DNA of 64,000 nt from the NCBI RefSeq assembly GCF_000179775.1, contig NZ_AEEB01000004.1, forward strand, positions 1 to 64,000, in the 5' to 3' direction. Below are positions 1 through 64,000 of the stretch, in pieces. Positions within the stretch are counted from its first letter, which is position 1, and the number at the start of each line of letters is the position of its first letter. The notes under the pieces were generated by a model. That model did not search any database, was not told the origin of the DNA, and saw only the letters and a program-made list of their open reading frames with translations. Both the position numbers and the translations under genes were made by a program. The DNA comes from Ahrensia sp. R2A130 (GTDB lineage Bacteria; Pseudomonadota; Alphaproteobacteria; Rhizobiales; Rhizobiaceae).

Positions 1-38
1 ACGCAGCGCAGCGGCAAAGCCGCGACAGCGTGAGTGCA
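1..38 (-). repeat. Dispersed palindromic intergenic repeat, copy A (partial at window edge)
   Basis: Read on the minus strand this begins GCACTCACGCTGTCG, then a perfect hairpin (GCGGC-TTT-GCCGC, positions 11-23), then a GCGCTGCGT tail. The same architecture recurs at about 2615-2690, 4419-4515, 37715-37759 and 45272-45360. This copy lies downstream of dps and runs off the window start. Confidence 0.7.
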
Positions 39-52
39 AACAGATCGGCGTT

Positions 53-69
53 GCAAGCCAAAGGCTTGC
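53..69 (-). terminator. Short hairpin just after dps
   Basis: GCAAGCC-AAA-GGCTTGC forms a perfect 7-bp stem directly at the dps stop codon. There is no clear T-tract after it on the minus strand, so it may be a weak terminator or a 3' end stabiliser. Confidence 0.35.
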
Positions 70-546
70 CTACGCCGTGTGCGCGCCGATGAACCATGCG
101 CCTTTGTCGATGCCGCGGGAAACCTCGGTGAAGAGGTCTGCTGTGTCTTCGTCGCCTGCTTCGCCGGCTTCTGCCATGCGCGCGCGGATGTGTTTGCCGA
201 TTTCCATGTAGCGCTCTTTGAGAGCGTCGACGTGCTCGTCCCATTTCTGGATATCGAGCGGGTAGGCTTCCATGGACGAGTTCTCCACCACCTTCTGCGA
301 TGTACCGTGGGCAGTACCGCCCAGAATGACGAGGCGTTCGGCGATGGTGTCGACGAAGTCTTGAATTTTGGCAGCTTCATCATCGAGCAATTTGTGCACG
401 CCGATGAAGGCCGCGCCCTTCAGGTTCCAATGCGCCTGTTTGATGGCGAGGAACAGGTCGGTGGTGTCGGCCAGACTTTTCTGCAGCAGGTCGATGCAAG
501 TTTCGCGGGCGTTGTCTTCTAGGCCTCTTACAAATGCTTCGGGCAT
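70..546 (-). CDS. dps: Dps-family ferritin-like DNA-binding stress protein
   Basis: A 158-residue protein, normal for Dps. It carries the Dps ferroxidase signature in order: KQAHWNLKG near residue 40, then FIGVHKLLDDEA with the H/D/E metal ligands, and a four-helix-bundle pattern. Dps proteins form 12-subunit shells that oxidise and store iron with hydrogen peroxide and protect DNA in the cytoplasm. The start is well supported by an AGAAAGGAA ribosome site about 6 bases upstream. It stands alone, transcribed away from rmuC's side of the window with a 116-base gap. The N-terminus lacks an obvious Lys/Arg-rich DNA-binding tail, so DNA binding may be weak; that is inference. Confidence 0.9.
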   Translation of the reverse strand: MPEAFVRGLEDNARETCIDLLQKSLADTTDLFLAIKQAHWNLKGAAFIGVHKLLDDEAAKIQDFVDTIAERLVILGGTAHGTSQKVVENSSMEAYPLDIQKWDEHVDALKERYMEIGKHIRARMAEAGEAGDEDTADLFTEVSRGIDKGAWFIGAHTA

Positions 547-662
547 AAAAATTCCTTTCTCTTACAAATTACCGCCAGAGCAATTCACCGGCGGTCTTCG
601 AGAGGAGAAATGAATGAGCTGGCCTGCCGTTCCAAACACGAGGCAAAAGAATCAGCCTGCGA

Positions 663-1931
663 CTAGGCGTCGCCACCTTCGATGGCGCGGAGGAAAGGCT
701 TTCCAGCCTCGCCCTTTTCATCTGCTTGGACCTGTTGCGCGCCGAACTCTAGACTCTCTATACGCGCGCCATGACGCGTGAGTTTGCCCGTTGAGGTGAT
801 GATCTGGTCGATATCCTTACCGGCCTGATCGTGATGAGATTTCAGCTTGCCGATACGGTCGTCCAACCGACCAAGATCGCCCATGAATTTCGCAACTTCA
901 GCCTGAATGAGATGGGCTTGCTCACGCATGCGCGCATCTTTCAGCACCGATTGAATGACCTGAACGGACAGCAGCAGCAGCGACGGCGACACAATCACCA
1001 CCCGATGCTTGTGGGCCGATTGGACGACGTTTTCAAAATTCTCATGAATTTCGGCAAAGATCGATTCCGACGGAACGAAGAGAAAAGCCGTGTCCTGCGT
1101 TTCGCCCGGAATAAGGTACTTCTCCGCAATCGCTTTGATGTGCACGTCCATGTCGCGGGTGAATTGCCGACCGGCTGTCACCTTGTCGCCCGGCTCTTCC
1201 AACTCGCGCATGCGGTTCCACGCTTCCAGCGGGAACTTCGCATCCACCACCAAAGCCGCCTGCCCGTTGGGCATGTGGATGGTGCAGTCCGGTCGCTTTC
1301 CGTTGGACAATGTCGTTTGGAAATCGAAGGTGCCCATGGGCAAACCGTCGCGAACGATGACCTCCATACGGCTTTGGCCGAATGCACCGCGCGTTTGCTT
1401 GTCGGACAGTATGGCCTGCAGCCCCACCACATCTTTCGCCAGCGTCTGAATGTTCGATTGCGCGGTGTCGATAACCGCCAGCCGCTCGGCAAGTTTGCCG
1501 AGGCTTTCCTGCGTGGTCTTGGTCGTATCGGTGAGGGATTGCGCAACACGGCCCGTGACGTTCGCCAAGCGTTCGTCCAATTGTCGCGCGAACGCTGATT
1601 GCTGTTCGGTTACGTTGGATTGCAGCGCCGCCAGATGGCCGGATAACTCGCTCTGCGTCTTCAACAATTCCGTCATGCGCGTTTCCGCTTCTCGAGCGCG
1701 GCCCTCTGCCATTTGCAGGCTCATCGCTTCGTTGCCAGCGCGAGCACGGTTGGAGCGCCAAAGCGAAAACAGCAGCAGCACGACGATCAACGCCAGCAAC
1801 GCACCAGCAAACGCCAGTGCCATGCCGCGGGTGACCAGCGTGTCGCCGACGCGCAGCAGTTCCATTTCGAGGCCGAGACTTTCCATTTCCCGACCGTATG
1901 TGATTCGCCGTGTAGAATGAAACGCGAACAT
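663..1931 (-). CDS. rmuC: RmuC family DNA recombination protein
   Basis: A 422-residue protein with one N-terminal membrane segment (about residues 37-57), a long coiled coil to about residue 190, and then the RmuC nuclease-like core ([44 protein letters not shown]). RmuC proteins limit inversions between short inverted repeats; the core resembles restriction-endonuclease folds. An AGGGAA ribosome site sits about 6 bases upstream of the chosen ATG; an in-frame ATG 15 codons on (position 1886) is the alternative. It is divergent from def with 58 bases between, an arrangement known from Rhizobiales. Confidence 0.9.
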
Positions 1932-1989
1932 TTGCGTTCCCTGCGACCGCCGTCTTGACCACTCCCCGTGCCGCGATTACCTCACCGGC

Positions 1990-2571
1990 ATGGCTCTTCT
2001 TCCTATCGTTCATCTACCCGATCCAATTCTGCGCGTCCGCTCTCAAGAGGTGGAACGGGTGGACGATGAGTTGCGTAAATTTCTCGATGACATGGCCGAC
2101 ACAATGTATGACGCGCCGGGCATCGGCCTTGCTGCCGTTCAGGTGGGCGAACCGCGCCGCATCTTCGTTGTCGACTGTTCCGAACGCGCAGAGGCGGAAG
2201 AAGAAGCGGAAGATGACGCACCTATTCGCGCTGAAGCTGTGGAAGAAAAACGCGACCCGATTTTCCTCATCAATCCGAAAATCGTCACCTTCAGCGACGA
2301 ACCAAGCATGTACGAAGAGGGTTGCTTGTCGATACCGGATTATTACGCCGAGGTGGAACGTCCAGCGACCTGCCGCATCGAATTTCTCGACCGCGACGGC
2401 AAAGAGCAAAGCCTCGAAGCCGACGGCCTGCTGTCCACCTGCATTCAGCACGAAATGGACCACCTCGATGGTACGCTGTTCATCGACCACATCTCCAAGT
2501 TGAAGAAGAATATGGTCATCAAGAAATTCACCAAAATCGCCAAGCAGAACGGCACACGGTTTATCGGTTAG
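1990..2571 (+). CDS. def: Peptide deformylase
   Basis: Removes the N-formyl group from nascent proteins. All three metal-site motifs are present: GIGLAAVQ near residue 42, EGCLSIP near residue 113 (Cys ligand), and QHEMDHLDG near residue 155 (two His ligands and the catalytic Glu). At 193 residues it is longer than usual because of an acidic insertion at about residues 60-87, rich in Glu/Asp/Ala, between the first two motifs. It heads def-fmt-truA, so the deformylase and the methionyl-tRNA formyltransferase are neighbours as in most bacteria. The gap to fmt is 119 bases and contains a dispersed repeat. Confidence 0.95.
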
Positions 2572-2614
2572 ATGGCGCTATTGCTTAAAATTACGAAGTC
2601 GGGACGTGCGGCTG

Positions 2615-2690
2615 GCGGAGCGAAAAGCGACCGGCAATCGCTTGCCGCGCCCACGCAGCGCAGCCCGCAGGGCGACAGCGTGAGTGCACA
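2615..2690 (-). repeat. Dispersed palindromic intergenic repeat, copy B
   Basis: Minus-strand reading: GCACTCACGCTGTCG, hairpin GCCC-TGC-GGGC (2663-2673), then GCGCTGCGTGGGCGC, and further out GCCGGTCGCTTTTCGCTCCG. It ends directly at the fmt start codon, so it would form the 5' leader of fmt if transcription comes from def. The outer segment is also seen near 8262-8284. Confidence 0.7.
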
Positions 2691-3629
2691 ATGAGAATCA
2701 TCTTTATGGGCACGCCGGAATTTTCTGTTCCTACCCTTCAAGCGTTGCATGATGCGGGCCACCAGATCGTTGCCTGCTACAGCCAACCGCCAAAACCGGC
2801 GGGGCGACGTGGGCGCGAGTTGACGAAGCAGCCTGTGCATCTCGCGGCTGAGGCTTTGGGCATTCCGGTTCACACGCCGGTCAGCCTCAAGGGTGAAGAC
2901 GAACAGACAATCTTTGCCGCGCACAATGCCGATGTGGCGGTTGTGGTTGCTTACGGTTTGCTGCTGCCTAAGCCCGTTCTCGACGCGCCGAAACACGGTT
3001 GCCTGAATGGGCACGGGTCGTTGCTACCGCGCTGGCGAGGCGCGGCCCCAATACAACGCGCTATCATGGCTGGCGATGCTGAAAGCGGTATTCAGGTCAT
3101 GGCGATGGAAGAAGGGTTGGACACCGGCCCCGTTGCCGCCACTGCCCGCGTTCCCATAGGTCCGCGCACCACGGTAGGCGATTTGCACGATGCGCTGTCG
3201 CAGGAATGTGCGTCGCTCATGGTTCAAGCGCTGGCCGATCTCAAAACAGGAACGCTGACCTTCACGCCGCAGCTGGAAGACGGGGTGATCTACGCCAAGA
3301 AGATCGACAAGGCGGAAGCGCGGATCGATTGGACGAAGAACGGTGCTGAAGTAGCGCAACACATCAACGGACTGTCCCCTTTCCCGGGCGCTTGGTTCGA
3401 GATCGAGCAAGGTGGAAAACCAATGCGTGTGAAGGCGCTACTTGCCGTCGAGACTTCCGGCTCAGGTCAAACGGGCGAAGTGCTGAACAATGATAGCGAT
3501 TTCATTATTTCATGCGGAGGTTCCACAGCCGTCCAGATCGAACGGGTGCAAAAGGCTGGTGGCAAGCCGGTGAACGCCGATGAATTTTTACGCGGTGTCG
3601 ATCTGCCCATCGGCACCACTCTCACGTAA
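2691..3629 (+). CDS. fmt: Methionyl-tRNA formyltransferase
   Basis: Formylates initiator Met-tRNA using 10-formyl-tetrahydrofolate. The 312-residue length is typical. The N-terminal Rossmann-like domain starts [16 protein letters not shown]. The catalytic segment [20 protein letters not shown] is present near residue 105 with the Asn and His of the active site, and the C-terminal tRNA-binding OB-fold domain follows from about residue 205. No clear ribosome site precedes the ATG because a repeat element occupies that space; translation may depend on coupling or on an atypical leader. It is followed 2 bases later by truA. Confidence 0.95.
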
Positions 3630-3631
3630 TT

Positions 3632-4387
3632 ATGGGCCGCTACCGTTTCATCATCGAATATGACGGCAAACCCTATGCAGGCTGGCAGCGACAGCCGGAC
3701 CAACCGTCGGTACAGGGTGCCATCGAAGCCGCGTTGGGCCGGTTGGGCGAACCCGACCCCATCGTCCAAGGCGCTGGTCGCACAGATGCAGGCGTTCACG
3801 CCCTGGCGCAGGTGGCCCATAGCGACCTCACCCGCCCGTGGACCGGCTTTCGCTTGGCAGAAGCGTTGAACGCGCATCTGCGGAAGGCTGGCGACCCCGT
3901 GGCAATCATCGATTGCGAACCGTGCGATGATGAATTTCACGCCCGCTTTTCCGCCACCCAACGCGCTTATCTTTACCGCATCATCGACCACCGCGCCCCA
4001 TTGGCCGTCGACGCGGGCCGCGCGTGGAACGTGAAAACGCCGCTTGATGTGGACGCCATGAACAAGGCCGCCGCGCGACTGGTGGGCGAGCACGATTTCA
4101 CGACGTTCCGCTCGACGGAATGTCAGGCAAGATCGCCCGTGAAAACGCTCGGCACATTGGTTGCGACACGAGTACAGCGGCATGGAAGAAGTGAGGTGGA
4201 AATCACCACCACCGCCCGTTCTTATCTGCACAATCAGGTGCGCTCCCTCGCAGGCTGCTTGCGACTGGTCGGTTGCGGGAAATGGTCGCCGGATGATGCG
4301 GCTGCGTCACTGGCCGCGATGGATCGAACTGCCTGCGCACCCGTTGCTCCTGCACACGGATTGTACCTTACGTCAGTGACCTATTGA
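3632..4387 (+). CDS. truA: tRNA pseudouridine(38-40) synthase
   Basis: Isomerises uridines 38-40 in the tRNA anticodon stem. A 251-residue protein of the TruA fold with the catalytic motif [15 protein letters not shown] near residue 48, the Asp being the nucleophile. Further family blocks are RAYLYRI near residue 111, HDFTTFRS near residue 151, and the C-terminal [14 protein letters not shown]. It starts 2 bases after the fmt stop, so the two are probably translationally coupled. After it comes a 182-base gap holding repeat copy C and a second hairpin. Confidence 0.95.
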
Positions 4388-4418
4388 GCGCAGTTTCGTG
4401 GTGCGCCACACTGGTTTC

Positions 4419-4515
4419 TTGCGCTCACGCTGTCGGCCTTGCGGCCTTCACTACGCGGGTGCGGCGCTTTACTGTTCGCCGCTCCGCTTACCGGTGCACC
4501 GGGCAGGCTTGCCCG
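4419..4515 (+). repeat. Dispersed palindromic intergenic repeat, copy C, plus adjoining palindrome
   Basis: TTGCGCTCACGCTGTC, hairpin GGCC-TTGC-GGCC (4435-4446), then CTACGCGGGTGCGGCGC. The end of the block is a near-perfect palindrome CGGGCAGGCTTGCCCG (4500-4515), which recurs as CGGGCAGGCCTGCCCG at 22495-22510. It lies between truA and deoB. Confidence 0.7.
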
Positions 4516-4569
4516 CCTCGCAAACCAAGCAGAATACTTGGCTTGCTCTTCGATGGATTGGAACTGCCC

Positions 4570-5817
4570 ATGCCCCGCGCCTTTATTTTCGTTCTTGATT
4601 CCGTCGGCACCGGCCACGCACCGGACGCTGCACAATATGGCGCAAACCAAGGGACGGACGCGGGCTCCAATACGTTGGGTCATATCGCAGAAGCCTGCGC
4701 GGCAGGAAATGCGGATGGTGACGCGCTGCGATCCGGACCGTTGAAATTGCCCAATCTGGTAAAGCTCGGCTTGGGTCGCGCAGCGGCGCTTGCCGGTGGT
4801 GACGTGCCGCCCGGCCTCGAACTAGACGGCGATACTGATGGCGCTTATGCGTCGATGATCGAAACGTCCAACGGCAAAGACACACCGTCCGGCCATTGGG
4901 AAATCACCGGCGTTCCTGTGAATTTCGGTTGGCATTTCTTTCCCGACACGCAACCGACTTTTCCCGCAGATTTTACCAGCGCCATTATCCGCGAAGGCGA
5001 TATTCCCGGCGTTCTCGCCAACCGTCATGCATCCGGTACGCAGGTGATCGAAGAGTTCGGCCATGAACACATCATGACCGGAATGCCGATCATCTACACC
5101 TCCACCGACAGCGTCATTCAGATCGCGGCGCATGAGGAGTTCTTCGGTCTCGACCGGCTTTACGCGCTGTGCGCCACGGTGAGGAAGTTGGTCGATCCGC
5201 TCAATGTCGGTCGCGTGATCGCGCGGCCATTCGTGGGCAAGACGGCGGACACATTCGAGCGCACCGGCAACCGTCGCGACTATTCCGTGCCGCCGCCCGC
5301 CTCCACTTTGTTGGACATCGCGCAAGACGATGAGCGAGCAGTTTTTGCAGTTGGTAAAATCGCCGATATTTTCGCCCATCGCGGCGTGACCGATATTCGC
5401 AAAGCCAGCGGCAATGACGCGATGATGGACGCCACCTTGCAAGCCATGGACGATGCAGCAGACGGCGATCTCGTATTCACCAATTTTGTCGATTTCGACA
5501 CGGAATACGGCCATCGCCGCGACGTGGCAGGCTATGCGAAATGTCTAGAGGACTTCGACAAGCGGGTGCCGGAATTGCTGGCGAAAGTGCGCGATGGTGA
5601 CCTGATGGTCTTCACCGCCGACCACGGCAACGACCCCACATGGGCAGGCACGGACCACACCCGCGAACAGGTGTTCGCGCTGCTGACCGGCCCGCAAATC
5701 CCCATCGGTTCCTGCGGCACGCGAGATACTTTTGCTGATATCGGCGCAACGGTTGCCGCCCATCTGGATTTGCCTTGGTCTGCAGCTGGCACCGACATGC
5801 TGGCTGATGCAAAGTGA
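4570..5817 (+). CDS. deoB: Phosphopentomutase
   Basis: Interconverts ribose-1-phosphate and ribose-5-phosphate (and the deoxy forms) in nucleoside breakdown. The 415-residue protein starts [15 protein letters not shown], where the Asp is a metal ligand of the alkaline-phosphatase superfamily; the phosphorylated Thr lies in [11 protein letters not shown] near residue 100, and [11 protein letters not shown] near residue 350 gives the second metal site. The frame stays open upstream for 62 codons, but that stretch is repeat DNA and the family N-terminus begins at this ATG. It overlaps add by GTGA and forms a salvage operon with add and upp. Confidence 0.95.
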
Positions 5818-6788
5818 ATTTGCCACTGGTCGAAATCCACTGCCACATAGAGGGTGCAGCACCTCCGGAACTGGTGGAACGTCTCGCTGCAAAATATGGC
5901 GCCGATCTCGATGGCACAATCGAGAATGGCCGATACGTCTGGTCCGATTTTACCGAATTCTTGTCCTGCTACGACCGCGCGTCCAGCGTGTTTCGCAGCG
6001 GCGATGACTATCGGGAACTGACCCTGACTTACTTCCGCGATCTCGCAGCGCAGGGCGCGATCTATGGTGAGGTTTTCGCTTCTCCAGACCACGCAGCGGC
6101 TATGGGCATCAGCTATGGCGATCTGGTGGACGGCATCGCTGCTGGCATGGATGACGCCAAGACGGAGAGCGGAATCGAAGGGCGCATATTGATGACATGC
6201 GTGCGCCATCTGGGACCGAAGGCCGCCGTTGCTGTCGCGCAGATCGTGGCGGACAATCCGCATCCAATGGTCACAGGCTTCGGTATGGGCGGAGACGAGC
6301 GAGCGTTCACCGCAGCTGATTTCGCACCAGCCTTCACGATTGCCCGCGACGCTGGATTAGGGCTGACGTCCCACGCTGGAGAGTTCGGCGGCCCGCAAAG
6401 CGTGATAGACACGCTGGACCATCTCCACGTCACCCGCATCGGCCATGGCGTGCGGTCCATCGAGGACCCAGTGCTGGTGGAGCGATTAGCGCGGGACGGC
6501 ATCGTGCTGGAAGTCTGCCCGCGCTCGAATATGGAGTTGGACGTTTATGATGAACCATCCGACCACCCACTCGCCGCGTTGAAAGCGGCGGGCGTGAAGG
6601 TGACGTTGAATTCCGACGACCCACCTTTTTTCCACACGTCGCTGGCCGAAGATTACGCCTTCGCCCGTGAGCATTCCGGTTTCAGCGAAACGGACCTGTT
6701 GGCTTGCAGCCGCACGGCCATCGAAGCGGCCTTCGTTGATGAGGATACACGCGCGAAACTGTTGAAGCGGTGCACGCCTTCCGCCTAG
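5814..6788 (+). CDS. add: Adenosine deaminase
   Basis: Hydrolyses adenosine or deoxyadenosine to inosine forms. The 324-residue protein has the zinc motifs of the amidohydrolase fold: HCHIEG at residue 9, SHAGEFGG near residue 186 with the catalytic Glu, RIGHG near residue 210, and LNSDDPPFF near residue 265. The start is GTG, overlapping the deoB stop as GTGA, a sign of coupled translation. Together with deoB and upp it salvages bases and pentose from nucleosides. Adenine deaminases of the same family are an alternative, but the family blocks fit adenosine deaminase best. Confidence 0.88.
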
Positions 6789-6825
6789 TGTCATCGCAAG
6801 ACAAATCTGCAAGGCCGCTTTGAAA

Positions 6826-7458
6826 ATGCACGAGAACCTTACCGTCGTCGACCACCCGCTGGTGCAGCACAAGTTGACGCTGATGCGCGACAAGAAAACG
6901 TCCACCGCCAGTTTCCGCCGCCTGCTGCGCGAAATCTCGCTGCTGCTTTGCTACGAAGTCACGCGTGGGTTAGAACTGGAAGACGTGACCATCGAAACGC
7001 CGATGCAGAAAATGCAGGCACCCAAACTGAAGGGCAAGAAGCTTTGTTTCGCCTCCATCCTGCGCGCCGGTAATGGCTTGCTGGAAGGCATGTTAGACCT
7101 CGTTCCTTCCGCCCGCGTGGCTCATGTGGGGCTGTACCGCGACCATGATACGCTTGAGGCGGTGGAGTATTATTACAAAGCTCCCGGCGGGCTGGGGAAC
7201 CGTGTCGTCATCGCCGTGGACCCCATGTTGGCCACGGCAAATTCCGCATCGCTCGCCATCGACAAGTTGAAGCGCAGCGGCGCGACCGACATTCGTTTTC
7301 TGTGCCTGTTGGCTGCGCCCGAAGGCGTGAAAGCACTGACCGAAGCGCATCCTGATGTTCCCATCATCACCGCTGCGCTGGACGAAAAACTGAATGAAAA
7401 AGGCTACATCATCCCCGGTCTAGGCGATGCGGGTGACCGCATGTACGGCACCAAATGA
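6826..7458 (+). CDS. upp: Uracil phosphoribosyltransferase
   Basis: Makes UMP from uracil and PRPP. The 210-residue protein has the family blocks [23 protein letters not shown] and the C-terminal [11 protein letters not shown]. The PRPP-loop Gly that usually follows MLAT is Ala here. The start chosen is ATG with AAGG 11 bases upstream; an in-frame TTG two codons earlier is possible but too close to that site. It follows add after 37 bases and overlaps the next gene by ATGA, so the dehydrogenase is probably co-transcribed with the salvage genes. Confidence 0.92.
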
Positions 7459-8207
7459 ACATCGCGAGTTATCCCAGCCTCAAAGACCGCACCGTCGTCG
7501 TCTCCGGCGGCGGGTCCGGTATCGGCGAACAAATCGTGCGCCGCTTTGCAGAGCAGGGCAGCCGCGTGGGCTTCCTCGATATTGCAAAAGACGCTTCCGA
7601 AGCACTGGTTTCAGAACTCGGCGACAATGTCATGTTCCAGCAATGCGATGTGACTGACATTGACGCGCTGCGTGCGTCACTGGCGAATATTGCTGACGCC
7701 TTCGGCCCCGTGACCGTGCTGGTGAACAACGCTGCCCATGACGAACGCCACAAGCTGGAAGACGTGACACCGGAATATTGGGATGGCCGTATCGCGGTGA
7801 ATTTGAAACACCAGTTCTTCGCCGCCCAAGCTGTCGCTCAGGGCATGAAGGAAGCGGGCCACGGTTCCATCATCAATATGGGGTCGACATCATGGATGGT
7901 CGGGCAAGGCGGGATGGCGGCCTATACGGCATCGAAGTCTGCCGTACTTGGGTTAACGCGCTCCTTGGCGCGCGATCTCGGCCCCTACAACATCCGCGCC
8001 AATTCCATCGCACCGGGCTGGATCATGACCGAGCGTCAGGAATCACTTTGGCTCACCGAAGAGGGCGAGAAGGAATTGATGGAGCGCCAGTGCCTGAAAC
8101 GGAAACTGGTGCCGGATGATATCGCGCGTCCCGTGTTGTTCTTCGCGTCGGATGAATCCGGTGCGTGTACGAACCAGAGCTATGTCGTGGATGGTGGCTG
8201 GACTTGA
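7455..8207 (+). CDS. SDR family NAD(P)-dependent oxidoreductase
   Basis: A 250-residue classical short-chain dehydrogenase. The nucleotide-binding GGGSGIG lies near residue 18, NNAA near residue 93, the catalytic Ser in INMGSTS, and YTASK carries the catalytic Tyr and Lys. The Asp in FLDIA after the second strand suggests NAD rather than NADP preference, which is inference. The C-terminus ends YVVDGGW as in sugar and polyol dehydrogenases. The ATGA overlap with upp places it in the salvage operon, where a pentose or sugar substrate would fit, but the substrate cannot be read from the sequence. Confidence 0.85.
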
Positions 8208-8215
8208 TTCGGGTT

Positions 8216-8284
8216 CACGCAGATCGGCTTTGCCGATCACTCCACCGGGGCGACGCATAAGCGCCGGTCGCTCTTCGCTCCGGT
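8216..8284 (+). repeat. Diverged copy F of the dispersed repeat
   Basis: Contains the hairpin GATCGGC-TTT-GCCGATC (8222-8238) and then GCCGGTCGCTCTTCGCTCCG, nearly identical to the outer part of copy B. The GCTCACGCTGTCG head is eroded to TTCACGCAG. It lies between the convergent SDR gene and fabI. Confidence 0.45.
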
Positions 8285-8308
8285 TGGGAGCATAGAGTGA
8301 AAAGCGAA

Positions 8309-9136
8309 CTACTCTTCTTCGCGCCGATCCAATGCTTTCAACTCTTCCAGACGCGGCATCGACATCGTCGAATAGCCCGAGTCCACGAAGTGGATTTCGC
8401 CGGTCGTGCCTGAACCCAAGTCGGACAACAGGTAGAGCGATGCGCCGCCAATTTCTTCCAGCGTGACGGTTCTACGCAAAGGCGCGTTGCGGGACTGGTA
8501 GTTGTACATCTGGCGGGCATCGGCCACGCCGGCACCGGCCAGTGTACGGACAGGACCAGCAGAGATGGCGTTCACGCGGATGCCTTGCGGACCGTAGTCG
8601 GTTGCAAGGTAACGCACGGAGGCTTCCAGTGCTGCCTTGGCGACGCCCATGACATTGTAGTTCGGCATCACGCGGGTTGCGCCGCCATAGGTGAGGGTCA
8701 GCATCGAGCCGCCCTCGTTCATCAGCGCTGCAGCGCGCTTGGCGGTCTCGGTGAAGGAGAAGCAGGAGATGACCATGGTGCGCGAAAAATTCTCGCGGCT
8801 GGTGTCTGCGTACAGCCCCTTCAATTCGTTCTTGTCGGAAAAGCCGATGGCGTGAACGAAGAAGTCGATGCCGCCCCATTTTTCCTTCAATTCGGCAAAG
8901 ACAGCATCAACAGAATCAAGATCTTCCACATCGCAATCGAGCAGGATGTCGGAACCGAGGTCGGCAGCTAACGGTGCCACGCGTTTGCCAAAAGCTGGAC
9001 CCTGATGGGTAAAGGCGAGTTCTGCGCCATGGGCATGCAGCATTTTTGCGATGCCGTAAGCGATGGAATTTTTGTTCGCCACGCCCATGATGAGGCCGCG
9101 CTTACCGGCCATGATGTTGGATTGCAGTTCGGCCAT
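8309..9136 (-). CDS. fabI: Enoyl-[acyl-carrier-protein] reductase (NADH)
   Basis: Catalyses the last reduction of each fatty-acid elongation cycle. The 275-residue protein has the FabI cofactor loop GVANKNSIAYGIAK near residue 19, HAIGFSDKNEL near residue 92, and the catalytic YNVMGVAKA with Tyr and Lys six residues apart near residue 159. The C-terminal GEIHFVDSGYS is typical. A GAAAGG ribosome site is well placed. It is the last gene of fabA-fabB-fabI on the minus strand, 39 bases after fabB, a cluster conserved in Rhizobiales. Confidence 0.95.
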   Translation of the reverse strand: MAELQSNIMAGKRGLIMGVANKNSIAYGIAKMLHAHGAELAFTHQGPAFGKRVAPLAADLGSDILLDCDVEDLDSVDAVFAELKEKWGGIDFFVHAIGFSDKNELKGLYADTSRENFSRTMVISCFSFTETAKRAAALMNEGGSMLTLTYGGATRVMPNYNVMGVAKAALEASVRYLATDYGPQGIRVNAISAGPVRTLAGAGVADARQMYNYQSRNAPLRRTVTLEEIGGASLYLLSDLGSGTTGEIHFVDSGYSTMSMPRLEELKALDRREEE

Positions 9137-9175
9137 AAAAGCGGCCTTTCTAAAAATACAGATACAGAACGGCGC

Positions 9176-10393
9176 TTACGCGTAGCGTGAAAAAGTGAGC
9201 GAGGCGTTGGTGCCGCCGAAGCCGAAGGAGTTGGACAGCACGGTGTTCAATTCCACATTATCCTCACGCTCGGTGACGATGGGCATGTCGGCAAAGTCCG
9301 GGTCGATCTCGTTGATATGGGCGGACTTCAAGATGAAACCGTTCTGCATCATCAGCAGCGAGTAGATCGCCTCCTGCACACCGGTCGCGCCCAGCGAATG
9401 CCCGGTGAGCGATTTGGTGGCGGAGATTTTCGGGCAGTTGTCCGCGCCGTAGATTTCGCGCAAAGCGGCGATTTCCTTAGCATCGCCAACACCGGTAGAG
9501 GTGGCGTGTGGGTTGATGTAGTCGATCTTGCCCACACCTTCGGTCGCCATCTTGATGCAGCGCACCGCGCCTTCGCCTGATGGTGCGACCATATCGTAGC
9601 CGTCCGACGTTGCGCCGTAGCCGACGATTTCGCCATAGATTTTCGCACCGCGTGCCTTGGCGTGCTCCAGCTCTTCGAGCACCAGAACGCCGGCACCACC
9701 GGCGATGACGAAACCATCGCGGTTCTTGTCGAATGCGCGGGAAGCGACGGACGGGTTATCGTTGTAGCCGGAGGACATTGCGCCCATGGCGTCGAAAAGG
9801 TTCGACATGGTCCAGTCGAGGTCTTCCGAACCACCGGCGAAAACCACGTCCTGCTTGCCCACCTGAATGGTTTCATAGGCGTTGCCGATGCAGTGGTTCG
9901 ACGTCGCGCAGGCGGATGAGATAGAGTAGTTCACGCCCTTGATTTCAAATTGCGTGGCCAGGACGGCGGACGCCGTGGAGGACATCGCTTTTGGCACAGC
10001 CGTCGGGCCGATGCGCTTGGGTGAACCGGAATCGACAGTTTTGGCAGCGGCTTCCACAATCGTTTTCGTCGAAGGCCCGCCAGAGCCCATGATGATACCG
10101 GTGCGCGGGTTCACCACTTCGTTTTGCTCAAGACCTGAATCCTGAATGGCCTGCTGCATGGCGATGTAATTCCACGCCGTGCCTTGGCTCATGAAGCGCA
10201 CGGTGCGGCGGTCCAGAACCTCGAACGGGTCGAGATCGGGACGACCGGAAACCTGGCTTCTAAAATTGTGTTCGGCAAAACTCTCTTCCGTACGGATGCC
10301 AGATTTGGCCTCGCGCAGTGAGGCCAAAACCTCATTGGAATTGTTGCCGATGGAGGAGACGATCCCCATCCCGGTGACGACCACTCTTTTCAT
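9176..10393 (-). CDS. fabB: Beta-ketoacyl-ACP synthase I
   Basis: Condenses malonyl-ACP with acyl-ACP in elongation; with FabA it makes unsaturated fatty acids. The 405-residue protein has the thiolase fold with the nucleophile Cys in [16 protein letters not shown] near residue 163, and the two His in [11 protein letters not shown] near residue 297 and [10 protein letters not shown] near residue 333. The start [16 protein letters not shown] is canonical, with an AGGAAAG site upstream. Adjacency to fabA argues for FabB rather than FabF. Confidence 0.93.
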
Positions 10394-10469
10394 GAGCCTG
10401 TCTTTCCTTCGGTTCTTTCGACCCCGCAGGTGGGGGCGCGATTATATGGGTGCAAGTCTTGGTATAAGA

Positions 10470-10979
10470 TCAGCTGTCTTTGAAGAGTGCGACTTTCAAA
10501 TCTTTGGCAGTGAACACAACCTCGCCGTCAGCCTTCACCAGACCATCGGCGATGCCGAGAACAAGACGACCACGGCGGACGTTGCGGAAATCGATTTCGT
10601 ACTCGACCAATTTTGTCTCCGGTGTGATCTGGCCGGTGAATTTCACTTCGCCGGTAGAGATGGCGCGGCCTTTGCCGGGCTCGCCCAGCCAACCGAGATA
10701 AAAGCCGGTGAGCTGCCACAGTGCGTCGAGGCCGAGGCAACCGGGCATGACCGGATCGCCTTCGAAATGACACGGGAAGAACCAGCGGTCCGGCGTGATG
10801 TCGTATTCAGCGCGGATGTGACCTTTGTCATGCTCGCCGCCGGATTCTGAAATCATGCGAATACGGTCGATCATCAACATCGGCGGCAGCGGCAATTGCG
10901 CGTTGCCGGGGCCGAACATGTCGCCGTGGCTGCAGGTGAGGATTTCCTCGTAGGTGTAGCTGGATTTCTGTTCCGCCAT
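10470..10979 (-). CDS. fabA: 3-hydroxydecanoyl-ACP dehydratase/isomerase
   Basis: Dehydrates 3-hydroxydecanoyl-ACP and isomerises the product, opening the unsaturated fatty-acid branch. The 169-residue length is typical. The active-site segment [20 protein letters not shown] near residue 70 shows the catalytic His and the downstream Asp. It is the first gene of fabA-fabB-fabI and is divergent from irr, a linkage conserved across Rhizobiales. Confidence 0.95.
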
Positions 10980-11170
10980 GGGGTTCGGCCTTGTTCGCTG
11001 TGGTCAGTGTCGCGTGGCTGTCACGCTTATAGCGCACGCAGATAAGGGTCAAATGGTCCAACTTGTAAGGACGACCTCAAAACTCTAGTCTAGTTCATTA
11101 CAGGAATATTATCGCAGCAGATGGTCGGCAAAATGGCCAAACCTTCGTTGTCGTGAGCAAGAGTATTTTT
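10980..11170. promoter_or_regulatory. Divergent fabA / irr promoter region with a dyad
   Basis: Both genes must be driven from this 191-base gap. It contains the dyad AACTCTAGTCTAGTT (11081-11095; arms AACT/AGTT plus internal matches), which could be an operator. Irr boxes (ICE) in Bradyrhizobium have TTTAGAA-like halves, which this does not clearly match, so assignment to Irr is only a guess. Confidence 0.35.
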
Positions 11171-11611
11171 ATGGATTCGACCATCGGTCACATTCACGCT
11201 GAAACCGGTTCTACCGATCTGACGCAGCGGCTGCGGGATGCAGGTTTGCGCCCGACACGCCAGCGCATGTCGCTTGGTGGATTACTGTTTTCAAAGGGCA
11301 ACCGCCACGTTTCTGCAGAAGCGCTGCATGAAGAAGCCGTGCTGGCCGATGTGCCTGTTTCTCTGGCCACCGTTTACAACACGCTGCACCAGTTTACCGA
11401 AGCCGGTTTGCTGCGCGCTGTGGCTGTGGAATCATCGAAAACCTATTTCGATACCAACACGTCGGACCATCATCATTTCTATATCGAAGATGAAAACCGC
11501 GTCGTGGATGTTCCCGCATCGCACATCAGCGTGACCGATCTACCGGAACCGCCTGAAGGCATGGAAATTGCCCGCGTGGATGTTATCGTGCGGTTGCGCT
11601 CGAAAGACTAA
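11171..11611 (+). CDS. irr: Irr, iron response regulator (Fur family)
   Basis: A Fur-fold transcription factor that in Rhizobiales controls haem synthesis and iron genes and is regulated by haem. The 146-residue protein has the winged-helix DNA-binding part (LRDAGLRPTRQRMSL; SLATVYNTLHQFTEAGLL) and the HHH haem/metal motif in SDHHHFYIED near residue 98. The start ATG is preceded by AAGAG at 7 bases; a GTG six codons upstream (11153) is an alternative. Gene context, divergent from fabA, is the usual one for irr and separates it from Fur, Zur and PerR. Confidence 0.92.
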   Translation: MDSTIGHIHAETGSTDLTQRLRDAGLRPTRQRMSLGGLLFSKGNRHVSAEALHEEAVLADVPVSLATVYNTLHQFTEAGLLRAVAVESSKTYFDTNTSDHHHFYIEDENRVVDVPASHISVTDLPEPPEGMEIARVDVIVRLRSKD

Positions 11612-11623
11612 GTTTCCTTAGTC
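11606..11623. terminator. Hairpin spanning two convergent stop codons
   Basis: GACTAAG-TTTC-CTTAGTC contains the stop codons of both irr and the facing SH3 gene. The stem is only 7 bp and has no T-tract, so it is a weak candidate for a shared terminator. Confidence 0.3.
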
Positions 11624-12256
11624 CTCGATAACTTCGTCTTTGTAAGTGCCCCAGAGCATTTCGCGACGCACCCACATGGAAACTGTGCGCGCCTTAACGC
11701 GGCACCAACTTTCCTCACATTCACGCACTGTTACCTGTAGGCCCGGCTGCAAACGCGCCACAGTGCTTGAGTTGCTAGATGCTTCTCGCTTGGCGTCGAA
11801 GAATGCAGCTTTCACGACCGGAGCTTTTGCAAGATCAGCGATTGAACGGCGACGTTCCCAAGGGGCAACCACAGCAGTACGGCGAGACGACAGCAGCGAA
11901 TGCAGCACCCAGCCGGTGGTGCCATCAGCATCGCGCACACGCCGCCAGCGGTCGAATTCCTGAATGATTTCCAGCGGCACGCCAGAGCGCTGAAAGCGCC
12001 ATGAGATTGAGTATTTACGCCCCGGGCCCACCCGCAGGTTTGCCGAACGTGCTTTCAGGCTAACGAAACGTGGCAGCGGCAGGCCAGTCTCACGGCCGGT
12101 TTTTGTAGACACTTCACGATCGACAGGCGATGCGGCATTGGCAGGATCACTTGCATGACCCAATGCGAGGCCAAGGATGATCGCGACCATGAAAAGTCCA
12201 TAGCGGGCGAGACGGACAAAAGGATTTGAACGATGGGAATGGGTAAAACTTGGCAT
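11618..12256 (-). CDS. Exported protein with two bacterial SH3-like domains
   Basis: A 212-residue protein with an N-terminal membrane or signal segment (about residues 20-42, ending near NAA). The first SH3-like domain is at about residues 64-124 (ANLRVGPGRKYSISWRF; GTTGWVLHSLLS). The second is at about residues 145-205 (LQPGLQVTVREC, SWCRVKA, MWVRREMLWG). SH3b domains bind peptidoglycan or act in envelope proteins; the target here is unknown. It converges on irr with a 6-base gap, a neighbourhood seen in other Rhizobiales. Confidence 0.8.
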   Translation of the reverse strand: MPSFTHSHRSNPFVRLARYGLFMVAIILGLALGHASDPANAASPVDREVSTKTGRETGLPLPRFVSLKARSANLRVGPGRKYSISWRFQRSGVPLEIIQEFDRWRRVRDADGTTGWVLHSLLSSRRTAVVAPWERRRSIADLAKAPVVKAAFFDAKREASSNSSTVARLQPGLQVTVRECEESWCRVKARTVSMWVRREMLWGTYKDEVIED

Positions 12257-12484
12257 GGAGCGCGGACTGGCCTCGATGGGGCAGTGCAGGGTAAAACGCC
12301 AAAGACGCCATTGCCTTGCACCACTGATTTGCAGGAACAGGCCGACTTGTCGGTGGCCTTACCACTTGGTTACTCTACCCTCGATAATTCGAGTTAATTT
12401 GTGCTTGAAAGGCATGGTAAACAAAGTGTTTCACGGTACAATTTTCAGCACTGTATTTTCACACCTACCCATTGCCATGCGGGC

Positions 12485-12513
12485 TTGTGGACATGGTTGT
12501 CATGCGTCCACAA
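12485..12513. promoter_or_regulatory. Perfect 8-bp dyad in the gap before the 2-hydroxyacid dehydrogenase
   Basis: TTGTGGAC and GTCCACAA are separated by 13 bases, about 42 bases before the next ATG. It could be an operator or a leader stem. The rest of the 298-base divergent gap (12257-12554) shows no gene; two promoters are expected there. Confidence 0.35.
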
Positions 12514-12554
12514 CGGCTTGACCGAAGCTTGAAATTCAGGCGACAAGGGCACCT

Positions 12555-13553
12555 ATGAGCACAACAAAACCCCGCGTTATCGTAACTCGCAAACTGCCAG
12601 ACGCGGTGGAAACGCGGATGCGTGAACTGTTCGATACACAGTTGAACATCGACGACACGCCAATGACGCGCGACCAACTCGCGGCCGCCATGGCAGATTG
12701 CGATGTTCTGGTGCCGACCGTTTCCGACGACATTGACGCCGATCTCATTGCAGGATCCGGCGATCGACTTCGCATGATCGCGAATTTTGGCAACGGCGTG
12801 GACAATATCGATGTGTCCGCAGCAGCAACCAAAAGCATAACTGTCACCAATACGCCCCGCGTGCTGACAGACGATACCGCCGATATGATTATGGCCATGA
12901 TGCTGGCCGTACCCCGCCGCCTTGTTGAAGGCGCGCAGGTTATGGCGCGCGATGAGGCTTGGCCCGGCTGGTCCCCCACATGGATGTTGGGCCGACGCGT
13001 TACCGGTAAGCGATTGGGCATTGTCGGCATGGGACGCATCGGTGCAGCTGTCGCCCGCCGCGCCAAGGCTTTCGGTCTGTCGATCCATTACCACAACCGC
13101 GAACGTGCTTTCACGCAGTTGGAAGACGAGCTGGAGGCCACCCATTGGGAAAGCCTCGACCAGATGTTGGCGCGGATGGATTTCATCTCCATCAACTGCC
13201 CGTCGACGCCTGCGACCTACCATCTGCTGTCAGAACGACGCCTCAAGCTGATGCCGCAAGACGCTATCATCGTAAACGCTGCGCGTGGTGATATTATCGA
13301 CGAAGAAGCGTTGGTTACAGCGCTAGAAGAAGACCGCCTTGGCGGTGCGGCGCTGGACGTGTTCGAAAACGAACCTTCCGTTTCTACCCGTATGCAAAAG
13401 CTCGCCCAAAGCGGGAAACTGGTGATGTTGCCCCACATGGGCTCCGCCACCGTGGAAGGCCGCAACGAAATGGGCGACAAGGTGCTGGTGAACATCCGCA
13501 CCTTCTTCGACGGCCACCGCCCGCCGGACCGCGTTTTACCGCCGCGCGGCTGA
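12555..13553 (+). CDS. D-isomer specific 2-hydroxyacid dehydrogenase (glyoxylate/hydroxypyruvate reductase type)
   Basis: A 332-residue NAD(P)-dependent oxidoreductase reducing 2-keto acids such as glyoxylate. The Rossmann motif GMGRIGAAVARRAKAFG lies near residue 158, the catalytic Arg in NAARGDIIDEEALV near residue 242, and the Glu/His pair in DVFENEPSV and LPHMGSATVEGR near residue 292. HYHNRE after the second strand, rather than an Asp, hints at NADP use, which is inference. An AAGG site precedes the ATG. It lies beside irr and the SH3 gene in a conserved block. Confidence 0.88.
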   Translation: MSTTKPRVIVTRKLPDAVETRMRELFDTQLNIDDTPMTRDQLAAAMADCDVLVPTVSDDIDADLIAGSGDRLRMIANFGNGVDNIDVSAAATKSITVTNTPRVLTDDTADMIMAMMLAVPRRLVEGAQVMARDEAWPGWSPTWMLGRRVTGKRLGIVGMGRIGAAVARRAKAFGLSIHYHNRERAFTQLEDELEATHWESLDQMLARMDFISINCPSTPATYHLLSERRLKLMPQDAIIVNAARGDIIDEEALVTALEEDRLGGAALDVFENEPSVSTRMQKLAQSGKLVMLPHMGSATVEGRNEMGDKVLVNIRTFFDGHRPPDRVLPPRG

Positions 13554-13557
13554 CAAC

Positions 13558-14322
13558 TTGTCCAAGGCTGCCGAAAACCGCCATTTCGAAGCCGGTGGCG
13601 ATAATTATGCCAAGCACCGACCGACCTACCCAATTGCAATAGCCCAGGCACTGGCCGCACTATGCGCGCGGACGGACAATGCTCTGGATGTAGGCTGTGG
13701 TACCGGCCAGCTTTCAGTTCTCCTCGCTTCGCAATTCACGCAGGTAACGGCGACCGATCCGAGCGAAGCGCAGATCGCCAATGCAACAGCGCATCCTAAC
13801 GTCACCTACAGAACAGAACCCGCCGAGCAGATGCGGTCGGCAGATGGTTCGGTCGATCTAGTCGTCGCCGCGCAAGCTGCCCATTGGTTCGATATCGACC
13901 GCTTCTACAAAGAAGCGCGCCGCGTTGCCCGGCCGGGCGGTGTCCTGGTGCTAGTCTCTTACGGTGTGCCGCAGCTCGACAACATCAATGATACGTTGTG
14001 CAACCGGTTCAAGCGCTTCTACTGGCAGGACGTCCATCACCATTGGCCACCGGGCCGCGAGCATGTGGAACAAGGTTATCGTAGCCTGCCCTTTCCCTTC
14101 GACGAACAAGCGCTTCCACCGCTGACCATTGAACGGCAGTGGTCATTTGCCGAGCTAGAGGGCTACATCCGCACATGGTCCGCCAGCAAACGTGCGATAG
14201 CTGCCGGTGAAACAGCGGTTTTGGAAGTCGGTCTGACGCATCTGAAATCACTGTGGGGCGACCCTGCAACGCAGCAGAACATCTCTTGGCCTATCGTCGG
14301 GCGAGTTGCCATTTTGGGGTGA
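13558..14322 (+). CDS. Class I SAM-dependent methyltransferase
   Basis: A 254-residue protein with motif I ALDVGCGTGQLSVLLA near residue 41, acidic TATDPSEAQIANA as motif II, and VDLVVAAQAAHWFDIDRFY as motif III/IV. This set matches the UbiE/Tmt1-like small-molecule methyltransferases; the substrate is unknown. It starts TTG four bases after the previous stop and has no clear ribosome site, so the start is uncertain; coupling to the dehydrogenase is likely. Confidence 0.78.
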   Translation: MSKAAENRHFEAGGDNYAKHRPTYPIAIAQALAALCARTDNALDVGCGTGQLSVLLASQFTQVTATDPSEAQIANATAHPNVTYRTEPAEQMRSADGSVDLVVAAQAAHWFDIDRFYKEARRVARPGGVLVLVSYGVPQLDNINDTLCNRFKRFYWQDVHHHWPPGREHVEQGYRSLPFPFDEQALPPLTIERQWSFAELEGYIRTWSASKRAIAAGETAVLEVGLTHLKSLWGDPATQQNISWPIVGRVAILG

Positions 14323-14452
14323 TTTGCCCACCAGCGGCGATTTTAGCGAAAAACGTTCCAATAGAAACGGTAAGGCTGGATTCCTGCGCCTCATCTCGGC
14401 GGCGGCTGATCGGCTATGATGCAAGTAATATAACGCAAATTTGGGACCGATC

Positions 14453-15382
14453 ATGTTCAACAAGACATTCGCAGCTCTCCTCGTCGCTTCGGCGATCACC
14501 CTTCCCTCGCAGGCCTTTGCAGCCAGTCAGCCTCTCGTCGATGTCGATTGGCTGAGCGCCAACAAGGACAATGTCGACATCATCGACGTGCGCTCCAAAA
14601 TCGGCCTTCAGGATGGTCAGGGTTACGCTATTGGTCACATCCCCGGTGCCGTTCAGGCAGACTACCTGAAAGCCGGATGGCGCACTTCGCGCGACGGTAT
14701 TGTCGGCTTGCTACCGGAAACCGCAGCTCTGGAAACGCTGCTCAGCGGGTTGGGTGTGAAAAATTCCGACCACGTTGTGCTGGTTTCCGCCGGTAACAAC
14801 GCGACCGATTTTGGCTCCGCAGCTCGCGTTTACTGGACACTGAAACAGCTCGGCCACGAGAAAGTATCGATTCTGGAAGGCGGGCAGAAGGCGTGGGAAG
14901 CGGCTGGCAAGCCACTGTCGACTGAAGCACCAACGCCGGAAGATGCTACCTACACAGCAAGTGCCGACGCTAAACTTGTCGTGTCGCTGGAAGAGGTGAA
15001 AGCGGCCTACACATCTGACAAGTTTCAGGTCGTTGACGGACGCCCTCTGCCGCAGTTCGAGGGTGATGCCAAACACCCTAAAGCTGCCCGCGCAGGCCGC
15101 ATTCCGCAGTCGACTAACCTCGACAACCACACATTCTTCAAGGACGGTTCGGCTTCGTTGCTCGACAAGGCGCAGCTAACAAAAATCGCGGGCAATGTGT
15201 CCGATGACAAGCCCGTCATCTCCTACTGCAACACCGGCCACTGGGCTTCGACGAACTGGTTCGTGCTGACCCAGGTTCTTGGCAAGAAGAACGTGCGCGT
15301 CTATGACGGGTCCATGGTGGAATGGAGCGCACGTCCAGAACTGCCAGTAGCGCTTGGTGTCTCCAAAACCGCAACGCAGTAG
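14453..15382 (+). CDS. Periplasmic sulfurtransferase with two rhodanese domains
   Basis: A 309-residue protein with a Sec signal peptide (MFNKTFAALLVASAITLPS, cleavage after QAFA). The first rhodanese domain (VDIIDVRSKIG...GHIPGA) lacks the catalytic Cys. The second has it in SYCNTGHWASTNWF near residue 262. This is the usual layout of thiosulfate or mercaptopyruvate sulfurtransferases; the exported location suggests periplasmic thiosulfate chemistry, but the donor is not identifiable. The ATG is chosen because the signal peptide begins there. Confidence 0.88.
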   Translation: MFNKTFAALLVASAITLPSQAFAASQPLVDVDWLSANKDNVDIIDVRSKIGLQDGQGYAIGHIPGAVQADYLKAGWRTSRDGIVGLLPETAALETLLSGLGVKNSDHVVLVSAGNNATDFGSAARVYWTLKQLGHEKVSILEGGQKAWEAAGKPLSTEAPTPEDATYTASADAKLVVSLEEVKAAYTSDKFQVVDGRPLPQFEGDAKHPKAARAGRIPQSTNLDNHTFFKDGSASLLDKAQLTKIAGNVSDDKPVISYCNTGHWASTNWFVLTQVLGKKNVRVYDGSMVEWSARPELPVALGVSKTATQ

Positions 15383-15674
15383 TCGCGCAACATCCGAATA
15401 ACGCAACTCGCCTTAAACTGCGGGTTGAGCGACAAAGCGCTGGTAACAGCAATATCTTTTTCAACGGCCACCAGCCGTAATGCTGCGTGTTACCGCGCGT
15501 AAATTTGAGGGCGGAACTCAATCTTCCGCCTTGAAAACACCTTAAATCGAACGACTTGCGACCATGTTCCAACGGAACAAGGAGCGCTCGCACACGTTGA
15601 TGCGAGCCGGTGGGTGATGACATCGGGTTTTTGACCGACATATGTCGGCTCATACCAACCGAAGGTATTTTGCT
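15383..15674. other. Non-coding gap before the OmpA-like gene
   Basis: A 292-base gap with no convincing gene. It must hold the promoter of the OmpA-like gene and probably the end of the rhodanese transcript; no clear terminator hairpin was seen. GAAGG at 15660-15664 is the ribosome site that decides the downstream start. Confidence 0.5.
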
Positions 15675-17378
15675 ATGAAGACCAAGGGTCTCCTCCTCGC
15701 CACATCCCTCATTTTAGCCGGTGGCACAGTGCTGCCTGCTCATGCCAACGAGCCACTGCTGCTCGCGCAGGCCACGACGGAACAAGCCGTAGATTGCGCA
15801 GCAGAACCCACGGCAGAAGGTTGCGCAGCAGCCGAACCCGAAGCTGCACCAGCGCCCGAACCAGCTCCTGCCCCGGAACCCGCACCTGAAACTGCGCCCG
15901 AGCCTGCTCCTGAAGCTCAACCGGAAGTGGAAGCAGCACCAGAGCCTGCACCAGCTCCTGCCGCAGAAGAAGCTCCGGCACCAGCTCCTGAGGCCGCGCC
16001 GGTAGAAGAGCCAAAAGCAGAAGCCGAACCGGCACCAGCGCCAACGGAACAGCCTGCGGCTGAAACTGACGCTGAACCGAAGGCAGAAGAGGCCGCACCA
16101 GCTGCTGAAACAGCTGCAGAACCAAAAGCCGAAGAAGCTGCCCCCGCCGCAGAAGCTGCACCGGAACCGAAGGCGGAAGAAGCTGCACCTGCTGCTGAAA
16201 CAGCAGCAGAACCGGAAGCCAAGCCGGAGGCTGAAACCACCGAAGCACCCGCCGCATCAACGGAAACCGAAGCACCGGCTGCAACAACTGAAGCGCCCGC
16301 AGCACCGGCGACACAGGACAATGCGGCCACCGCAGAACCTGCCGCCCCTGCCGTTGATCCTGAATCACCAACGGCTGCGGCTCCCATTGTGGAATCTGCT
16401 GAACAAACCGAAGCGCAACGCGCGGTTGCCGCCGAAGCCGAACGTCAGCGCCGCAAGGCGAAAAAGAAAAACCGTCGTGAACTCATCGGTGTCGGCGCTG
16501 CCGGTCTTGCCGTGGGCGCCATCATCGGTGGCGCGCTGGGCGGCAAGGTGATCGAAGATGAAGGCGACCGTTTTGTTGTGGAACGTGACGGCCAGCTTTT
16601 CGTCCGCAAGGATGAAAACGCTCTGCTGCGCCGCGATGGCACGGAGATCATTTCCGAGGAACTCGCTCAAGGTCGCCAACGCACTACGGCGATCAAACCC
16701 AACGGCGTCGAAGTCGTCACCCTGCGTGATAGCGATGGCTACATCCTGAAACGCACCCGCCGCTTTCCCAATGGCGACGAGGTCGTGCTGATCGACAATC
16801 AAGACATCGAAGCCGCACCCCAGCGCCGCGTCATCGTGCTCGACCCGTTCACGCCGCAGATTTCCGATGATCTATATGTGGTGGAACAGGACCGCGCAGA
16901 TAGCGATGCCTACCGCACCGCCATCGAAGCGGAGCCGGTGGAAGAGGCGGAACGCGCCTATTCCTTGCGCGAAGTGCGCGACAACCAGCGCCTACGCGCA
17001 AAGGTGCGTCGCATCGACCTGAACGCCATCAACTTCAACACCGGTTCGGCGTCGGTAACACCATCGCAGGTGGACAAGCTGGAAGAGCTGGGCATCGCGC
17101 TTGAGCGTCACATTAAGGCCAATCCACGTGCCGTCTTCCTTATGGAAGGCCACACCGATGCGGTGGGTTCGGACGTGTCCAATCTTACGCTCTCAGACCG
17201 TCGTGCAGAAACTGTTGCTCGCATTCTCATCGAGAACTTTGCGGTGCCAGCTGAGAACATCGTCACGCAAGGCTATGGCGAAAGCGATCTTAAGGTTCGC
17301 ACAGAAGCGGCAAACGCCGACAACCGACGCGTCACAGTTCGCAACATCACCAGCCTGTTGCAAACCGCCTCCAACTAA
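15675..17378 (+). CDS. OmpA-family outer membrane protein with a long Ala/Pro/Glu segment
   Basis: A 567-residue protein. A signal peptide ends near AHA (residue 25). About residues 35-245 are almost only Ala, Pro, Glu, Thr and Lys, including several AEPKAEEAAPAAE units. A basic patch RRKAKKKNRRE near residue 259 follows, then a glycine-zipper segment (GAAGLAVGAIIGGALGGKV, about 273-291), and an OmpA C-terminal domain at about 445-560 (FNTGSASVTPSQ; GHTDAVGSDVSNLTLSDRRA; GYGESDL). OmpA-like domains bind peptidoglycan non-covalently; the low-complexity part probably spans the periplasm. An upstream in-frame ATG at 15642 is rejected because GAAGG precedes the chosen ATG and the signal peptide starts there. 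Confidence 0.85.
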   Translation: MKTKGLLLATSLILAGGTVLPAHANEPLLLAQATTEQAVDCAAEPTAEGCAAAEPEAAPAPEPAPAPEPAPETAPEPAPEAQPEVEAAPEPAPAPAAEEAPAPAPEAAPVEEPKAEAEPAPAPTEQPAAETDAEPKAEEAAPAAETAAEPKAEEAAPAAEAAPEPKAEEAAPAAETAAEPEAKPEAETTEAPAASTETEAPAATTEAPAAPATQDNAATAEPAAPAVDPESPTAAAPIVESAEQTEAQRAVAAEAERQRRKAKKKNRRELIGVGAAGLAVGAIIGGALGGKVIEDEGDRFVVERDGQLFVRKDENALLRRDGTEIISEELAQGRQRTTAIKPNGVEVVTLRDSDGYILKRTRRFPNGDEVVLIDNQDIEAAPQRRVIVLDPFTPQISDDLYVVEQDRADSDAYRTAIEAEPVEEAERAYSLREVRDNQRLRAKVRRIDLNAINFNTGSASVTPSQVDKLEELGIALERHIKANPRAVFLMEGHTDAVGSDVSNLTLSDRRAETVARILIENFAVPAENIVTQGYGESDLKVRTEAANADNRRVTVRNITSLLQTASN

Positions 17379-17398
17379 ACGGCGCTGAATACAAAAAA

Positions 17399-17435
17399 GG
17401 GGCGGTGGACCATCTGGTCCACCGCCCCTTTTTTT
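17399..17435. terminator. Strong rho-independent terminator, probably bidirectional
   Basis: A perfect 13-bp stem GGGGCGGTGGACC / GGTCCACCGCCCC with loop ATCT, followed by seven T and preceded by six A. It sits between the OmpA-like gene and acuI, which converge, and can serve both. Confidence 0.95.
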
Positions 17436-17452
17436 GTTAGATTTACCGACCG

Positions 17453-18439
17453 CTACATCATCGCGACGACGCGGCCACGGATCTTGCCTTCAACGATATC
17501 CGACGCTGCGCCGATGAGATCATCGAAGCCGATTTCTGTTGTCAGGCTTTCCAGCTTGCCCATGTCCAAATCGGTGGCCAGACGTGACCATGCCATTTCG
17601 CGAATGGCTTTCGGGGCCTGCACGGAATCAACGCCCAGCAGTGATACACCGCGCAGGATGAACGGCATCACGGTGGCGGGCAGATCGAAACCCTGCGCCA
17701 GGCCACAAGCGGCAATCGCGCCGCCATATTTCGTTTGACCCAAGACGTTGGCAAGCGTGTGCGACCCAACGGCATCGACGCCGCCGGCCCACCGTTCTTT
17801 ACCCATGGGGCGACCCGGTTCGGAAAGCTCGTTGCGGTCGATGATTTCGGCTGCGCCCAACTCTTTCAGGAACGCTTCTTCATCGGTGCGGCCGGTGGAG
17901 GCGATGACGTGGTAGCCGAGTTTCGACAGGATAGAGATGGCCACGGAACCAACGCCGCCATTTGCACCGGTAACGATAACGGGACCACGATCCGGCGTGA
18001 TCTGGTGGCTTTCCAGCGCCATGACGCAGAGCATCGCGGTGTAACCCGCCGTACCAATGGACATGGCCTGCTTAGCGGAAATGCCGTCGGGACGTTTGAT
18101 GAGCCAGTCGCCATTCACGCGGGCACGTTCCGCATAAGCGCCCCAATGGGTTTCGCCGACGCCCCAGCCGTTGAGAATGACATCGTCACCTTCGGCAAAA
18201 TTCGGGTTGCTGCTTTCCAGCACCTTGCCCGCAAAATCGATGCCCGGGACCATCGGCCAATGACGCACGACAGGGGACTTACCGGTGATCGCGAGACCGT
18301 CCTTATAGTTTACCGTGGTGGCTTCAACTGCGACGGTGACGTCACCTTCCATCATGTCGTCGGTAGAGATTTCTGTCATCTCAACGGACTGTTTTTTGTC
18401 CTCGTCGCGGGAGATCAGAACGGCTTTGAAGTTGGACAT
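17453..18439 (-). CDS. acuI: MDR family acryloyl-CoA reductase-type oxidoreductase
   Basis: A 328-residue zinc-independent medium-chain dehydrogenase of the AcuI/YhdH group, which reduces acryloyl-CoA to propionyl-CoA with NADPH and detoxifies acrylate. Family blocks: VNYKDGLAITGKSPVVR near residue 44, the PGIDFAG segment, VTGANGGVGSVAISIL near residue 157 for the cofactor, and IAACGLAQGFDLPATVMPFI near residue 247. It starts 19 bases after lspA and is likely the last gene of that operon. Confidence 0.88.
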   Translation of the reverse strand: MSNFKAVLISRDEDKKQSVEMTEISTDDMMEGDVTVAVEATTVNYKDGLAITGKSPVVRHWPMVPGIDFAGKVLESSNPNFAEGDDVILNGWGVGETHWGAYAERARVNGDWLIKRPDGISAKQAMSIGTAGYTAMLCVMALESHQITPDRGPVIVTGANGGVGSVAISILSKLGYHVIASTGRTDEEAFLKELGAAEIIDRNELSEPGRPMGKERWAGGVDAVGSHTLANVLGQTKYGGAIAACGLAQGFDLPATVMPFILRGVSLLGVDSVQAPKAIREMAWSRLATDLDMGKLESLTTEIGFDDLIGAASDIVEGKIRGRVVAMM

Positions 18440-18458
18440 TTATGTCTCCCGAAAGGGG

Positions 18459-18938
18459 TTAAGATTTGGGTGCGGAAGCGCGGTTGCGCCGCCAGTTCAG
18501 GAATTCCTGCAGAATGATCGCAATCGCGCCGCAGGTGATATAGCTGTCCGCCACATTGAACACGGCGAAGGCCCAACTATCGGTGTGGACGAGGAAAAAA
18601 TCCACCACGTAACCGAGGTTGGCACGGTCGATGAGGTTGCCGATGGCACCGGCCATTACAAGCGCAAAACCCAGATGGGCGAAGTAGTCCTGCTTGGCGG
18701 TTTGCCGCCACAGCCAGCCCATGAAAATGATGATGACGACGGATAGCAGCACCAGAAACATGGGGCCGAAACTGTCCAGCATTGAAAACGCTATACCAGT
18801 ATTGTGGGTGCGGTAGAGCGAGAAGAACGGAAAAACTTCCACCACTTCCTGAAATGGCAGCGTGCGCTCCACCCAGGTTTTGGACAGCTGGTCGATCGCG
18901 GCAAGGATGGCGATAAAGATGAAATGGCGCGGCTTCAT
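18459..18938 (-). CDS. lspA: Lipoprotein signal peptidase (signal peptidase II)
   Basis: Cleaves the signal peptide of diacylglyceryl-modified prolipoproteins in the inner membrane. The 159-residue protein has four membrane segments. The two catalytic Asp are in GNLIDRANLGYVVDFF near residue 113 and FNVADSYITCG near residue 129. It overlaps the upstream RNA methyltransferase by ATGA, placing it third in a minus-strand operon of two RNA methyltransferases, lspA and acuI. Confidence 0.95.
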   Translation of the reverse strand: MKPRHFIFIAILAAIDQLSKTWVERTLPFQEVVEVFPFFSLYRTHNTGIAFSMLDSFGPMFLVLLSVVIIIFMGWLWRQTAKQDYFAHLGFALVMAGAIGNLIDRANLGYVVDFFLVHTDSWAFAVFNVADSYITCGAIAIILQEFLNWRRNRASAPKS

Positions 18939-19792
18939 GCGGGTGCCTTTAGCGCATGGGAGCGGGCGGCAAAAGTGACGATGCCGGTTGCCACCGCAAG
19001 ATTGAGCGAGTCCGCCGCCCCGCCCATCGCGATGAGCGCGAGGTGATCGCAGCTTGCTGCCATCTCATCATCCAATCCCTGCTGTTCGTTGCCCATGAGC
19101 AGGAGCAGTGGCTTGGCGGCGTAGTCGATTGTCCGGTGGTCCACCGCGCCTGCCAGATGGGTGCCGACGATGTGGCCGCCACCGGCTTTCCAGCTTTCTG
19201 CAAGCACCAGATAATCTGCGCGCGACAGGCGCACCAACGGCTTGGCGAAGAGCGACCCCATGGTGGCGCGCACCGCTTCCAGCCCGAACGGATCGGTGGT
19301 TTCGCCCACCAGCACGACGCCTGCGACGCCTAGCGCATCTGCGGTGCGGATGATGGTGCCGAGATTGCCGGGGTCTCGCACGCGGTCGAGCACCAGCCAG
19401 CAGGTGTCACCTTGCGGCGTGATTTTCGCAGCATCTGTCGTCTGCGATTTCAACACGGAGACCACGGCCTGCGAATTGTCACGTTTGGTGATGGCAGTGA
19501 GAACCTTGGCGTTGGTGAGCAACACATCACCACCACGCGCTCGCACTTTTACAGCCAGAGTTTCCAGCCCTTCGCGGCGTCGCTCATCGTCAGTTGCGGA
19601 CTTTGCGTAGAGCAACGTGTCGATATGCCAGCCACCGTCCAGCGCATCTCGGGCGAGTTTTTCGCCTTCTGCAATGAACAAGCCCTCGCGATCACGGTTC
19701 TTTTTCATAGCAAGCGCGCGGATGGATTTTACGCGGGGGTTGGCGGTCGACGTGATCTCCTCGATGCGGCCCGGTTTGGTGGTTTCGCTCAC
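18935..19792 (-). CDS. TrmH (SpoU) family RNA methyltransferase
   Basis: A 285-residue SPOUT methyltransferase for 2'-O-ribose methylation of tRNA or rRNA. The N-terminal substrate-binding domain includes NRDREGLFIAEGEKLARDA. The knot domain has motif 1 RVRDPGNLGTIIRTADALG, motif 2 LLLMGNEQQGLDDEMA, and motif 3 DSLNLAVATGIV. The start is the GTG that overlaps the preceding gene's stop as GTGA; a start 13 codons upstream would lie inside that gene. It is closest in layout to RlmB-like proteins, but the target nucleotide cannot be assigned. Confidence 0.87.
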   Translation of the reverse strand: MSETTKPGRIEEITSTANPRVKSIRALAMKKNRDREGLFIAEGEKLARDALDGGWHIDTLLYAKSATDDERRREGLETLAVKVRARGGDVLLTNAKVLTAITKRDNSQAVVSVLKSQTTDAAKITPQGDTCWLVLDRVRDPGNLGTIIRTADALGVAGVVLVGETTDPFGLEAVRATMGSLFAKPLVRLSRADYLVLAESWKAGGGHIVGTHLAGAVDHRTIDYAAKPLLLLMGNEQQGLDDEMAASCDHLALIAMGGAADSLNLAVATGIVTFAARSHALKAPA

Positions 19793-20898
19793 AGGTTCAC
19801 CCCATTCAGTTCGGAGCCGATGAAGCGGCAATACATGGATGTGGTCAGGTGGCGGGCGATCTCGTCCTCGCTTGTTTGTTCAGCGGAGGCATGGCGCAGC
19901 ACGAGCTCACCGGATTCCAACCGACCGTCCATGCCCGCCATCACCTCCTGCATTATCTCGTGCATCGCCAGATGAGATGCGCGGATGGCATAGGCGGTGA
20001 GAATGGTGAGCAACGGGCGCTCACTTTGCAGGTCGCGCACGGCGTCCAGCATGTGGGGCAGATGATCGAACAACTGCCACACTTCGCCCTTGGGGCCGCG
20101 GCCATAAGCGGGTGGGTCGAGCAGAATGATGTCGTAGGTCTGCTCGCGGCGCACATCGCGCTGACAGAACTTCATGGCGTCGTCGCAAATCCAGCGGATC
20201 GGCGCGTCAGCCAAACCCGCGAGTTCCGCATTTTCGCGCGCCCAGCCGATGGCTTTCTTCGACGCGTCGACATGTGTGACATGGGCACCGGCGCGAGCGG
20301 CCATGAGCGAAGCTAGGCCGGTATAGCCGAACAGGTTCAGCACACTGACGGGGCGATCTTTCGGTGCTTGCTCAATGGCTTTCACCATTGAGCGCCAGTG
20401 TACGACCTGTTCAGGAAAAATACCGGTGTGGCGAAATGAGGTGAAGCGTCCCCAATACGGCAGACCGTCGACTTCCAGTGGAAAGCGTTCTTCGCGCGCA
20501 GGATCGGAGAATTTCCAACGGCCCGGGCCTTCTTCATCCGTATCGCCGGTGAATGTCGCATCTGCCCCATCCCATTCAGAAGCGGGGCGATGGGGCAACC
20601 ACATGGCCTGCCCTTCCGGACGGCGAATGGTGGTGGTGCCGTAGCGCTCCAGTTTTTCGCCATTGCCGGTGTCGAGCAATGCGTAGTCGGGCGATGGCTC
20701 GCACAGCAAAAGTTGCGAGACGGTCTGCGGCAGGCGGTTGCCTGAGCGGCGTTCGCGCGGCAGCAAAGGTTCGGCTGCCTCAAATACGGCTTTCGGCTTT
20801 TCCACTTCCGCAACAGGTTTTCCACCACGCTGCGCCGCGCCACCATAGGGTCGGGAGGATTTGCGCTTGGCGCTGCGTTTGAAACCGGGTTTTGCCAT
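19789..20898 (-). CDS. RlmI-like class I SAM-dependent methyltransferase
   Basis: A 369-residue protein of the RlmI/RlmK-like rRNA cytosine methyltransferase group. The N-terminus is basic (KPGFKRSAKRKSSRPYGG). The catalytic domain has motif I NLFGYTGLASLMAARAGA near residue 190, HVDASKKAIGWARENAELAG as motif II, and LLDPPAYGRGPKGEVW as motif IV near residue 265. The family usually acts on 23S rRNA; specificity is inference. The ATG is chosen over an upstream in-frame start at 20970 because the family-like basic tail begins here. It heads the operon leading to lspA. Confidence 0.82.
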   Translation of the reverse strand: MAKPGFKRSAKRKSSRPYGGAAQRGGKPVAEVEKPKAVFEAAEPLLPRERRSGNRLPQTVSQLLLCEPSPDYALLDTGNGEKLERYGTTTIRRPEGQAMWLPHRPASEWDGADATFTGDTDEEGPGRWKFSDPAREERFPLEVDGLPYWGRFTSFRHTGIFPEQVVHWRSMVKAIEQAPKDRPVSVLNLFGYTGLASLMAARAGAHVTHVDASKKAIGWARENAELAGLADAPIRWICDDAMKFCQRDVRREQTYDIILLDPPAYGRGPKGEVWQLFDHLPHMLDAVRDLQSERPLLTILTAYAIRASHLAMHEIMQEVMAGMDGRLESGELVLRHASAEQTSEDEIARHLTTSMYCRFIGSELNGVNL

Positions 20899-21012
20899 GG
20901 GCGCGGTGTAGCGGTTGGGGAAGGTGTGGGAAAGCCTTGTTACAATGCCTTTTCCTTCGCGCCCATGCACGATAGCTTTCTTTTACGAGCCAGCGCCCGA
21001 AAGGCAGCCCCT

Positions 21013-21501
21013 ATGGAAATGAACGCCAGCCAATTCATCCCCGCCCCCAAAGAAACAGTATGGGCAGGCCTGAACGATGCGGATGTTTTGCGCGCCTGCA
21101 TTCCCGGCTGCAAAGAGCTGGAAATGAGCTCGCCGACAGACCTTTCCGCCACCGTGGTTGCAAAGGTCGGCCCGGTGAAGGCCACGTTCAAAGGCGAGGT
21201 GACGCTGGAAAATCTCGACCCGCCCAACAGCTACACCATCACCGGTGAAGGCAAGGGCGGCATCGCGGGCTTCGCCAAGGGTGGGGCAGACGTGCAATTG
21301 ACAGAAGTCGAAGGCGGCACGCAGCTGGATTATCAGGTGAACGCGAAAGTCGGCGGCAAGATTGCGCAACTGGGTTCGCGGTTGATCGACGGCGCAGCCA
21401 AAAAACTGGCGGCGGAATTTTTCGATAATTTTTCAAAGCATGTCAGCGGCGAGATCAGCGACCCCGCAGCACTTGGCGGTGCTGATGGTGTCGGCATATA
21501 G
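21013..21501 (+). CDS. CoxG-like SRPBCC family protein
   Basis: A 162-residue lipid-binding-fold (SRPBCC) protein of the carbon monoxide dehydrogenase subunit G type: QFIPAPKETVWAGLNDADV at the start, LRACIPGCKELE near residue 30, KGGIAGFAKGGADVQL near residue 80 and a C-terminal helix GSRLIDGAAKKLAAEFFDNF. CoxG helps anchor or mature CO dehydrogenase in Oligotropha, but lone homologues are common and no cox genes are nearby, so the role here is open. The ATG at 21013 fits the family N-terminus; the open frame upstream overlaps the promoter of the divergent methyltransferase. Confidence 0.82.
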   Translation: MEMNASQFIPAPKETVWAGLNDADVLRACIPGCKELEMSSPTDLSATVVAKVGPVKATFKGEVTLENLDPPNSYTITGEGKGGIAGFAKGGADVQLTEVEGGTQLDYQVNAKVGGKIAQLGSRLIDGAAKKLAAEFFDNFSKHVSGEISDPAALGGADGVGI

Positions 21502-21518
21502 TTCTCGAAGGAAATAAA

Positions 21519-21626
21519 ATGGCAAATTCAGACAGCAACGAAAGCAATATCGTAACCGTAACAATTTGGAGCTTGGTGCTTTGCGCCGCGCTTTACGCGT
21601 TCGGCCACTTCGTCATTTCGTCTTAG
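21519..21626 (+). CDS. Small membrane protein, 35 residues
   Basis: An ATG with a strong AAGGA ribosome site about 6 bases upstream, 17 bases after the CoxG-like gene. The product begins MANSDSNESNIVTV and continues with one hydrophobic helix (WSLVLCAALYAFGHFVI) ending at SS. A polar N-terminus plus a single membrane segment is typical of real bacterial small membrane proteins. No family recognised. Probably co-transcribed with the CoxG-like gene. Confidence 0.6.
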   Translation: MANSDSNESNIVTVTIWSLVLCAALYAFGHFVISS

Positions 21627-21638
21627 TGCGAGTTTCGC

Positions 21639-22013
21639 TTAGCGGGCGGACGGCGCAGGCAAGCCCAGCGCCATAAGCGCGCGGGATTCATCGTCATTCG
21701 GCTTGGTAACTTCAGCCACTTTTTCCTTCTGACGTTCCACCTCGAAGCTGGCTTTCGTCGCTTCAACCTTATTGGTACGCGCAGCTTTGCGGTGGCGACC
21801 CTGCTGGAACCATGTAGCGATAGAGCCCAGAACCATACCGGCAAAAAGCGTCGCGAATATCAGGGCGTATAGCGGAACAGTGCCGGAAAGAAGCGGTCCG
21901 TCATCAAGCTGCGGTGGAACGGCCAGCGTAACAGGAGCGCGATTGGCGACGGCCAACGTAACGACGACGATGCCAACGGGAATGGCGACCAGCAGCAGTA
22001 GAAGTTTCTTCAT
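21639..22013 (-). CDS. LapA-domain (DUF1049-type) membrane protein
   Basis: A 124-residue protein with two membrane helices (about residues 4-24 and 47-68) followed by a basic, coiled-coil-like cytoplasmic tail (QQGRHRKAARTNKVEATKAS). The layout, including ANRAPVTLAV after the first helix, is that of LapA-domain proteins, related to lipopolysaccharide assembly protein A of enterobacteria. Position next to ihfB supports this, as this pair is common in proteobacteria. The C-terminal Ala/Pro end carries no motif. Confidence 0.75.
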   Translation of the reverse strand: MKKLLLLLVAIPVGIVVVTLAVANRAPVTLAVPPQLDDGPLLSGTVPLYALIFATLFAGMVLGSIATWFQQGRHRKAARTNKVEATKASFEVERQKEKVAEVTKPNDDESRALMALGLPAPSAR

Positions 22014-22170
22014 TTAACCTGTTCCCAAAACCACAAACGACATTTTGCAGCAGAATCCAGCCATAATGGCGTGTTGTGGCCGATATGGCCATTGCAAGCC
22101 CAGCAATGCAAGCGGTGCACGCGCCTGTCGTCGCATATTTCGCCATACAAAAGCTGGCGCATGGATGAAC

Positions 22171-22452
22171 TCAGTCGGCGTTCAGCCGGTCCCGCAGATC
22201 CTTGCCGGTCTTGAAGAACGGTACCCATTTTTCTTCGACCTCAACGCGCTCACCTGTGCGCGGGTTGCGACCAACGCGCGGGTTGCGGTTCTTTACAGAG
22301 AACGCGCCAAAGCCACGCAGCTCGACCCGGTCACCACGTGCGAGCGCCTCGGTGATTTCATCGAGGATCGCGTTGACGATATTCTCCACATCACGCTGGT
22401 ACAGATGCGGATTGTTGTCGGAAATGGTCTGCACGAGGCTAGACTTGATCAT
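22171..22452 (-). CDS. ihfB: Integration host factor subunit beta
   Basis: A 93-residue histone-like DNA-bending protein that pairs with IhfA. It shows the family signature [21 protein letters not shown] near residues 46-66 (the DNA-intercalating Pro is in NPRTG) and the start [14 protein letters not shown] typical of IhfB. It binds the minor groove and bends DNA in replication, recombination and transcription. It sits between the LapA-domain gene and sppA, all on the minus strand. Confidence 0.93.
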
Positions 22453-22494
22453 GATGTTCTTTCTGCAGATGCGCTGAAATGAAGATTAAAATTG

Positions 22495-22510
22495 CGGGCA
22501 GGCCTGCCCG
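22495..22510. repeat. Perfect 16-bp palindrome after sppA
   Basis: CGGGCAGGCCTGCCCG, between sppA and ihfB. A near copy with one changed base is at 4500-4515. It may be part of a small repeat family or stabilise the sppA transcript. Confidence 0.5.
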
Positions 22511-22538
22511 TCTTACGCCGTGATCGGCTCTGTCTTTC

Positions 22539-23510
22539 TCAACCCTGCCAAAGGGATAGCAGACCGTCAAGAAACAGTCGCTTCGGAATGATGCGATCCA
22601 ATGCCTCATCCGGCAATGCAGCAGCAGGCAGCCCCAATTGCTGCGCGACCCAAGCACGGGCTTGGGAGCGAAAGAACAGCGAATCTTCTTTGCGCTTGGG
22701 GTTCCAGTCCACCAATTCCAAGTCATCAGCGATGCCGTCCTTGGCTGTAATCCACTTGCGAGCGGCCTCTTCATCGCCAATCGCGTCGATCAATTTGGTT
22801 TCCACACCACGGTCGCCCGACATGATGCGGCCATCAGCCAGCGCGAGCACTTCGGCCCGGTTGAGCGGACGGCGGTCGGTGACGAGATCGACGAACCATT
22901 GGTAGCTGTCATCGATCAGCTCTTCGATCACGGCAATCGCGCCGGGGGGCGGCACATGAAATGGTGATGGTTCGGCCTTCAGGGGCGCGGATTTCACCTC
23001 TTCCAGCGAGACGCCGATTTTGTCCAACAGCTTGTGGGCCTGCGGGTATTGGAAGATGACGCCGATGGAGCCGACGATGGACGAACGCCGTGCAACAATG
23101 TGGTCGGAACCGGTGGCGATCATATAGCCAGCGGACGCCGCCAACGTGCCAACGCTGGCTGCAACCGGTTTTTTCTCAGCAACTTTGCGAACGGCGTTGA
23201 AAATATCCTCGCCGCCAACGGTGGTTCCGCCGGGAGAGTTGATGGTCAGCACGACGCCTTTGACGCTGTCGTCCTTCTCGATCTTTTCCAGCATCTCGAG
23301 CAATGGCCGATCCTGTTGAATGACGCCGGAAATGGAAACGCGGGCGATGTGATCGCCGCTCGCGCCCTGCCCTGAGAACAAGCCACCGGCCCAAAGCGCG
23401 GCCACGAGAGCAGCAACCAGCGCGACGAAGGCTGCGATGCGCCAGAAGGTGACTTTGCGGCGCAGGTTTCGGCGGTCGAAAATCTGATCGACGGTTTCGG
23501 TCATGCTCAT
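22539..23510 (-). CDS. sppA: Signal peptide peptidase SppA (short form)
   Basis: A 323-residue inner-membrane serine protease that degrades leftover signal peptides. One N-terminal membrane segment (about residues 19-44) precedes the ClpP-like fold: LTINSPGGTTVGGEDIF near residue 88, the nucleophile Ser in GTLAASAGYMIATGSDHIV near residue 120, and SIVGSIGVI. The single-domain 36-kDa type fits. The start is the ATG giving MSMTETV; the longer frame upstream would overlap the divergent mnmD region. The gap to ihfB is 86 bases. Confidence 0.9.
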   Translation of the reverse strand: MSMTETVDQIFDRRNLRRKVTFWRIAAFVALVAALVAALWAGGLFSGQGASGDHIARVSISGVIQQDRPLLEMLEKIEKDDSVKGVVLTINSPGGTTVGGEDIFNAVRKVAEKKPVAASVGTLAASAGYMIATGSDHIVARRSSIVGSIGVIFQYPQAHKLLDKIGVSLEEVKSAPLKAEPSPFHVPPPGAIAVIEELIDDSYQWFVDLVTDRRPLNRAEVLALADGRIMSGDRGVETKLIDAIGDEEAARKWITAKDGIADDLELVDWNPKRKEDSLFFRSQARAWVAQQLGLPAAALPDEALDRIIPKRLFLDGLLSLWQG

Positions 23511-23637
23511 GGCTTTGTGCGAATCCGGAAGGTGCGAGAGTGCCTTCAATATAGCAGGCTACGCCCGCGATGCTATGCGACGGTTGGGTGAAGAATGGGG
23601 CGTTGATTTGGCGTCACTGTCGGTGCAACCAAACACC

Positions 23638-24324
23638 ATGAACGATGCTTCTCCCGATCTGATCTGGCAGGACGATGCCACCGGCGGAAAATTGCCGGTG
23701 AGCCGACGCTTCGATGATCCGTATTTCTCCGCAACCGATGGGCGGGCGGAATGTGAGTTCGTGTTTCTGGCGGGCAATGGCCTGCCAGAACGCTGGGCGG
23801 ATGCGGAGACATTCACCATAGGCGAGTTGGGTTTCGGCACGGGGCTGAACCTGCTGCAGACATGGCGATGGTGGCGCGACGTGCGGCAGCCGGGACAGCA
23901 GTTGGTGTTTCAGTCGGTCGAGGCTTTTCCTCTCGACGCTGCCGATGCCCTAACGGCATTGGCTCGCTGGCCGGATCTTACCAAAGACGCAGAGGCGCTT
24001 TGGGACGGAGGCTTCGACACGCCGAGGGCGCTTGACAACCAAACCACGTTGCACGTTCACCATGCGATGGCCGCAGATGCCGTACCGCAATTCGCTTCTT
24101 GTGACGCATGGTTTCTCGACGGTTTTTCACCCGCCAAGAACGAGGCCATGTGGTCACCTGAGCTGATGAAAAGCGTCTTCGAACGTACCGTGCAGGGCGG
24201 AACATTTGCCAGTTACACTGCTGCGGGCTGGGTGCGGCGCAATCTGGAAAACGCCGGGTTCAGCGTCGAACGCTGCCCCGGTTTTGGGCGCAAGCGCCAT
24301 ATGATCGTGGGATCAAAACCATGA
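23638..24324 (+). CDS. mnmD: tRNA 5-methylaminomethyl-2-thiouridine methyltransferase, MnmD
   Basis: The methyltransferase half of the MnmC function: it methylates nm5s2U34 to mnm5s2U34 in tRNA. The 228-residue protein starts MNDASPDLIWQDDATGGKLP and has the SAM motif FTIGELGFGTGLNLLQTW near residue 60 and WFLDGFSPAKNEAMW near residue 160, both diagnostic. An in-frame start upstream is rejected because it runs into the sppA leader. The stop overlaps the next ATG (ATGA), so the two halves are separate but coupled proteins. Confidence 0.9.
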   Translation: MNDASPDLIWQDDATGGKLPVSRRFDDPYFSATDGRAECEFVFLAGNGLPERWADAETFTIGELGFGTGLNLLQTWRWWRDVRQPGQQLVFQSVEAFPLDAADALTALARWPDLTKDAEALWDGGFDTPRALDNQTTLHVHHAMAADAVPQFASCDAWFLDGFSPAKNEAMWSPELMKSVFERTVQGGTFASYTAAGWVRRNLENAGFSVERCPGFGRKRHMIVGSKP

Positions 24325-25418
24325 TCGTCGTGGTGGGTGGCGGCATTGCAGGTCTATCGGTCGCGGCAGCGTTGGCAGATGCAGGGGCCGATGTGACCGT
24401 GCTGGAAGCAGGCCGCATCGCAGGTGGCGCAAGCGGCGTAGCAACATCCTATCTCGAACCACGGCTTGGCCAAACCCATATGCGGCGGTTGGAATGGGAA
24501 GCGCTTTCGCGGTGGGAAAATTACGCTGGAGCGTTGGAAGAGCGCACGGGGCTGACTGTCGGCTTCCGCAAAGAAGGCGAATTGAAAGTCACCACAGCTG
24601 CAAACTATGCCGCCTTTGAAAAAGACATGGAGAAACGCGCCGCGCAGGACTGGCCGCTGGAGCGGCTCAACGTGGCGCAAGCGCTCGCGATGGAACCTGC
24701 GCTGGCCGCCGACATCGTGGATGCGGCCTTCCTGCCGCAAGTGCGGTGGGTGACGGGCGTTGACGTGTGCCGCGCGCTGGCCGTGCAGCTTCGCGATGGC
24801 GGGCATGAGGTGCGCGAAAATTGTGCGGTCAAAGCGCTGTCGGAGGATGGTGACGGCATTATCATCACCACGACATCAGGACAGGCAATCTCTGCCGAGC
24901 GGGTGATCCTCGCCAACGGCATGGGCACCGCTTCGATCACCGGCCTGCCCGATGATATTCCTGAAAGTCGGCCTGTGCGCGGGGTCAATCTCATCCTCGG
25001 AATGGACGGGCTGGCGCAGCCGATACAGCATTTGGTGAAACACCATCGCGGCAACATTTGCCCGCGCACCGATGCGGACGGACGATCTCACCTCATCGTC
25101 GGCACCACCTATGAGCCGGGGGAAGCGTCGCTGGAGCCCGATGATGATGTCATCGAGAGGCTCTACGCAAATGCCGAACCGATCCTCCCGCAAGTGCGAA
25201 AGTTACCGCGCATCGCCGTGCGCGCTGGTCTTCGCACGAAGGTCGGCGATGGCAATTTGAATCTGGGGCGGTCGCAGCAAATGCGCGGGCTGTTCTGGAG
25301 CCTCAGCCATGCGGGTGCGGGTTATTTGCGCGCGCCGGTCGTCGCATCGGAACTGGCGCAATTCGTGTTGACCGGCGAGCCGGGCGAATGGACGGGCATC
25401 TGCACGCGGGGAGCATGA
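24321..25418 (+). CDS. mnmC: FAD-dependent cmnm5s2U34 oxidoreductase (MnmC oxidase half)
   Basis: Removes the carboxymethyl group from cmnm5U34 in tRNA, giving the substrate for MnmD. The 365-residue protein has the DAO fold: N-terminal FAD motif VVVGGGIAGLSVAAALADAG, GGASGVATSYLEPRL near residue 36, LANGMGTASITGLP near residue 195, and a C-terminal LFWSLSHAGAGYLRAPVVAS. In enterobacteria this domain is fused behind the methyltransferase; here it is its own gene, overlapping mnmD by ATGA. It converges on mutS with a 2-base gap. Confidence 0.87.
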   Translation: MIVVVGGGIAGLSVAAALADAGADVTVLEAGRIAGGASGVATSYLEPRLGQTHMRRLEWEALSRWENYAGALEERTGLTVGFRKEGELKVTTAANYAAFEKDMEKRAAQDWPLERLNVAQALAMEPALAADIVDAAFLPQVRWVTGVDVCRALAVQLRDGGHEVRENCAVKALSEDGDGIIITTTSGQAISAERVILANGMGTASITGLPDDIPESRPVRGVNLILGMDGLAQPIQHLVKHHRGNICPRTDADGRSHLIVGTTYEPGEASLEPDDDVIERLYANAEPILPQVRKLPRIAVRAGLRTKVGDGNLNLGRSQQMRGLFWSLSHAGAGYLRAPVVASELAQFVLTGEPGEWTGICTRGA

Positions 25419-25420
25419 CG

Positions 25421-28123
25421 CTACTTAGACGGCAGCAGATCTTTCAGCGCATAAAGCGCTTCCTGCGCCTCGCGCGGTGTCATTTCATCCAGCCGCATGT
25501 CGGACAATTTCGCTTCCACATCGCTGGACCGATTGATCGGTGCAGGTGCGGGACGGGCCGAAAAGAGCGGAAGCTCGTCGATCAACGTTGCAGCGCCAGA
25601 CCCGCCCTCCCCGGATGACGGTCCAGCTTCGAGACGCTCCAACACCTGTTTTGCGCGAGCAATCACAGCGTCCGGCAAACCTGCCAGACCAGCCACCTGG
25701 ATACCGTAAGAGCGGTCCGCGCTGCCCTGCCCCACCTCGTGCAGGAACACGACATCGCCGTTCCATTCCTTCACCTTCATGGTGACGTTGGAGAGGCGGT
25801 CGAGCTTCACCGAAAGCGCGGTGAGTTCGTGATAGTGGGTGGCGAAAAGCGTGCGGCAGCGGTTGGTTTCGTGCAGATTTTCGATGGCCGCCCATGCGAT
25901 CGACAAGCCGTCGAAGGTCGCCGTGCCGCGCCCGATCTCGTCCAAGATCACCAGTGAACGCGGGCCTGCCTGATTGAGGATCGCTGCGGTTTCCACCATC
26001 TCCACCATGAACGTAGAACGCCCCCGTGCCAGATCGTCCGCTGCGCCGACGCGGGAAAACAGGCGATCTATAACGCCGATATGCGCCGCGCCCGCAGGTA
26101 CGAATGCGCCCATCTGAGCCAGAATTGCGATCAGCGCGTTTTGACGAAGGAAGGTGGATTTACCGCCCATGTTCGGGCCGGTGAGCAGCCAGATCGAGCC
26201 GCTGTCCGCCTCCCCACCGATGCGGCAATCGTTCGCTACGAAAGGATTGGCGGCTTGCGCGCGAAGCGCTTGTTCCACCACAGGATGACGACCAGCGGTG
26301 ATGTCGAAGGCGACAGAATCGTCCAATGTGGGGCGGACATAGCCTTGCGATGCGGCCAGATGCGCGTTTGCGGCGGCGACATCTATCGCGGCGATGGCGT
26401 CGGCCACGGCGCGCAACTCTTCAGTATGGGCCAGCACCAGATCGCGCAGGCGGTCGAAGTGGGAAAGTTCGATGGTGAGCGCCTGCCCTGCCGCATTGGC
26501 GATGGCCGATTCCAATTCGGCCAATTCCGTTGTGGTGAAGCGCATAGCGTTGGCCATGGACTGGCGGTGGATGAAGCGTTCCTTGTCGTCCTGCAGTGGT
26601 GCTGCGTTGATCGCTGTCACCTCGATGAAATAGCCCAGCACATTGTTGTGCCGGATTTTCAAGCCCTTCACGCCGGTGGCCTCAGCATATTGCCCCTGCA
26701 ACTGCGCGATCACCTGACGGCTTTCGCGCGACAGTTGCCGTTGGCGGTCCAACTCCTCATCGCGGCCCGTGCGGATGTAGCCACCATCACGAGGCAGACG
26801 TGGCAATTCGTCGGAAAGCGAAGCGGCAAGTTCCGCAGACACCGCACCGGGGGCAGCGCGCAGTGCAGCAAGGTGGTCCGACAGGTTGGCGGAAAGTGCC
26901 ATGTCGTTCGCCTGCAATTTTTCACAAAGCTGCGTGGCGCGTTCCAACGATGCAGCCACCGCACCAAGATCAGTCGGCCCGCCACGGTTGAGTGCTAGGC
27001 GGGAGATGGCGCGGGGCAGGTCCGGCGTGCCCTTCATCAGATCGCGTAATTCTGCGGTGAGGAAATCTGCTTTCACCAGCACCGCAACATCGTCGAGGCG
27101 ACGGTCGAGCAGCGTTACATCGGTGGATGGGCCTGCAAGTCGTGCGCCCAAAAGGCGCGAGCCACCGGCCGTAACAGTGCGGTCCACCGAGTGCAGCAGT
27201 GAGCCATCACGTTTGCCGGACAGGGTCTGCGTAAGTTCGAGATTGGCGCGGGTGGCGGCGTCGATGAACAGGGTCGTGCCGCCGCCCATGGGCGCGGGGC
27301 GGCGCAAGGCAGGGCGTTCGCCGATCTGCGTTTTGTCGAGATAGGCGATGACCGCAGAGGCTGCGGAAAGTTCCGCGCGGGTGAAGGTGCCGAACCCGTC
27401 CAGCGTGGCGACGAGGAAGAAATCCTGAAGTGTTTCAGCCGCCCGCTGGCTTTCAAACATCACAGCCGGTTGCGGCTGCACGGCAAAACTTTGGCCTTCC
27501 AGCGCATGCTCCACCATCTCGTCTGCGGGCAGACCTTCAGGCAGGATGAGTTCCTTGGGGGCAAGGCGGGCAAGATCTGCCGATAAACGCCCCGTTTCGC
27601 TGGCGCCCACCAGAAATTCGCCGGTGGAGAGATCGACTGCAGCCAGCCCCCATTCATCGCCAGTCTCGCCACCGCGCACACGCGATAGCGCGGCAAGCCA
27701 GTGGGAGGCGCCCGGTTCCAGCAGCACGTCTTCGGTGATCGTGCCGGGGGTGACGAGGCGCACAACGTCGCGCTTCACGACAGATTTTGCGCCGCGCTTC
27801 TTCGCCTCGGCAGGATTTTCCAACTGCTCGCACACGGCAACACGATGGCCCAGCGCAATCAATTTTTGCAAATAGTCGTCGGCGCTATGCACGGGCACGC
27901 CACACATGGGAATGTCTTCGCCCAGATGTTTGCCACGTTTGGTGAGCGCGATGCCCAGCGCGCGGGCTGCTATTTCAGCGTCGGAAAAGAACAGCTCGTA
28001 GAAATCGCCCATGCGGTAGAACAACAGCGAGTCCGGGTTGGCCGCCTTGATCTCGATATATTGCGCCATCATCGGTGTAGGGGGAGGCGCGGGTGCGGTG
28101 GGAGTTGCGGAGGCGGCGGACAT
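25421..28123 (-). CDS. mutS: DNA mismatch repair protein MutS
   Basis: Recognises mismatches and recruits MutL. At 900 residues it is full length. The mismatch-binding domain has the Phe-x-Glu motif in [14 protein letters not shown] near residue 42. The core and clamp domains follow, and the ATPase has Walker [16 protein letters not shown] near residue 645, Walker [18 protein letters not shown] and the signature [11 protein letters not shown]. The Pro/Ala-rich first 17 residues precede the conserved [16 protein letters not shown]. mutS beside olsB is a common Rhizobiales order. Confidence 0.96.
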
Positions 28124-28231
28124 GGGCGCGTGGGCGTAACCTTGGATGACGACACGAATGGTCTAGATCAAGGCCCGCGCAGTTGAAACGCAAGCGCGCA
28201 AAATGAGCGGGGATAGTGCGTTGGGTTTGGC

Positions 28232-29086
28232 CTACTCGGCGGCTGCAAAACGGGTGGCGTCTGCCCCGTAATGGGCGATGTAGCGCGGGTTTATGTCGGC
28301 AACTTTCAGCACCACCAGCACATCAGTTGTACCGAACTGGCGGTCGATTACGGCGTGACTGGCAACCTTCGCACCGAGGCGCAGATAGCCCTTCAGCAGA
28401 GGCGGCATAGCGGCTAGTGCGCGGCGCGGGTCCACGGTGATATCCGGATTGGCCATCGCAACAGTGTCGGCTGAAACACCGGCACAAGCCTCATTATCGG
28501 CCAGAGCCGCGTTGGCCGCCAGCCACGCGAAGGGCGCGGCGTGGTCGCTTACATCGGTTCCGGGAAACGACGCACAACCGAACATAATGTCGGTGCCTTC
28601 GCCCACCGCGTAGGCCCATGTTCCCTGCCACAGCAATTCCATCGTGCGCTTGGAACGGTAGTCGCGGTGGATGCAGGAGCGGCCGAGTTCTAGCCAGTTC
28701 TGGCTCGTATTTGCCAATAGAAGTTTATCAAGAGAGAATTCGGTCGCCGTATAAAAACCCTGCGATCCACGTTTACGGCCCGGCAACAAGCGGTAAGTGC
28801 CGACAATCCGGTCGCCCGCGTCACGGTCGATCACAAGAAGATGGTCGCAAACGGCATCGTAGGGATCGCGATCCAGCCGGCTGTGGCGGTTTTCCGATGA
28901 AGGTACCGCGCCCATTTCGCCGACAAAAACATCATAACGCAGCCGTTGGGCCAGTTCGATCTCGTCCTGCGTGCTCGCCAAACGCGTGATGAGCGGGCCG
29001 AGCTCACCAAGAACCCTGCCCGCATCAGCGGTGACACGCGACGGCGTACTGCTGCCGTTGTAAAGTTCGAGTTGCTGTACCGTCAT
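28232..29086 (-). CDS. olsB: L-ornithine N-alpha-acyltransferase OlsB
   Basis: First step of ornithine-lipid synthesis: transfers a 3-hydroxyacyl chain from ACP to ornithine. The 284-residue protein is a GNAT-fold acyltransferase of the autoinducer-synthase-like type: RLRYDVFVGEMGA near residue 50, DRDPYDAVCDHLLVID, RIVGTYRLLPG, then ELGRSCIHRDYR near residue 138. The C-terminal KGYLRLGAKVASHAVIDRQF is typical of OlsB/hemolysin-like proteins. The chosen ATG gives MTVQQLEL; a GTG 16 codons upstream is the alternative. olsA is not in the window. Confidence 0.86.
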   Translation of the reverse strand: MTVQQLELYNGSSTPSRVTADAGRVLGELGPLITRLASTQDEIELAQRLRYDVFVGEMGAVPSSENRHSRLDRDPYDAVCDHLLVIDRDAGDRIVGTYRLLPGRKRGSQGFYTATEFSLDKLLLANTSQNWLELGRSCIHRDYRSKRTMELLWQGTWAYAVGEGTDIMFGCASFPGTDVSDHAAPFAWLAANAALADNEACAGVSADTVAMANPDITVDPRRALAAMPPLLKGYLRLGAKVASHAVIDRQFGTTDVLVVLKVADINPRYIAHYGADATRFAAAE

Positions 29087-29188
29087 GATGCTCTGACCAA
29101 GCTTGCGCTGCGCCGTTGGGGTGCCTTGCAGCACGGGGTCATGTCAATTCGATGACGTGTGGCTCAGTTGCAGGTTCGACCTACCAGT

Positions 29189-31327
29189 TCAGGCGCTTTG
29201 GCATGCCGGGTTCAACACCCGTGCCAAAAGCTGGTCTGTCGCTTCCAGATCGAAGGGTTTGATGAGATAGCCCATGGCACCGCGGGCCGCAGCATCATCG
29301 CGGCTTTCCTGCTGACCATCGGCGGACAGGATGACCACCGGTTGGGCAGGGTCGAATTCGTGGATGGTATCAAGGGCATCAAAACCGTCCATCACCGGCA
29401 TGTGTCGGTCTAGAAAAACGATATCGAACTGCCCAGTTACCGCTTCTGCCACAGCCTGTTCGCCGTTCTCCACCACCGTAATGGTATGGCCGCAGCCTTC
29501 CAGAAGCGAACGGGCGATCATGGCGTTTACGGCTTCATCTTCCGCCAAAAGAATTGACAGCTTCCGGTTCATTTTCGGTGTCGAAGCCAACTGCTGTTCC
29601 TCATCGACCTGCGGAGACGTTGTTTCTTCCAGCACGCGCGACAGCGTCTCACGGCGCACGGGCCATGTGAGCCAACGGCCATAATGGGGAATTTCGTCGC
29701 CATGGCCGAAATGCCCGATATGGATCGTGGCATCATCTTTCTTGCCATCATTGCGGTCGGTTATAAGCAGATCTGCAGATGCATCAACCGTGTAGCCTAG
29801 CGCGCAGAGCATAGCTTCAAATGCCAAACCCGCTGGACCATCGTCGACTTCGAGCGCGATTGTTTTTGGCGAAAGTGATGGAGCGAGAGGCGGCGCGGCA
29901 ATTTCGATTTTGCGCTTGTCAGCATTGACCAATGGCAGCGTCACGGTGAAGACAGAGCCACTATCTTTACCGGTCGAAACCGAAATGTCTCCGCCCATGC
30001 GCACGACTATATGGCGGGAAATTGCAAGCCCGAGACCGGCCCCGTTGTGGGCGCGGGTGGAGCCGTCATCGGTTTGCACGAAGGGCTGGAAGATGCGGTC
30101 GCGGTCTTTGTCTGCAATGCCCGGGCCGGTGTCGGAAACGACCAGACACAGCTCATCGATGCTGTGGCGGTGGGCGCACAGCGAAACGCTGCCTTGATCG
30201 GTGAACTTGAGCGCATTGCCCAGCAAGTTCACCAGCACCTGACGCAACCGCCCCCCATCTGCCAGAATGCTGGCGGGTAAAGTGGGGTCGATATAAGTGG
30301 AAATGGGCAGGCTTTTGGCGGCAGCACGAGAGGCCATCATCGCGGCCACGCCTTCCAAAAGCTGTTCGAGCTTCACCGGCTCCGTCTGGATCGACAGGTC
30401 GCCCTGCTCCATCCGGGCGGTGTCGAGCAGGTCTTCAATGAGAGCGAGAAGCGTATCGCCGCTTGTTTTCAAAATCGACAGGTGGTCGCGCTGGGTTGCA
30501 TCCAGCGGGGTGCGGGCCAGAAGCTGGGCTACACCCATGACGCCGTTAAGCGGGGTGCGAACTTCGTGGCTGATGGTGGCGAGAAAACGCGATTTCGCCT
30601 CGCTGGCAGCTTGGGCAGCGGCGGCAGCTGCAGCGAGTTCATGCTCATGGTTTTTGCGGGCTGTGATATCGCGGGCAATGGAGCGAATACCCATCATGCC
30701 GGATTGAAGGTCGCGGGCTGGCAGATCGCGCCAAGCGAACCAGCGCTGACCCTGTGTCGTCTCCACCATAATGTCGCGTGTGCCCGCATCGATATCGGAC
30801 TCCGGCAGAGCAAAGCGTTGCTGGTCGAAGAGGCTCGAATACGTTTCGTTGGCATGGCGCACATCACCATCGCGGTTGCGCTGGATGAGAACGTCGCCAA
30901 AGGCTTCGGCTACGGAGCGGTGCAACTCTTCGCTTTCGCGAATTTCCCAGCTGCGATCTTCAAGACCTTCAAGACGGTCAGCCAGCGCGGCGTTGGCTTC
31001 ACCCATGGTGTGGATGATGCCCTGCTGCACCAAAATGACGGCAACCGTGGCCGCCGTTGCGGCCTGCCAAAGCGACATGCCCAATTGCAGCAGGCCGAAG
31101 AAACCGAGAAACGCTGCCAGAATTGCCGCTGCGGCCATCCAGACACGAGAGGACTGACGCAATGCAGTAGCCAACCTACGCGCCACACCCTGTTTCACCC
31201 ACGATGGGGGCTGTTCGCCCAGCAGCCGTCTGCGCTCGCGCAAAAGGTGGCCGGGATCGAGATCCTGCCGATCATTTGTTGCGGGGTATGGTGCCGCCTG
31301 AGGTGTGGATGGCATCGATTGGTTCAT
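29189..31327 (-). CDS. Hybrid sensor histidine kinase with PAS and receiver domains
   Basis: A 712-residue inner-membrane sensor. Two adjacent hydrophobic stretches (about residues 63-100) are followed by a short coiled coil, a PAS domain (about 130-225; VAEAFGDVLIQRNRDGD), HisKA with the phospho-His in FLATISHEVRTPLNG near residue 250, HATPase (LVNLLGNALKFTDQG near 364; GAGLGLAISRHIV), a degenerate receiver-like stretch, and a C-terminal receiver (ILLAEDEAVNAMIARSLL near 590, phospho-Asp in IVFLDRHMPVMDG). No periplasmic sensor domain is visible, so the signal may be cytoplasmic through PAS. Its partner phosphotransferase is not in the window. The start is not firm; an upstream GTG exists at 31360. 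Confidence 0.88.
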   Translation of the reverse strand: MNQSMPSTPQAAPYPATNDRQDLDPGHLLRERRRLLGEQPPSWVKQGVARRLATALRQSSRVWMAAAAILAAFLGFFGLLQLGMSLWQAATAATVAVILVQQGIIHTMGEANAALADRLEGLEDRSWEIRESEELHRSVAEAFGDVLIQRNRDGDVRHANETYSSLFDQQRFALPESDIDAGTRDIMVETTQGQRWFAWRDLPARDLQSGMMGIRSIARDITARKNHEHELAAAAAAAQAASEAKSRFLATISHEVRTPLNGVMGVAQLLARTPLDATQRDHLSILKTSGDTLLALIEDLLDTARMEQGDLSIQTEPVKLEQLLEGVAAMMASRAAAKSLPISTYIDPTLPASILADGGRLRQVLVNLLGNALKFTDQGSVSLCAHRHSIDELCLVVSDTGPGIADKDRDRIFQPFVQTDDGSTRAHNGAGLGLAISRHIVVRMGGDISVSTGKDSGSVFTVTLPLVNADKRKIEIAAPPLAPSLSPKTIALEVDDGPAGLAFEAMLCALGYTVDASADLLITDRNDGKKDDATIHIGHFGHGDEIPHYGRWLTWPVRRETLSRVLEETTSPQVDEEQQLASTPKMNRKLSILLAEDEAVNAMIARSLLEGCGHTITVVENGEQAVAEAVTGQFDIVFLDRHMPVMDGFDALDTIHEFDPAQPVVILSADGQQESRDDAAARGAMGYLIKPFDLEATDQLLARVLNPACQSA

Positions 31328-31439
31328 TCCAAAATGACACCACAGATGTGTTGCCAGCACATTACCGGAATGGATTCAGATTGTTCAATTTTCGTGATGC
31401 AATGCGCAGTTGCCGTGATACGGCGGCCAAACCTTAACG

Positions 31440-32969
31440 CTATGCCGAAGTTAGTCTTCGTCCGGCCATACGATAAGAGATCGCCTCGGCCAAATGAATG
31501 CGACCTACCGTGTCTTTGCCTTCTAGGTCGGCCAGTGTGCGCGCAGTTTTGAGAATGCGGTGGTAGCCGCGGGCGGAGAACTTCATGGCATCTGCGGCAT
31601 CGCGCAACAATTGCTGGCCAGCCGCATCGGGCCTCGCCACTTCTTCGATTACCGTGTTGGGGGCCAGCGCATTGGTGGTGATATGCAGGCCGAGGCCCGC
31701 ATATCGCTCGGCCTGAACGGCGCGGGCCGTTGCGACGCGAGCAGCGATGGTGGCCGAGGTTTCACCGCCTGCAGCAGGCGTCATCAGATCGGCTGCGGAG
31801 ACGGCGGGCACTTCGACGCGCAGGTCGATGCGGTCCATCAATGGGCCTGAAATGCGGGCTTGATAATCGGCAGCGCAGCGGTCGCCACGACGGCACGTGT
31901 GGCCCGGTTCGCCTGCCATGCCGCAACGACAGGGGTTCATCGCGGCGATCAACTGAAAGCGTGACGGATAGGACACGCGATGGTTGGCGCGGGCGATGAC
32001 GATCTCGCCAGTTTCCAGCGGTTGGCGCAGCGAGTCCAAAACTTGCGGTGTGAACTCGGGAAATTCATCGAGGAACAGCACGCCATTATGAGCCAATGAC
32101 ACCTCGCCCGGCTTGGCCTTCAAACCACCGCCGACCATCGCGGCCATGGAGGCAGAATGGTGGGGTTCGCGGAAGGGGCGGGCAGACGACAATTTGCCGT
32201 CTGCCAACTCACCGGCAATGGACGCAATCATCGACACTTCCAGCAGTTCACGCGGCTGGAGTGGTGGGAGAATAGACGGCAGGCGCGAGGCCAGCATGGA
32301 TTTGCCGGACCCGGGTGGGCCGACGAAAACGAGATTGTGGGAACCGGCAGCGGCCACTTCCAGCGCGCGCTTGGCGGTTTCCTGTCCGCGAATATCGGCC
32401 ATATCCCCGTGGGCCAATTGCCCGTCGCGCATACCCGCCGTCGGTCGCGACAGGTGCTGCGTGCCTTTGAAGTGGTTGGCCATTGCGATGAGAGAGCGCG
32501 GGGCAAGCACATCCATCTCCGGGTCCGCCCATGCGGCTTCCGAGCCACTGACATGGGGGCAGATGAGACCCTTTCCCAGGGCGTTTGCGCCCATTGCGGC
32601 GGGCAAAGCACCAGCGACGGGCGCAATGGTGCCATCAAGCGCAAGTTCACCCATGGCAATAAAACCGTCCAGCGCGTCAGCTGGCATCGCGCCCATAGCG
32701 GCCATCAGCGCCAGCGCGATGGGCAGATCGTAATGACTGCCTTCTTTGGGCAAGTCGGCGGGCGCGAGGTTCACGGTGATTTTCTTATGCGGCATGGCGA
32801 GGCCCGACGCATGAAGCGCCGCGCCGATACGCTCGCGACTTTCCGCCACCGCCTTATCGGCGAGGCCGACAATATGCATGGCGTGTTTGCCGGGGCCGAT
32901 CATCACCTGCACATCGACAGGCACGGCGGTGATGCCTTGAAAGGCGACAGTTGCGCAGTGGGCGACCAT
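31440..32969 (-). CDS. comM: YifB/ComM family AAA+ ATPase (Mg-chelatase-like)
   Basis: A 509-residue hexameric helicase that promotes branch migration in natural transformation and repair. The N-terminal Lon-like fold (residues 1-170, VDVQVMIGPGKHAMHIVGLA; KITVNLAPADLPKEG) is followed by the AAA core with Walker A GPPGSGKSMLASRLPSI near residue 215 and Walker B GVLFLDEFPEFTPQVLD near residue 295. The C-terminal part has a four-Cys zinc motif in CRCGMAGEPGHTC...C near residue 350. A LexA-type box lies about 107 bases upstream, consistent with SOS control of comM reported for alphaproteobacteria. Confidence 0.93.
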   Translation of the reverse strand: MVAHCATVAFQGITAVPVDVQVMIGPGKHAMHIVGLADKAVAESRERIGAALHASGLAMPHKKITVNLAPADLPKEGSHYDLPIALALMAAMGAMPADALDGFIAMGELALDGTIAPVAGALPAAMGANALGKGLICPHVSGSEAAWADPEMDVLAPRSLIAMANHFKGTQHLSRPTAGMRDGQLAHGDMADIRGQETAKRALEVAAAGSHNLVFVGPPGSGKSMLASRLPSILPPLQPRELLEVSMIASIAGELADGKLSSARPFREPHHSASMAAMVGGGLKAKPGEVSLAHNGVLFLDEFPEFTPQVLDSLRQPLETGEIVIARANHRVSYPSRFQLIAAMNPCRCGMAGEPGHTCRRGDRCAADYQARISGPLMDRIDLRVEVPAVSAADLMTPAAGGETSATIAARVATARAVQAERYAGLGLHITTNALAPNTVIEEVARPDAAGQQLLRDAADAMKFSARGYHRILKTARTLADLEGKDTVGRIHLAEAISYRMAGRRLTSA

Positions 32970-33075
32970 GATACTTGCCTCGCTTCGGCAGACCGTCCGC
33001 GCTTCCCCACGCCAACCAGCCCGCTCGTTCTACCCTCTCGCCTTTCAGGCTAACGGGACGCCGGACAGAGCGCAA

Positions 33076-33090
33076 GAACAAATATAGAAC
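33076..33090 (-). promoter_or_regulatory. LexA (SOS) box upstream of comM
   Basis: Exact GTTC-N7-GTTC direct repeat on the minus strand (GAAC-AAATATA-GAAC on the plus). Alphaproteobacterial LexA binds this direct repeat, unlike the CTG-N10-CAG palindrome of enterobacteria. It is 107 bases upstream of the comM start, and comM is a reported SOS gene in the class. Confidence 0.7.
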
Positions 33091-33122
33091 ATTTTCAAGC
33101 CGTCACGCGACCTCATCATTTT

Positions 33123-33467
33123 CTATTGAGGGGACGAAATCATCGCTATCCGGCTGGCGAGGGCCATCGCGGGTCGGGAGTCTAAAAGTCCCATCGAACC
33201 GAAGAAAAAACCGATCAGCGCCTCGAAAACGACAAGCCCCAACAGATAGATATTAGCCACCAGAAACAGCATCACCGGCAATGTGATGAACATCGCTTCT
33301 ACCGAACCCATACCCATCAGCCGCACCGCTGCGAGCCACACCCAGATGCACAGCATGTTGAAAAACAAGAACACCGAAAGGCCGCACAAAAAGCCTGCGA
33401 AGGGATGAAATATCCAAACGCGGAGGGTGCCCCGCAGGGGTGAGAACAGGATCGCACGCACGCTCAT
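33123..33467 (-). CDS. Hypothetical membrane protein
   Basis: 114 residues with three hydrophobic segments (about 21-50, 60-78 and 79-95) including FAGFLCGLSVFLFFNMLCIW and VANIYLLGLVVFEALIGFF. No family recognised. It lies alone between comM, whose upstream region it borders, and a plus-strand small membrane protein. Its charge pattern (basic N-terminal end, then hydrophobic) is that of a real inner-membrane protein, but no ribosome site is obvious. Confidence 0.55.
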   Translation of the reverse strand: MSVRAILFSPLRGTLRVWIFHPFAGFLCGLSVFLFFNMLCIWVWLAAVRLMGMGSVEAMFITLPVMLFLVANIYLLGLVVFEALIGFFFGSMGLLDSRPAMALASRIAMISSPQ

Positions 33468-33680
33468 CTACCCTCCCCTTCCCCGGCTTTGCACAAAATC
33501 CTTGTTGGCGAACCCTGCCGTTCTGCGGCGGTTTTGTCATATTTTTCAGGTGCAATCGATGATGTCTGCGATTGTCCGGCAACCGAAATTCAGATACTCA
33601 TTGACAGTCAGCCGGATGGGCGCCCACGCGGGTTTTCGCGTCGCCCGCATCTAAAACGTAGGCTGACCTTCGAACCAACA

Positions 33681-33929
33681 ATGAATATCAACCGTTTCGC
33701 GCGTCACGAACAGACGCTCAAATGGATTGCGCTTGGCCTCGGCCTCGCCAGCACCATTGCCATCGTTCAAAACTGGCACCCGTGGCCGCTCTATCTCGGT
33801 CTGCCCTTCTGCCTCATCTGGATTTACTGCGCCTGGCTGCACACCGAGAAGCAGTTGAAGTGGATCAACATCACATTTTCCGTGCTCTACAGCTACGGTA
33901 TCCTAAAGCACGTGGCGGGATGGGGTTAG
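33681..33929 (+). CDS. Small two- to three-helix membrane protein
   Basis: 82 residues: MNINRFARHEQTLKWIALG leads into a first helix (IALGLGLASTIAIVQNW), then a second (YLGLPFCLIWIYCAWLH) and a third (INITFSVLYSYGILKHV). The spacing with Trp/Tyr at helix ends suggests a compact inner-membrane protein. The frame is open further upstream, but that part is not membrane-like and the ATG at 33681 starts the conserved-looking part. Function unknown. Confidence 0.6.
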   Translation: MNINRFARHEQTLKWIALGLGLASTIAIVQNWHPWPLYLGLPFCLIWIYCAWLHTEKQLKWINITFSVLYSYGILKHVAGWG

Positions 33930-33932
33930 GCC

Positions 33933-34394
33933 TCACCGCCAGAACGTTCGTGTCATCATGATCGTAGCATCTTCACCGTCGGGGTAGTGGCCGGTCCGGG
34001 TGCCGACCTTGCGGAAACCGATATCGTCGTAGAGGCGGTTGGCCGATCTATTGGACGGGCGCACGAAAATGCGCATGAGCGGACGGTGGCAGCTCGCGAT
34101 GGCTTGAAAAAGCAAGGCACGAGCCACGCCGGACCGCCGGTATGGTTCAACAACGACCATGGAGTCACCGCTGGTCCAAGGTCGCATCGGCCTGTCGCGC
34201 AACATCGCGTGGCCAACGATTCGACTGTCGATTTCCGCGATCAGCAGATATTCGCGATGATCTTCATGCCCGCCGGACTGGCCGATATCGGCAGGCGGAA
34301 CCAGACCTTCGGCAAATTCTGCCCAGTGAAACGCCTCAGCCACAGCAATATCAGCAGGCTCATGGGCACGGATGATGAGGCGTTCGGGTGTCAC
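33933..34394 (-). CDS. GNAT family N-acetyltransferase
   Basis: A 153-residue acetyl-CoA-dependent acetyltransferase. Motif A is [20 protein letters not shown] near residue 80, where the usual Q/R-x-x-G-x-G/A loop reads RRSGVA, and motif B is [20 protein letters not shown] near residue 112. The substrate is unknown. The GTG start overlaps the gshB stop by 4 bases (GTGA), so it is the second gene of a gshB operon. Confidence 0.78.
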
Positions 34395-35353
34395 ACCTTC
34401 TTCGCCTCGATTGCATCCCACAAGAGCGCTGCAATATCGGCACCGCCGAACTTCTTCACCTCGCGGATGCCGGTGGGGGATGTCACGTTGATCTCTGTCA
34501 TGTAGTCGCCGATCACGTCTATGCCGACGAAGATGAAGCCGCGGCGCTTCAACTCCGGCCCGATACGGGCGCAGATTTCGTGTTCGCGCTCGGTCATGCC
34601 AATAGCTTCGGCGCGTCCACCCACATGCATGTTGGAGCGGGCTTCGTCTTCACCGGGAATGCGGTTGATCGCCCCCACCGCTTCGCCGTCCACCAAAATG
34701 ATACGTTTGTCGCCGGCGCGCACCTCGCTCATGTAGCGCTGGGCGATCATCGGTTCGGGCGTCATTTCGTGGAACATCTCGATGAGCGATGACAAGTTCT
34801 GGTCGCCGGGCTGCACGCGAAAAACGCCTGCACCGCCATTGCCGTAGAGCGGTTTGACGATGATATCGCCGAATTCCTTGTAGAAGGCGCGGATGTCGTC
34901 CGGAGCGCGAGAGATCAGGGTCTCCGGCATCAGGTCGGGAAATTCCGTGACGAAGATTTTCTCCGGCGCGTTGCGCACTTCGGCGGGGTTGTTGACCACC
35001 AGCGTCTTGCCCGGCCCTTCGCCATGAATGCGCTCCAACAGGTGGGTCGCGGTGATGTAGCCCATGTGAAAGGGCGGGTCTTGACGCATGTGGATGACGT
35101 CCATGGACGCCAAATCTTCGCGCTTCGCCTCGCCCAGCGTGAAGTGGTTGCCTTCTTCATCACGCACCTGAACAGGTTCGCAGGGGGCGGAAACCACGCC
35201 GTCGCGCATGGCAAGGTTGCCCACTTCGTAATGGAACAGTTCATGCCCCCTCGCCTGCGCTTCCAGCATGATGGCGAAGGTCGAATCGCCTGTAATCTGC
35301 ACGGTGGAAATATGGTCCATCTGGACGGCAACGCGGAGGGGTTCAATCGACAT
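34391..35353 (-). CDS. gshB: Glutathione synthetase
   Basis: Joins gamma-glutamylcysteine and glycine using ATP. The 320-residue protein has the prokaryotic GshB N-terminal domain ([40 protein letters not shown]) and the ATP-grasp domain ([18 protein letters not shown] near residue 145; [17 protein letters not shown]; and the metal-binding [14 protein letters not shown] near residue 289). Glutathione is the main low-molecular thiol of alphaproteobacteria. It is followed by an overlapping acetyltransferase gene. Confidence 0.95.
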
Positions 35354-35555
35354 GAGGCGGGCATCTTTCGTAAACTTGGTGCATGTTCATATGGTAACTG
35401 CAGCGCCTAACGCCACCCCGAATAAGACAGGTAAAGGCGCAGGCGCTTTCAACTTTACGGGATGCGGCGAAAGGCGTGTGCAACGGGCAGCCCGCCACAA
35501 CGTTGATGCGGTATACGGTCAGTGGGGACCATAACATTTGCAAAACGGAGCCAAC

Positions 35556-36209
35556 ATGGACGATGCACTGCCATCGAAAGACACCACACCCGTTTGGCGC
35601 GTGGTTCCCTATCAGACGGCTACGCCGAGCGAGTTGATCGTGAATGTGCGGGAAGTTCTGCCACGTGACCGCTCGGTTATCGAAGCGGGCTACGCCCAGC
35701 TTTCAGACCGCAGCCGCAGGCTGCGCTACCTTTCCGCTCACCAGTTTCTGTCCGACGCGGAATTGGACGATATCGTGACAAATGACGGCTACCATCGCAT
35801 GGCGCTGGGGGCAGAAATCAAGAATGTCGACAGCGCGCCGTCACCTGTGGGTGTGGCACGCTATGTGCGGAATTTAGAACAGCCGGACGAAGCAGAATTT
35901 GCGATAACCACGGCGGACGAGTTTCACGGGCTTGGTATAGGAATGCTGCTGTTAGGAAGCCTTGCCAAACAGGCGGCTTTCGTCGGGATAGACCGCTTTA
36001 CCGCGCTGGTGAGCCCGGATAATGGCGCGATGCTGCACATTTTGCAAAATCTAGGCGGCACACAGGAGGGGGCGTCGGAAGACAATATCTGTGTGACATT
36101 GCCCCTCACGCGGTCGTCACGGTCTTACCCTGACAATCCGACGGGGCGGCGGTGGAAGAAGGCGTTTGGGCTGACACGACTTGTGCAGGTGGATGGGACG
36201 AGCGATTAA
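35556..36209 (+). CDS. GNAT family acetyltransferase
   Basis: 217 residues with a GNAT core: FAITTADEFHGLGIGMLLLG near residue 112, where HGLGIG is the acetyl-CoA loop, then VSPDNGAMLHILQNLGG near residue 157. The block VREVLPRDRSVIEAGYAQLSDRSRRLRYL near residue 27 resembles acetyltransferase domains linked to protein-acetylating enzymes; the target is unknown. GGAG is placed about 8 bases before the ATG. It is divergent from gshB. Confidence 0.75.
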   Translation: MDDALPSKDTTPVWRVVPYQTATPSELIVNVREVLPRDRSVIEAGYAQLSDRSRRLRYLSAHQFLSDAELDDIVTNDGYHRMALGAEIKNVDSAPSPVGVARYVRNLEQPDEAEFAITTADEFHGLGIGMLLLGSLAKQAAFVGIDRFTALVSPDNGAMLHILQNLGGTQEGASEDNICVTLPLTRSSRSYPDNPTGRRWKKAFGLTRLVQVDGTSD

Positions 36210-36278
36210 CAAATTGATTTTCGCTCCGCGCCTCAACCGGTGTTCGGCGGCTGTTTCAAAGACCAGGGAGCGTTGACA

Positions 36279-36878
36279 ATGCCATTTTTGTTTCAGTGGG
36301 AGCACATCAACAATCGACAGCCGGAATTCGGCGTCTATTTCGATGAGGACAGGAATCCGATCGAACCTAGAGAGCTTTGGCAACCCGATTTCGTGCCGGA
36401 CGAGAGCGAATGGCCTATTCGTTACCGGCAGGTCTCGAAACACAAGACATTGCCCGACTTCATGACTCTACCATCATCCAGCACGCTGGTTGTGAACGAG
36501 CGTGCCCGCGATCTCTTCCGCAGTTTCGAGCCGGTCCGGCATGTTTACGTGCCGCTGGAATTCGAGCTGCCCACGGGTGAGGTCGCGAAGGATCAGTTCT
36601 GGCTCTTCCGCCTGACGGACTTGGTGGAGGACGGGATAGTGGTCGAACAGTCCGATATAAATATCGTGAAGAGCTCGGTCCCACCTTACAAGCCGGGCAT
36701 ATATGGCACCTATAAAATCTCGCCCCGGCTGACATGGAAGTCCGAGAAGATCGAGGGGCGTCACATCTGGGCTGATAGCTGGCTGAAGCGAGACATGTGC
36801 ATCTCCGACGAATTGGCCGCGGAGATGCGGCGCCTGAAGATGAAGTATATCGACCTGACACAAGGCGGGGTTGTCTGA
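36279..36878 (+). CDS. Imm11-like (DUF1629-type) protein, copy 1
   Basis: 199 residues, starting MPFLFQWEHINNRQPEFGVY. The layout (FVPDESEWP; LVVNERARDLFRSFEP; WLFRLTDLVEDG; ending in WADSWLKRDMCISDELAAEMRRLKMK) looks like the Imm11/DUF1629 family, in which many members are immunity proteins of polymorphic toxins. That assignment comes from the overall pattern and was not searched. No toxin gene is adjacent. The upstream in-frame ATG at 36240 is rejected because the leader there is shared non-coding sequence with copy 2. Confidence 0.62.
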   Translation: MPFLFQWEHINNRQPEFGVYFDEDRNPIEPRELWQPDFVPDESEWPIRYRQVSKHKTLPDFMTLPSSSTLVVNERARDLFRSFEPVRHVYVPLEFELPTGEVAKDQFWLFRLTDLVEDGIVVEQSDINIVKSSVPPYKPGIYGTYKISPRLTWKSEKIEGRHIWADSWLKRDMCISDELAAEMRRLKMKYIDLTQGGVV

Positions 36879-36981
36879 TGGCGCGTGATCCGGACTGGGA
36901 GTGGCTTTCGTTTCCGCATTTCTTCGCCCCGCGCCACGGCCGGTGTCCTGCGGCTGTTTCTAAAGCTGAGGAGCGCTGACC

Positions 36982-37581
36982 ATGCCGTTTTTGTTTCAGT
37001 GGGAAGACATCAACAACCGACAACCGGAATTCGGCGTCTATTTCGACGAGGACAGGAATCCTATCACGCCAAAAGATCTTTGGGAGCCTGACTTCGTGCC
37101 AGACGAAAGCGAATGGCCTCTTCGCTATTGGCAGGGAACTAAGCATAAAACGCTGCCTGACTTCATGAACTTGCCGACTTTTGGTACGCTGGTCGTGAAT
37201 GAGCGTGCGCGTGATCTCTTCCGTTGCTTGGAGCCTAACAGACATGTTTATGTGCCGCTGGAACTTGCGCTGCATGGTGGCGAGGTGGCGAAGGACCGGT
37301 TCTGGCTCTTCCGTCTAACAGACCTGGTGGAAGATGGTTTGGTGGTAGAACAATCTGACATAAGTGTCGTGAAGAGCTCGGTCCCACCCTACGAGCCGGG
37401 CATGTACAGTACCCCAAAAATCTCGCCAAAGCTGACGTGGAAGTCCGAGAAGATCGAAGGTCGACACATCTGGGCCGATAGCTGGCTTAAGCGAAAAATG
37501 TGCGTGTCCGACGAGTTGGCCGCAGAAATGCGTCGGCAGAAGATGAAGTATATCGATCTCACCGAAGGTGAGGTTGTCTGA
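36982..37581 (+). CDS. Imm11-like (DUF1629-type) protein, copy 2
   Basis: 199 residues, the same length as copy 1 and colinear with it without gaps. Differences cluster in the middle (for example SSSTLVV versus TFGTLVV, FRSFEPVRH versus FRCLEPNRH), while the ends KSSVPPY and WADSWLKR are near identical. Both copies keep the frame, which points to selection rather than decay. A gap of 103 bases separates them. Orphan immunity-gene arrays of this kind are known for other families; here that is inference. Confidence 0.62.
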   Translation: MPFLFQWEDINNRQPEFGVYFDEDRNPITPKDLWEPDFVPDESEWPLRYWQGTKHKTLPDFMNLPTFGTLVVNERARDLFRCLEPNRHVYVPLELALHGGEVAKDRFWLFRLTDLVEDGLVVEQSDISVVKSSVPPYEPGMYSTPKISPKLTWKSEKIEGRHIWADSWLKRKMCVSDELAAEMRRQKMKYIDLTEGEVV

Positions 37582-37714
37582 TGGCGCGTGATCCGGGTCC
37601 AAACGCTTGTACCTTGTCGTTTCTTCATGCCGTACCAACAAGCTTGGTCGTGACCCCTGCGGAATTGAAACGCGACTGGCACCGCAAGCAAAGCAGCGGT
37701 CGGTAAAAATACGC

Positions 37715-37759
37715 CGTGCCCGCGCAGCAACTCCCGCAAGGCGATAGCGTGAGCGCAAG
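37715..37759 (-). repeat. Dispersed palindromic intergenic repeat, copy D
   Basis: Minus-strand reading: TTGCGCTCACGCTATCG, then CCTTGCGGGAG (a weakened hairpin), then TTGCTGCGCGGGC. It lies between the Imm11-like pair and ybaB, which converge. Confidence 0.65.
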
Positions 37760-37774
37760 CCAAACAGCCGGTCT

Positions 37775-38098
37775 TTAGAACGGCAGTTTCATTCCGGGAG
37801 GGATTGGCAATCCAGCAGTCAATTCCGCCGTCTTCTCGCGCGCCATGTCTTCGGACGCCGCCTTGGCCTGATTGTGGGCGGCGAGGATGAGGTCTTCGAG
37901 AATTTCGACACCGTCTTCTTTGAACAGCGACGGGTCGATGTGGAGACCGCGCATGGCGCCCTTACCGTTCAGCGTTACGGTAACGAGGCCAGCAGCTGCC
38001 TGTCCGACGGTTTCCGCGTCGGCCAACTCGGCCTGCATGGTCTCCATCTTCTCCTGCATTTCCTTCACTTTGCCCATCATTCCCATGATGTCTTTCAT
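37775..38098 (-). CDS. YbaB/EbfC nucleoid-associated protein
   Basis: 107 residues of the YbaB/EbfC DNA-binding dimer family: [19 protein letters not shown] helix, [20 protein letters not shown] core and a C-terminal [18 protein letters not shown]. The ATG is chosen because AAGGAG lies 9 bases upstream; the in-frame GTG two codons earlier is too close to it. It follows dnaX by 14 bases, the standard dnaX-ybaB pair. The recR gene that usually comes next is absent; the Imm11-like duplication and a repeat lie there instead. Confidence 0.9.
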
Positions 38099-38112
38099 CG
38101 CCACACTCTCCT

Positions 38113-40131
38113 TCAGGAATTGAAATAATCGTCGAGGCCACCAGCGCCCGGATCATCGTGATCCAGCGCGGGGCCTGCGTCGTCGTCCATCTCGTCGTCA
38201 GGGTTGTCGAGACGTTCATCGACGGTGATGGCTTCGGGTTTGAACGGCTCGTCCGGCAATATGGTTGCAGCCTTTTCCGCCTCCAGTTTGGGAAAACGAA
38301 CCTGCGTGATTTTCGAACGCGGGAAGGCTTTCAGCACGGCGGCAACCACAGGGTGCGCCTCGGCGTCGGCCATGGTGCGATCGTGCTCGGCGCTCTCCTG
38401 ATCGGAAATCGTTTCGCTGCCGCCTTCGTGGGTGGTTTCCACAGTCCAGCGGGTGCCGGTCCAGTCCAGCAACCGGTCGGTGATGGTACGAGCGAGGTCT
38501 TTCGGCGCGTTGCCGGTGGGGCGAAAAACGATGTGGCCGGGCGCAAATGAGACTTCGGAAAAGTTGTTGCGAAGCTGCATCTTGAAGCGGATGTCGCGCT
38601 TCGCCTCAGCCAGATCGAGCATGTCCTTCAGGCTTTCGACATTGTCGTAAGCGGGTGCAGCAACGGGTGGCGCTACAGGTTCCGGATCAGCCTGCGGAAC
38701 AAGCTGCGGGGCCGGACGCTTAACGGGTTCGGCTTCTGCTACAGTTTCATTTTCAACAACCAGTTGCGGGCGAGGAGCAGCACTCACAGTCGGGCCGGCG
38801 GTAGGTGCGTTACGACCGCTACCGGCAGCAATCGCCATGGCTCCGCCGCCACCACCGGACGGTGCAGCACCGCCGCCTGCCCCGCCGGAAGGCGCAGAAC
38901 CACCATCGGCCAACTGCCGCAGCGCTTCATCGGGCGTCGGCAGATCGGCGGCGTGGGTGAGACGCACCAGCACCATATCAGCAGCGGCCAGCGGGCGCGG
39001 GGCAGATTGCACTTCGGCAATTCCCTTAAGCAGCATTTGCCACGCGCGGCCCAGAATGCGGGGCGTCAGACGCTCTGCAAAATCTTTGCCGCGTGTCTTT
39101 TGCTGCTGGCTCAAGGACGGGTCGTCCAGCGCGGTGTCGACGTAGCGTACGCGGGTAACGAAGTGGACGAAATCGGCAAGGTCCGTCAGCACGGTGGCGG
39201 GGTCTGCGCCCACATCGTGCTGGGCTTTCATCTCGGCCAAAGCGGCGGCGATATCGCCCTTCATGCAGAACTCGAACAGGTCGATCACGCGGGCGCGGTC
39301 CGCCAACCCCAGCATGTCGCGCACGCCTTCGGCGCGAACGGTAGCATCGCTTTCAGCAGACGCATGGGCGATAGCTTGGTCGAGCACCGACAGCGCATCG
39401 CGAACGGAGCCTTCCGACGCGCGCGCGATCATGGCCAACGCTTCGTCTTCAACAGCGATGCTTTCCAGCTTGGCGATCTTGCCGAGATGATCGACCATCT
39501 CGCCCGCCTCGATACGGCGCAGATCAAAGCGCTGGCAGCGCGACAGGATGGTGATCGGAACCTTGCGGATTTCGGTCGTCGCAAAGATGAACTTCACATG
39601 TTCCGGCGGCTCTTCCAGCGTCTTCAACAACCCGTTGAATGCCGCCGTCGACAGCATGTGAACTTCATCGATGATGTAAACTTTGTAGCGCGCAGAGACC
39701 GGCTTATAGCGCACGGCGGCGATGATCTCGCGAATGTCGCCGATGCCGGTGTGGGAGGCCGCATCCATCTCGATAACATCGACATGGTTGCCTTCCATGA
39801 TGTCGGCGCAGTGGATACCGGGCGTCGAAAGGTCGAGCGTCGGCTGCTTTTGCGTGTCGCTTTCATAGTTCAGCGCGCGGGCCAGAATACGGGCCGTAGT
39901 CGTCTTGCCAACACCACGAACGCCGGTGAGCATGTAGGCTTGTGCAATGCGACCGGTGGAAAACGCATTACGCAGCGTCCGCACCATCGGCTCCTGCCCG
40001 ATGAGATCGGCAAAGGAAGACGGACGATATTTGCGCGCCAGCACGCGATATTCGGACGTCTTGTCAGCTTCTTGAACGCCGAGGTCAAAACCCGGTCCAT
40101 TTTCTTCAGCGGTGTCGGATTCTTCGCTCAT
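38113..40131 (-). CDS. dnaX: DNA polymerase III subunits gamma and tau
   Basis: The clamp-loader ATPase; 672 residues. The N-terminal AAA+ domain has [19 protein letters not shown], Walker [16 protein letters not shown] near residue 69, [20 protein letters not shown] and the SRC motif [12 protein letters not shown]. The zinc module that normally has four Cys between Walker A and [12 protein letters not shown] keeps only one ([11 protein letters not shown]). The tau part carries a Gly/Ala/Pro-rich linker at about residues 417-520. The start is the ATG giving MSEESDTA; an upstream in-frame start at 40167 is possible. ffs lies directly upstream. Confidence 0.95.
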
Positions 40132-40330
40132 ATGATCTTCGAGAACTCCCGAACCCGTGTCGCGCAAAACAGCTCGGCTATTTTCTCAGTCGCGGAAGTC
40201 TTTCCAACCATCATCCGCGCACCAACCTTTCAGCAGGACCAGACGCGTGTCGCCGAAATCGGCACAGCCGATTGAGGTGGATAGACCCGCGCCAACAAAG
40301 AATCCGAACAGCGCATTCGCGCTGTTAGGT

Positions 40331-40431
40331 GGAAGACTGGCTTAGCGTGACCCGATCCGGAATCTCGTTGGGGCTGCTTCGTTCCCGATCTGACCCGGTT
40401 GGCGAGTGGATCGTCCACAAACCAGCCTTCC
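40331..40431 (-). ncRNA. ffs: Signal recognition particle RNA (4.5S type)
   Basis: A 101-base gene upstream of dnaX. The 5' end GGAAGGCTGG pairs with the 3' end CCAGTCTTCC. The apical domain reads GGGTCAGATCGGGAACGAAG followed by CAGCCCC, matching the SRP core GGTCAGG...GGAA...AGCAGCC with its GGAA tetraloop. This RNA binds Ffh and targets nascent membrane proteins. ffs-dnaX-ybaB is a common bacterial order, which supports the call. The ends are set from the terminal helix. Confidence 0.9.
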
Positions 40432-40440
40432 GACTACAGC

Positions 40441-40468
40441 ATATCATGGGCGGGGACCGATTCCGCAA
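40441..40468 (-). promoter_or_regulatory. Probable promoter of ffs
   Basis: On the minus strand TTGCGG (-35) and TGATAT (-10) are 16 bases apart, and the RNA would start 9 bases after the -10. A sigma-70-type site for a stable RNA is expected here. Confidence 0.5.
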
Positions 40469-40503
40469 GCGTTTTGAGAAAAATCTCTCCCCGCACTCTG
40501 CAT

Positions 40504-40804
40504 CTCCCCCCATACTGCCTGTTCTTTAGCGCATGAGCCGACGGTCCGGACCGTCCTGATCGTTGCGTGGAAGCGATCCTTCCGTCGCGCGCGCTTAACG
40601 GTCGCAAGCGGGCGGAGCTCTATGTCGCACCGGCAGAGCTGCCACAACAGCTTCGGGACCGGACGTCGAACGTCAGCAATGGCGGGCCGAGGGCAAGGCC
40701 GATGGGGACTTTCGGGTTCTCATGTTCGGGGAGGTGACGGGAATGGTGTTGAGACACATCCGCAGCAGGATTGAGCGGGGCGAAGGTGTCATGCCTTTTC
40801 GCCT
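40504..40804 (+). pseudogene. Possible decayed coding remnant before the transposon
   Basis: No intact gene. Two overlapping open stretches read coding-like: one encodes KRAELYVAPAELPQQLRDR (from about 40600), and another frame continues WRAEGKADGDFRVLMFGEV and RHIRSRIERGEGVMPFRL up to the transposon end. A single frameshift between them would join them. No family was recognised; it may be chance. Without the insertion the frame would continue for a while past 45232. Confidence 0.25.
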
Positions 40805-40812
40805 GAGACTAC
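40805..40812. repeat. Target site duplication, left
   Basis: TGAGACTA next to the left end; the right partner at 45225-45232 is TGAAACTA, 7 of 8 identical. Eight-base duplications are characteristic of the IS1595 family. Confidence 0.75.
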
Positions 40813-40847
40813 GGCATTATGGAGCAAACTCACCATTAATGGTTAGG
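40813..40847 (+). repeat. Left terminal inverted repeat
   Basis: 35 bases identical to the inverted right end (45190-45224): CGGCATTATGGAGCAAAC followed by TCACCATTAATGGTTAG. The inner half is an 18-bp dyad, CTCACC-ATTAAT-GGTTAG (40830-40847). The outer part encodes the last residues of the first passenger gene. Confidence 0.9.
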
Positions 40848-41095
40848 TTGCCATTCCAGCTTGTGCGGCGGTTTCCAACAATTAAATCAAATAGCCTTTC
40901 GGCGGCACCTAGAGATGCCGCCTTAGCAATGATTTCAATACCAAAATTGGGGCTAGCGTTATGGTACTCATAGACGAAATAGCCGTAGTCTCCCCCCAGG
41001 CCTTTGCCGCCCGCTGCCGCATAAGACTTACGCGCGAGCGGTGATACGCATATAGTGCGATCTCCAATAATAGCTTCGAGATAAATGTCGTCCAT
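40817..41095 (-). CDS. IS1595 passenger protein 1, unknown function
   Basis: 92 residues (MDDIYLEAIIGDRTICVSPLARK...). A predicted alpha/beta protein: N-terminal strands, a Gly-rich loop GGKGLGGDYGYFVYEY and a helical part KAASLGAAERLFDLIVG. No recognised family. Its last nine codons (LTINGEFAP) lie within the left inverted repeat, so the terminal repeat is also coding. Its ATG (41095-41093) overlaps the ATG of the divergent gene (41094-41096) within the palindrome CATG. An in-frame start four codons upstream also exists. Confidence 0.6.
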   Translation of the reverse strand: MDDIYLEAIIGDRTICVSPLARKSYAAAGGKGLGGDYGYFVYEYHNASPNFGIEIIAKAASLGAAERLFDLIVGNRRTSWNGNLTINGEFAP

Positions 41096-41849
41096 GTCAG
41101 CCTCCAAGCCTAAATATTCTTACAACCCAGACCCTCGCCTTTCAGCGAACCAATTAGCTGAGTTGATTCACGCGACGCCTCAACGCAGACGATCAATTAT
41201 AGCAGCTGGAAAGTTCCCAACTGGGGGGATCGTGACGCAGTATAAGGACGCACGCGAAGCGCTCTTGAGTTTCTTGACGGATTCTAATCGTACTTCGCCT
41301 AATTTTTCCACAAAAATTCAAGCGCTGGAGGCTCGCTCGCAAGACCTGTCAATTTCACCGAAGAAGCAGGGAGACGCATCAAGAAGCGCGGAAGCACTGG
41401 AGCGCGTTCACGCTGCCTATCAAAAAACAGGGTTAGGGAAACTCGATCTCGTGCCACTCCCTGCTTCTCGTCCAAAACTTGATATTCAAGGCGTAACAAT
41501 CAGCTTGACGCTTGGCTGCCAAGTTCGTGGTCAATTTAAAGGGAACCCGGCAGTAGGAGCTTTGACCGTCTTGTTCAACAAAAGCGAGGCCTCCGCTTCA
41601 GCGAGAGACGAGCGAGCTCGAACGGCTGCTGCACTATCACTAATCTATGCTACCGAACATTTGGGGGGACATGGAAAAGCCGTTGCTAAGTTATGCCTTG
41701 CATACGATGTTTTTCGGGGAACAGTCACGACCTGCCCGTCACAGATTGCGCGCCGGATTGCGAACATGGAAGCGACTTGCGAAGAGGTCGCTTTAAGATG
41801 GCCCGCGGTGAAAGTGCCAGACGACTATGATGGACCGCCGATAGTTTGA
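41094..41849 (+). CDS. IS1595 passenger protein 2, unknown function
   Basis: 251 residues. The N-terminal helical domain (LSANQLAELIHATPQRRRSIIAAGKF, about residues 16-45) looks nucleic-acid binding because of its Arg cluster. A linker with Ser/Lys leads to a C-terminal alpha/beta domain (about 130-251: LDIQGVTISLTLGC; VGALTVLFNKSE; CEEVALRWPAV). In my memory a similar layout occurs in unnamed rhizobial proteins; the C-terminal core might be a degenerate nuclease fold, which is speculation. It ends exactly where the next convergent gene ends. Confidence 0.7.
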   Translation: MSASKPKYSYNPDPRLSANQLAELIHATPQRRRSIIAAGKFPTGGIVTQYKDAREALLSFLTDSNRTSPNFSTKIQALEARSQDLSISPKKQGDASRSAEALERVHAAYQKTGLGKLDLVPLPASRPKLDIQGVTISLTLGCQVRGQFKGNPAVGALTVLFNKSEASASARDERARTAAALSLIYATEHLGGHGKAVAKLCLAYDVFRGTVTTCPSQIARRIANMEATCEEVALRWPAVKVPDDYDGPPIV

Positions 41850-42131
41850 TTAGTCCTTGGGCACCGCTGATACATCTATGTCGAGGGCGTCGAGGCATTG
41901 TAGCAAGAATGCGGACGAAAATCCGCCACGGCTGATTTTGTTGGCCATGCCGCCTTCACTGATCTCTATGCCACGATCTGTCAGCCGTGAATGAAGCTCG
42001 GCCACGGTGACGCCTTGGTGCTTCATAGCTGTGCGAATAAGATCACGGCCCTTTGCTTCATACTCAGCATTTACTGGTGCATTTTTACGTGGCGTCGGCA
42101 CCGGCGGGCGGTTGTCGATAGCGGCTTCCAA
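41850..42131 (-). CDS. IS1595 passenger protein 3, DUF6471-like
   Basis: 93 residues with one helical domain: AEYEAKGRDLIRTAMKHQGV, TVAELHSRLTDRGIEISEGG, MANKISRGGFSSAFLLQCLD. This matches the DUF6471 pattern, which looks like a helix-turn-helix (Cro-like) fold; function is unassigned. The start is TTG with GGAG seven bases upstream. An operator-like dyad CTAACC-TATTTT-GGTTAC (42145-42162) lies 13 bases before the start. Its fold makes it a candidate for the regulator that binds the element's repeated dyad; that is inference. Confidence 0.72.
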   Translation of the reverse strand: MEAAIDNRPPVPTPRKNAPVNAEYEAKGRDLIRTAMKHQGVTVAELHSRLTDRGIEISEGGMANKISRGGFSSAFLLQCLDALDIDVSAVPKD

Positions 42132-42144
42132 GGCAATTCTCCAT

Positions 42145-42162
42145 CTAACCTATTTTGGTTAC
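42145..42162. promoter_or_regulatory. 18-bp dyad, site 2, between passenger 3 and the transposase
   Basis: CTAACC-TATTTT-GGTTAC. It lies 13 bases upstream of the DUF6471-like start codon, exactly as site 4 lies upstream of the last passenger gene. Confidence 0.6.
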
Positions 42163-42202
42163 GATAACGCTTGACGTGCCATTCGTCTACTGCAATAACA
42201 TA

Positions 42203-42220
42203 CTCACCAAATATGGTTAG
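42203..42220. promoter_or_regulatory. 18-bp dyad, site 3, over the transposase start
   Basis: CTCACC-AAATAT-GGTTAG. It covers the ATG at 42213, so a bound protein would block translation initiation or transcription of the transposase. Confidence 0.6.
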
Positions 42221-43193
42221 GTATGATTATGACTCAACACTTCCTTCTCTCTCTCCCGCAGCTAAGACGCTTTCCCTCGTGAAGGTTCTTCGCATGTCTG
42301 ACGAAGCGGCCCGTGCTGCTTTCCAGAAAATCCGTTGGCCTGAGACGGACGGTGAGCCGGTTTGCCCTAAGTGCGGCTGCTGCGATGCATACGATCTGGC
42401 AACACGTCAGGTGTTCAAGTGCAAAGGTTGCTCCAAACAATACAGCATCACCAGCGGCACAATCTTTGCCAGCCGTAAATTGGCCGTGCGCGACATTCTC
42501 GGAGCGATTGCGATCTTTATAAATGGTGCCAAGGGTTATAGCGCATTGCAGCTTTCCCGCGATCTGAGCGTCGATTACAAAACCGCCTTTGTGTTGCTGC
42601 ACAAGGTGCGGGAAGCCATAGAGCTTGCTCGTGAAGGCGGCGCATTGTCCGGCAACGTAGAGGTTGATGGTGCCTACTTCGGCGGCTACGTGAAGCCCGC
42701 TAACGAAAAGAAAGACCGCAAGGACCGTCGCAAGAAAATCCACCAGTCCGGTAAGCGTCAGGTCGTTGTTGCCATCCGCGAAACCAAGGGCCGCACTCGC
42801 ACCTTCGTCACTCCTACAGAAGCACACGGCGTTGCTCTTGTTGTTGCCAACGTCGAACATGGTTCAACCGTCCATGCAGACGAAGCTTCCCATTGGGATC
42901 GCCTGGCGGCTCACTTCCCAATAAAGCGCATCAATCACCAAGAGGCATATTCAAAAGACGGCGCTTGCACGAACCAGGCTGAGAGCTTCTTTAGCCGCCT
43001 TCGTCGCGCTGAGGTTGGTACTCACCACCACGTCGCCGGTCGCTACCTTCACGCATACGCAGCCGAAATGGCATGGCGCGAAGATAACAACCGTCAGGCG
43101 AACGGCACTCAGTTCGCCATGGCTATGGCTGCTGTAGCGGTTGCCCCTCAGTCCCGTCAGTGGGCTGGATATTGGCAGCGCAGGGCTGGCTAA
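42213..43193 (+). CDS. IS1595-family (ISXO2-like) transposase
   Basis: 326 residues. An N-terminal zinc ribbon (CPKCGCC near residue 54, then CKGCSKQYSITSGTIF near residue 71) is followed by the DDE-type domain. Catalytic candidates are the Asp in VEVDGAYFGG near residue 150, the Asp in VHADEASHWD near residue 222, and Asn/Glu in CTNQAESFFSRLRR near residue 253. The C-terminal AGRYLHAYAAEMAWREDNN is typical of the family. The start is uncertain: ATG 42213 overlaps a dyad, and ATG 42294 (MSDEAARAAF), preceded by GAAGG, would match shorter relatives. It appears intact and may be active. Confidence 0.92.
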   Translation: MVRYDYDSTLPSLSPAAKTLSLVKVLRMSDEAARAAFQKIRWPETDGEPVCPKCGCCDAYDLATRQVFKCKGCSKQYSITSGTIFASRKLAVRDILGAIAIFINGAKGYSALQLSRDLSVDYKTAFVLLHKVREAIELAREGGALSGNVEVDGAYFGGYVKPANEKKDRKDRRKKIHQSGKRQVVVAIRETKGRTRTFVTPTEAHGVALVVANVEHGSTVHADEASHWDRLAAHFPIKRINHQEAYSKDGACTNQAESFFSRLRRAEVGTHHHVAGRYLHAYAAEMAWREDNNRQANGTQFAMAMAAVAVAPQSRQWAGYWQRRAG

Positions 43194-44017
43194 CCCTCTC
43201 CATCACCAAGATAGCCAGGATCGTCCAGATAGCCTGAGTTGTCTGTTCTGTTTTTATCTGCGGCTTGCTCTACAGCGGAGCTTTCAACGGGCTTGATCCT
43301 GCGCTTGGCGCGCTTAGCCATGAGCTTTAGCCAATCTTTAAGGTCAGAAAACTCATTTGCGCTAAGTTCATCAGGGAGTACGAGCGACGCGTAACCGCCA
43401 CCTGTTAAATTTAAGATGTCTGCCTGTGCGTTGTGAGCGTGCGATGGTGGGGGTGTGTTGATAACTTTTGAGGCGTGCATCGTAGCCATAACCTGTTCGT
43501 TCGTTGTCTGAGGCTCGGATTCTGCGCCGGTAACATCCGAAGGAACACTTAAATCGGTTGCTCCGGATTGCTTCAGATACTCGCACGTCTCAAGATAGGC
43601 GGACGTTACGGCGTTTATAGCGCTCTCCAAGAAACCGGAACGCTTGAGATAAGACTTTAACGCTCCCTCCGAGGGAGTAACCTCAAACCGCTCGAATAAG
43701 TCCATATAAAGAGATGGCGCGAATGCTGCCCGCTGTACCGCCGCTGCGGTATCGGCTCCAGGCTCCGGATGAAGAATATCCACCGCCAGATCGGAAACGC
43801 GCATCGTTCCTTTCCCCTGTCGCTCTAAGAGATCGTAGTGGACCAGAGAGGCAATTGCCTTGTCCGACGCGCCGCTTACGCTGCGATAACCAATATGCGA
43901 TGCGATTGTTTCGCGGTCCACTGGATTTTGTCTATCCGCATCAAAGACTTGACGCACCCTATCAATTGCTGCCGGTAGGGATAAGCTTGGATAGCGCGGG
44001 CTGTTCGTTCTGGACAT
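43190..44017 (-). CDS. IS1595 passenger protein 4, winged-helix N-terminus, unknown function
   Basis: 275 residues. An N-terminal winged-helix-like domain (YPSLSLPAAIDRVRQVFDAD; ETIASHIGYRSVSGASDKAI; ASLVHYDLLERQGKGTMRVS) is followed by a helical part (residues 85-150, SLYMDLFERFEVTPSEGALK), a polar linker and a basic C-terminus (MAKRAKRRIKPV). Similar unnamed two-part proteins occur in rhizobia, from memory. The start has GGAGAAAG nine bases upstream. Its stop shares bases with the transposase stop (CTAA), so the two genes converge with overlap. Confidence 0.75.
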   Translation of the reverse strand: MSRTNSPRYPSLSLPAAIDRVRQVFDADRQNPVDRETIASHIGYRSVSGASDKAIASLVHYDLLERQGKGTMRVSDLAVDILHPEPGADTAAAVQRAAFAPSLYMDLFERFEVTPSEGALKSYLKRSGFLESAINAVTSAYLETCEYLKQSGATDLSVPSDVTGAESEPQTTNEQVMATMHASKVINTPPPSHAHNAQADILNLTGGGYASLVLPDELSANEFSDLKDWLKLMAKRAKRRIKPVESSAVEQAADKNRTDNSGYLDDPGYLGDGEG

Positions 44018-44473
44018 AATTGCTTTCTCCGGCAAATAATTCTCTAACAGTTTGAGTGTTTATCTTACCTTCAAAACCCATACAATCAACAGGATCAGAG
44101 TGGATACCCTTATAATTTTAGAGAAATTCTGAAAGATAGTGGCGAAAAATGAGCGGCAGGGGTTGCGGCTCCACTCAACCGCACGCAAAAAGACCCAGCA
44201 GATGGGAATCATCTGCTGGGTCTTTAGGAGTAATATATTGGAGCCCATATCGAAGGCGCGGTTCAATGAGGTCTCGAACACCTGATTGTTCCGTCAGTCG
44301 CCAGTTAGGCGGCAGGGGTCGGATTAGCACCCGACCTCAACCCATCTCAGGAATAATCCTGCGATGAAAACGAAGGCCGATGAACGGACCACGTCGCAAC
44401 AGGCGGACCATGATTCATGCCGAATAGAAGGTCAAGCCGTTCTTCGGTCGTACAGTGCAAGAGGTAAATGCAC
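44018..44473. other. 456-base divergent gap inside the transposon
   Basis: No convincing gene. It holds a 16-bp perfect hairpin (44189-44225) and must contain promoters for passengers 4 and 5. No copy of the 18-bp dyad was found here, unlike the other divergent gap. A structured RNA in this space cannot be excluded. Confidence 0.5.
44189..44225. terminator. Perfect 16-bp hairpin
   Basis: AAAGACCCAGCAGATG and CATCTGCTGGGTCTTT around the loop GGAAT. The A-run before and T-run after make it a bidirectional terminator by form. It lies in a divergent gap, so it would cut read-through or attenuate a leader rather than end a gene. Confidence 0.7.
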
Positions 44474-44665
44474 ATGCATGACCGCAAGGTAACTGCCGAA
44501 ATGGCCGCGCTAATCAAATTGGCGCGAGCTTTAAAATACAACTACTCCGTAATCGCCGCATATCTGGTGATCAATCAAGGGCGTATTGCTGACGTGATGA
44601 AGGGGCGCTTGTTCCCTGACGTTGCACCGCGCGCCTATCTGCCTGACGACTTCCCGAAGGCATAA
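44474..44665 (+). CDS. IS1595 passenger protein 5, small helix-turn-helix-like protein
   Basis: 63 residues (MHDRKVTAEMAALIKLARAL...). The segment NYSVIAAYLVINQGRIADVMKG has the form of a helix-turn-helix in which NQGRI is the recognition-helix start; such small NQGRIS-type proteins are common on mobile elements. AGAGG lies about 9 bases before this ATG, favouring it over the ATG two codons upstream. It is followed by a terminator shared with the convergent last passenger gene. Regulatory role is inference. Confidence 0.65.
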   Translation: MHDRKVTAEMAALIKLARALKYNYSVIAAYLVINQGRIADVMKGRLFPDVAPRAYLPDDFPKA

Positions 44666-44675
44666 ACGCATACGT

Positions 44676-44705
44676 AGGGGCGGCCTCACTGGTCGCCCCT
44701 TTTTA
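44676..44705. terminator. Rho-independent terminator shared by passengers 5 and 6
   Basis: AGGGGCGGCC-TCACT-GGTCGCCCCT (one G-T pair) followed by TTTTT. The stop codon of passenger 6, on the other strand, lies inside the stem. Confidence 0.85.
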
Positions 44706-45156
44706 ATTGCCACAGCTTATACGGTCCATGCTTGTCATGCGTCGTGGTCCAACCAACGCCTTCAATCAGACCTTGAGCGACAGACGCTCTAATGCAGCCG
44801 CTGACGCGCTTTCGGAGCGTCACGTAGGTTGCCTCGCTTGCGACCAATCCGCGATCTTCGGCCCATTTTACCGTGATCTGGCGGCATGTGAGCGGGCCGT
44901 CAGCCTCACGCATGGTATCGAGAACGAACCGCTTCACGCTACCCATTTGAGCGCGGTGCTTACTGACAAACGCCTTTATATCGTAGGTGTTCGCATCTGG
45001 ATCGAACAGGCGGATGGCCGCGTGTAAGTGGTCTATATCGACCGTCAGCTTTTTGATCTCGGCTTCATATTGGCGACGAAGGCGGGAAAGCTGCGCGTGT
45101 TTTTCGACAAGGCCCGAAACGGTGTTCGGGCGTTCGTATGTTGGTTCATCTGTCAT
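44686..45156 (-). CDS. IS1595 passenger protein 6, coiled coil plus winged helix
   Basis: 156 residues. A coiled coil (SGLVEKHAQLSRLRRQYEAE, about residues 14-50) precedes a winged-helix-like domain (GSVKRFVLDTMREADGPLTC; RQITVKWAEDRGLVASEATY; RKRVSGCIRASVAQGLIEGV). Similar unnamed proteins are frequent beside IS elements in rhizobia and methylobacteria, from memory. Two dyads lie directly upstream (45169-45186 and 45190-45207), the first 12 bases before the ATG. It may be a DNA-binding regulator or transposition accessory. Confidence 0.75.
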   Translation of the reverse strand: MTDEPTYERPNTVSGLVEKHAQLSRLRRQYEAEIKKLTVDIDHLHAAIRLFDPDANTYDIKAFVSKHRAQMGSVKRFVLDTMREADGPLTCRQITVKWAEDRGLVASEATYVTLRKRVSGCIRASVAQGLIEGVGWTTTHDKHGPYKLWQLKRGDQ

Positions 45157-45168
45157 GCCCCAACATAC

Positions 45169-45186
45169 CTAACCACATTAGGTTAG
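45169..45186. promoter_or_regulatory. 18-bp dyad, site 4, upstream of passenger 6
   Basis: CTAACC-ACATTA-GGTTAG, a perfect inverted repeat. Its centre is 21 bp (two helical turns) from the centre of the dyad in the right terminal repeat, so proteins on both would face the same side. Confidence 0.65.
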
Positions 45187-45189
45187 TCA

Positions 45190-45224
45190 CTAACCATTAA
45201 TGGTGAGTTTGCTCCATAATGCCG
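45190..45224 (-). repeat. Right terminal inverted repeat
   Basis: 35 bases identical to the inverted left end. Its inner half is the dyad CTAACC-ATTAAT-GGTGAG (45190-45207), site 5 of the series. Confidence 0.9.
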
Positions 45225-45232
45225 TGAAACTA
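45225..45232. repeat. Target site duplication, right
   Basis: TGAAACTA, partner of TGAGACTA at 40805-40812 (one mismatch). Confidence 0.75.
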
Positions 45233-45271
45233 CAGGCTAACGGCAGACTTCTTCGTCCCGCTGGCTCATCT

Positions 45272-45360
45272 TTGCGCTCACGCTGTCGGCCCGCTGGGCC
45301 TTCGCTACACGAGTGCGGCGCAACTAGCGCCGGGCGGCTCTTCGCCGCCTGCTGATCGCT
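45272..45360 (+). repeat. Dispersed palindromic intergenic repeat, copy E
   Basis: TTGCGCTCACGCTGTC, hairpin GGCCC-GCT-GGGCC (45288-45300), then GCTACACGAGTGCGGCGC and a GCGCC-rich tail. It lies 40 bases right of the transposon. Confidence 0.7.
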
Positions 45361-45414
45361 CGGACGTCGGAAGACGGGTCGATGTTTTTGCTTGTCCGAA
45401 ATCCATCACACCAA

Positions 45415-45560
45415 TGTCATCCCCGCGCAGGCGGGGAACCACTTCGCAACGAAACGTGGCGAGAAAGGCAAAAAACGATCTTGCCCTGCATTCACCATCC
45501 CAAACCCCTCCACCGCCACGTCTCGTGGATGAGTGGGTCCCCGCCTGCGCGGGGATGACA
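45415..45560. repeat. Inverted pair 1 of the TGTCATCCCCGC repeat
   Basis: TGTCATCCCCGCGCAGGCGG at the left and its reverse complement at 45534-45560 enclose about 92 bases, themselves partly self-complementary (CGAAACGTGGCGAG / GCCACGTCTCG). REP-like element or small non-autonomous mobile unit. With copy E it fills the gap 45233-45588, which has no gene. Confidence 0.8.
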
Positions 45561-45588
45561 GCGAGGAGTGGGGTGACTAATCAGACAC

Positions 45589-46020
45589 ATGACCAGCTTC
45601 ACCCTCGACCCACGTCTCGACGCCGATACGCACCTCATCGCCAACCACGGTTCGTTCTCCATCCGGCTGATGGACGATGACCGCTGGCCGTGGATTATTG
45701 TGGTGCCGGAAGTTGCCGGACTGACGGATATGGATGGGCTGGATGATGCGCTCGCGATCGACCTCGCCATCACCCTGTCGCGCCTGTCCGCTATCGTGAA
45801 AAATCTCGGCCTCGCCGACAGCACCAATGTGGCGACGCTTTCCAACATGGTCACGCAGATGCACTGGCATGTGGTCGGGCGCAGCGTCGGCGACCCCGGT
45901 TGGCCCGGGCCGGTTTGGGGGCATGGCGAGCGGGTGCCTTACGCGGCAAACGATGCTGCTGCACTCGTTGCGCGGCTGCGCGCAGCGTGGGACAAGGTGG
46001 CACCGAAGCCGACAGCCTGA
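45589..46020 (+). CDS. HIT-like family protein
   Basis: 143 residues with the histidine-triad fold: DRWPWIIVVPEVAGLTDMDG near residue 32, then TQMHWHVVGRSVGDPGWPGP near residue 88. The canonical His-x-His-x-His reads Gln-Met-His-Trp-His, as in many alphaproteobacterial relatives. HIT proteins cleave nucleoside phosphoramidates or dinucleoside polyphosphates. It lies directly before nudC, another nucleotide-cleaving enzyme, likely in one operon. Confidence 0.8.
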   Translation: MTSFTLDPRLDADTHLIANHGSFSIRLMDDDRWPWIIVVPEVAGLTDMDGLDDALAIDLAITLSRLSAIVKNLGLADSTNVATLSNMVTQMHWHVVGRSVGDPGWPGPVWGHGERVPYAANDAAALVARLRAAWDKVAPKPTA

Positions 46021-46028
46021 GCCGCATT

Positions 46029-47042
46029 TTGCCCGATATCATCAACAATCCGCCCCGCCCGTTTCTCGACCCCGATTTCATGGCGAGCGAGCCAAGCGCG
46101 GGAATGGTTTTCTCCGGCGGTCGTCTTGACCGGCTCTCGGAAGAGCGCGACGAGCAGACATTGACCAAAGCGATCCATGACGAGGCCGCGCGTTTCATCG
46201 CCATTGACGCGGGCCATGTGTTGCTCACCCGCACCGGCGACGACACGGCGGATTGCCTCTTCTCATATGATGGCCTGACCGCCCTGAACCCACGCTTCGA
46301 CCGCGCGGTGCTGCTCGGCACCGGGCCGGACGGGCCGCGTCTTGCGGTGCCGGTGGCCCTGTCCCGCGACAGCTTGGACGAGACGAAATTCGATCTCGCC
46401 AAACCGCTGGGCGCGATGGATTTCCGCACCGTGGCGCGCAAGGGCGTGTTGACGGCGGAAGCCTACGGTGACCTGTGCTACGGGGCCGCCCTGCTGGCGT
46501 GGCATGCCACCGCCCGCTTCTGCGCCCGCTGCGGTGGGCAAACGGTGATGAAACAAGCAGGCGCCAAGCGCCAATGCGTGGCCTGCGAGCGCGACCATTT
46601 TCCCCGCACAGATGCCGTTGTGATAATGTTGATTGCAGATAAAGACCGCTGCCTCTTGGGCCGGTCCCACCATTTTCCGCCGGGTATGTATTCCGCTTTA
46701 GCCGGTTTCATCGAACCGGGTGAAACCATGGAAATGGCGGTGCGGCGCGAGACCTTCGAGGAAAGCGGTATTCGCGTTGGTGAGGTGCGTTATCATTCGA
46801 CCCAACCATGGCCCTTCCCCCACACGCTGATGATCGGCTGCATGGGCGAGGCGCTGGAAAGCGACATCCACCGCGATGAAGGCGAGTTGGACGATTGCCG
46901 CTGGTTCACGCGCGATGAGGTGCTGGCGATTTTGAAGGGCGATGGGCCGGTGGATGGCGAGGGCGAACCGGAGTTCTTCTTCCCGCCCGCGATGGCAATT
47001 GCGAACAGGTTGGTTACGGCCTGGGCGGAGGGTGAGGTTTAG
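46029..47042 (+). CDS. nudC: NAD(+) diphosphatase, NudC
   Basis: Hydrolyses NAD(H) to NMN and AMP and in enterobacteria removes NAD caps from RNA. About 337 residues. The zinc ribbon is CARCGGQ and CVACERDHFPRTD near residues 161-187. The Nudix box GFIEPGETMEMAVRRETFEE followed by SGI lies near residue 224, and the SQPWPFP-like STQPWPFPHTLMIG follows near residue 254. The start is uncertain: the frame is open back into the HIT gene. TTG 46029, nine bases after the HIT stop, best fits the family N-terminus; ATG 46080 is the alternative. Confidence 0.88.
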   Translation: MPDIINNPPRPFLDPDFMASEPSAGMVFSGGRLDRLSEERDEQTLTKAIHDEAARFIAIDAGHVLLTRTGDDTADCLFSYDGLTALNPRFDRAVLLGTGPDGPRLAVPVALSRDSLDETKFDLAKPLGAMDFRTVARKGVLTAEAYGDLCYGAALLAWHATARFCARCGGQTVMKQAGAKRQCVACERDHFPRTDAVVIMLIADKDRCLLGRSHHFPPGMYSALAGFIEPGETMEMAVRRETFEESGIRVGEVRYHSTQPWPFPHTLMIGCMGEALESDIHRDEGELDDCRWFTRDEVLAILKGDGPVDGEGEPEFFFPPAMAIANRLVTAWAEGEV

Positions 47043-47064
47043 CACCCGCTTCCCAACACACCAT

Positions 47065-47197
47065 TGTCATCCCCGCGCAGGCGGGGACCCATTTATCCGC
47101 ATGACGGATGTGGAATGGTATGCTGGGCGTCTGCAAAGCGCGAACTGTAACGGTGGAGTGCTTTGAGGAGCGGATCCCCGCCTGCGCGGGGATGACA
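47065..47197. repeat. Inverted pair 2 of the TGTCATCCCCGC repeat
   Basis: TGTCATCCCCGCGCAGGCGG on the left and its reverse complement at about 47172-47197, enclosing about 80 bases. The inner flank CATTTATCCGCATG is shared with pair 3. Confidence 0.8.
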
Positions 47198-47223
47198 ACC
47201 GAGTGGTTGGCGAGTGGTTCGCC

Positions 47224-48177
47224 CTAAACCGCCAACCGCTTTTTCGCCGCTGCGTATTCTTCCTTCAACCGCGCAACGAGGTCTGCCGCAGGAACCACAT
47301 TCTTCACCGCACCGATGCCTTGGCCGGAGCCCCAGATGTCTTTCCAGGCTTTCGTTTTATCTTGCCCAAAATCCATTTTGGTCGGATCGCTTTCGGGAAG
47401 AGCATCGGGGTCCATACCGGCGAGTTCGAAGGAGCCGCGTAGGTAGTTGCCGTGAACGCCGGTGACGAGGTTGGTGTAAACGATATCGTCAGCACCGCAG
47501 TCGGCGATCATCTGTTTGTATTCCGGCTGCGCGCGGGCTTCATCGGTGGCGATAAAGGCGGAGCCGACATAGCCGAGGTCTGCGCCCATGGCTTGGGCTG
47601 CCAGAATAGCATCACCGGTGGCGATTGCGCCGCCAAGCAGAAGGGGACCATCGAACCACTCACGAATTTCTTGGATCAGCGCGATGGGGGACAGCGTACC
47701 GGCATGGCCGCCTGCTCCCGTGGCGATGGCGATGAGGCCGTCGGCACCCTTCTCAATCGCCTTCTTGGCGTAGGTGTTGTTGATAACGTCGTGCAGCGTG
47801 ATGCCGCCATAGGAATGAACGGCGTCGTTCACATCCACCCGCGCACCGAGCGACGTAATGACGATGGGAGCCTTGTGCTTCACGCACATTTCCACATCGT
47901 GCTCCAACCGCTCGTTGGAACGGTGGACGATCTGGTTCACCGCGTATGGGGCAGAGGGATTGTCGGGGTTATCGCGGTCATGCTCGGCCAGCGCTTCGCG
48001 GATTTCGTGCAGCCATTCGTCCAACTGGGCGGCGGGGCGGGCGTTCAACGCGGGGAAGGAGCCGACCACACCGGCCTTGCACTGGGCGATGACCAGCGCG
48101 GGGTTCGAAATGATAAAGAGCGGGGAAGCGATGGCGGGCAGCGAAAGCTTGCCGTCGAGGACCGGAGGGAGAGCCAT
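47224..48177 (-). CDS. Nitronate monooxygenase-like FMN enzyme
   Basis: A 317-residue TIM-barrel flavoprotein of the 2-nitropropane dioxygenase family, oxidising alkyl nitronates. Motifs: ASPLFIISNPALVIAQC near the N-terminus, the FMN-binding GADGLIAIATGAGGHAG near residue 143 with the catalytic-type His, LGGAIATGDAILAAQAMGAD near residue 180, and YVGSAFIATDEARA. The physiological substrate is often propionate-3-nitronate, but is unknown here. A perfect palindrome, ACGTTAACGT, lies upstream (48229-48243), possibly an operator. Confidence 0.87.
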   Translation of the reverse strand: MALPPVLDGKLSLPAIASPLFIISNPALVIAQCKAGVVGSFPALNARPAAQLDEWLHEIREALAEHDRDNPDNPSAPYAVNQIVHRSNERLEHDVEMCVKHKAPIVITSLGARVDVNDAVHSYGGITLHDVINNTYAKKAIEKGADGLIAIATGAGGHAGTLSPIALIQEIREWFDGPLLLGGAIATGDAILAAQAMGADLGYVGSAFIATDEARAQPEYKQMIADCGADDIVYTNLVTGVHGNYLRGSFELAGMDPDALPESDPTKMDFGQDKTKAWKDIWGSGQGIGAVKNVVPAADLVARLKEEYAAAKKRLAV

Positions 48178-48228
48178 AGTAACGTCCTGAAAGGCGCGGT
48201 TTTGATTGTCGCGCAGTGGTAACCACTC

Positions 48229-48243
48229 TTACGTTAACGTCAA
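48229..48243. promoter_or_regulatory. Palindromic operator candidate
   Basis: TTACGTTAACGTCAA with a perfect 10-bp core, 52 bases upstream of the nitronate monooxygenase-like start. It resembles the ACGTTAACGT-type sites of MerR-family catabolic regulators such as LiuR; that comparison is from memory. A half-like TAACGTAA follows at about 48262. Confidence 0.4.
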
Positions 48244-48394
48244 CCGTCAAGATGCGCGTCTAACGTAACTGCTGGGCAAAAGGCAGGGCTAGGACCACCG
48301 CAAGATTGCAATTGGGGCGCCGTGCCGTAAAGCTTAACAAAAGCACAGATAGGTAAAGACGGGCGATGCCGTCTGTTGCGACAGGAGTGAAGAC

Positions 48395-49603
48395 GTGGCC
48401 GGTTTTGAAGATCTGATCCGTGGGGCATTGAAAAAGCAGGGGACCCCTGATCCAGCACGGCGCGAGGCAATCTACGCTTCATCGCGCACCGCACTGGGCC
48501 GCATGCTGGCGCAGAACGATAAGCTGGATACAGCGGCCAAAAGCCTGCAGGAAAGCCGTCTGGAAGACGCGATCAAGTCTATCGAGGCCGATTACGCGGC
48601 CCGCGATCCGAAGCCTGCGCCTGAACCAACACCTCCGCCACCTCCAGCGAATACGGGACTGGCAATGCCATCGGAAGGTGTTCCAGCACCGCTTTCACGT
48701 GCCACGCCACAGATTGTGCAACCTGCGCCAAAACCTGCTCCCACTCCGCAAGTTGCGCCCCGTCCGGTGACACCGGCTGCGCCGGAAATATCAGTTGCAG
48801 CGCCAGCTAAAGCCGATCTTGCCGCAGAGCATGTGCCACCAATGCCGCGCAGCCCGAGCATGGACCGGCTGGAGCCGGAGGTGCCTGCAACCTTTATCAC
48901 CGGCCTCGAACCGGCTGAAGATACCGACAACGAGCCTGTCGCCATTCCGCCCGACTATCGCGGCGATGCGCTGCGGGAGCGCAAGCCTTACGCCAAGATG
49001 CTGCTGTGGACGATCATTCTGGTCGGCCTGGGTGTGGCGGGCTGGTGGGCCTACACGTTCGGCCCCGGCCTGCTGCGTGAACAACTTGATGGTTCCGTTC
49101 CCAATCCACGCGCCACGCTGGAACAAGGCGCCTTCAACCCCGGCACGCAAGAAGGCTGGGTCATCGTGTTCGATCCCGCATCCGATGGCGACGCTATCGA
49201 TACCGCCAATCAGGGCCGGGCCGAGCTGTTTCAGTCGAACAACGGCATGTATGCGCGCCTGACCTCAAACGCCGGTGGCAGCGGAAACAATCTGCGCCTC
49301 CGCGTGCCTGCCGGTGTGCTGGAACCATTACGCGGCAAAGCCGCCACCATCGAAGTGATGGCCCGCAACCCCGACGACGGCACACAACAATTCGCCATGT
49401 TCTGCCAATTCGGCACAATGGGCGAATGCGGTCGCAAACGCTTCTCAGCGTCCGGCAAGGTCGAAGCCTATCTGTTCGAAATGCTGGTCAACGACACCAC
49501 CCAACCGGCGGATGAAACGGCATGGCTGGCGATCAATACAGACCTGGGCGGCAATGGTTCACCACTTGATATCTATTCCGTGCGGATACGTCCTGGGACG
49601 TGA
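48395..49603 (+). CDS. Unknown single-pass membrane protein with an exported C-terminal domain
   Basis: 402 residues. The N-terminal cytoplasmic part starts AGFEDLIRGALKKQGTPDPA with a helical region (residues 1-70), then a Pro-rich linker (about 72-130; PAPEPTPPPPPANTG), one membrane helix near residue 205 (LLWTIILVGLGVAGWWAY), and a 175-residue C-terminal beta-rich domain (EGWVIVFDPASDGDAID; NNLRLRVPAGVLEPLRG; TAWLAINTDLGGNGSPLDI) resembling carbohydrate-binding jelly rolls in its pattern. No family recognised. The GTG start is supported by AGGAG. Confidence 0.75.
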   Translation: MAGFEDLIRGALKKQGTPDPARREAIYASSRTALGRMLAQNDKLDTAAKSLQESRLEDAIKSIEADYAARDPKPAPEPTPPPPPANTGLAMPSEGVPAPLSRATPQIVQPAPKPAPTPQVAPRPVTPAAPEISVAAPAKADLAAEHVPPMPRSPSMDRLEPEVPATFITGLEPAEDTDNEPVAIPPDYRGDALRERKPYAKMLLWTIILVGLGVAGWWAYTFGPGLLREQLDGSVPNPRATLEQGAFNPGTQEGWVIVFDPASDGDAIDTANQGRAELFQSNNGMYARLTSNAGGSGNNLRLRVPAGVLEPLRGKAATIEVMARNPDDGTQQFAMFCQFGTMGECGRKRFSASGKVEAYLFEMLVNDTTQPADETAWLAINTDLGGNGSPLDIYSVRIRPGT

Positions 49604-49650
49604 TGGTTTGGCGGTTGGCGGTTGAACGCTACTTGCGCTTCTCACTCGGT

Positions 49651-49885
49651 TGTCATCCCCGCCCCCGGCCTTCGCCGAGGACAGGCTCCGGCGGGGACCC
49701 ACTTATCCGCAGGCTGGATATGCGTGATAGGATGCAGATCGATAAACAAGTTCAATCACATTTGGGGATGGTTTGAAATGACGAGTTCGGGTCGGGAATA
49801 ATACGTGGCGACCAACTCCCGTTTTGTTGGTGAGTGGGTCCCCGCCGGAGCCTGTCCTCGGCGAAGGCCGGGGGCGGGGATGACA
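49651..49885. repeat. Inverted pair 3 of the TGTCATCCCCGC repeat (long form)
   Basis: Both arms carry an added 25-base insert (CCCCCGGCCTTCGCCGAGG...), so the arms are about 52 bases and nearly perfect. They enclose about 130 bases. It occupies most of the 324-base gap 49604-49927, which has no gene. A transcript through the arms would form a very stable stem. Confidence 0.85.
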
Positions 49886-49927
49886 AGGGAGTTTGCGGGA
49901 TGGGCTTAAATGCTAATCAATCCAGCC

Positions 49928-50803
49928 CTAAGCACCAACCTCGTTCAAAAAGTCCGGCCCGCAACCCGCAATTTTATCATCACTTTCGCCAATAGCGCTC
50001 TTGTCTTTGCCCTCGTATTCCACCGCATTCAGCACGGTGCGGATGGCCTCCAATCTGGCCCGGCGTTTGTCGTTGGAGCGGATGATGGTCCATGGGGCGT
50101 GGTCGGTGTGGGTGGCGGCCAGCATTTCATCGCGGGCTTTGGTGTAGTCGTCCCACTTGGTCAGCGCGACGAGATCGATGGGGGACAGTTTCCACGATTT
50201 CATCGGGTTATGGCGGCGGTCGTGGAAGCGCTTGATCTGCATTTCCTGCCCGACATTGAGCCAGATCTTGAAAAAAGCGTAGCCCTCATCGACCAGGAGT
50301 TTTTCAAAATCAGGGGTTTGGGCGAGAAATTGCTGATGCTGCTGTGGTGAGCAGAAACCCATAACGGGTTCGACACCACCGCGATTGTACCACGAGCGGT
50401 CGAACATCGTCATGTTACCGGCGGTGGGGAAATGGTAGATGTAGCGCTGGTAGTACCACTGGCCCTGTTCTACGTCGGTGGGTTTCGACAGGGCGACGAC
50501 GCGGGCATTGCGGGGTTTGAGATATTCGCGGAAGGCACCGATCGTGCCGCCCTTACCAGCAGCATCACGGCCTTCGAACAGAACCATGATGCGTTTACCG
50601 GTTTCGAGACGGTGAGCCTGCAGCTTCACCAGTTCGAGTTGAAGCGCTTCGAGCTGCTCTTTGTAGAGCGACTTTTTCAGCTTCTTTTCATACGGGTAAT
50701 TGCCGGACGAAAATTCATTGTCGGACACCCAGTCCGGCAGGTCGGGGTCGTCGATATCGAAGGAGCGTTTCTTGCCGTTTACGTTCAGGTCGAGTGCGCT
50801 CAT
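49928..50803 (-). CDS. ppk2: Polyphosphate kinase 2
   Basis: A 291-residue kinase using polyphosphate to phosphorylate nucleotides. Walker A is [20 protein letters not shown] near residue 73, the lid/Walker B segment [20 protein letters not shown] near residue 130, and the family block [20 protein letters not shown] near residue 190. Class I PPK2 (NDP kinases) fits the single-domain form; whether GDP or ADP is preferred cannot be seen. It follows gcrA by 31 bases on the minus strand. Confidence 0.92.
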
Positions 50804-50834
50804 TTCAATATCTCCCGGCAGATTTCAGCGGCCC

Positions 50835-51401
50835 CTAACGACGACGGCGACGTTCCGACGGCGGCTGGAAAGCGATCTTGTTGTGGAAGTCGCAATAGGG
50901 TTTTTCATCTGCCGAATTCTGACCGCAGAACGAAAAGCCCGGCATCGTCGGGTCGCCCGTTGGCCATTTGCAGGTGTTTTCCGTCAGCTGCATGAGGTCC
51001 AGCTTGCGGGAAATCGGCACGACATTGTCTTCGACCGGCTTTGCTTCGACCTCTGGTGCTTCTTCGAACTCTTCCTCGATTTTAAGCGCCGCGTTGCCGA
51101 CCGTATGATGGGTGGTCTGGGTCTTGGTGGAATAGGCGTTGGTCGAGGTCGTGGCGGTCGATTTTCGCCCACCGCCACCGCCGCCGCCCGAAGACGAACG
51201 GGGGGATGCGGCACGACGCGGCTGCGCTGCCGTGGTGGATTTGGTGGCGGTTTTTGCACGCCCCGACATGCCGAGGCGATGAATTTTGCCGATAACGGCG
51301 TTGCGGGTCACGCCGCCGAGATCAGCAGCGATCTGGCTGGCGCTCAGGCCTTCGGCCCAAAGTTTGGTGAGGCGTGCAACCCGTTCATCGGTCCAAGACA
51401 T
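50835..51401 (-). CDS. gcrA: GcrA cell-cycle regulator
   Basis: A 188-residue transcription factor that activates sigma-70 promoters carrying CcrM-methylated GANTC sites. The N-terminal helix-turn-helix is canonical (MSWTDERVARLTKLWAEGLS; GGVTRNAVIGKIHRLGMSGR). A basic Ser/Gly-rich linker with a run of Gly follows, and the C-terminal domain has Cys residues (NTCKWPTGDPTMPGFSFCGQ; KPYCDFHNK). The ATG giving MSWTDE is the family start; the upstream extension is rejected. It is divergent from argD, a conserved alphaproteobacterial arrangement. Confidence 0.95.
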   Translation of the reverse strand: MSWTDERVARLTKLWAEGLSASQIAADLGGVTRNAVIGKIHRLGMSGRAKTATKSTTAAQPRRAASPRSSSGGGGGGGRKSTATTSTNAYSTKTQTTHHTVGNAALKIEEEFEEAPEVEAKPVEDNVVPISRKLDLMQLTENTCKWPTGDPTMPGFSFCGQNSADEKPYCDFHNKIAFQPPSERRRRR

Positions 51402-51884
51402 ATTCAAATACTCCACATCGTACATTCATTCGAGCCGGATAGAGGCGCGCAAGAAAACATCGCCGGCGAAATAGCCGGTCGTGGAATCCGCGAAGCAAGA
51501 GCTTCGGGTTCATGTTCGGATCTTACGCTTGCAGTCGCACTGCCCAGCGGTGATGAAAGCAAGCTAGTGATCGCTAATGGGCGGGGCAAGAGTCCTGCTG
51601 CCACCACGAATCGATTTTCCACTTTGTCCCCAACCTTCCCTGCGTCCATTCCAATGCAAGGTGTAAAATAGAGCAAATGAGGGAAAATTTACCTTTTGGT
51701 AACGTCTCGACCAGCGTCAGAACAGTGTTTTCAGACCGCCACGTGCCGTCTTCAAATAAATACATAAAGAGGCTAGTGTGCGCACTTGCTGGCGGTTGGG
51801 GATAATTCTACCGCCGATAGCTCCATTTTTCATACCGTTCGGCAATACGCCGAACCCGCCTTTATCAAAACGGAAACCAAGCCG
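51402..51884. other. 483-base gcrA-argD divergent gap
   Basis: No convincing gene. It should contain the promoters of gcrA and of argD-argF-coaBC. TACC-TTTT-GGTA (51691-51702) is a small dyad; no clear operator or leader peptide was identified. Confidence 0.5.
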
Positions 51885-53096
51885 ATGGCTCCTTCTTCGA
51901 TCAATTCGCCGCTCTATCCATCCTTCGCCCGGGTGCCGTTGCATTTCGAGCGAGGCGAAGGCGTGCGCGTTTGGACGAATGAGGGTGACGAGTATCTCGA
52001 TTTCGCAGCCGGTATCGCGGTCAACGCGCTGGGCCATTGCCACCCGAAACTGATCGAAGCACTGACGGAACAGGCACAAACCCTGTGGCATGTCTCTAAT
52101 CTGTTCGAGAGCCCGCAGCAGGAAAAGCTGGCGCGGCGGCTGTGCGAAAACACGTTTGCCGACCGCGTGTTCTTCACCAATTCCGGCACGGAAAGCATGG
52201 AATGCGCGTTCAAGACCGCGCGGCGCTACCATTATGAAAACGGCGCACCGGAGCGGGTGAACATCATCACGTTCAGCGGTGCCTTCCATGGCCGTTCGCT
52301 GGCAGCGATCACCGCTGGCGGCAACGAGAAATATATGACGGGCTTCGGCCCGGCGACCGGGGGCTTCGTGCACCTGCCCTTCGGCGACCACGAGGCGCTG
52401 AAGGCTGCGGTGGACGAGACCACGGCAGCGATACTGATCGAACCTATTCAGGGCGAAGGCGGCATTCGCACCGTGCCACACCAATGCCTGCGCGGATTGC
52501 GTGAGATGTGCGACGAGCACGGCATTCTTCTTATATATGACGAAGTGCAGTGCGGCGCGGCGCGCACCGGCAAGTTCTTTGCCCACCAATGGATAGAAGG
52601 CGCGGAGCCGGACATCATGGCAGTCGCCAAAGGCATCGGCGGTGGCTTTCCCATGGGGGCATGTCTGGCCAGCGAAAAGGTCGGCACGGCCATGGGCCCC
52701 GGCACCCACGGCACCACCTATGGCGGCAACCCGCTGGCTATGGCCGTGGGCAATGCGGTGCTGGACGTGGTGCTGGAGGATGGCTTCATGCAGTCCGTTC
52801 AGGACAAGGGCATCATCTTCAAACAGAAGCTGGCGGCGCTGGCGGACAGCTATCCCGATCTCATCGAAGGCGTACGCGGCGATGGCCTTATCCAAGGCTT
52901 CAAATGCCGCGCGACCAATCTCGATGTCGTGGCGGCATTCCGTGAGCAGAACCTGTTGTCCGTGCCGGCTGGTGATAATGTAGTGCGGTTGATGCCACCG
53001 TTGATCGTGAGCGAAGATGAATTGAGCGAAGCCGTCGACAAGATGGATGCTGCGCTGTCAGCCATGTCGTCTGCAAATCTCGCGAAGGCAGGCTAG
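51885..53096 (+). CDS. argD: Acetylornithine aminotransferase
   Basis: A 403-residue PLP enzyme of arginine synthesis. The class III fold shows [20 protein letters not shown] near residue 105, [34 protein letters not shown] near residue 218, and the PLP Lys in [16 protein letters not shown] near residue 248. The ATG giving [19 protein letters not shown] is the family start, with GGAA upstream. The upstream open stretch is discarded. First gene of argD-argF-coaBC. Confidence 0.93.
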
Positions 53097-53098
53097 TC

Positions 53099-54016
53099 AT
53101 GGCGAAACATTTTCTCGATCTCGCTGCCGTCGACGGCGGCGAGCTGCGGTCCATTTTGGACGGTGCAGTCGCCATGAAAACGGCCACGAAACAGGGCGCG
53201 TCGCCCCGCCCGCTCGAAGGCAAGGTGCTGGCGATGATTTTCGACAAGCCTTCGACCCGGACCCGCGTGTCCTTCGATGTGGGCATGCGGCAGTTGGGCG
53301 GCGAGACGATCATTCTCGACGGCGCGTCTTCACAGTTGGGGCGTGGCGAAACGGTGGCGGACACGGCCCGCGTTCTGTCGCGCTATGTGGACGCGATCAT
53401 GATCCGCACAACCAGCCACGACCGGCTGCTGGAGCTGGCGCAACACGCCACGGTGCCTGTCATCAACGGGCTGACCGACGAAACCCATCCGTGCCAGATT
53501 ATGGCCGATGTGATGACCTATGAAGAGCATCGCGGCCCGATTGCGGGCAAGACGTGGGCGTGGACCGGTGACGGCAACAACGTGCTGCATTCCATGCTGG
53601 AAGCGTCCGCCCGTTTCGGCTTCCGGCTACGGGCGGCAACTCCGGCCAAACACGGGCCGATGGAACGCTACGTCAACTGGGCCGAAGTCGAAGGTGGTAA
53701 CGTGACCATGCTGCGCGATGCCGAAGATGCGGTGAAGAATGCCGATTGCGTCGTTACCGACACATGGGAAAGCATGGGCATGGAGGATGAGTCCGGCGGC
53801 CACAACACGTTCGCGCCCTACCAGGTGAATGCCGACCTTATGGCAAAAGCTGCACCCGACGCGCTGTTCATGCACTGCCTGCCCGCCCATCGCGGCGAAG
53901 AGGTGACGGACGAAGTTATGGACGGCCCGCAATCGGTGGTGTTCGACGAAGCGGAAAACCGGCTCCACGCCCAGAAGGGTATTCTGGCTTGGTGCCTCGG
54001 TGGACTGGGCAGCTAA
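53099..54016 (+). CDS. argF: Ornithine carbamoyltransferase
   Basis: Makes citrulline from ornithine and carbamoyl phosphate. The 305-residue protein has the carbamoyl-phosphate motif [16 protein letters not shown] near residue 48, [15 protein letters not shown] near residue 128, the ornithine loop [11 protein letters not shown] near residue 220, and the catalytic [12 protein letters not shown] near residue 258. It starts two bases after the argD stop, so the two are coupled. Confidence 0.95.
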
Positions 54017-54018
54017 CG

Positions 54019-55245
54019 ATGGTCATTCGCCAAAGCCTTGAGGGTCGCTCGATCCTGCTCATCATTTCCGGCGGGATCGCGGCGTATAAATCGCTTGATC
54101 TCATCCGCCGGTTGCGGGAACGCGGGGCGCGGGTGCGGTGTGTGATGAGCGAGGCGGCACAGAACTTCGTGACGCCAATGGCTGTGGGTGCGCTAACGGG
54201 CGAGACGGTGTTCACCCAACTGTGGGACCGCGATGCGGAGCAGGATATCGGCCATATTCGTTTGGCGCGCGAGGCCGATCTGGTGATCGTCGCACCCGCC
54301 ACCGCCGATCTGATGGCGAAGATGGCAAACGGATTGGCAAACGATCTCGCCTCCACCGTGTTGCTCGCAGTGTCATCGCCCGTGCTTGTTGCGCCCGCTA
54401 TGAACCCCGCGATGTGGGACCACCCGGCGACGCAGCGCAATGCCGACCAGTTGATGGCCGATGGCATCCTGTTCACCGGCCCTGCCGATGGCGAGATGGC
54501 GGAAAGTGGTGAGGCCGGAACGGGCCGCATGTCCGAGGTGATGGATATTGTCACTGAGGCCGAGCGCGTTCTCGATGACCGCCCGAAGCCGCTGGCGGGA
54601 AAGCGCGCGGTGATAACATCCGGCCCGACGCGGGAAGCCATCGACCCGGTGCGTTACATCTCCAACCACTCATCCGGCAAACAGGGCCACGCGATTGCGG
54701 CGGCGCTGGCGGACGCAGGAGCCGATGTCATTTTGGTATCCGGTCCCGTCACCATAGATCCGCCCGCAGATGTGACCGTGGTGGATGTGGTGTCGGCACA
54801 GGACATGGCCGACGCCGTGGACCGCGCCCTGCCCGCCGACATTGCGGTGTTCGTCGCCGCCGTTGCCGATTGGCGCGTGTCATCTCAAGCGCCGGAGAAA
54901 ATGAAGAAGGATGGTTCCGGTCAATTTCCCGCGCTGGATATGGTGGAAAACCCGGATATCTTGCGCGGTGTGGCCCAGCGTAAGGAAAACCGCCCTGCCC
55001 TCGTCATCGGCTTTGCTGCCGAGACCGAGAAGTTGGAAGAACACGCCAAAGTGAAACTTGCCAAAAAGGGTGCCGACTGGATCGTCGCCAATGATGTGTC
55101 TGAGGGTGTGTTCGGAACGGACCGGAACTCTGTGACGCTGGTGACGAAGGGCGGCGCGGAAAAATGGCCCGCTTCATCGAAAGATCAAGTGGCGATGCGG
55201 CTTGTGGAGCGCATTGCCGAGCGGTTCGAAACCGTAGCCGTCTAG
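54019..55245 (+). CDS. coaBC: Bifunctional phosphopantothenoylcysteine decarboxylase / phosphopantothenate-cysteine ligase
   Basis: Two steps of coenzyme A synthesis in a 408-residue protein. The N-terminal flavin decarboxylase has ILLIISGGIAAYKSLDLIRR and APAMNPAMWDHPATQRN near residue 130; the substrate-clamp segment that normally contains a Cys (ACG-x-x-G-x-GRM) reads AESGEAGTGRM, with no Cys. The C-terminal ligase has TSGPTREAIDPVRYISNHSS near residue 199 and VAAVADWRV near residue 285. It starts two bases after argF. The open frame upstream overlaps argF and is not used. Confidence 0.93.
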   Translation: MVIRQSLEGRSILLIISGGIAAYKSLDLIRRLRERGARVRCVMSEAAQNFVTPMAVGALTGETVFTQLWDRDAEQDIGHIRLAREADLVIVAPATADLMAKMANGLANDLASTVLLAVSSPVLVAPAMNPAMWDHPATQRNADQLMADGILFTGPADGEMAESGEAGTGRMSEVMDIVTEAERVLDDRPKPLAGKRAVITSGPTREAIDPVRYISNHSSGKQGHAIAAALADAGADVILVSGPVTIDPPADVTVVDVVSAQDMADAVDRALPADIAVFVAAVADWRVSSQAPEKMKKDGSGQFPALDMVENPDILRGVAQRKENRPALVIGFAAETEKLEEHAKVKLAKKGADWIVANDVSEGVFGTDRNSVTLVTKGGAEKWPASSKDQVAMRLVERIAERFETVAV

Positions 55246-55340
55246 AAAGACGCCAGTGCAGGGACCGCCATGAAGACGGCGGTGGCAATGGTAGCACCGA
55301 ATGTGAAAGCAGCGGTGGCGGACAAAACGGGGTTTTTCAT
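55242..55340 (-). CDS. Small hydrophobic peptide, 32 residues
   Basis: Begins MKNPVLSATAAFTFGATIA and ends MAVPALASF. Single hydrophobic segment with a Lys near the start, resembling a signal peptide or a one-helix membrane protein. GAGAAAG lies about 7 bases before the ATG. Its TAG stop and that of coaBC overlap in the palindrome CTAG, so the genes converge with no gap. Not certain to be expressed. Confidence 0.45.
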   Translation of the reverse strand: MKNPVLSATAAFTFGATIATAVFMAVPALASF

Positions 55341-55397
55341 AACGTAACTTTCTCGGTGCAAGTGATGCAGTTTCTACTGCCTTAAACTTGCCGCAAT

Positions 55398-55426
55398 CGA
55401 AAAAGGTTCCCCTGAATTTTTAGGGG
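55398..55426 (-). terminator. Probable terminator of pheA
   Basis: On the minus strand CCCCT-AAAAATTC-AGGGG is followed by AACCTTTTTC. Short stem with a moderate T-run directly after the pheA stop. Confidence 0.5.
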
Positions 55427-55427
55427 G

Positions 55428-56285
55428 TCAGTCATTATCCATTCTGCGCGCATCGGCAGGATATGTGCCGAGCAGCGTTTTGCGCTTGCAGAAGAAGTCC
55501 ATTTCTTCCAGCGCGCGGGCCACGTTTTCCTGCTCAGGATGGCCTTCGATATCGGCATAAAACAACGTCGCCGTGAAGGTGCCTTCGATCTGGTAGCTTT
55601 CCAGCTTGGTCATGTTGATGCTGTTGGTCGCAAAACCGCCGAGCACTTTATAAAGCGCAGCAGGCACGTTCTTCACCTGAAAGACGAAGCTCGTCACAGC
55701 CGGCCCCGCTTCGAACTCAGGAACTTCCGGCTCGCGAGACAGAACCACGAAACGTGTCGTGTTGTGGTCGGCGTCCTGAACGAATTCCCGCAGCACATTT
55801 ATGCCGTATAATTCGGCAGCCAAGAGAGGAGCGAGGGCGGCAGCCTTTTTATCACCGTTGTCGCGGATCATGCGGGCAGCGCCTGCCGTGTCGCCAGCGA
55901 CTTCGCCGGTCCATCCGTTTTCGCGGATGATCTTGCGGCACTGACCAAGGCCGTGAATGTGGGTGTAAACGGTTTCGATGTCCTCGAACGCAACGCCGGG
56001 CAGCGCCATGAGGTGAAAGTCGATGGGCAGGAAATATTCCGCGATGATGTGAAAACCGCTCTCCGGCAGCAGATGATGAATATCCGCCACGCGACCGGCC
56101 AACGTGTTCTCGATGGGGATCATGGCAAGCTCGGCCTTGCCGGTCGCCAACGCATCGAATGCGTCTTCGAAGGTCGCGCAGGGCAACGGTTCCATTGCCG
56201 GATAAACGTTGCGGCAGGCCGTGTCGGAATTGGCACCCGGCTCGCCCTGAAAGGCGATGATGCCGGTTCTCGTCTCGTTTTTCAC
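55428..56285 (-). CDS. pheA: Prephenate dehydratase
   Basis: Converts prephenate to phenylpyruvate for phenylalanine. The 285-residue protein lacks a chorismate mutase domain. The catalytic part has [30 protein letters not shown] near residue 57 and the essential Thr in [11 protein letters not shown] near residue 172. A C-terminal ACT domain ([18 protein letters not shown]) should bind phenylalanine for feedback inhibition; its usual ESRP reads ESYQ. The ATG overlaps the kdsB stop by ATGA, so they form an operon. Confidence 0.93.
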
Positions 56286-57028
56286 AGTCTTCGACTTCCT
56301 AGCACAGAGCGGGCGCGCTCCAGATCTTCAGGTGTATCCACCCCGAGCGGCACGGTGTCCACCAGCGCAGCATCGACACGCATACCGTCTTCCAGCGCAC
56401 GCAGCTGTTCCAACCGTTCGCGCAGTTCCAACGCAGATGGCGGCAGCGACACGAACCGCTCCAGCGCTGATCGTCGCCATGCGTAAAGGCCGATGTGATG
56501 ATAGAGTGGCCCCGGACCCGTGGGCGCTGTGGCGCGGGTGAAATAGAGCGCGCGCAACATGCCTTCGCCAGAGGGCGTGCCGACGAGTTTGACCACATTG
56601 GGATTGTCGCGCTCTTCTTCGCGGATGATTTCCGTCGCCAATGTGGACAACATCACTTCGGGGTCGATGAGCGGGCGCAGACTGGCGCGGATGGAATCCG
56701 GATCAATGGTCGGCAGATCGCCCTGCACGTTGACGATGGTCTGAACTTTCCCGTCCGTATCGAAACTCTGCAGCGCTTCGTGGATACGATCGGAGCCGGA
56801 GGGATGGTCGGCGCGGGTCATGATCGCTTCACCGCCATGGTCGCGAACGGCATCGGCCACTTCTGCGGTATCGGTGGCCACGACGACCCTTCCGATATCA
56901 GCCTCTTGCCCACGCTTCATTACCTGCACGATCATCGGCAAACCGCCAATGTCGGCCAATGGTTTGCCCGGCAAACGGGTGGATGCCATGCGCGCAGGCA
57001 CCATAACGAGGGTTGCGGATTTGGGCAT
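56282..57028 (-). CDS. kdsB: 3-deoxy-manno-octulosonate cytidylyltransferase
   Basis: Activates Kdo with CTP for lipopolysaccharide core synthesis. 248 residues from the ATG giving [20 protein letters not shown], whose SRxxSxRLP-like nucleotide loop is the family start. [12 protein letters not shown] near residue 97 and [10 protein letters not shown] near residue 178 are family blocks. An in-frame ATG 14 codons upstream (57070, MSGSYDNSF) could add a tail; no ribosome site decides it. kdsB-pheA beside a divergent cytochrome c gene is a Rhizobiales order. Confidence 0.92.
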
Positions 57029-57279
57029 CAGATAAGGGCCATCGAAGCTGTTGTCATAGGAACCGGACATAGAAAAAGAGGTTTCGGCATGAGCGCAGCG
57101 ATGGCCGCAGCCGATATTGGGCAATAAGTCTCATGAAACCACACCTAACAGGTGTTGCAAGGCCAAGGCAAAGCCCCTAATTTCGCTGCTAATCAGAAGT
57201 CGTTTTTGTGCGCCATTCGAACCGATTCCGGTTCCGAGCCATCAATTTTCGGCAATCATGCAAATACGGAGCCCGTTGC

Positions 57280-58206
57280 ATGGACTCGTTCGAATGGAAC
57301 AAGGTTTTCGGTGCCTTTCTCGCCGTCGCATTCGTCGCCCTTGGTTTGACCTTCCTTTCGGACGGTTTGTACCATGCAGATACCCCTGAAGTCGCAGGCT
57401 TTGAAATCGAAGGTGGTGTGCAGGAAACTGTAGCAGCCGCTGCACCGACAGCAGAACCTGTGATGCCAATGCTGGCTTCAATGTCACCGGCAGACGGTGA
57501 AGGCGTGGCGAAAAAATGTGTCGCTTGCCACAACTTTGAAAAAGGTTCGGCCAACAAGGTTGGTCCGCAACTTTGGGACATCGTCAATCGCGATATCGCC
57601 GGCGTTGAAGGCTTCGGTTATTCCGGCGCGCTGAAAGAATACGGCGAAGGCAAGCAGTGGACCTATGAAGAGCTGAACGGCTTTTTGTGGAAACCAAAGT
57701 CCCACGTCAAAGGCACGTCGATGGGCTTTGCAGGCATCAAGAAGGTTGAAGAGCGCGCCGAACTGATTGCCTACCTGCGCACTTTGTCCGACAGCCCTGC
57801 TGAAATGCCGGCCGCCGGTGAAGCGGCAACCCCGGCGGCAGCCGAAGGTGTGACGCCCGCAACAGATGCAGAAGCACCAGCAACCGAAGGTGAAGCGCCT
57901 GCTACAGACGCAGAAGCGCCAGCAGCTGAAGGCGAGACCCCTGCAACAGATGCGGAAGCGCCAGCAGCTGAAGGCGAAACTCCTGCAACAGATGCGGAAA
58001 CGCCTGCTGCTGAAGGAGAGACAACTGAAACTGCACCAGCTGGTGATGCGGATAATGTCGATCCGGCTGAACCCAATGTCGTGCCAACACCGGAAGCGGG
58101 CGAGCCTGTTATTCCCGGCGCAACAGGTACACCGGAAGGTGTCGTTCCAGAGCAGCCTTTAGGTGGCGCAACGGAAACGGCTCCTGCCCCAGCCACCAGC
58201 AACTGA
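57280..58206 (+). CDS. cycM: Membrane-anchored class I cytochrome c (CycM-like)
   Basis: 308 residues. An uncleaved-looking N-terminal anchor (MDSFEWNKVFGAFLAVAFVA) precedes one haem domain at about residues 75-170 with CVACH near residue 80 and the axial Met in KGTSMGFAGIK near residue 148. The C-terminal 130 residues are Ala/Pro/Glu/Thr-rich with 14-residue repeats (APAAEGETPATDAE). CycM carries electrons from complex III to terminal oxidases in Bradyrhizobium. The ATG is supported by GGAG at 8 bases; the upstream open frame is rejected. Confidence 0.85.
   Translation: MDSFEWNKVFGAFLAVAFVALGLTFLSDGLYHADTPEVAGFEIEGGVQETVAAAAPTAEPVMPMLASMSPADGEGVAKKCVACHNFEKGSANKVGPQLWDIVNRDIAGVEGFGYSGALKEYGEGKQWTYEELNGFLWKPKSHVKGTSMGFAGIKKVEERAELIAYLRTLSDSPAEMPAAGEAATPAAAEGVTPATDAEAPATEGEAPATDAEAPAAEGETPATDAEAPAAEGETPATDAETPAAEGETTETAPAGDADNVDPAEPNVVPTPEAGEPVIPGATGTPEGVVPEQPLGGATETAPAPATSN
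57874..58030 (+). repeat. 42-bp tandem repeats within the cytochrome c gene
   Basis: About 3.7 units of 42 bases, in frame, each encoding 14 residues of the type APAAEGETPATDAE. Units two and three differ by only a few bases, so expansion is recent or kept by conversion. Confidence 0.9.
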
Positions 58207-58411
58207 TATTTGCCTACAAAGGCTATTTAAAACGACATCGGCGTCGTGGCTTTAAAGCTGCGGCGCCGATTTTCGTTTGGCGTAAGTGTACTGCTAAGCA
58301 GCACAAATAGCCCCACAAGCAACAAAAGCGTGACAATCACGTAACTTGACCGGCGCTGGCCGGTGCATACTGTCGTACAAAGCCGACATTCGCGCCGGAG
58401 ACCGCCTGCAC

Positions 58412-60283
58412 ATGATTTCCTTCAAGACCCTGATGCCTGCAACCGTGGCGGTTACGCTGGCCTTATCCCTTTCCGCCCTGCCCAGTTGGGCTGAGGAAAA
58501 AGAGTGGATCAGCACATCGTCGTTGATTGGCAAATCGAAATATGAAGACAGCAACCAGACCCATTACGACTACGTCAATCCGGACGCTCCCAAGGGCGGT
58601 ACGCTGAATTCCACGACAACCGGGACGTTCGACAGCTTCAATCCGTTCATCGTGCAGGGCGTGCCGGCGGCAGGCCTGAATTCTCAGGGCGGCATCTTGT
58701 GGGACACGTTGATGGAAAAGGGCATCGATGAACCATCGACCACCCATCCGTTGATCGCAGAAGCTTTCAGTTACCCCGACGATTATTCGACTGCGACTTA
58801 TAGGCTGAACCCTGCAGCCCGTTGGCATGATGGCAAGCCCATCACCACGGAAGACGTGAAGTGGTCGCTGGAAATTCTCAAGCAGCATTCGCCGACCTAC
58901 GACCGTTATTTTGCTGATGTGAAGGAGGCGCGCATTGATAGCGAGCGTGAGATCACCTTCATTTTCGCAGAAAAGAACAACCGCGAATTACCTCTTATCC
59001 TCGGCGATTTGCCGGTGCTGCCAAAGCATTGGTGGGAAGCGCCGGACTCACAAGGCAATGCCCGCGACTTTAACAGAAGCACGTTGGATATTCCGTTAGG
59101 CTCCGGCCCTTACAAAATTTCAAAGTTCGACGCCGGCACATCTATCGAGTGGGAACGGGTGGCGGACTATTGGGCCGTCGACACATTCACACGTAAGGGT
59201 CGCAACAATTTCGACCGATTGTCCTTTACTTATTTCAAAGACCCCAATGCGGAATGGGAAGCTTTCAAAAAAGGTGGCCTGGAAGATATTCGACTGGAAA
59301 ACCGCGCTGAATTTTGGGCCCGGCGCTACGATTTTCCTGCCTTCGACCGCGGCGAAGTGGTGAAGAAGGAATTCCCGACGACATCGGGCTACGGAATGCA
59401 GGCGTGGTTCCTGAACAGTCGTCTGCCTAAGTTTTCCGACCGCCGTGTGCGCAAGGCGCTGGGCATGGCTCTCAATTTCGAAGCTATGAACCGCAACTTG
59501 TTTTTCGATCAGTACGAACGCGCCATAAGCTATTTTGGCGGAACAGAATTGCAATCCACAGGTCTGCCGCAGGGCCGTGAGTTGGAGATTCTGGAAGAGT
59601 TTCGCGACCGGTTGCCGCCCGAAGTATTTACCGAAGAGTTCAAGCTGCCCGAGTATAAAGAACGTTCGGACGAGCGGAAATATCTGAGGGAGGCCTTCCA
59701 GCTTCTTAAAGAAGCAGGCTGGACCCAAAAAGATGGTAGCCTTGTAAATTCTGCGGGCGAGAAATTGAGCCTGCAAATCATCGGCAACAATCCGTCTTCG
59801 GAGAAGGTGAACGCGCCTTGGCTCAACGCACTGCGCAAGCTCGGTATTGATGCAAGTTTCCGTGTTGTGGACACCGCCCAGCTGATCTCCCGTGCAGGCA
59901 GCTTTGACTACGATGTGATCTCTACAGGCGTTCGTCAGTCCCAATCGCCGGGCAACGAGCAGCGCGAATACTGGGGATCGGGTGCCGCAAAGCGCGAGGG
60001 CTCGCGTAACTATTCGGGCATCTCCGATCCGGCAATCGACGAGCTGATCGAGAAGCTGATTTTCGCGAAAGATCGCGAGGAACTTGTCTATATTACACGC
60101 GCCTTGGATCGAGTGCTGCTGCATGGCTACTACGTGGTGCCGCAGTGGTATCTCGCGCTGGATCGCGTGGCCCATTGGGACAAATTCGGCATACCGGAAA
60201 AACAACCGACCTATACAGGCCATGACCCCTACAGCTGGTGGATTATTCCTGAAAAAGAAGCCGCGTTGAACGCGCGCAACTGA
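58412..60283 (+). CDS. yejA: Extracellular solute-binding protein, YejA-like (first copy)
   Basis: A 623-residue family 5 solute-binding protein for peptides or microcin C-like compounds. A Sec signal peptide ends near PSWA (residue 27). Family blocks: HYDYVNPDAPKGGTLN near residue 50, FDSFNPFIVQG, ARWHDGKPITTEDVKWSLE near residue 135, and GSGPYKISKFD near residue 230. The ATG starts the signal peptide. It precedes a paralogue and the yejB/yejE permeases, so the operon has two binding proteins, as known in Sinorhizobium. Confidence 0.88.
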   Translation: MISFKTLMPATVAVTLALSLSALPSWAEEKEWISTSSLIGKSKYEDSNQTHYDYVNPDAPKGGTLNSTTTGTFDSFNPFIVQGVPAAGLNSQGGILWDTLMEKGIDEPSTTHPLIAEAFSYPDDYSTATYRLNPAARWHDGKPITTEDVKWSLEILKQHSPTYDRYFADVKEARIDSEREITFIFAEKNNRELPLILGDLPVLPKHWWEAPDSQGNARDFNRSTLDIPLGSGPYKISKFDAGTSIEWERVADYWAVDTFTRKGRNNFDRLSFTYFKDPNAEWEAFKKGGLEDIRLENRAEFWARRYDFPAFDRGEVVKKEFPTTSGYGMQAWFLNSRLPKFSDRRVRKALGMALNFEAMNRNLFFDQYERAISYFGGTELQSTGLPQGRELEILEEFRDRLPPEVFTEEFKLPEYKERSDERKYLREAFQLLKEAGWTQKDGSLVNSAGEKLSLQIIGNNPSSEKVNAPWLNALRKLGIDASFRVVDTAQLISRAGSFDYDVISTGVRQSQSPGNEQREYWGSGAAKREGSRNYSGISDPAIDELIEKLIFAKDREELVYITRALDRVLLHGYYVVPQWYLALDRVAHWDKFGIPEKQPTYTGHDPYSWWIIPEKEAALNARN

Positions 60284-60326
60284 TCCATCAACAGCGACCG
60301 AACCACATTGAAAAAATGAGGCCCGT

Positions 60327-62213
60327 ATGACCGACCTAACCCGCCGCGAATTCGGCAAACTGTCGCTTGGCACATTCCTGCTGGGGGCATCCGCTAGTTG
60401 GCCAGACTTGTCATTGGCGGCCACGCCAACGGGCGAGAAGTTGCACGGCCTGTCAGCATTCGGTGCCTTGAAGTATCCGGCTAATGCAAAGCAGTTCGAC
60501 TATGTGAATGCAAATGCGCCGAAAGGCGGCGTGTTCAATTTTTCGGTGCCGGATTGGGCCTATAATCAAAATCCACAGACTTTCGACACACTCAACACCT
60601 TCACGTTGAAGAACAACGCGCCACCTCGAGTGGAGCTAACTTATGACGCGCTGATGGCGCGCGCGGTGGATGAACCGTCTGCAGTCTATGGCCAATTAGC
60701 AGAGACGGTAGAGATTTCAGAAGACCGCAACGCCTACACATTCGTGCTGCGCGGCCAGAACGGCGAAGCCCCACGCTTCCATGACGGCACGCCGGTGACG
60801 GCAGCAGATGTGGCCTTTTCCTTTGAGACTTTCAAAGCTGAAGGCCACCCGCAATTGCAGGTAGAACTGACGCATCTGGACGCCGCCGAGGTGGTGGACG
60901 AGCTTACCGTAACGTTACGCTTCAACGGCAACCAATCCGACCGCACAATCTTGACCGTGGCGTTGATGCCGATCATCTCGAAGGCGTTTTTTGAAGCTAA
61001 CGACTTCAACGATACCGGCCTCACGCCGGTTCTCGGTTCCGGCCCTTACAAGGTGGGTCGCCTCTCCCAAGGTGTGTTCGTCGAATATGACCGTGTCGAA
61101 GACTACTGGGGCAAGGACATGTTCTTTGCTGTCGGCCAGTCGAATTTCGATACGATCCGCATCGAATTTTTCCGAGCCCGCCAAGCGGCATTCGAAGCTT
61201 TCAAGAAGGGCGATGTGACGTGGCGCGAGGAGTTCACCTCCAAAACCTGGGCGCTGGAATACAACTTCCCCGCCATCGAAGACGGCCGGGCGGTGCAGCG
61301 GGAATTTCCCGGCGAAACCATCGCACGTTTTCAGGCATGGGCCGTGAACACGCGACGCGGCAAACTTAAAGATCCGCGCACCGTGCAGGGCATCAACCAC
61401 TGTTTCGATTTCGAGTGGACGAAGGAAAATCTGTTCTACGGCGCCTATGAGCGTGGCCAGTCCTTCTTCAGCAATTCGCAATTCGTGGCCGAAGGCGAAC
61501 CGCAAGGCGACGAGTTGGTATTGTTGCAATCGCTTGCCGCGCCAGTACCCGATGGGACGCTTGGGCCGGTGCCCATCATGCCTGTATCAGATGGCTCCGG
61601 CAGCGATCGCGGCCTGTTGCGAAAGGCGAGCCAGCTTTTTGCAGCCGCTGGTTGGAAGCGCGACGGGACACAGTTGGTCGACGCCAGCGGCGCGCCGTTT
61701 ACGCTGGAAGTCCTCATTCGCTCCCCCACCTTCGAGCGCATCTTGGCGCCCTTCGTGGCCAACCTGAAACGCCTTGGCGTGCAGGCCAGCATACAGCTTG
61801 TGGACCCGGCGCAATTCCGCCGTCGTCTCGATACATTCGACTTCGACATGGTGGGCTCTGCCTTCAACATGGGGGCACTTCCCACAGCCGCTTCGCTAGA
61901 AAATTTCTTCGGTTCCGCCACCCGCGACCGCGAAGGAAGCCGCAATTACAGCGGCGTTGCCGACCCTGCCGTGGATGAATTGATCGGGTTGATCGCGCGC
62001 GCCGACTCCATCGAAGACTTGACCCTCCGTCTCACCGCACTCGACAGAGTCTTACGGAACCTTCACAGCTGGATTCCAAACTGGAACGGTGCGAATCACC
62101 GTGTCGCCCATTGGGATCTTTTCGGCATTCCCGCTGTAAAACCCGATTACGATTTCCCCGTCGAGACCACCTGGTGGTGGGACGCCGACAAGGCTGCTAA
62201 ACAGCAGCGCTAA
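60327..62213 (+). CDS. yejA: Extracellular solute-binding protein, YejA-like (second copy, Tat signal)
   Basis: 628 residues, paralogous to the preceding gene ([47 protein letters not shown]). The export signal differs: [20 protein letters not shown] has the twin-Arg motif of Tat substrates, so this copy may be exported folded. GAGG lies about 8 bases before the ATG. The gap to the first copy is 43 bases. Different ligand range of the two copies is inference. Confidence 0.87.
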
Positions 62214-62265
62214 CCCGCCCCTCCCCTCTCACACTTTCAAAAATCTGCAGGAGACGCGACACGCC

Positions 62266-63375
62266 ATGGGCGCCTATATTCTGCGACGTCTGCTGCTGAT
62301 GGTCCCGACGATTTTGGGGATCATGCTGCTCTCTTTCACTGTCATCCAGTTCGCCCCCGGCGGACCGGTGGAACAAGTGATCGCACAACTGACCGGACAA
62401 GGCGGTGACGGCACGGAGCGCATCAGCGGTGGTGGCTCGGATTTTCAGGACAGCAGCCAGACCGACATTGCGTCCGGTGGTGGTGGCAGCTCAAAATATC
62501 GCGGCGCGCAAGGGTTGGATCAGGAGTTCATCGACAAGCTGGAGAAGCAGTTCGGCTTCGACAAACCGGCACCTGAACGGTTCCTAAAGCTGATAAAAGA
62601 CTACGCGACTTTTGATTTCGGTGAGAGCTATTTCCGGTCTGTCGATGTGATCGATCTGATCTGGGAGAAGTTGCCAGTATCAATTTCACTGGGCTTGTGG
62701 ATGACGCTGATTTCCTACGGTATTTCCATTCCGTTGGGCATTCGCAAGGCCGTGCAGGACGGTTCGAAGTTCGATGTGTGGACTTCCGCCATCGTCACCA
62801 TTGCCTATGCGGTGCCGGGCTTTCTCTTCGCCATTTTGCTTATCGTGCTCTTCGCAGGCGGCTCGTTTTTCGACCTCTTCCCATTGCGCGGCTTGTGGTC
62901 AGACAATTGGGACCAGCTGTCTTGGTATGAAAAAATCATCGACTATTTCTGGCACCTTGCGCTGCCATTAACGGCCCTAGCACTCTCGGCCTTCGCCACC
63001 ACCACATTGCTGACGAAGAACTCGTTCCTCGATGAGATCAAAAAGCAGTACGTCACCACAGCGCGGGCCAAAGGCTTGAACGAACGGCAGGTGCTTTACG
63101 GGCATGTTTTCCGCAACGCGATGCTTATCATTATTGCCGGTTTTCCTGCAGCCTTCATTTCCGCATTCTTCACCGGCTCACTGTTGATCGAGCAAATTTT
63201 CTCGCTCGATGGGTTGGGCCTGCTGGCCTACACATCCATCCTTACCCGCGACTATCCGGTGGTGTTCGCCACGCTCTACATCTTCTCTTTGATGGGGCTG
63301 GTGGTCAGCCTGATCTCAGACATCACCTACACGCTGATCGATCCCCGCATCGATTTCGAGCGCCGTGATGTTTAA
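62266..63375 (+). CDS. yejB: Microcin C/peptide ABC transporter permease YejB
   Basis: 369 residues with six predicted membrane helices. The start [20 protein letters not shown] is that of DppB/YejB permeases. The long periplasmic insert at residues 38-105 ([18 protein letters not shown]) is characteristic of YejB. The EAA cytoplasmic loop that contacts the ATPase is [19 protein letters not shown] near residue 270. It lies 52 bases after the second binding protein. Confidence 0.93.
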
Positions 63376-63389
63376 GGGAGGCGTGTGAT

Positions 63390-64000
63390 TTGGCCGACCC
63401 AATAACGCAGATGACAAAACCTGAACTGGCCCATCCAAACGATCTGGTGCTCGACAAAGATGCACCGGTGAAGCGACCGTTCCTGTCGCCGATCAACCAA
63501 CGCCGTTGGGCAAATTTCAAGGCGAACCGGCGCGGTTATTTCTCACTGTGGATCTTCATGATCCTGTTCGTGTTGTCGCTGTTTGCCGAATTCATAGCCA
63601 ATGATCGCCCGATCCTGATTTCCTATAAGGGCGAATATCTCTCCCCGATCTTCGTCGATTATCCCGAAGAGAAATTCGGCGGTTTCTTGCCCGTCACCGA
63701 CTATCGCGATCCGGTGAATATCGAAGAGATAGAAGCCAATGGCTGGATGATCTGGCCACCAATCCGGTACTCCTACCGCACCGTGAACAAGGATATTCCG
63801 ATCCCTGCCCCGTCGCCGCCCACGTGGCGACTGACGACGGAAGAGGCCTGCGTTAAATACGACCAAGGCGCGGAAGACGCGCTGTGCACATACGGCAATT
63901 ACAACTGGTTGGGCACGGACGATCAGGCCCGTGATGTGACCGCGCGCGTGATTTACGGCTTCCGCATTTCCGTGCTGTTCGGCCTGACGCTGACCTTACT
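63390..64000 (+). CDS. yejE: ABC transporter permease YejE (3' end beyond window)
   Basis: The first 203 residues only; the frame runs off the window. The start is TTG with AAGGGAGG 8 bases upstream; an ATG seven codons on (63411, MTKPELAHP) is the alternative. Features: RRWANFKANRRGYFSLWIFM first helix, FIANDRPILISYKGEYLSPI, the YejE-type periplasmic part with a Pro-rich loop IPIPAPSPPTWRLTTEEACV, and NWLGTDDQARDVTARVIYGF, the DppC/YejE family block. The yejF ATPase is expected after it. Confidence 0.9.
   Translation, partial: MADPITQMTKPELAHPNDLVLDKDAPVKRPFLSPINQRRWANFKANRRGYFSLWIFMILFVLSLFAEFIANDRPILISYKGEYLSPIFVDYPEEKFGGFLPVTDYRDPVNIEEIEANGWMIWPPIRYSYRTVNKDIPIPAPSPPTWRLTTEEACVKYDQGAEDALCTYGNYNWLGTDDQARDVTARVIYGFRISVLFGLTLTL

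Follow-up and report, generated by a model that had tools for sequence, protein, structure and literature searches.

A cargo-bearing IS1595-family transposon with a putative DUF6471 repressor and operator-like sites inside its ends

Results

Borders, target site and genes of the element

The 64,000-nucleotide stretch of Ahrensia sp. R2A130 DNA analysed here (the window) contains an element of 4,413 bp, at 40812-45224, that carries an IS1595-family transposase (P4) and six further open reading frames, all six of which an initial annotation of the sequence had listed. The features are as follows.

40804-40811, no strand: left target-duplication copy, TGAGACTA (sequence; 9/9 fetched host repeat copies uninterrupted, with a single 8-mer)
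40812-40846, plus: left inverted end, 35 bp, operator-like site 40830-40845 inside (repeat search; half-sites TCACC/GGTTA)
40817-41095, minus: P1, first gene of the cargo cassette, 92 aa from ATG 41095 or 96 aa from TTG 41107 (open reading frame; no family match)
41093-41096, no strand: CATG, overlap of the P1 and P2 start codons (same overlap in 5/9 P1-P2 loci)
41085-41849, plus: P2, second gene of the cargo cassette, 254 aa or, from ATG 41094, 251 aa; fold predicted as RecB/Cas4-like (structure model, fold searches, alignments)
41850-42131, minus: P3, 93 aa with a TTG start, DUF6471 regulator, transcribed divergently from the transposase gene (PF20075, 1.2e-22)
42146-42161, no strand: operator-like site, P3 promoter, TAACC-N6-GGTTA (sequence)
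42204-42219, no strand: operator-like site, transposase promoter, TCACC-N6-GGTTA (sequence)
42171-43193, plus: P4, IS1595-family transposase reading frame; ATG 42229, where relatives start, is not in the frame of the domain (Pfam, alignment)
43190-44035, minus: P5, cargo, 281 aa, or 275 aa if a later ATG is used (11/78 long elements; structure model)
44468-44665, plus: P6, 65 aa, small, helix-turn-helix-like as read by eye, semi-core (20/78 long elements)
44686-45156, minus: P7, core accessory protein of 156 aa, read by eye as a coiled coil plus a probable winged helix (78/78 long, 4/4 short elements)
45170-45185, no strand: further operator-like site, TAACC-N6-GGTTA, upstream of P7 (inverted repeat and half-site classes, placed by reading the sequence)
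45190-45224, minus: right inverted end, 35 bp, operator-like site 45191-45206 inside (repeat search, half-sites)
45225-45232, no strand: right target-duplication copy, TGAAACTA (sequence; host repeat copies)

The inverted ends are identical over their 35 bp; the repeat finder reports 36 bp because one base of the target duplication pairs by chance. The 8-bp duplication has one mismatch (7/8 identical). Ends and duplication are thus as first annotated, and so is the right border, whereas the left border had been placed one base too far in, at 40813. The flanks are part of a dispersed host repeat. All nine fetched copies of this repeat (L136-L144) run uninterrupted across the junction with one target 8-mer each: TGAGACTA in six, TGAAACTA in two and TGAGAATA in one. 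A 61-bp left-end query of the element's own genome returned just its own two ends, so the element is single-copy there. Across 40000-46000, Rfam gave no RNA besides the host SRP RNA.

The transposase and its start

P4 contains an N-terminal zinc ribbon (Zn_ribbon_IS1595, PF12760, 9.3e-14) and the domain DDE_Tnp_IS1595 (PF12762, 6.6e-42). Residues D166, D237 and E271 are invariant in the transposase alignment and are presumably the catalytic D, D and E. Domains, ends and duplication all fit an IS1595 transposon with passenger genes, the identification originally proposed. The transposase had also been called intact; its zinc ribbon and its D, D and E are in place, but its start leaves that description unsupported. 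The start used by relatives, MTQHFLLS at ATG 42229, lies in a frame other than that of the rest of P4 and meets a stop after 17 residues, because a CT run near 42244-42256 differs in length in the assembled sequence. Of the 79 elements with a start of this type, 76 have it at the head of an open frame longer than 250 codons, and the window element is one of the three exceptions; the motif is absent from three further elements. Alternative in-frame starts are ATG 42213 and TTG 42171. Since the start is out of frame, the window copy is probably immobile by itself now.

The displaced start, the single copy and the mismatch in the duplication would also be expected of a decaying remnant whose cargo no longer functions. 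This is rather improbable: the ends have stayed identical over 35 bp, the cargo reading frames are open, the operator-like sites are well formed, and each variant of the duplication is also seen in host repeat copies that have no insertion. The window element is probably a stalled copy of a common kind of small cargo-bearing bacterial jumping gene.

A constant backbone with two variable slots

Relatives were compared in a panel of 99 loci, window included, of which 82 had an accepted end pair and 17 without one were left out. The ends have the form CGGYATTATG...CACCA and make 8-bp duplications, with a match of at least 7/8 in 73 of the 82 elements. Similar ends thus bound relatives elsewhere. 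The cargo-bearing units are 2.9-7.0 kb long, with one or a few cargo genes each, and their duplications lie at varied sites. The window element is a real transposon, one copy of a widespread alphaproteobacterial cargo-bearing IS1595 type.

The 82 elements comprise 78 long ones (window included) and 4 short ones, the latter from one plasmid search. Transposase, P7 and a divergent regulator occur together in 78/78 long elements, a count that is not an unbiased census because the panel was picked by transposase similarity. At the P3 position, 65 long elements have DUF6471 as the regulator and the other 13 an XRE-like protein, so that none lacks one; the two regulators are unrelated, hhalign finding no relationship between them. 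In the short elements the regulator is present in 0/4 and P7 in 4/4. The remaining window genes are sparser: P6 occurs in 20/78 long elements, P5 in 11/78 and P1+P2 in 3/78. When the element was compared as DNA with the other 98 loci, there were 0 matching relatives for P1, P2, P5 or the spacer that precedes P6; the transposase matched up to 86, the ends 12-16, P6-P7 4-18 and DUF6471 up to 8. In a sample of the DUF6471 class, this transposase lies no more than about 1.5 kb away at only 5 of 12 loci, the window's own locus among the five. Of the other loci in that sample, several are fragments or lie at a contig end.

The variation falls into two slots, one from the left end to the regulator and one from the transposase to P6/P7; of the 35 cargo clusters that recur, 12 turn up in both slots. 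Mobility of the whole unit with its cargo is indicated by two copies on one Phenylobacterium chromosome (L072/L074; L072 is a 3.9-kb unit of Phenylobacterium J426 with its transposase in frame). Their identity is 99.92% across 3,888 bp, cargo included, and they lie at different sites: they have different perfect duplications and share no similarity across the 1.5 kb of left flank compared. On this sequence evidence, the cargo-bearing IS1595 architecture is a fixed backbone with two slots for exchangeable cassettes.

Cargo of the relatives

Named cargo in relatives includes at least ShosT and ShosA (L039, left slot), AbiD (L052), a type IIG protein (L036), BstA (L110), methyltransferases (L090, L102), Panacea (SocA/Panacea; L108), P63C (L046) and Fic/Doc (L099). 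As called, L036 and L108 have end pairs without a matching duplication. P63C proteins were not retained as BstA: direct PADLOC scans of L110:4466, L121:8486 and L053 were blank, and BstA lies elsewhere in L110.

Of 209 slot reading frames listed, the window's own excluded, 205 were scanned, some of which are surely spurious; the four others are L057:5977-7137 and L070:5024-6634 (both antisense to the transposase), L070:4767-5072, and L074:7191-7727 (a near-copy of a scanned one). Two Pfam domains were set against their frequency in 142 whole genomes, and both are strongly over-represented in slots: Panacea matched 8 of 205 slot proteins but had 28 matches in all those genomes, and P63C matched 5 of 205 but had 4 matches there, at cut-offs of E<=0.01 per protein in the slots and E<=0.001 per genome in the genomes. 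With PADLOC at E<1e-20, at least 7 of the 205 slot proteins (direct scans of 20) matched, against 2 of 104 length-matched flank proteins. Per protein this difference is small and amounts to no clear enrichment; in direct scans, one type IIG protein accounts for 30 families and two methyltransferases for 65 and 71. A PADLOC-wide defence enrichment was dropped, as the family counts of 40 and 97 against 7 came mostly from redundant type IIG/methyltransferase models.

ShosTA, AbiD, BstA, type IIG restriction-modification and SocA/Panacea are thus carried as cargo by relatives of the window element, which differs in that none of its seven proteins had a PADLOC match at E<0.001. The defence role first suggested for the window cargo is supported by association, through relatives with defence or toxin-antitoxin genes, but not by the window cargo itself, which matched no known defence or toxin-antitoxin family.

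Cargo of the window element

P1 gave no family match in domain and family searches and adjoins P2, divergently, in 9/9 P1-P2 loci. The structure model of P2 (pLDDT 85.8, pTM 0.82) had a best Foldseek E of 1.1e-3. In VIA, the first 33 rows all belong to the RecB/Cas4-like superfamily, with Z from 9.8 down to 6.4 and 18 chains at Z >=8. The modelled P2 resembles the fold of RecB, AddAB, Dna2, Cas4, ACE1 and MGME1, with Z of 8-10 over 161-219 residues to Dna2 (9.8), ACE1 (9.6), AdnA and AddA. RecB/Cas4-like PD-(D/E)XK nucleases have a catalytic (D/E)-x-K motif. P2 differs from them in lacking the usual catalytic acid and in having a small divergent partner, P1: the acid two residues before the conserved lysine is present in 0/8 aligned P2 proteins, and the lysine itself is gone in L153. 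P2 is therefore predicted to have a RecB/Cas4-like fold without a normal active site. The P5 model has a winged-helix-like N-terminal part, a low-confidence linker and a C-terminal helix; fold searches returned generic winged helices, many tied (best Z 7.5).

The predicted nuclease-like fold of P2 and winged-helix features of P5 could also suit helpers of transposition or target choice, used by only some elements, rather than selfish or defensive cargo. In a sample of the P5 family, 5 of 10 other-genus loci (L014, L016, L019, L020, L021) have an IS1595-type transposase, complete or partial and in many cases distantly related, no more than about 0.6 kb from the P5-type gene. A helper role is nonetheless unlikely. 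P5 and P1/P2 are restricted to the few long elements counted above, in either slot; elements without P1, P2 and P5 move, as the L072/L074 pair indicates; and, in the stretches examined, P1-P2 also occurs without a transposase, on viral contigs (L145, L146), a plasmid (L032) and at a genome locus (L153), or with a transposase fragment only (L147). Cargo thus remains the preferred description of these genes.

The DUF6471 regulator and its operator-like sites

P3 matches PF20075 (DUF6471) with 80 bits, against a gathering cut-off of 26.8. A palindromic operator-like site (5 bp-N6-5 bp) lies inside both ends and at both core promoters. Across 25 elements, operator sites match better within their own element (15.0) than across elements (12.2; permutation p 5e-5, kinship ignored). 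The DUF6471 motif and the promoter operator class pair as follows: RGLE with B in 6/6; ERN with C in 8/10, the other two tied between B and C; and GG.A with A in 6/9, one of the six tied with B, and with B in the other 3/9. In the ends, the outer half-site is near-fixed as TCACC. The inner half-site is that expected from the regulator class in 32/50, that of another class in 6 and something else in 12; in ERN-class ends, the exact expected inner half-site is found in 8/20. The promoter of the same element is the best match to its ends in only 6/25 (L048 ranks 21st, L068 20th).

On the 25-element transposase tree, the regulator classes need six changes. At the well-supported sister transposases L057 and L061, regulator class, promoter operators and inner ends all differ together. 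These patterns suggest that the operator sequence tends to track the DUF6471 recognition motif. Regulator and operator classes also partly track ancestry.

P7, which is found in all 82 elements, often at the right end, and whose C-terminal half looks winged-helix-like by eye, might instead read the operators in ends and promoters, with DUF6471 serving another role. That is quite unlikely: operator classes tend to go with particular DUF6471 recognition motifs, and both change together between sister transposases (the comparison being made on DUF6471). The best reading of DUF6471 is as a putative repressor of the transposase and of itself, and the self-control proposed in the initial annotation gains support, for this protein, from the agreement of operator and recognition motif. 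P7 probably acts together with the transposase, as it is retained even in cargo-free relatives of 1.1-1.7 kb.

PDB sequence searches with profiles of P7, DUF6471, P5 and the transposase gave nothing convincing. Literature searches, with most subscription journals outside their coverage, found none on DUF6471, and among titles on IS1595 with passenger genes, defence or regulators and on transposon cargo, none on this architecture.

Discussion

The structural features and the panel together suggest a model that we consider probable as a whole: an IS1595 backbone, repressed by DUF6471 and assisted by P7, carries exchangeable cargo, and the window holds a copy that is probably unable to move by itself. 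A dimer of the regulator, here DUF6471, would bind the palindromic operator at its own promoter, at the transposase promoter and inside the ends. Binding would reduce expression of the regulator itself, of the transposase and, probably, of P7; the bound protein may also cover the transposon ends. Less certainly, the cargo may pay its way through addiction or through a block on other mobile DNA, a part that would fall in the window to the P1-P2 pair and the DNA-binding-like P5.

A single coherent functional module of six genes, as first annotated, is highly improbable: L014, a decayed locus of another genus, does have remnants of P7, P6, P5, transposase and DUF6471 in the order of the window, and L048, L058, L059 and L064 contain P3, P5, P6 and P7, but all six occur in no relative examined, P1+P2 occurs without P5 (L065, L084, L152), P5 lacks P1/P2 in 10/11 elements, and cargo is exchanged between slots.

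A broader proposal is tentative and somewhat doubtful: that compact alphaproteobacterial IS1595 elements form a large class of regulated shuttles, silenced by DUF6471 or XRE-like proteins through operators in the ends, whose two slots spread small anti-MGE and addiction cassettes, and that P1 and P2, with their overlapping start codons and pseudo-RecB fold, together make up a previously undescribed system of defence or addiction.

Under the favoured model, DUF6471, a domain of unknown function, gains a testable role as a transposon repressor that would read the ends, and IS1595 passenger genes pass from a loose category to an architecture with clear borders. Those borders could serve as a net for small cassettes of new defence or toxin-antitoxin genes: the panel contains 183 non-core reading frames of at least 60 aa, some of them spurious, that have no relative within it.

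IS1595 elements with passenger genes are already known, and the window element is a variant of them. The family has subgroups and makes 8-bp duplications, according to PMC8101967, and a transcription regulator is reported as a passenger of ISNha5 in PMC11891212. As far as these descriptions go, transporter IS (tIS) of the family such as ISNha5 share with the window type the zinc-ribbon/DDE transposase, 8-bp duplications and passenger genes. The window type is set apart from ISNha5 by description, and ISNha5 may share part of what follows: a constant regulator, operator-like sites inside the ends, a P7 universal in the panel, and two exchangeable slots, some with toxin-antitoxin or defence genes. 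Variable, exchangeable slots would fit the tIS definition of genes between the ends that are dispensable for transposition.

Tn7 relies on several transposition proteins and inserts preferentially at attachment sites. The elements described here differ from Tn7-like transposons in having a single IS1595-type DDE transposase, a length of 2.9-7.0 kb, 8-bp duplications and varied sites. The likeness lies in the transposon as a shuttle: Tn7-like transposons, according to PMC8649781, shuttle diverse anti-MGE and toxin-antitoxin cargo.

Element borders and copies elsewhere

The window element measures 4,413 bp (40812 to 45224), has identical 35-bp inverted ends and is bordered by the 8-mers TGAGACTA and TGAAACTA. 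Its flanks, at 40480-40811 and 45225-45520, form a dispersed host repeat, several copies of which are 87-93% identical over about 330 bp. The left flank has 24 matches in the same genome (23 without the window's own, some partial), and nine of these places were fetched to examine the insertion site. In all nine the flanks are contiguous, with a single 8-mer at the insertion point: TGAGACTA in six; TGAAACTA in two; and TGAGAATA in one. This constitutes empty-site proof within the host genome itself, bearing out the insertion proposed in the initial annotation, and the occurrence of both border 8-mers in uninterrupted copies means that both duplication variants exist in the repeat. A genome search with the left end found no match beyond the element's own two ends. 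Close to the element on its left side lies a bacterial small SRP RNA (RF00169, 51.7 bits; 40332-40427, reverse strand).

Relatives were collected in a panel of 99 loci including the window: 11 from a transposase scan of viral contigs; seven plasmids, out of 276 records matched; and the best 80 of 371 candidates from a profile scan in which each species was represented by one genome. Accepted end pairs occur at 82 of the 99 loci, window included, and 73 of these 82 have a duplication matching at least 7/8, so ends of this kind delimit relatives at other loci. By eye, the ends have a consensus of about CGGYATTATGKAGCAAACKCACCA and the duplications (counts of 73) lean to S-R-A-W-W-Y-T-S. Four elements are short (1.1-1.7 kb) and 78 long (2.9-7.0 kb, median 3,972). 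The Phenylobacterium J426 chromosome holds two copies that share 99.92% identity across 3,888 bp. Their perfect duplications differ and the left flanks compared show no similarity; the whole unit therefore moves. One Methylobacterium contig (L122) spans exactly one complete element and nothing else, pointing to a collapsed element with several copies; its end also matches three other contigs near their starts and a fourth one internally.

Core genes and exchangeable cargo

Gene content was called by profile search of six-frame translations. The transposase and P7, the last of the seven proteins (P1-P7), are present in all 78 long elements and in the four short ones; this search found no regulator in the latter. 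All long elements also carry a gene for a small regulator, DUF6471 in 65 and an unrelated protein, XRE-like by a reading of its sequence, in 13 (L087, L090, L110 and ten others), indicating that regulators are exchanged too. The remaining genes are less constant: P6 occurs in 20 of 78 long elements, P5 in 11, and P1 and P2 in the same three, from which their profiles were built. DNA comparison with the other panel loci gave up to 86 relatives for the transposase, 12-16 for the ends, 4-18 for P6-P7 and up to 8 for DUF6471, and none for P1, P2, P5 or the spacer before P6. In this P5-P6 spacer a perfect inverted repeat of 16 bp encloses a 5-nt loop (44189-44225), possibly a terminator or RNA.

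Cargo sits either left of the regulator or between the transposase and P6/P7. Both slots are used, in different elements, by 12 of 35 recurring cargo clusters, including P2, P5, P63C, Panacea and a three-gene cassette (left in L064, middle in L101); whole clusters were assigned to P63C (CL7) and Panacea (CL8/CL16) from matching member counts and direct matches for L046 and L108. The left slot is empty in L047, L050 and L051. The six passenger genes had been proposed to travel as one module, which their unequal occurrence and the slot-switching of P2 and P5 contradict.

Regulator and operator-like sites

Each end contains a palindrome, two 5-bp half-sites separated by 6 bp, which recurs at the DUF6471 and transposase promoters. 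The window contains:

40830, operator-like site
42146, operator-like site
42204, operator-like site
45191, operator-like site
45170, extra operator-like site, before P7

Sites are more alike within their own element than across elements (mean likeness 15.0 versus 12.2; a permutation of 25 elements, uncorrected for ancestry, gave p 5e-5), and the own promoter ranked first for an element's ends in only 6 of 25. Three classes of promoter half-site occur (TAACC, TCACC and TCATC), which tend to track the DUF6471 residues preceding NKISRG: RGLE regulators have TCACC in 6/6; ERN regulators TCATC in 8/10, the remaining two tied; and GG.A regulators TAACC in 6/9, one of the six tied. The outer half-site of the ends is almost always TCACC, and variation is confined to the inner one, which is as expected from the regulator class in 14/18 GG.A, 10/12 RGLE and 8/20 ERN ends. 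On the transposase tree the three classes need six changes, the minimum being two. The strongly supported sister transposases of L057 and L061 are accompanied by different regulator classes, promoter operators and inner end parts. The simplest reading is that DUF6471 would bind these sites and repress the element. The self-control earlier suggested for the cargo is supported for DUF6471 at the sequence level, with binding predicted from sequence correlation.

Transposase of the window copy

Both IS1595 domains, zinc ribbon and DDE, are present in the window transposase, as are the three invariant residues D, D and E, the catalytic ones. The start used by relatives, M-x-Q-H-F-L-L-S, corresponds to 42229 and is out of frame with the transposase domain because a CT run differs in length. 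This motif is in frame in 76 of the 79 elements where it is recognisable, the window being one of three exceptions, and the sequence does not support calling the gene intact, as first annotated. The copy may be stalled, may start at ATG 42213 or TTG 42171, or may be locally misassembled.

Cargo functions

The relatives' cargo, in part known defence or toxin-antitoxin genes, includes ShosT paired with ShosA in L039, where they occupy the left slot (ShosA 2.7e-63, ShosT 1.9e-8); BstA in L110 (2.7e-121); AbiD in L052; a type IIG restriction-modification enzyme in L036; DNA methyltransferases in L090 and L102; SocA/Panacea in L108; and P63C in L046. Also present are dCTP-deaminase-like (L042), Fic/Doc (L099), NYN (L089) and Tle1-like lipase (L109) domains, and a nucleotide-cyclase-NUDIX fusion (L024:7174-8244), possibly a signalling protein. 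The end pairs of L036 and L108 have no matching duplication as called. Panacea accounts for 8 of 205 slot proteins and P63C for 5 of 205, compared with 28 and 4 matches, respectively, across 142 whole genomes from the class, an excess of several hundred-fold or more if 3,000 genes per genome are assumed. PADLOC matches overall show no clear per-protein enrichment in slots, so a defence label for these elements marks a tendency rather than a definition. The commonest left-slot cluster (CL6 and CL18), present in L033 and 11 further elements, codes for a protein of roughly 230-330 aa, membrane-anchored in appearance by eye; a single member scanned alone had no Pfam match.

P1 and P2 are adjacent and divergent, with 5' ends overlapping or nearly so, at 9/9 loci (window, L065, L084, L145, L146, L147, L152, L153, L032), and their start codons overlap on one CATG in the window, L065, L084, L145 and L152. 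L154, a P2 fragment without P1, was excluded; L162, outside the nine, has P1, P2 and a DUF6471 fragment. The pair is rare: among 297 genomes from the order, P2 was matched in 4, counting the own genome and the fragment. The P2 model (pLDDT 85.8) resembles RecB-family nucleases (Dna2, Z 9.8; ACE1, 9.6; AddA, 9.4), but all eight P2 proteins aligned lack the acidic member of (D/E)-x-K. P5 has a confident winged-helix-like N-terminal model. A helper role for P5 is possible, because a full or partial IS1595-type transposase lies no more than about 0.6 kb from its genes at 5 of the 10 loci examined in other genera. P5-type genes adjoin distant IS1595-type transposases, full or partial, in L016, L019, L020 and L021.

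Relation to known systems

Tn7-like transposons with defence cargo (PMC8649781) and IS1595 elements with passenger genes (PMC11891212) are already known. Among the latter, ISNha5 is reported to carry a passenger regulator, in which it resembles the window element with DUF6471. The architecture described here was not found in the literature searched on IS1595 passenger genes, regulators or transposon defence cargo. These elements are best placed as a variant of passenger-gene IS1595, here combining a regulator and operator-like sites with two cargo slots.
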